From Candidatus Atribacteria bacterium (lineage in GTDB: Bacteria > Atribacterota > JALVIU01), in NCBI GenBank assembly GCA_027028665.1, contig JALVIU010000333.1, forward strand, positions 1 to 7,989: a stretch of 7,989 nt of DNA. Direction: 5' to 3'. Position 1 is the stretch's first letter. Every line of letters begins with the position of its first letter. Position numbers and translations under genes: made by a program. This document shows positions 1 through 7,989 of the stretch, one piece after another. A model generated the notes under the pieces. It did no database searches and had not been told where the DNA came from. It worked only from the letters and a program-made list of their open reading frames with translations.

Positions 1-114
1 AATAAAGAGGGAATAGAAAGAAATATAGTAGATTTTATATCAGGGATGACAGATAGATATGCACTTAGACTCTATGAGGATCTTTTTTTACCAAGGAGAT
101 GGCCTTTAGGATAA
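1..114 (+). CDS. dgt: dGTPase-like HD-domain triphosphohydrolase, C-terminal end (5' truncated by window)
   Basis: The window opens inside this gene; only the last 37 codons are present, ending at TAA 112-114. The tail reads DFISGMTDRYALRLYEDLF followed by LPRRWPLG. This closely matches the conserved C-terminal segment of bacterial deoxyguanosinetriphosphate triphosphohydrolases (the D-[FY]-I-[AS]-G-M-T-D-R-Y-A stretch). These cytoplasmic metal-dependent HD enzymes cleave dNTPs to deoxynucleoside plus triphosphate. The HD catalytic residues lie upstream of the window and cannot be checked, so substrate preference (dGTP or broader dNTPase) is unknown. The stop is 18 nt before the next start with no terminator between, so it is probably co-transcribed with hppA. 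The family call rests on one short motif. Confidence 0.8.
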   Translation, partial: NKEGIERNIVDFISGMTDRYALRLYEDLFLPRRWPLG

Positions 115-117
115 AGT

Positions 118-130
118 AAAGGAGGGAAGG
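118..130 (+). promoter_or_regulatory. Strong Shine-Dalgarno for hppA
   Basis: AAAGGAGGGAAGG lies directly after the dGTPase stop. Its GGAGG core (121-125) is 7 nt before the ATG at 133. This extended purine tract supports ATG 133 as the start and suggests efficient translation of the pyrophosphatase. Confidence 0.8.
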
Positions 131-132
131 AA

Positions 133-2100
133 ATGGTAGAAATTTTAATTCCAATTGTAGGTCTTATAGGACTTGGTTTTGCTATTTATCTTATAATGAA
201 GATCATGGCCCTTAAGGTAGATGATGAAAAAATGGAGGAGATTTCCCGTTACATTCAAGAAGGGGCCATGGCTTTCTTGAAGAGGGAGTATCTTACTATA
301 TTCATTTTTGTTTTGGTGGTATTTGGCGTTCTCTATGCCTTTAGAGGTGCAATAAATGCAGTATCCTTTATAACAGGGGCATTTCTTTCTGGTCTTGCAG
401 GTTTTATTGGTATGTATGTGGCCACAAGGGCAAATGCAAGAACTACATCTGCTGCAAAAAAGGGTATGAGCCATGCACTTGAGGTAGCATTCTCTGGTGG
501 TGCTGTCATGGGTATGTCTGTTGCAAGTTTTGGTCTTTTAGGCCTTGGGATCCTATACTATTTTGTAAGAGATCCTCAGACGATAAATGGTTTTGCACTT
601 GGTGCAAGTTCTATTGCTCTTTTTGCAAGAGTGGGAGGAGGTATTTACACTAAGGCCGCAGATGTAGGTGCAGACCTTGTAGGAAAGGTGGAAGAGGGTA
701 TTCCCGAGGATGATCCACGAAATCCCGGTGTTATAGCAGATAATGTAGGTGATAATGTAGGTGATGTTGCAGGAATGGGTGCAGACCTATTTGAATCCTA
801 TGTAGGTTCTATTGTTGCTACAATGGTGCTTGGTGCAACTCTTACACAGTTTAAGGGAACATCAGCTGGTGTACTTTATCCTATGTTTCTTGCAGCAGCT
901 GGTGTACTTTCTGCTATAGTTGGAGCACTATTTGTAAAGGCAAAAGAGGGTGACAACCTTCATTCTGCATTGAATAGGGGTACATTTATAGCAGGGGGTC
1001 TTGTACTTGTCTTGTCTCTTATCTTATCTCTCGTAATGTTTAAAGGGTTTGGTGTATTTATGGGCACCATTTCAGGTCTTATTGCAGGTATTATTATTGG
1101 ATTACTTACAGAATACTATACATCGTATGAATATAATCCTGTAAAACAACTTTCCGAATCTGCAAAAACCGGCCCTGCAACGGTTATTATAAGAGGTATG
1201 GCTCTTGGTATGGGAAGCACAGCACTTCCTCTGTTGGTAATAGCAGTGGCTATCCTTATTGCATATAAATTTGCAGGTATATATGGAATTGCGGTATCTG
1301 CAGTGGGAATGCTCTCTATTACAGGTATGACTGTAGCTGTTGATGCATATGGTCCTATTGCAGATAATGCAGGCGGTATTGCAGAGATGTCAGGACAGGA
1401 TCCAAGTGTGAGAGAAATTACAGATTCTCTTGATGCCTTGGGAAATACTACAGCTGCTATCGGTAAAGGATTTGCTATTGGTTCTGCTGCACTTACTGCG
1501 CTTGCACTTTTCTCTGCATACTCTCAAGCTGTGGGACTAAAGGCCATAGATCTTATAAATCCAAAGGTGGTCGCAGGTTTATTTATAGGCGGAATTATGC
1601 CTTATTTATTATCCTCTTTAGCACTTCTCGCAGTAGGTAAAACCGCATTCCGTATGATAGAGGAAATAAGAAGGCAGTTTAGGGAAATACCTGGTATAAT
1701 GGAGGGAAAGGGTAAACCAGATTATGCAAAATGCGTTGCTATAAGCACGCAGGGTGCCCTAAAAGAGATGATTATCCCTGGTGTATCTGCTGTGGTTGCA
1801 CCTATTATCGTGGGTTTAGTGCTTGGACCTCAAGCACTTGGTGGTTTTCTGGCGGGTGCGCTGATTGTTGGAGTGCTTGTTGCAATAATGATGGCAAATG
1901 CAGGTGGTGCATGGGACAATGCGAAGAAATACATAGAACAGGGACACTTTGGTGGTAAGGGAAGCGAAGCCCATGCAGCAGCTGTTGTAGGAGATACAGT
2001 GGGAGATCCATTTAAGGATACAGCAGGTCCATCTATGAATATATTAATAAAACTCATGTCTATCGTTTCATTGGTATTTGCACCATTATTTATGAGATAG
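133..2100 (+). CDS. hppA: Membrane-bound ion-translocating pyrophosphatase, predicted K+-dependent and Na+-pumping
   Basis: This 655-residue polytopic inner-membrane protein, with about 16 expected membrane helices, couples PPi hydrolysis to cation export. Family hallmarks are visible. [11 protein letters not shown] is at residues 177-187, an Asp-rich PPi/Mg2+ site with a DNVGDNVGD motif spans about 193-211, [12 protein letters not shown] is at 404-415, and the C-terminal DNAKKYIE (595-602) and [14 protein letters not shown] (621-634) complete the site. [10 protein letters not shown] (437-446) has Ala441 and Gly444; K+-independent enzymes have Lys at the first of these positions. In ADLFESY (217-223) the semi-conserved glutamate is Glu221, the helix-6 position seen in Na+-PPases such as the Thermotoga enzyme, whereas plant H+-PPases have it four residues later. 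A dual Na+/H+ pump cannot be excluded. Length is normal to slightly short. The gene looks intact and is less AT-rich than the lpt genes, as expected for a well-expressed gene. Confidence 0.96.
739..762 (+). repeat. Perfect 12-bp tandem duplication inside the hppA active-site motif
   Basis: GATAATGTAGGT occurs twice back to back, followed by a diverged third copy (GATGTTGCAGGA). The two units encode DNVG-DNVG, part of the conserved metal/PPi-binding loop. The protein repeat is a family feature. The exact codon identity of the two units is what is seen here, and it may reflect codon preference alone. Confidence 0.7.
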
Positions 2101-2103
2101 ATT

Positions 2104-2112
2104 AAGGAGGTG
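2104..2112 (+). promoter_or_regulatory. Strong Shine-Dalgarno placed far upstream of any start
   Basis: AAGGAGGTG is a near-perfect anti-SD complement. No ATG, GTG or TTG lies at normal spacing. The nearest ATG is 2127 (16 nt after GGAGG) and the TPR gene starts at 2153. The hairpin at 2113-2144 begins on the very next base. If it folds, this SD is effectively 8 nt from ATG 2153. It may therefore serve the TPR gene through the folded hairpin. Coincidence cannot be excluded. Confidence 0.6.
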
Positions 2113-2144
2113 AAAAAGGGGCACAAATGATTGTGTCCCTTTTT
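2113..2144 (+). terminator. 14-bp hairpin after hppA: intrinsic terminator or SD-juxtaposing stem
   Basis: The left arm AAAAAGGGGCACAA (2113-2126) pairs along its whole length with TTGTGTCCCTTTTT (2131-2144). There is one G-U pair (2121/2136) and the loop is ATGA. The A-run/T-run base is typical of a rho-independent terminator, which would end or attenuate dGTPase-hppA transcription. The T residues are inside the stem, and what follows (ATACTTTTATG) is only moderately T-rich. No clear promoter for the lpt run is seen downstream, so read-through is likely if it does terminate. It could also bring the SD at 2104-2112 next to ATG 2153. Confidence 0.7.
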
Positions 2145-2156
2145 ATACTTTTATGA
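2127..2156 (+). other. Possible 9-codon leader ORF (MIVSLFILL) overlapping the TPR start
   Basis: An ATG at 2127, within the hairpin loop, opens a frame of nine hydrophobic codons closing at TGA 2154-2156. That stop overlaps the ATG of the TPR gene as ATGA, the classical geometry for translational coupling. The only nearby SD-like sequence is AAGGGG (2116-2121, 5 nt upstream); the strong SD at 2104 is 16 nt from GGAGG to the ATG. It may be a chance frame. Translating it would melt the hairpin. Confidence 0.25.
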
Positions 2157-2695
2157 AAAAGGACAATAAAATAAAAGAAGGGGAAGAACTGCTTCTCCAG
2201 GGAAAGTTTGATGAGGCACTTTCCTATTTTAAAAAACTTTTAGAAGAGGACCCCCAAAATCCTGTTATTTTAAATAAAATAGGTATAGTATGTGTAAATA
2301 AAAAAGCTCTTGATGATGCGGAAAAGTATTTTTACAGAGCTATAGAACTTGATCCTTCGTATCCAGAACCTTATAATAATTTGGGTAATATCTATTATGA
2401 AAGAAAGGATTATAATAAAGCCATAGAGTTTTATAAAAAGGCTGTGAATCTAAATCCAAAATATGCAATTGCTTATAGAAATATGGGGGCTGCCTATAAG
2501 AGGTTAGGAAACCTGGATCAGGCTGTAAAATTTTTTAAAAAGGCAACATACCATGAAGTATTTTCAGGGGGTGATGGTATATTTGTGAGAAGAATGAATC
2601 CTTCATCTATGACAGAGAAAGATAGATGGCAAAAATACCTTGGTTTTATTATAATCGGTGTGTCTATTATACTTTTTTTAATGCTTAAAAGGTGA
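2153..2695 (+). CDS. TPR-repeat protein with C-terminal membrane anchor, function unknown
   Basis: The protein has 180 residues. Tetratricopeptide repeats occupy about residues 3-138 in four consecutive units, with the clearest at 71-104 (PEPYNNLGNIYYERKDYNKA, then IEFYKKAVNLNP) and 105-138. A linker precedes one hydrophobic segment at about 162-178 (YLGFIIIGVSIILFLML) and a terminal Lys-Arg. There is no N-terminal signal peptide, so it looks tail-anchored in the inner membrane with the TPRs probably cytoplasmic, where they would bind a partner protein. The start at 2153 has no SD at normal distance; see the hairpin at 2113-2144. The gene ends 3 nt before lptC, so it is probably co-transcribed and may take part in envelope assembly, an inference from position only. 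TPR identity is secure; the role is not. Confidence 0.88.
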   Translation: MKKDNKIKEGEELLLQGKFDEALSYFKKLLEEDPQNPVILNKIGIVCVNKKALDDAEKYFYRAIELDPSYPEPYNNLGNIYYERKDYNKAIEFYKKAVNLNPKYAIAYRNMGAAYKRLGNLDQAVKFFKKATYHEVFSGGDGIFVRRMNPSSMTEKDRWQKYLGFIIIGVSIILFLMLKR

Positions 2696-2698
2696 ATT

Positions 2699-3250
2699 AT
2701 GGAAAATGAAAAACTTACAAAGCTTTACCTTTTTATAATATTTATTCTCTCTCTCTCAATTTTCCTTTTTTTATGGCTTTCTCCTTCTGAAGATGAATAT
2801 TCCTATACAGAGGAAGATATCCCGAAGGTAGATGTAAGGGCTGCAAAGATATATGGATTTGATAATGGAAAATTGAGATTCTCTATAGATGCAAATATTA
2901 TTGAGATACCAGACGAAGAAGATATAGCCATATTTAAAGGGATAAAAGAGGGAATAGTATACAGAAATAAAAAGCCTGAGTTTAAAATTAAAGCCCGTGA
3001 AATCAGGATAAATACAAATACAAAAGATGCTTACTTTTTGGGACATGTAATTATTTCAAAAAGTGACACAATTCTAAAGGGGAATTATTTTTTTTGGAGT
3101 GCTAAATATGAAAAACTTACAGGTAAAAAAGGTGTAGAGATTGTAACTGATGATGTGTATATAAAAGGAAGAAATTTCTCCTCTGATGTTAATATGAGGG
3201 ATGTGAATGTGTCAGGAGGGGTATTAGTGAATATATATATTGGAGGATAG
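2699..3250 (+). CDS. lptC: LptC-like LPS export protein, inner-membrane anchored
   Basis: The protein has 183 residues: a single N-terminal membrane segment at about 9-28 (LYLFIIFILSLSIFLFLWL), then an all-beta periplasmic domain. This matches LptC architecture: a bitopic protein that takes LPS from LptFG and passes it to LptA. VRAAKIYGFDNGKLRFSIDA (46-65) resembles the start of the LptC family domain. Turns at GHV (115-117), KGV (144-146) and GGV (173-175) place valines exactly 29 residues apart, the beta-jellyroll repeat. Length is close to the E. coli protein (about 190). The SD is AAAAGGTG (2687-2694), overlapping the TPR stop. LptC diverges strongly between phyla, so the call rests on architecture and on the lptA and lptD neighbours. 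Confidence 0.82.
   Translation: MENEKLTKLYLFIIFILSLSIFLFLWLSPSEDEYSYTEEDIPKVDVRAAKIYGFDNGKLRFSIDANIIEIPDEEDIAIFKGIKEGIVYRNKKPEFKIKAREIRINTNTKDAYFLGHVIISKSDTILKGNYFFWSAKYEKLTGKKGVEIVTDDVYIKGRNFSSDVNMRDVNVSGGVLVNIYIGG
3242..3246 (+). promoter_or_regulatory. Shine-Dalgarno for lptA inside the last lptC codons
   Basis: GGAGG encodes part of the terminal Gly-Gly of LptC and sits 7 nt before ATG 3254. It fixes the lptA start and supports coupled expression of lptC and lptA. Confidence 0.75.
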
Positions 3251-3253
3251 AAA

Positions 3254-3916
3254 ATGAAGAAATATGTTGTATTTGCACTTATTTTCATTATTAGTTTAAC
3301 CCTTTTTGGTTATATAGGATATGGAGAAGAAGAAAAGAAGAAAGAGAAAGTAGTTAGGATCTCGGCCAATACACTTAAATATAATAAAGATGCAGATAGA
3401 CTTGTGGCAAAGGGTAATGTGATAATAGTTCAAGGAGATGTGACCATTAAGGCAGAAGAAGCCGATTTTAATATGAAAGATAAGACAGGTATAATTACAG
3501 GAAATGTAGTACTTGAAAAGAAGGACGTGAATATAAGTGGAGACAAGATGGATGCAGACTTTAACAAAAAGATATATAAATTTGAAGGAGACGTAGTACT
3601 TATTCAGAAAAGAAAAGATAAAAATGGAAAAGAAGAAAAAGTAAAATGGCTATGTAAAGGTCTTACTATAAATGGAGATAAAAAGGACCTCCAGGCAGAA
3701 GGTGGTGTACATATTGAAAAGGGAGATCTTAAAATAGATACAGATAAAGCTCAATACTTTGATAAAGAACAAAAGATCGTACTTACAGGAAATGTGTATA
3801 TAGATCAAAATAATGGAGAGAAATGGATTAAAGGTGATAATGGAGTGATATACCTGGAAGAGGGAGATTTTGAAGTTACTGGTAATGTGGAGAGTGGATT
3901 TAAATTAGGAGAGTAA
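3254..3916 (+). CDS. lptA: LptA-like periplasmic LPS transport protein (OstA repeats)
   Basis: The protein has 220 residues. An N-terminal signal sequence (Lys-Lys, then a hydrophobic run at about 4-22) is followed by a Lys/Glu-rich linker and an OstA-type beta-jellyroll. LptA is the soluble periplasmic piece that links LptC to LptD and conducts LPS. The repeat is unusually clear: G-[NDG]-V recurs at residues 54, 83, 112, 150, 179 and 210. Spacing is 29 residues except where a charged insertion at about 118-131 (KRKDKNGKEEKVK) widens one interval to 38. It is longer than E. coli LptA (185 with signal). A single cysteine, Cys134, is unpaired. The signal-peptidase site is not obvious; cleavage near Gly22-Gly24 is plausible, or the segment may stay as an anchor. 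Gaps to lptC and lptD are 3 and 4 nt. Confidence 0.87.
   Translation: MKKYVVFALIFIISLTLFGYIGYGEEEKKKEKVVRISANTLKYNKDADRLVAKGNVIIVQGDVTIKAEEADFNMKDKTGIITGNVVLEKKDVNISGDKMDADFNKKIYKFEGDVVLIQKRKDKNGKEEKVKWLCKGLTINGDKKDLQAEGGVHIEKGDLKIDTDKAQYFDKEQKIVLTGNVYIDQNNGEKWIKGDNGVIYLEEGDFEVTGNVESGFKLGE
3907..3912 (+). promoter_or_regulatory. Shine-Dalgarno deciding the TTG start of lptD
   Basis: AGGAGA lies 8 nt before TTG 3921. The TTG opens directly into a lysine-plus-hydrophobic signal peptide (MKKVLYFLIIILL), and no ATG in this frame fits as well. The non-ATG start is therefore well supported. Confidence 0.8.
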
Positions 3917-3920
3917 GCTA

Positions 3921-6134
3921 TTGAAAAAAGTCTTGTATTTTTTGATAATTATTTTGTTAATATGCTCCATACCTGCCTTTTCAAAAGAAGAGATAAAATT
4001 TGATGCCCAGAACTTAAGGTTTTCTTTTTCCTCAGGTCTTCTTATAGGAAAGGGAAATGTAGTGTTCTCCTATAGAAATTTAAAACTCTATGCAGATTAT
4101 GCAGAGATAGATATAAATAATAAAAATATCTTTGCAAAGGGCAATGTAAAAATATTTATATTCAAGAAAAAAGGAAAATCAGAAGAAATAGTGGGCAAGG
4201 CAGCATATTATGACTGGAATGAAAACTTTTTCTTTATGGATGATATGCGTATCCATATTTCGGGTGGAAAATTAAAAGGGACGGTATATATAAAGGGGGA
4301 GACCTTAGAGTATAAAGATGAAAAAGGAGGAGAGAAAATAAAGATTATAGATGGGAAGCTTACCACCTGTACATCTTCACCCCCTGCTTATTATTTTGAT
4401 GCACAAAAGATCATGGTTATACCAGGAAAGAGGATATATGCCTGGAATGTTACATGGTATGAAGGAAAGAATAGGATCCTAACATATCCCTATTTTATAA
4501 TTTTCTTAGATAGGCCATATCAGCTTCCCTATGTCCCAAAGGTGGGATATTCAAAAAGTGATGGATGGTACATAAAGAATAGTTTTAATTATTTTGTAAA
4601 TCCTGATTCCTGGGGTACGTTTTCCCTTGATTGGTATTCAAAAAAGGGAATAGGTTATGGGGTAAAACATGAATGGGATAGTGATAATCTTGATACTACT
4701 TTACATCTTTACTATTTTAAATACAAATCAAATGCAAATAGAGACTTTAAGGCAGATCTTACCCTCTCAGATTGGTCTTTGGGGAATTTTGATGGGAAGT
4801 TAACACTCTCTTATAATACCAGTGGAAATATTGAATATACTACAAAGAAGATAAATACTACTCTTTATTTAAAGGGAAATAAAAAACTTCCTTTAGAGTT
4901 AAAGATTACATATACAGGTTCAGGAGAAAGTATAACAGACAATGAGAAGTTTAAAGGAGCACTTTTATATAAGGATAAGTTCTTTAATGAAAAGTTGGGC
5001 GTAGATCTTTCTCTTAAATATACAAATAGTATTTCAAGTAGTGGTTCATCACCTACATTAAATGGCGCCTTGAAACTCTCATATGGGAATCATTCTCTCA
5101 GCTATTTTTATAAAGGAAGCAAAAATGCTCTTACAAATAATATACAGAAATTTAGATATGACTACAAATATGCATTTTCCAAAGAGATAAAAAATAAACT
5201 TACCCTTTATTATGAGGAGAAAAATAAGATAGATTATAAATATGCAGATACATATATGAAGGCAGAACATACAACTACCTATAAAGACCTTTCTATAGTC
5301 TTTAGTAAGTATTTTGATACAGATGGTCCTTTCTTTCAAGGAGATGAAAATTTTAATTTTGTAGAAAAATTACCTGAGATAAAATATGCACCTTCTACAA
5401 AAAATTTGGGAAAGACCTCTCTTAAATATAAATATACCCTTATTGCAGGTAATTATAATGACCTAAAGAATGACCTGAATGCACAGAGATATGGGGCTAC
5501 TTTGAGTCTTCAGAGTAGTATAAAGATGGGGGATTTTAATTTTACCTATATACTGGACGGAGGGAAATATACATACAGTACAGGTGATTATCTGGGTTAT
5601 TATGGTGGGGAACTAAAATTAAAGGGGAATATCGCACCAAAGATCACAATGGAGACAACATATAAACAAAAAGAGGTAGATGGGAAGACCCCCTTCTCTT
5701 TTGATAATATATCCCCTGCAAAAAATCTTTCTGTCTCTTTTAAATCTCGGATGGATACCTTGAAATTTAGTATTACAGGGGGATATGATTATATCGGAAA
5801 AAAGTATAAAAAATTGGTAGGAAGTATTGCATATGAGCCGAATTCTTCCTTTAAATCATCATTTAAATTTGGATATGATCTAAACAAAGGAAAGTGGACA
5901 AAGCTTACAGGAAATATAAATACTAAGTTAGGTAAAAATTGGAAGATTTCTTACTCTGCTACGCTTTCTTCAGATGATATGAAGATAATAAATAATAAAG
6001 TTGTGCTTACATACGTCCTTCCCTGTGAGCGAGAACTCTCCATATCTTATGATCAGAAAAAGGAGGAATACTGGTTGGAATATAATATACTTGCTTTCCC
6101 ATCCCCTATAATTTCTATAGGTACAGGGAAGTAG
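3921..6134 (+). CDS. lptD: LptD-like outer-membrane LPS assembly protein, TTG start
   Basis: The protein has 737 residues from a TTG start. A signal peptide (about 1-21, predicted cleavage after AFS) leads into an N-terminal OstA jellyroll at about 25-195, with GNV turns at 45 and 74, again 29 apart. The LptD-specific motif GKLTTCTSSPPAYYFDAQKI (145-164) and the join LTYPYFIIFLDRPYQLP (187-203) follow. From about 205 to the end the protein is rich in alternating polar/hydrophobic strands with aromatic residues, as in an outer-membrane beta-barrel. LptD with lipoprotein LptE inserts LPS into the outer leaflet; no lptE is in the window. Besides Cys15 in the signal peptide, only Cys150 and Cys702 exist, placed like the N- and C-terminal cysteines that pair in E. 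coli LptD. E. coli LptD is 784 residues. The barrel sequence is divergent. Confidence 0.88.
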   Translation: MKKVLYFLIIILLICSIPAFSKEEIKFDAQNLRFSFSSGLLIGKGNVVFSYRNLKLYADYAEIDINNKNIFAKGNVKIFIFKKKGKSEEIVGKAAYYDWNENFFFMDDMRIHISGGKLKGTVYIKGETLEYKDEKGGEKIKIIDGKLTTCTSSPPAYYFDAQKIMVIPGKRIYAWNVTWYEGKNRILTYPYFIIFLDRPYQLPYVPKVGYSKSDGWYIKNSFNYFVNPDSWGTFSLDWYSKKGIGYGVKHEWDSDNLDTTLHLYYFKYKSNANRDFKADLTLSDWSLGNFDGKLTLSYNTSGNIEYTTKKINTTLYLKGNKKLPLELKITYTGSGESITDNEKFKGALLYKDKFFNEKLGVDLSLKYTNSISSSGSSPTLNGALKLSYGNHSLSYFYKGSKNALTNNIQKFRYDYKYAFSKEIKNKLTLYYEEKNKIDYKYADTYMKAEHTTTYKDLSIVFSKYFDTDGPFFQGDENFNFVEKLPEIKYAPSTKNLGKTSLKYKYTLIAGNYNDLKNDLNAQRYGATLSLQSSIKMGDFNFTYILDGGKYTYSTGDYLGYYGGELKLKGNIAPKITMETTYKQKEVDGKTPFSFDNISPAKNLSVSFKSRMDTLKFSITGGYDYIGKKYKKLVGSIAYEPNSSFKSSFKFGYDLNKGKWTKLTGNINTKLGKNWKISYSATLSSDDMKIINNKVVLTYVLPCERELSISYDQKKEEYWLEYNILAFPSPIISIGTGK

Positions 6135-6136
6135 AT

Positions 6137-7597
6137 ATGTACCTTATAGGTATAGATGTAGGTACCACTCATACCAAGATTGGTATGTATCTTCCATCAG
6201 GAAAGGAACTTTATTTTTATAGATTTCGAACCCCCTTTTTCAAAACCGCTACAGGAGGAGAACTTAACGGAACTGAACTCTTCAAAGAAATCTTAGATAT
6301 ATTAGGCACATTTCTCAGTAAATATCCTTCCTATAAAAAAAGAGATGGATACCTAAGTGTCTCTTCATTAGGGGAGACACTAATCCCTATTTCTCAAGAT
6401 GGAAAAGCCCTGGCCTTTGGCCTTATATGGTATGATAGGAAAACTATTCCAGTGTATGAAAGAATAATGGATACCATTGGAAGAGAGTATTTTATAGATA
6501 ATTTAGCTAAAAATCCAGGTTACTTTTATGGTATAAATAAAATCTTATGGTTTAGGGATAATTATCCTACTCTTTTTTTAAATACAAAGTGGTTTTTACC
6601 TGTATCGAGTTATATTATATTTTCATTCACAGGGGAGACATGTATAGATTACTCCCATGCGGTAAGGACAATGGTTTTTAATATTAAAAATAAGACATGG
6701 GATTATGAGTTACTTAAAAGATTAGACCTTCCTTCTTCTATCTTTCCTCCTTTGTGTGAGAGTGGTATATATATAGGAAAAGTAAATGATGATATAAAGA
6801 GATATATTGGGACTAAAGGAGACATATTTGTATCCTCAGGTGGACACGATCACTTAGTTGCAGCGCTTTATATGGGTCTTTTTAGAAAAAATATCTCTTT
6901 TAATTCATCAGGCACTACAGAATCTCTATTTATTGGAATAGAGAAGACTGATTTTGAAAAGTTTAATATAAATAGTTTTTTGAAAAAAGGAGACATTACA
7001 TGTCACACAGTTCCTGATCTCTTTACCTTAATTACATCTATGGGGACAGGGGGTATAGCTTTTGATTGGTTTGCAAATACTTTGTTAAAAAGGGACCTTG
7101 CCTACCTTTCTTCGCTTGAATATAAAGAAAATCAGGTATTTTTTATGCCAAGGATCCTTGAAGTGCATAATGGCCCACCTCAATCTGCTTTTCTTTCACT
7201 GGGTATGTATGATGATACTTGTTCCCTTTATTCTGCTCTTTTAGAGTCTTTAGTTTTTGAATTTAGAGATAGAGCTTCTCCTATGGAGGATGTAGATGAG
7301 TTACCTGAAATATTGAGAATATCTGGTGGCCCTTCTAAAAACGGTATTTACAATCAACTAAAGAGCGACCTATTTAATAAGACTGTAGAGATTCCTAAAA
7401 ATCGAGATGCTACACTTTTTGGAGCAGCTCTTTTAGGAGGTATTGGTGGGGGGATCTATAGAAATCATGTAGAGGCACATAAAACTACATATAAAATAGA
7501 AGAGGTTTATAAGCCAAGGAACAATCCTTATTTAATGGATAAATTCGAAAAGTATAAAATTTTAAGGAATAGATATGAGAAATTTTTACTGGACTGA
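6137..7597 (+). CDS. FGGY-family carbohydrate kinase, substrate unknown
   Basis: The protein has 486 residues, the normal length for the xylulokinase/gluconokinase group. It is a cytoplasmic two-domain ASKHA-fold enzyme transferring ATP phosphate to a sugar or polyol. The N-terminal phosphate loop is IGIDVGTTHTKIGMY (4-18). A near match to FGGY signature 1 ends in NKILWFRDN (134-142). SSGGHDHL (233-240) holds the predicted catalytic base Asp238, and NSSGTTESLF (256-265) is the second phosphate loop. LGMYDDTCSLYSALLESLVF (355-374) resembles signature 2 with Ser in place of the usual Gly after Glu370. ISGGPSKNGIYNQLKSDLF (395-413) is the adenosine-binding segment. It starts 2 nt after lptD, with AGGGAAG (6125-6131) as SD, so it is probably the last gene of the lpt transcript. 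Xylulo-, glucono-, glycero- and sedoheptulokinases share these motifs, so the substrate cannot be assigned. Confidence 0.9.
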   Translation: MYLIGIDVGTTHTKIGMYLPSGKELYFYRFRTPFFKTATGGELNGTELFKEILDILGTFLSKYPSYKKRDGYLSVSSLGETLIPISQDGKALAFGLIWYDRKTIPVYERIMDTIGREYFIDNLAKNPGYFYGINKILWFRDNYPTLFLNTKWFLPVSSYIIFSFTGETCIDYSHAVRTMVFNIKNKTWDYELLKRLDLPSSIFPPLCESGIYIGKVNDDIKRYIGTKGDIFVSSGGHDHLVAALYMGLFRKNISFNSSGTTESLFIGIEKTDFEKFNINSFLKKGDITCHTVPDLFTLITSMGTGGIAFDWFANTLLKRDLAYLSSLEYKENQVFFMPRILEVHNGPPQSAFLSLGMYDDTCSLYSALLESLVFEFRDRASPMEDVDELPEILRISGGPSKNGIYNQLKSDLFNKTVEIPKNRDATLFGAALLGGIGGGIYRNHVEAHKTTYKIEEVYKPRNNPYLMDKFEKYKILRNRYEKFLLD

Positions 7598-7613
7598 TAA
7601 GAATGAGGCTTAT
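7597..7613 (+). terminator. Weak possible terminator after the sugar kinase
   Basis: ATAAG (7597-7601) can pair with CTTAT (7609-7613) across a 7-nt loop. A T-rich run (TTTTTTCTTT, 7631-7640) follows 17 nt later. The stem is short and AT-rich and the T-run is too distant for a textbook terminator. Transcription may end in this region, but no convincing structure is visible. Confidence 0.2.
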
Positions 7614-7654
7614 GAATTAATAAATGATCCTTTTTTCTTTGTTTAGATTCTAAG

Positions 7655-7673
7655 TTTTTCTTGACAAGAAAAA
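7655..7673. promoter_or_regulatory. 19-bp palindrome covering the -35 box: candidate operator
   Basis: TTTTTCTTGACAAGAAAAA is a perfect inverted repeat: 9-bp arms around a single central A at 7664. The -35 hexamer TTGACA (7661-7666) lies within it. With no room for a hairpin loop, it is better read as a DNA dyad for a dimeric regulator than as an RNA structure. A protein bound here would block RNA polymerase. The regulator is not identifiable; the arms are AT-rich, so chance contributes. Confidence 0.45.
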
Positions 7674-7689
7674 TATTTTGGTGTAAGAT
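7661..7689 (+). promoter_or_regulatory. Sigma-70-type promoter for glutamate dehydrogenase
   Basis: The -35 box TTGACA (7661-7666) is a perfect consensus match. An exact 17-bp spacer separates it from TAAGAT (7684-7689), a 5-of-6 match to TATAAT. The expected transcript start is near 7696, giving a leader of about 50 nt with no obvious riboswitch. It is the only strong promoter seen in the window and it marks a separate transcription unit. Confidence 0.85.
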
Positions 7690-7733
7690 ATTTTTGGATA
7701 TAAAGATTAATTAATAGGTCCAATAAGAACAAA

Positions 7734-7739
7734 GGAGGG
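7734..7739 (+). promoter_or_regulatory. Shine-Dalgarno for glutamate dehydrogenase
   Basis: GGAGGG within AAAGGAGGG (7731-7739) lies 5 nt before ATG 7745 and supports that start codon. Confidence 0.8.
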
Positions 7740-7744
7740 CTAAT

Positions 7745-7989
7745 ATGGGGGAAACATCTCTTTATGAAATGGCGCTTGCCAATTTTAGAAAAGCGGCAAA
7801 GGCTTATAATTTAGACCCAAATATCCAGAAATTTCTTGAAGCAACTCAGAGGGTTTTAGTTGTAGAATTTCCTGTAGTAATGGATGATGGAAATGTAAGG
7901 GTATTTCAAGGTTTTAGGGCTCAACATAATACAGTAAGAGGACCTGCAAAAGGTGGAATTCGTTATCACCAAGATGTAAATCTTGATGA
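7745..7989 (+). CDS. gdhA: Glutamate dehydrogenase, N-terminal part (3' truncated by window)
   Basis: The 81 complete codons visible encode the start of a Glu/Leu/Phe/Val dehydrogenase family enzyme, and the frame is open to the window end. These cytoplasmic hexamers interconvert glutamate and 2-oxoglutarate plus ammonia using NAD(P). [20 protein letters not shown] (54-73) followed by YH is the family's substrate-binding segment, with Lys69 in the conserved [PA]-K-G-G-[IL]-R loop. The preceding helix region ([20 protein letters not shown], 30-49) matches GDH better than leucine dehydrogenase, which has a different N-terminus. The dinucleotide-binding domain is outside the window, so NAD versus NADP use cannot be judged. 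It has its own promoter and a possible operator, so it is probably regulated independently of the lpt genes. Confidence 0.92.

Follow-up and report, generated by a model that had tools for sequence, protein, structure and literature searches.

Closest described systems

Wu et al. (2022, PMC9045158) studied stem-loops that follow binding-protein genes in Ruminiclostridium cellulolyticum. These act as internal terminators, differ in efficiency and have U-tracts with a tendency to pair with sequences on the 5' side. Where such terminators with paired U-tracts occur in ABC-importer operons, the upstream transcript is high and the downstream transcript is low (PMC9045158). A hairpin can also act on translation, as in the split ribosome-binding sites of phage T4, where folding shortens the distance between the Shine-Dalgarno (SD) sequence and the start codon from 27 to 11 nt in gene 25 and from 22 to 5 nt in gene 38 (PMC3014915). 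A third precedent is the STAB-SD of Bacillus thuringiensis cry3A, which has been reviewed (PMC4113751).

Each of these systems shares features with a junction between two genes, hppA and a gene for a TPR-repeat protein, in a Candidatus Atribacteria bacterium (contig JALVIU010000333.1; the whole stretch analysed, here called the window, is 7,989 nt long). With a probability of roughly three in four, we read the hairpin at this junction as an element of hppA, either a leaky internal terminator or a stabiliser of the 3' end, through which expression of TPR-lptC-lptA is lowered; it stands beside an orphan SD-like motif.

The hppA-TPR junction

The genes and elements concerned are as follows.

133 to 2100, + strand: hppA, membrane H+-pumping pyrophosphatase, the upstream cistron (Pfam H_PPase, E 3e-278; stop codon 2098-2100)
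2104 to 2113, + strand: extended SD-like motif AAGGAGGTGA, 3 nt past the stop codon of hppA and lacking a start codon 3-14 nt on
2113 to 2144, + strand: perfect 14-bp hairpin with loop ATGA, beginning 12 nt past the hppA stop
2140 to 2152, + strand: U-rich tract TTTTTATACTTTT, past the G-C core, with T at six of the first eight bases
2153 to 2695, + strand: TPR-repeat protein with a hydrophobic segment at its C-terminus (Pfam TPR; ATG start aligned with those of orthologues; no SD of its own)
2699 to 3250, + strand: lptC-like gene (Pfam LptC, marginal at 21.9 bits against a cut-off of 21)
3254 to 3916, + strand: lptA-like gene with an LptA/OstA domain (Pfam LptD_N, E 3e-16)
3921 to 6134, + strand: 737-aa ORF with a TTG start and no Pfam match, in the slot of an LptD-like outer-membrane protein by position alone

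The co-directional hppA and TPR genes are separated by 52 nt, which run in the order ATT, the SD-like sequence AAGGAGGTG (2104-2112), the hairpin (AAAAAGGGGCACAA, ATGA, TTGTGTCCCTTTTT) and the eight bases ATACTTTT that lead from the hairpin end to the ATG at 2153. The stem consists of 14 consecutive pairs, one of them G-U, and its loop occupies 2127-2130. A preliminary description of this DNA had reported the SD, the 14-bp stem and the 8-nt interval before the ATG, and all of its coordinates were right. It was also correct in stating that the SD lacks a start codon at normal distance and that the TPR gene has no other SD, since the best duplex between the hairpin and ATG 2153 reaches only -1.7 kcal/mol.

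The junction RNA has a predicted folding energy of -24.3 kcal/mol, compared to -11.1 +/- 2.5 kcal/mol in dinucleotide shuffles (z -5.3). On the 3' side of the G-C core of the stem lies the tail TTTTTATA, and the gap thereby holds the G-C stem and U-rich tract of an intrinsic terminator; the first five T of TTTTTATACTTTT pair with the 5' A-tract of the stem. In the predicted ensemble at 37 C, most bases of the SD are themselves paired (>0.9) with the U-rich stretch that leads up to the ATG, and the SD is therefore not simply free beside the stem. This extension of the fold is weak: 17% of shuffled flanks match it, and SD:anti-SD pairing is stronger. Because shuffled flanks fold equally well this often, we rejected a regulated switch that sequesters the SD. 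A thermosensor was rejected as well: pairing probabilities drop smoothly with temperature and show nothing specific, leaving the sensitivity to temperature or structure proposed in the preliminary description unsupported.

The TGA at 2111-2113 opens the frame in which ATG 2153 is the earliest start, and we consider ATG 2153 sound because five same-phylum orthologues (41-43% identity) begin with a methionine in the same alignment column. Seven TPR orthologues have an ordinary SD and no such hairpin junction. In a set of 50 genomes, from the same phylum and beyond, the TPR orthologues found mostly lie downstream of a gene that we take from its sequence to be guaB (IMP dehydrogenase) and not of hppA; the hppA-TPR junction is therefore not widely conserved, and no second example was found among the relatives in these genomes.

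Another explanation would be that the TPR mRNA is leaderless, with a promoter located in the hairpin (TATACT, 2144-2149). Of 53 genes of this genome that lack an SD (for example L160 and L174), 5 have a -10-like box at a distance of exactly 6 nt from the start, as against 0 of 127 genes with an SD, which suggests that some mRNAs lack a leader. At the TPR gene, however, the box is 3 nt from the ATG, too close for A2153 to be the transcription start, and the promoter scan yields no -35-like hexamer; a consensus scan found no promoter-like site on the + strand between hppA and ATG 2153. Given the position of the box we rejected this explanation, which we regard as highly improbable. Elsewhere in the window, a strong promoter-like sequence (TTGACA-17-TAAGAT, 7661-7689) precedes the last gene, a member of the Glu/Leu/Phe/Val dehydrogenase family, and suggests that a new transcription unit begins there.

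Several further features of the junction were considered. No Rfam family matched in the window. A repeat or mobile element was rejected, as the genome holds no good second copy of the junction; the next-best genomic DNA match (E 0.008) covers 39 bases around the SD motif. A 9-codon ORF (MIVSLFILL, 2127-2156) starts at the ATG in the hairpin loop and ends in a TGA that overlaps the TPR start as ATGA. It is probably a chance occurrence, and we rejected it as a real gene given its poor SD spacing and an overlap that could plausibly arise by chance.

A genome-wide class of hairpins behind stop codons

To place the window hairpin in its genomic context, we examined 96 contigs of 3 kb or more, 594 kb in total, from the same draft assembly (90% complete); ORFs were called mechanically and start codons were chosen by simple rules. 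Co-directional gaps of 20-150 nt number 91 in this sample; 26 of them, the hppA-TPR gap included, contain a hairpin of at least 7 pairs, and in 22 of these 26 the hairpin starts 7-23 nt past the stop codon. The 5' arms are mostly purine-rich (median 0.77), many hairpins combine a G-rich 5' arm with an A-tract opposite a T-rich tail, and the number of T in the first eight tail bases ranges from 0 to 7. With its start 12 nt past the stop, its 14 pairs and its six T, the window hairpin is typical of this class. Stems of at least 14 bp number 18 in a 257-kb subset, against about 0 expected by chance, and the window hairpin is thus real yet of a common class.

The class is strongly biased in its upstream genes. 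Pfam scans identified substrate-binding proteins upstream of 16 of the 25 other hairpin junctions but of only 1 of 25 sampled hairpin-free controls (Fisher p 1e-5), and these binding-protein genes are mostly followed by transporter genes. One upstream gene among the other hairpin junctions encodes acyl carrier protein, and hppA itself, unlike the 16, is not a binding-protein gene. Since the context of the class matches that of the internal terminators of R. cellulolyticum, we assign the window hairpin to the upstream gene, hppA. The likeness extends to a gap hairpin after a first cistron in high demand, a U-tract partly paired to a 5' A-tract and co-directional downstream genes, and the same arrangement recurs after the 16 substrate-binding-protein genes of this genome. 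Here, unlike in R. cellulolyticum, hppA is the upstream gene, its downstream neighbour lacks an SD and an SD-like motif precedes the hairpin; moreover, termination was measured there and is predicted from sequence here. We assume from its function that hppA is strongly expressed, and an ion pump placed before lpt-type genes in low demand would fit the setting of an internal terminator. The locus would then extend to an ion pump and LPS transport a mechanism known mainly from ABC-importer operons, and one that this genome appears to use often.

Based on these observations, we propose that the hairpin would form once RNA polymerase has left hppA and that the U-tract would release part of the polymerases, leaving an hppA mRNA protected by the hairpin. 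The remaining polymerases would read through, such that TPR-lptC-lptA would be transcribed at a lower level, and the TPR gene would initiate at ATG 2153 from a U-rich leader that lacks a classical SD. Several hairpins of the class have no U-tract and may act in stabilisation instead of termination, and for this reason the class is perhaps a mixture of terminators and pure stabilisers. As a separate observation on these hairpins, perfect examples of 7-24 bp stand behind substrate-binding-protein genes in all parts of the genome, for example at L109, L127, L138, L194 and L209.

Orphan SD-like motifs

The motif next to the hairpin also recurs. The 10-mer AAGGAGGTGA is present in 21 copies in the genome, and 13 of them have no start codon at 3-14 nt, among them the following.

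Orphan AAGGAGGTGA sites (locus: motif position)
L071: 1501
L072: 490
L075: 1501
L076: 247
L077: 1501
L084: 310
L086: 1501

Orphan copies occur without any hairpin. Several, those listed above among them, lie 52-87 nt upstream of genes for substrate-binding and other transport proteins, most of which have a second, strong SD of their own; the genes concerned, which were partly named from sequence alone, are mostly binding-protein-like, with one permease and one CstA-like gene. Two orphan copies (L072 and L084) are found 1 nt past the preceding stop codon, and the window copy is found 3 nt past one. In leaders, more than 20 nt upstream of starts, AGGAGGTGA appears six times in sense orientation and not at all in antisense, with 0.06 expected. 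Across 50 same-phylum genomes, the pattern AAGGAGGTGA-N35-65-AGGAGG has about 86 matches, some of which look coding, versus 14 for the reversed control.

These leaders raise the possibility of a STAB-SD-like system. Applied to the window, this would mean that a 30S subunit bound at 2104-2113 blocks a 5'-3' exonuclease, or that the motif holds post-termination subunits, in either case stabilising the TPR-lpt RNA and playing no positioning role at ATG 2153. The proposal is about the motif alone and can hold alongside an internal-terminator hairpin. As in cry3A, the precedent for such a function, a full-length SD-like motif that is presumably non-initiating lies far upstream of the start and has no start codon at normal distance, and the motif is repeated in the leaders of this genome. 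Unlike the cry3A element, the window copy is located within an operon, between a stop codon that it directly follows and a hairpin, and its stabilising effect is putative. Its 42-nt distance from the ATG is shorter than that of the other orphans, the TPR gene lacks the second SD that a STAB-SD would leave it to use, the hairpin intervenes, and we found no evidence for RNase J or for upstream cleavage. For the window motif we therefore hold this explanation only tentatively, at somewhat less than an even chance. We found no STAB-SD-like system for this lineage in the literature searched, and the recurrent AAGGAGGTGA leaders make one testable here.

A simpler explanation is that the motif is a relic or a chance match in a purine-rich stretch beside the hairpin. 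AAGGAGG is encountered once per 7.1 kb in sense orientation inside genes, the 5' arms of the hairpins are rich in purines, as noted above, and L172 carries AAGGAGG within a hairpin arm. Against this, only 0.06 occurrences of AAGGAGG are expected over the stop-to-hairpin slots of all 26 junctions, where one was found, and the extended motif is placed non-randomly in leaders. We judge a chance or relic origin to be unlikely.

Two adjacent elements or a split ribosome-binding site

The preliminary description had proposed that one hairpin could set both transcription read-through and translation of the TPR gene. The first part of this proposal is supported by the position of the hairpin, its A-tract and U-tract and its upstream-gene context. 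The second part requires that the hairpin folds out and brings the SD at 2104-2112 to within about 10 nt of ATG 2153, in the manner of T4 genes 38 and 25, while doubling as a terminator. The geometry is suitable: as the earlier description had recognised, folding gives near-normal spacing, the distance from the end of AAGGAGG to the ATG being 42 nt in linear RNA and 10 nt once the 32-nt hairpin is discounted. The SD:anti-SD duplex is strong (-14.6 kcal/mol), ATG 2153 is a real start, and the motif that is so rarely expected in a stop-to-hairpin slot occurs at a junction with no downstream SD. As in T4, the SD, hairpin and start codon follow in order, with long linear and normal folded spacing; unlike in T4, the stem is terminator-like and one of a genome-wide class, the predicted fold pairs the SD with a U-rich stretch, and the function of the arrangement is putative.

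Several lines of evidence nonetheless argue against a split site. An SD is located between the hairpin and the start codon in 23 of the 26 hairpin junctions, and no other junction in the 594 kb sampled has the split-site layout. The three junctions without a downstream SD are the hppA-TPR junction, L114, whose GTG start is doubtful, and L140, in which a binding-protein gene and a hairpin are followed by a permease-like gene with its ATG 10 nt past the hairpin and an SD on neither side. Because L140 apparently initiates in this way, a start right after a hairpin needs no split SD. For comparison, the SD is weaker than -4 kcal/mol in 8 of 65 hairpin-free junctions. The orphan copies of AAGGAGGTGA that have no hairpin and the seven orthologues with an ordinary SD point in the same direction, as does, more weakly given the shuffled flanks, the pairing of the SD in the predicted fold. 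A split ribosome-binding site is accordingly improbable in our assessment, and we consider it decidedly improbable that one and the same hairpin terminates leakily within the operon and bridges a split site, such that only read-through transcripts that keep the fold are translated efficiently. A real split site would give bacteria a counterpart of T4 genes 38 and 25, with one hairpin tying termination to translation.

Since the hairpin belongs to a genome-wide class and the motif also occurs elsewhere without a start codon, the junction is probably a pair of adjacent, ordinary elements and not a hairpin joining a split ribosome-binding site. Alongside the internal terminator, AAGGAGGTGA would be a separate orphan element that probably binds 30S subunits without initiating, in a STAB-SD-like manner. 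One coincidence is unexplained by two independent elements: of the 26 hairpin junctions, only that of hppA and TPR carries an SD motif in its stop-to-hairpin slot, and it is also one of the three without a downstream SD. The other orphan motifs precede genes that have an SD.

Other observations in the genome

A gene on the minus strand of L133 (about 2937, counted on the reverse complement) encodes a protein with the motif TLGCQMNKNDSE and seems to have no ATG, GTG or TTG start; the sole start-like codon after an AGGAGG is ATA. The genome also carries a lysine riboswitch (L131, 4770-4953, minus strand) and a T-box leader (L054, 6611-6797, minus strand), both scoring at or above the gathering score.
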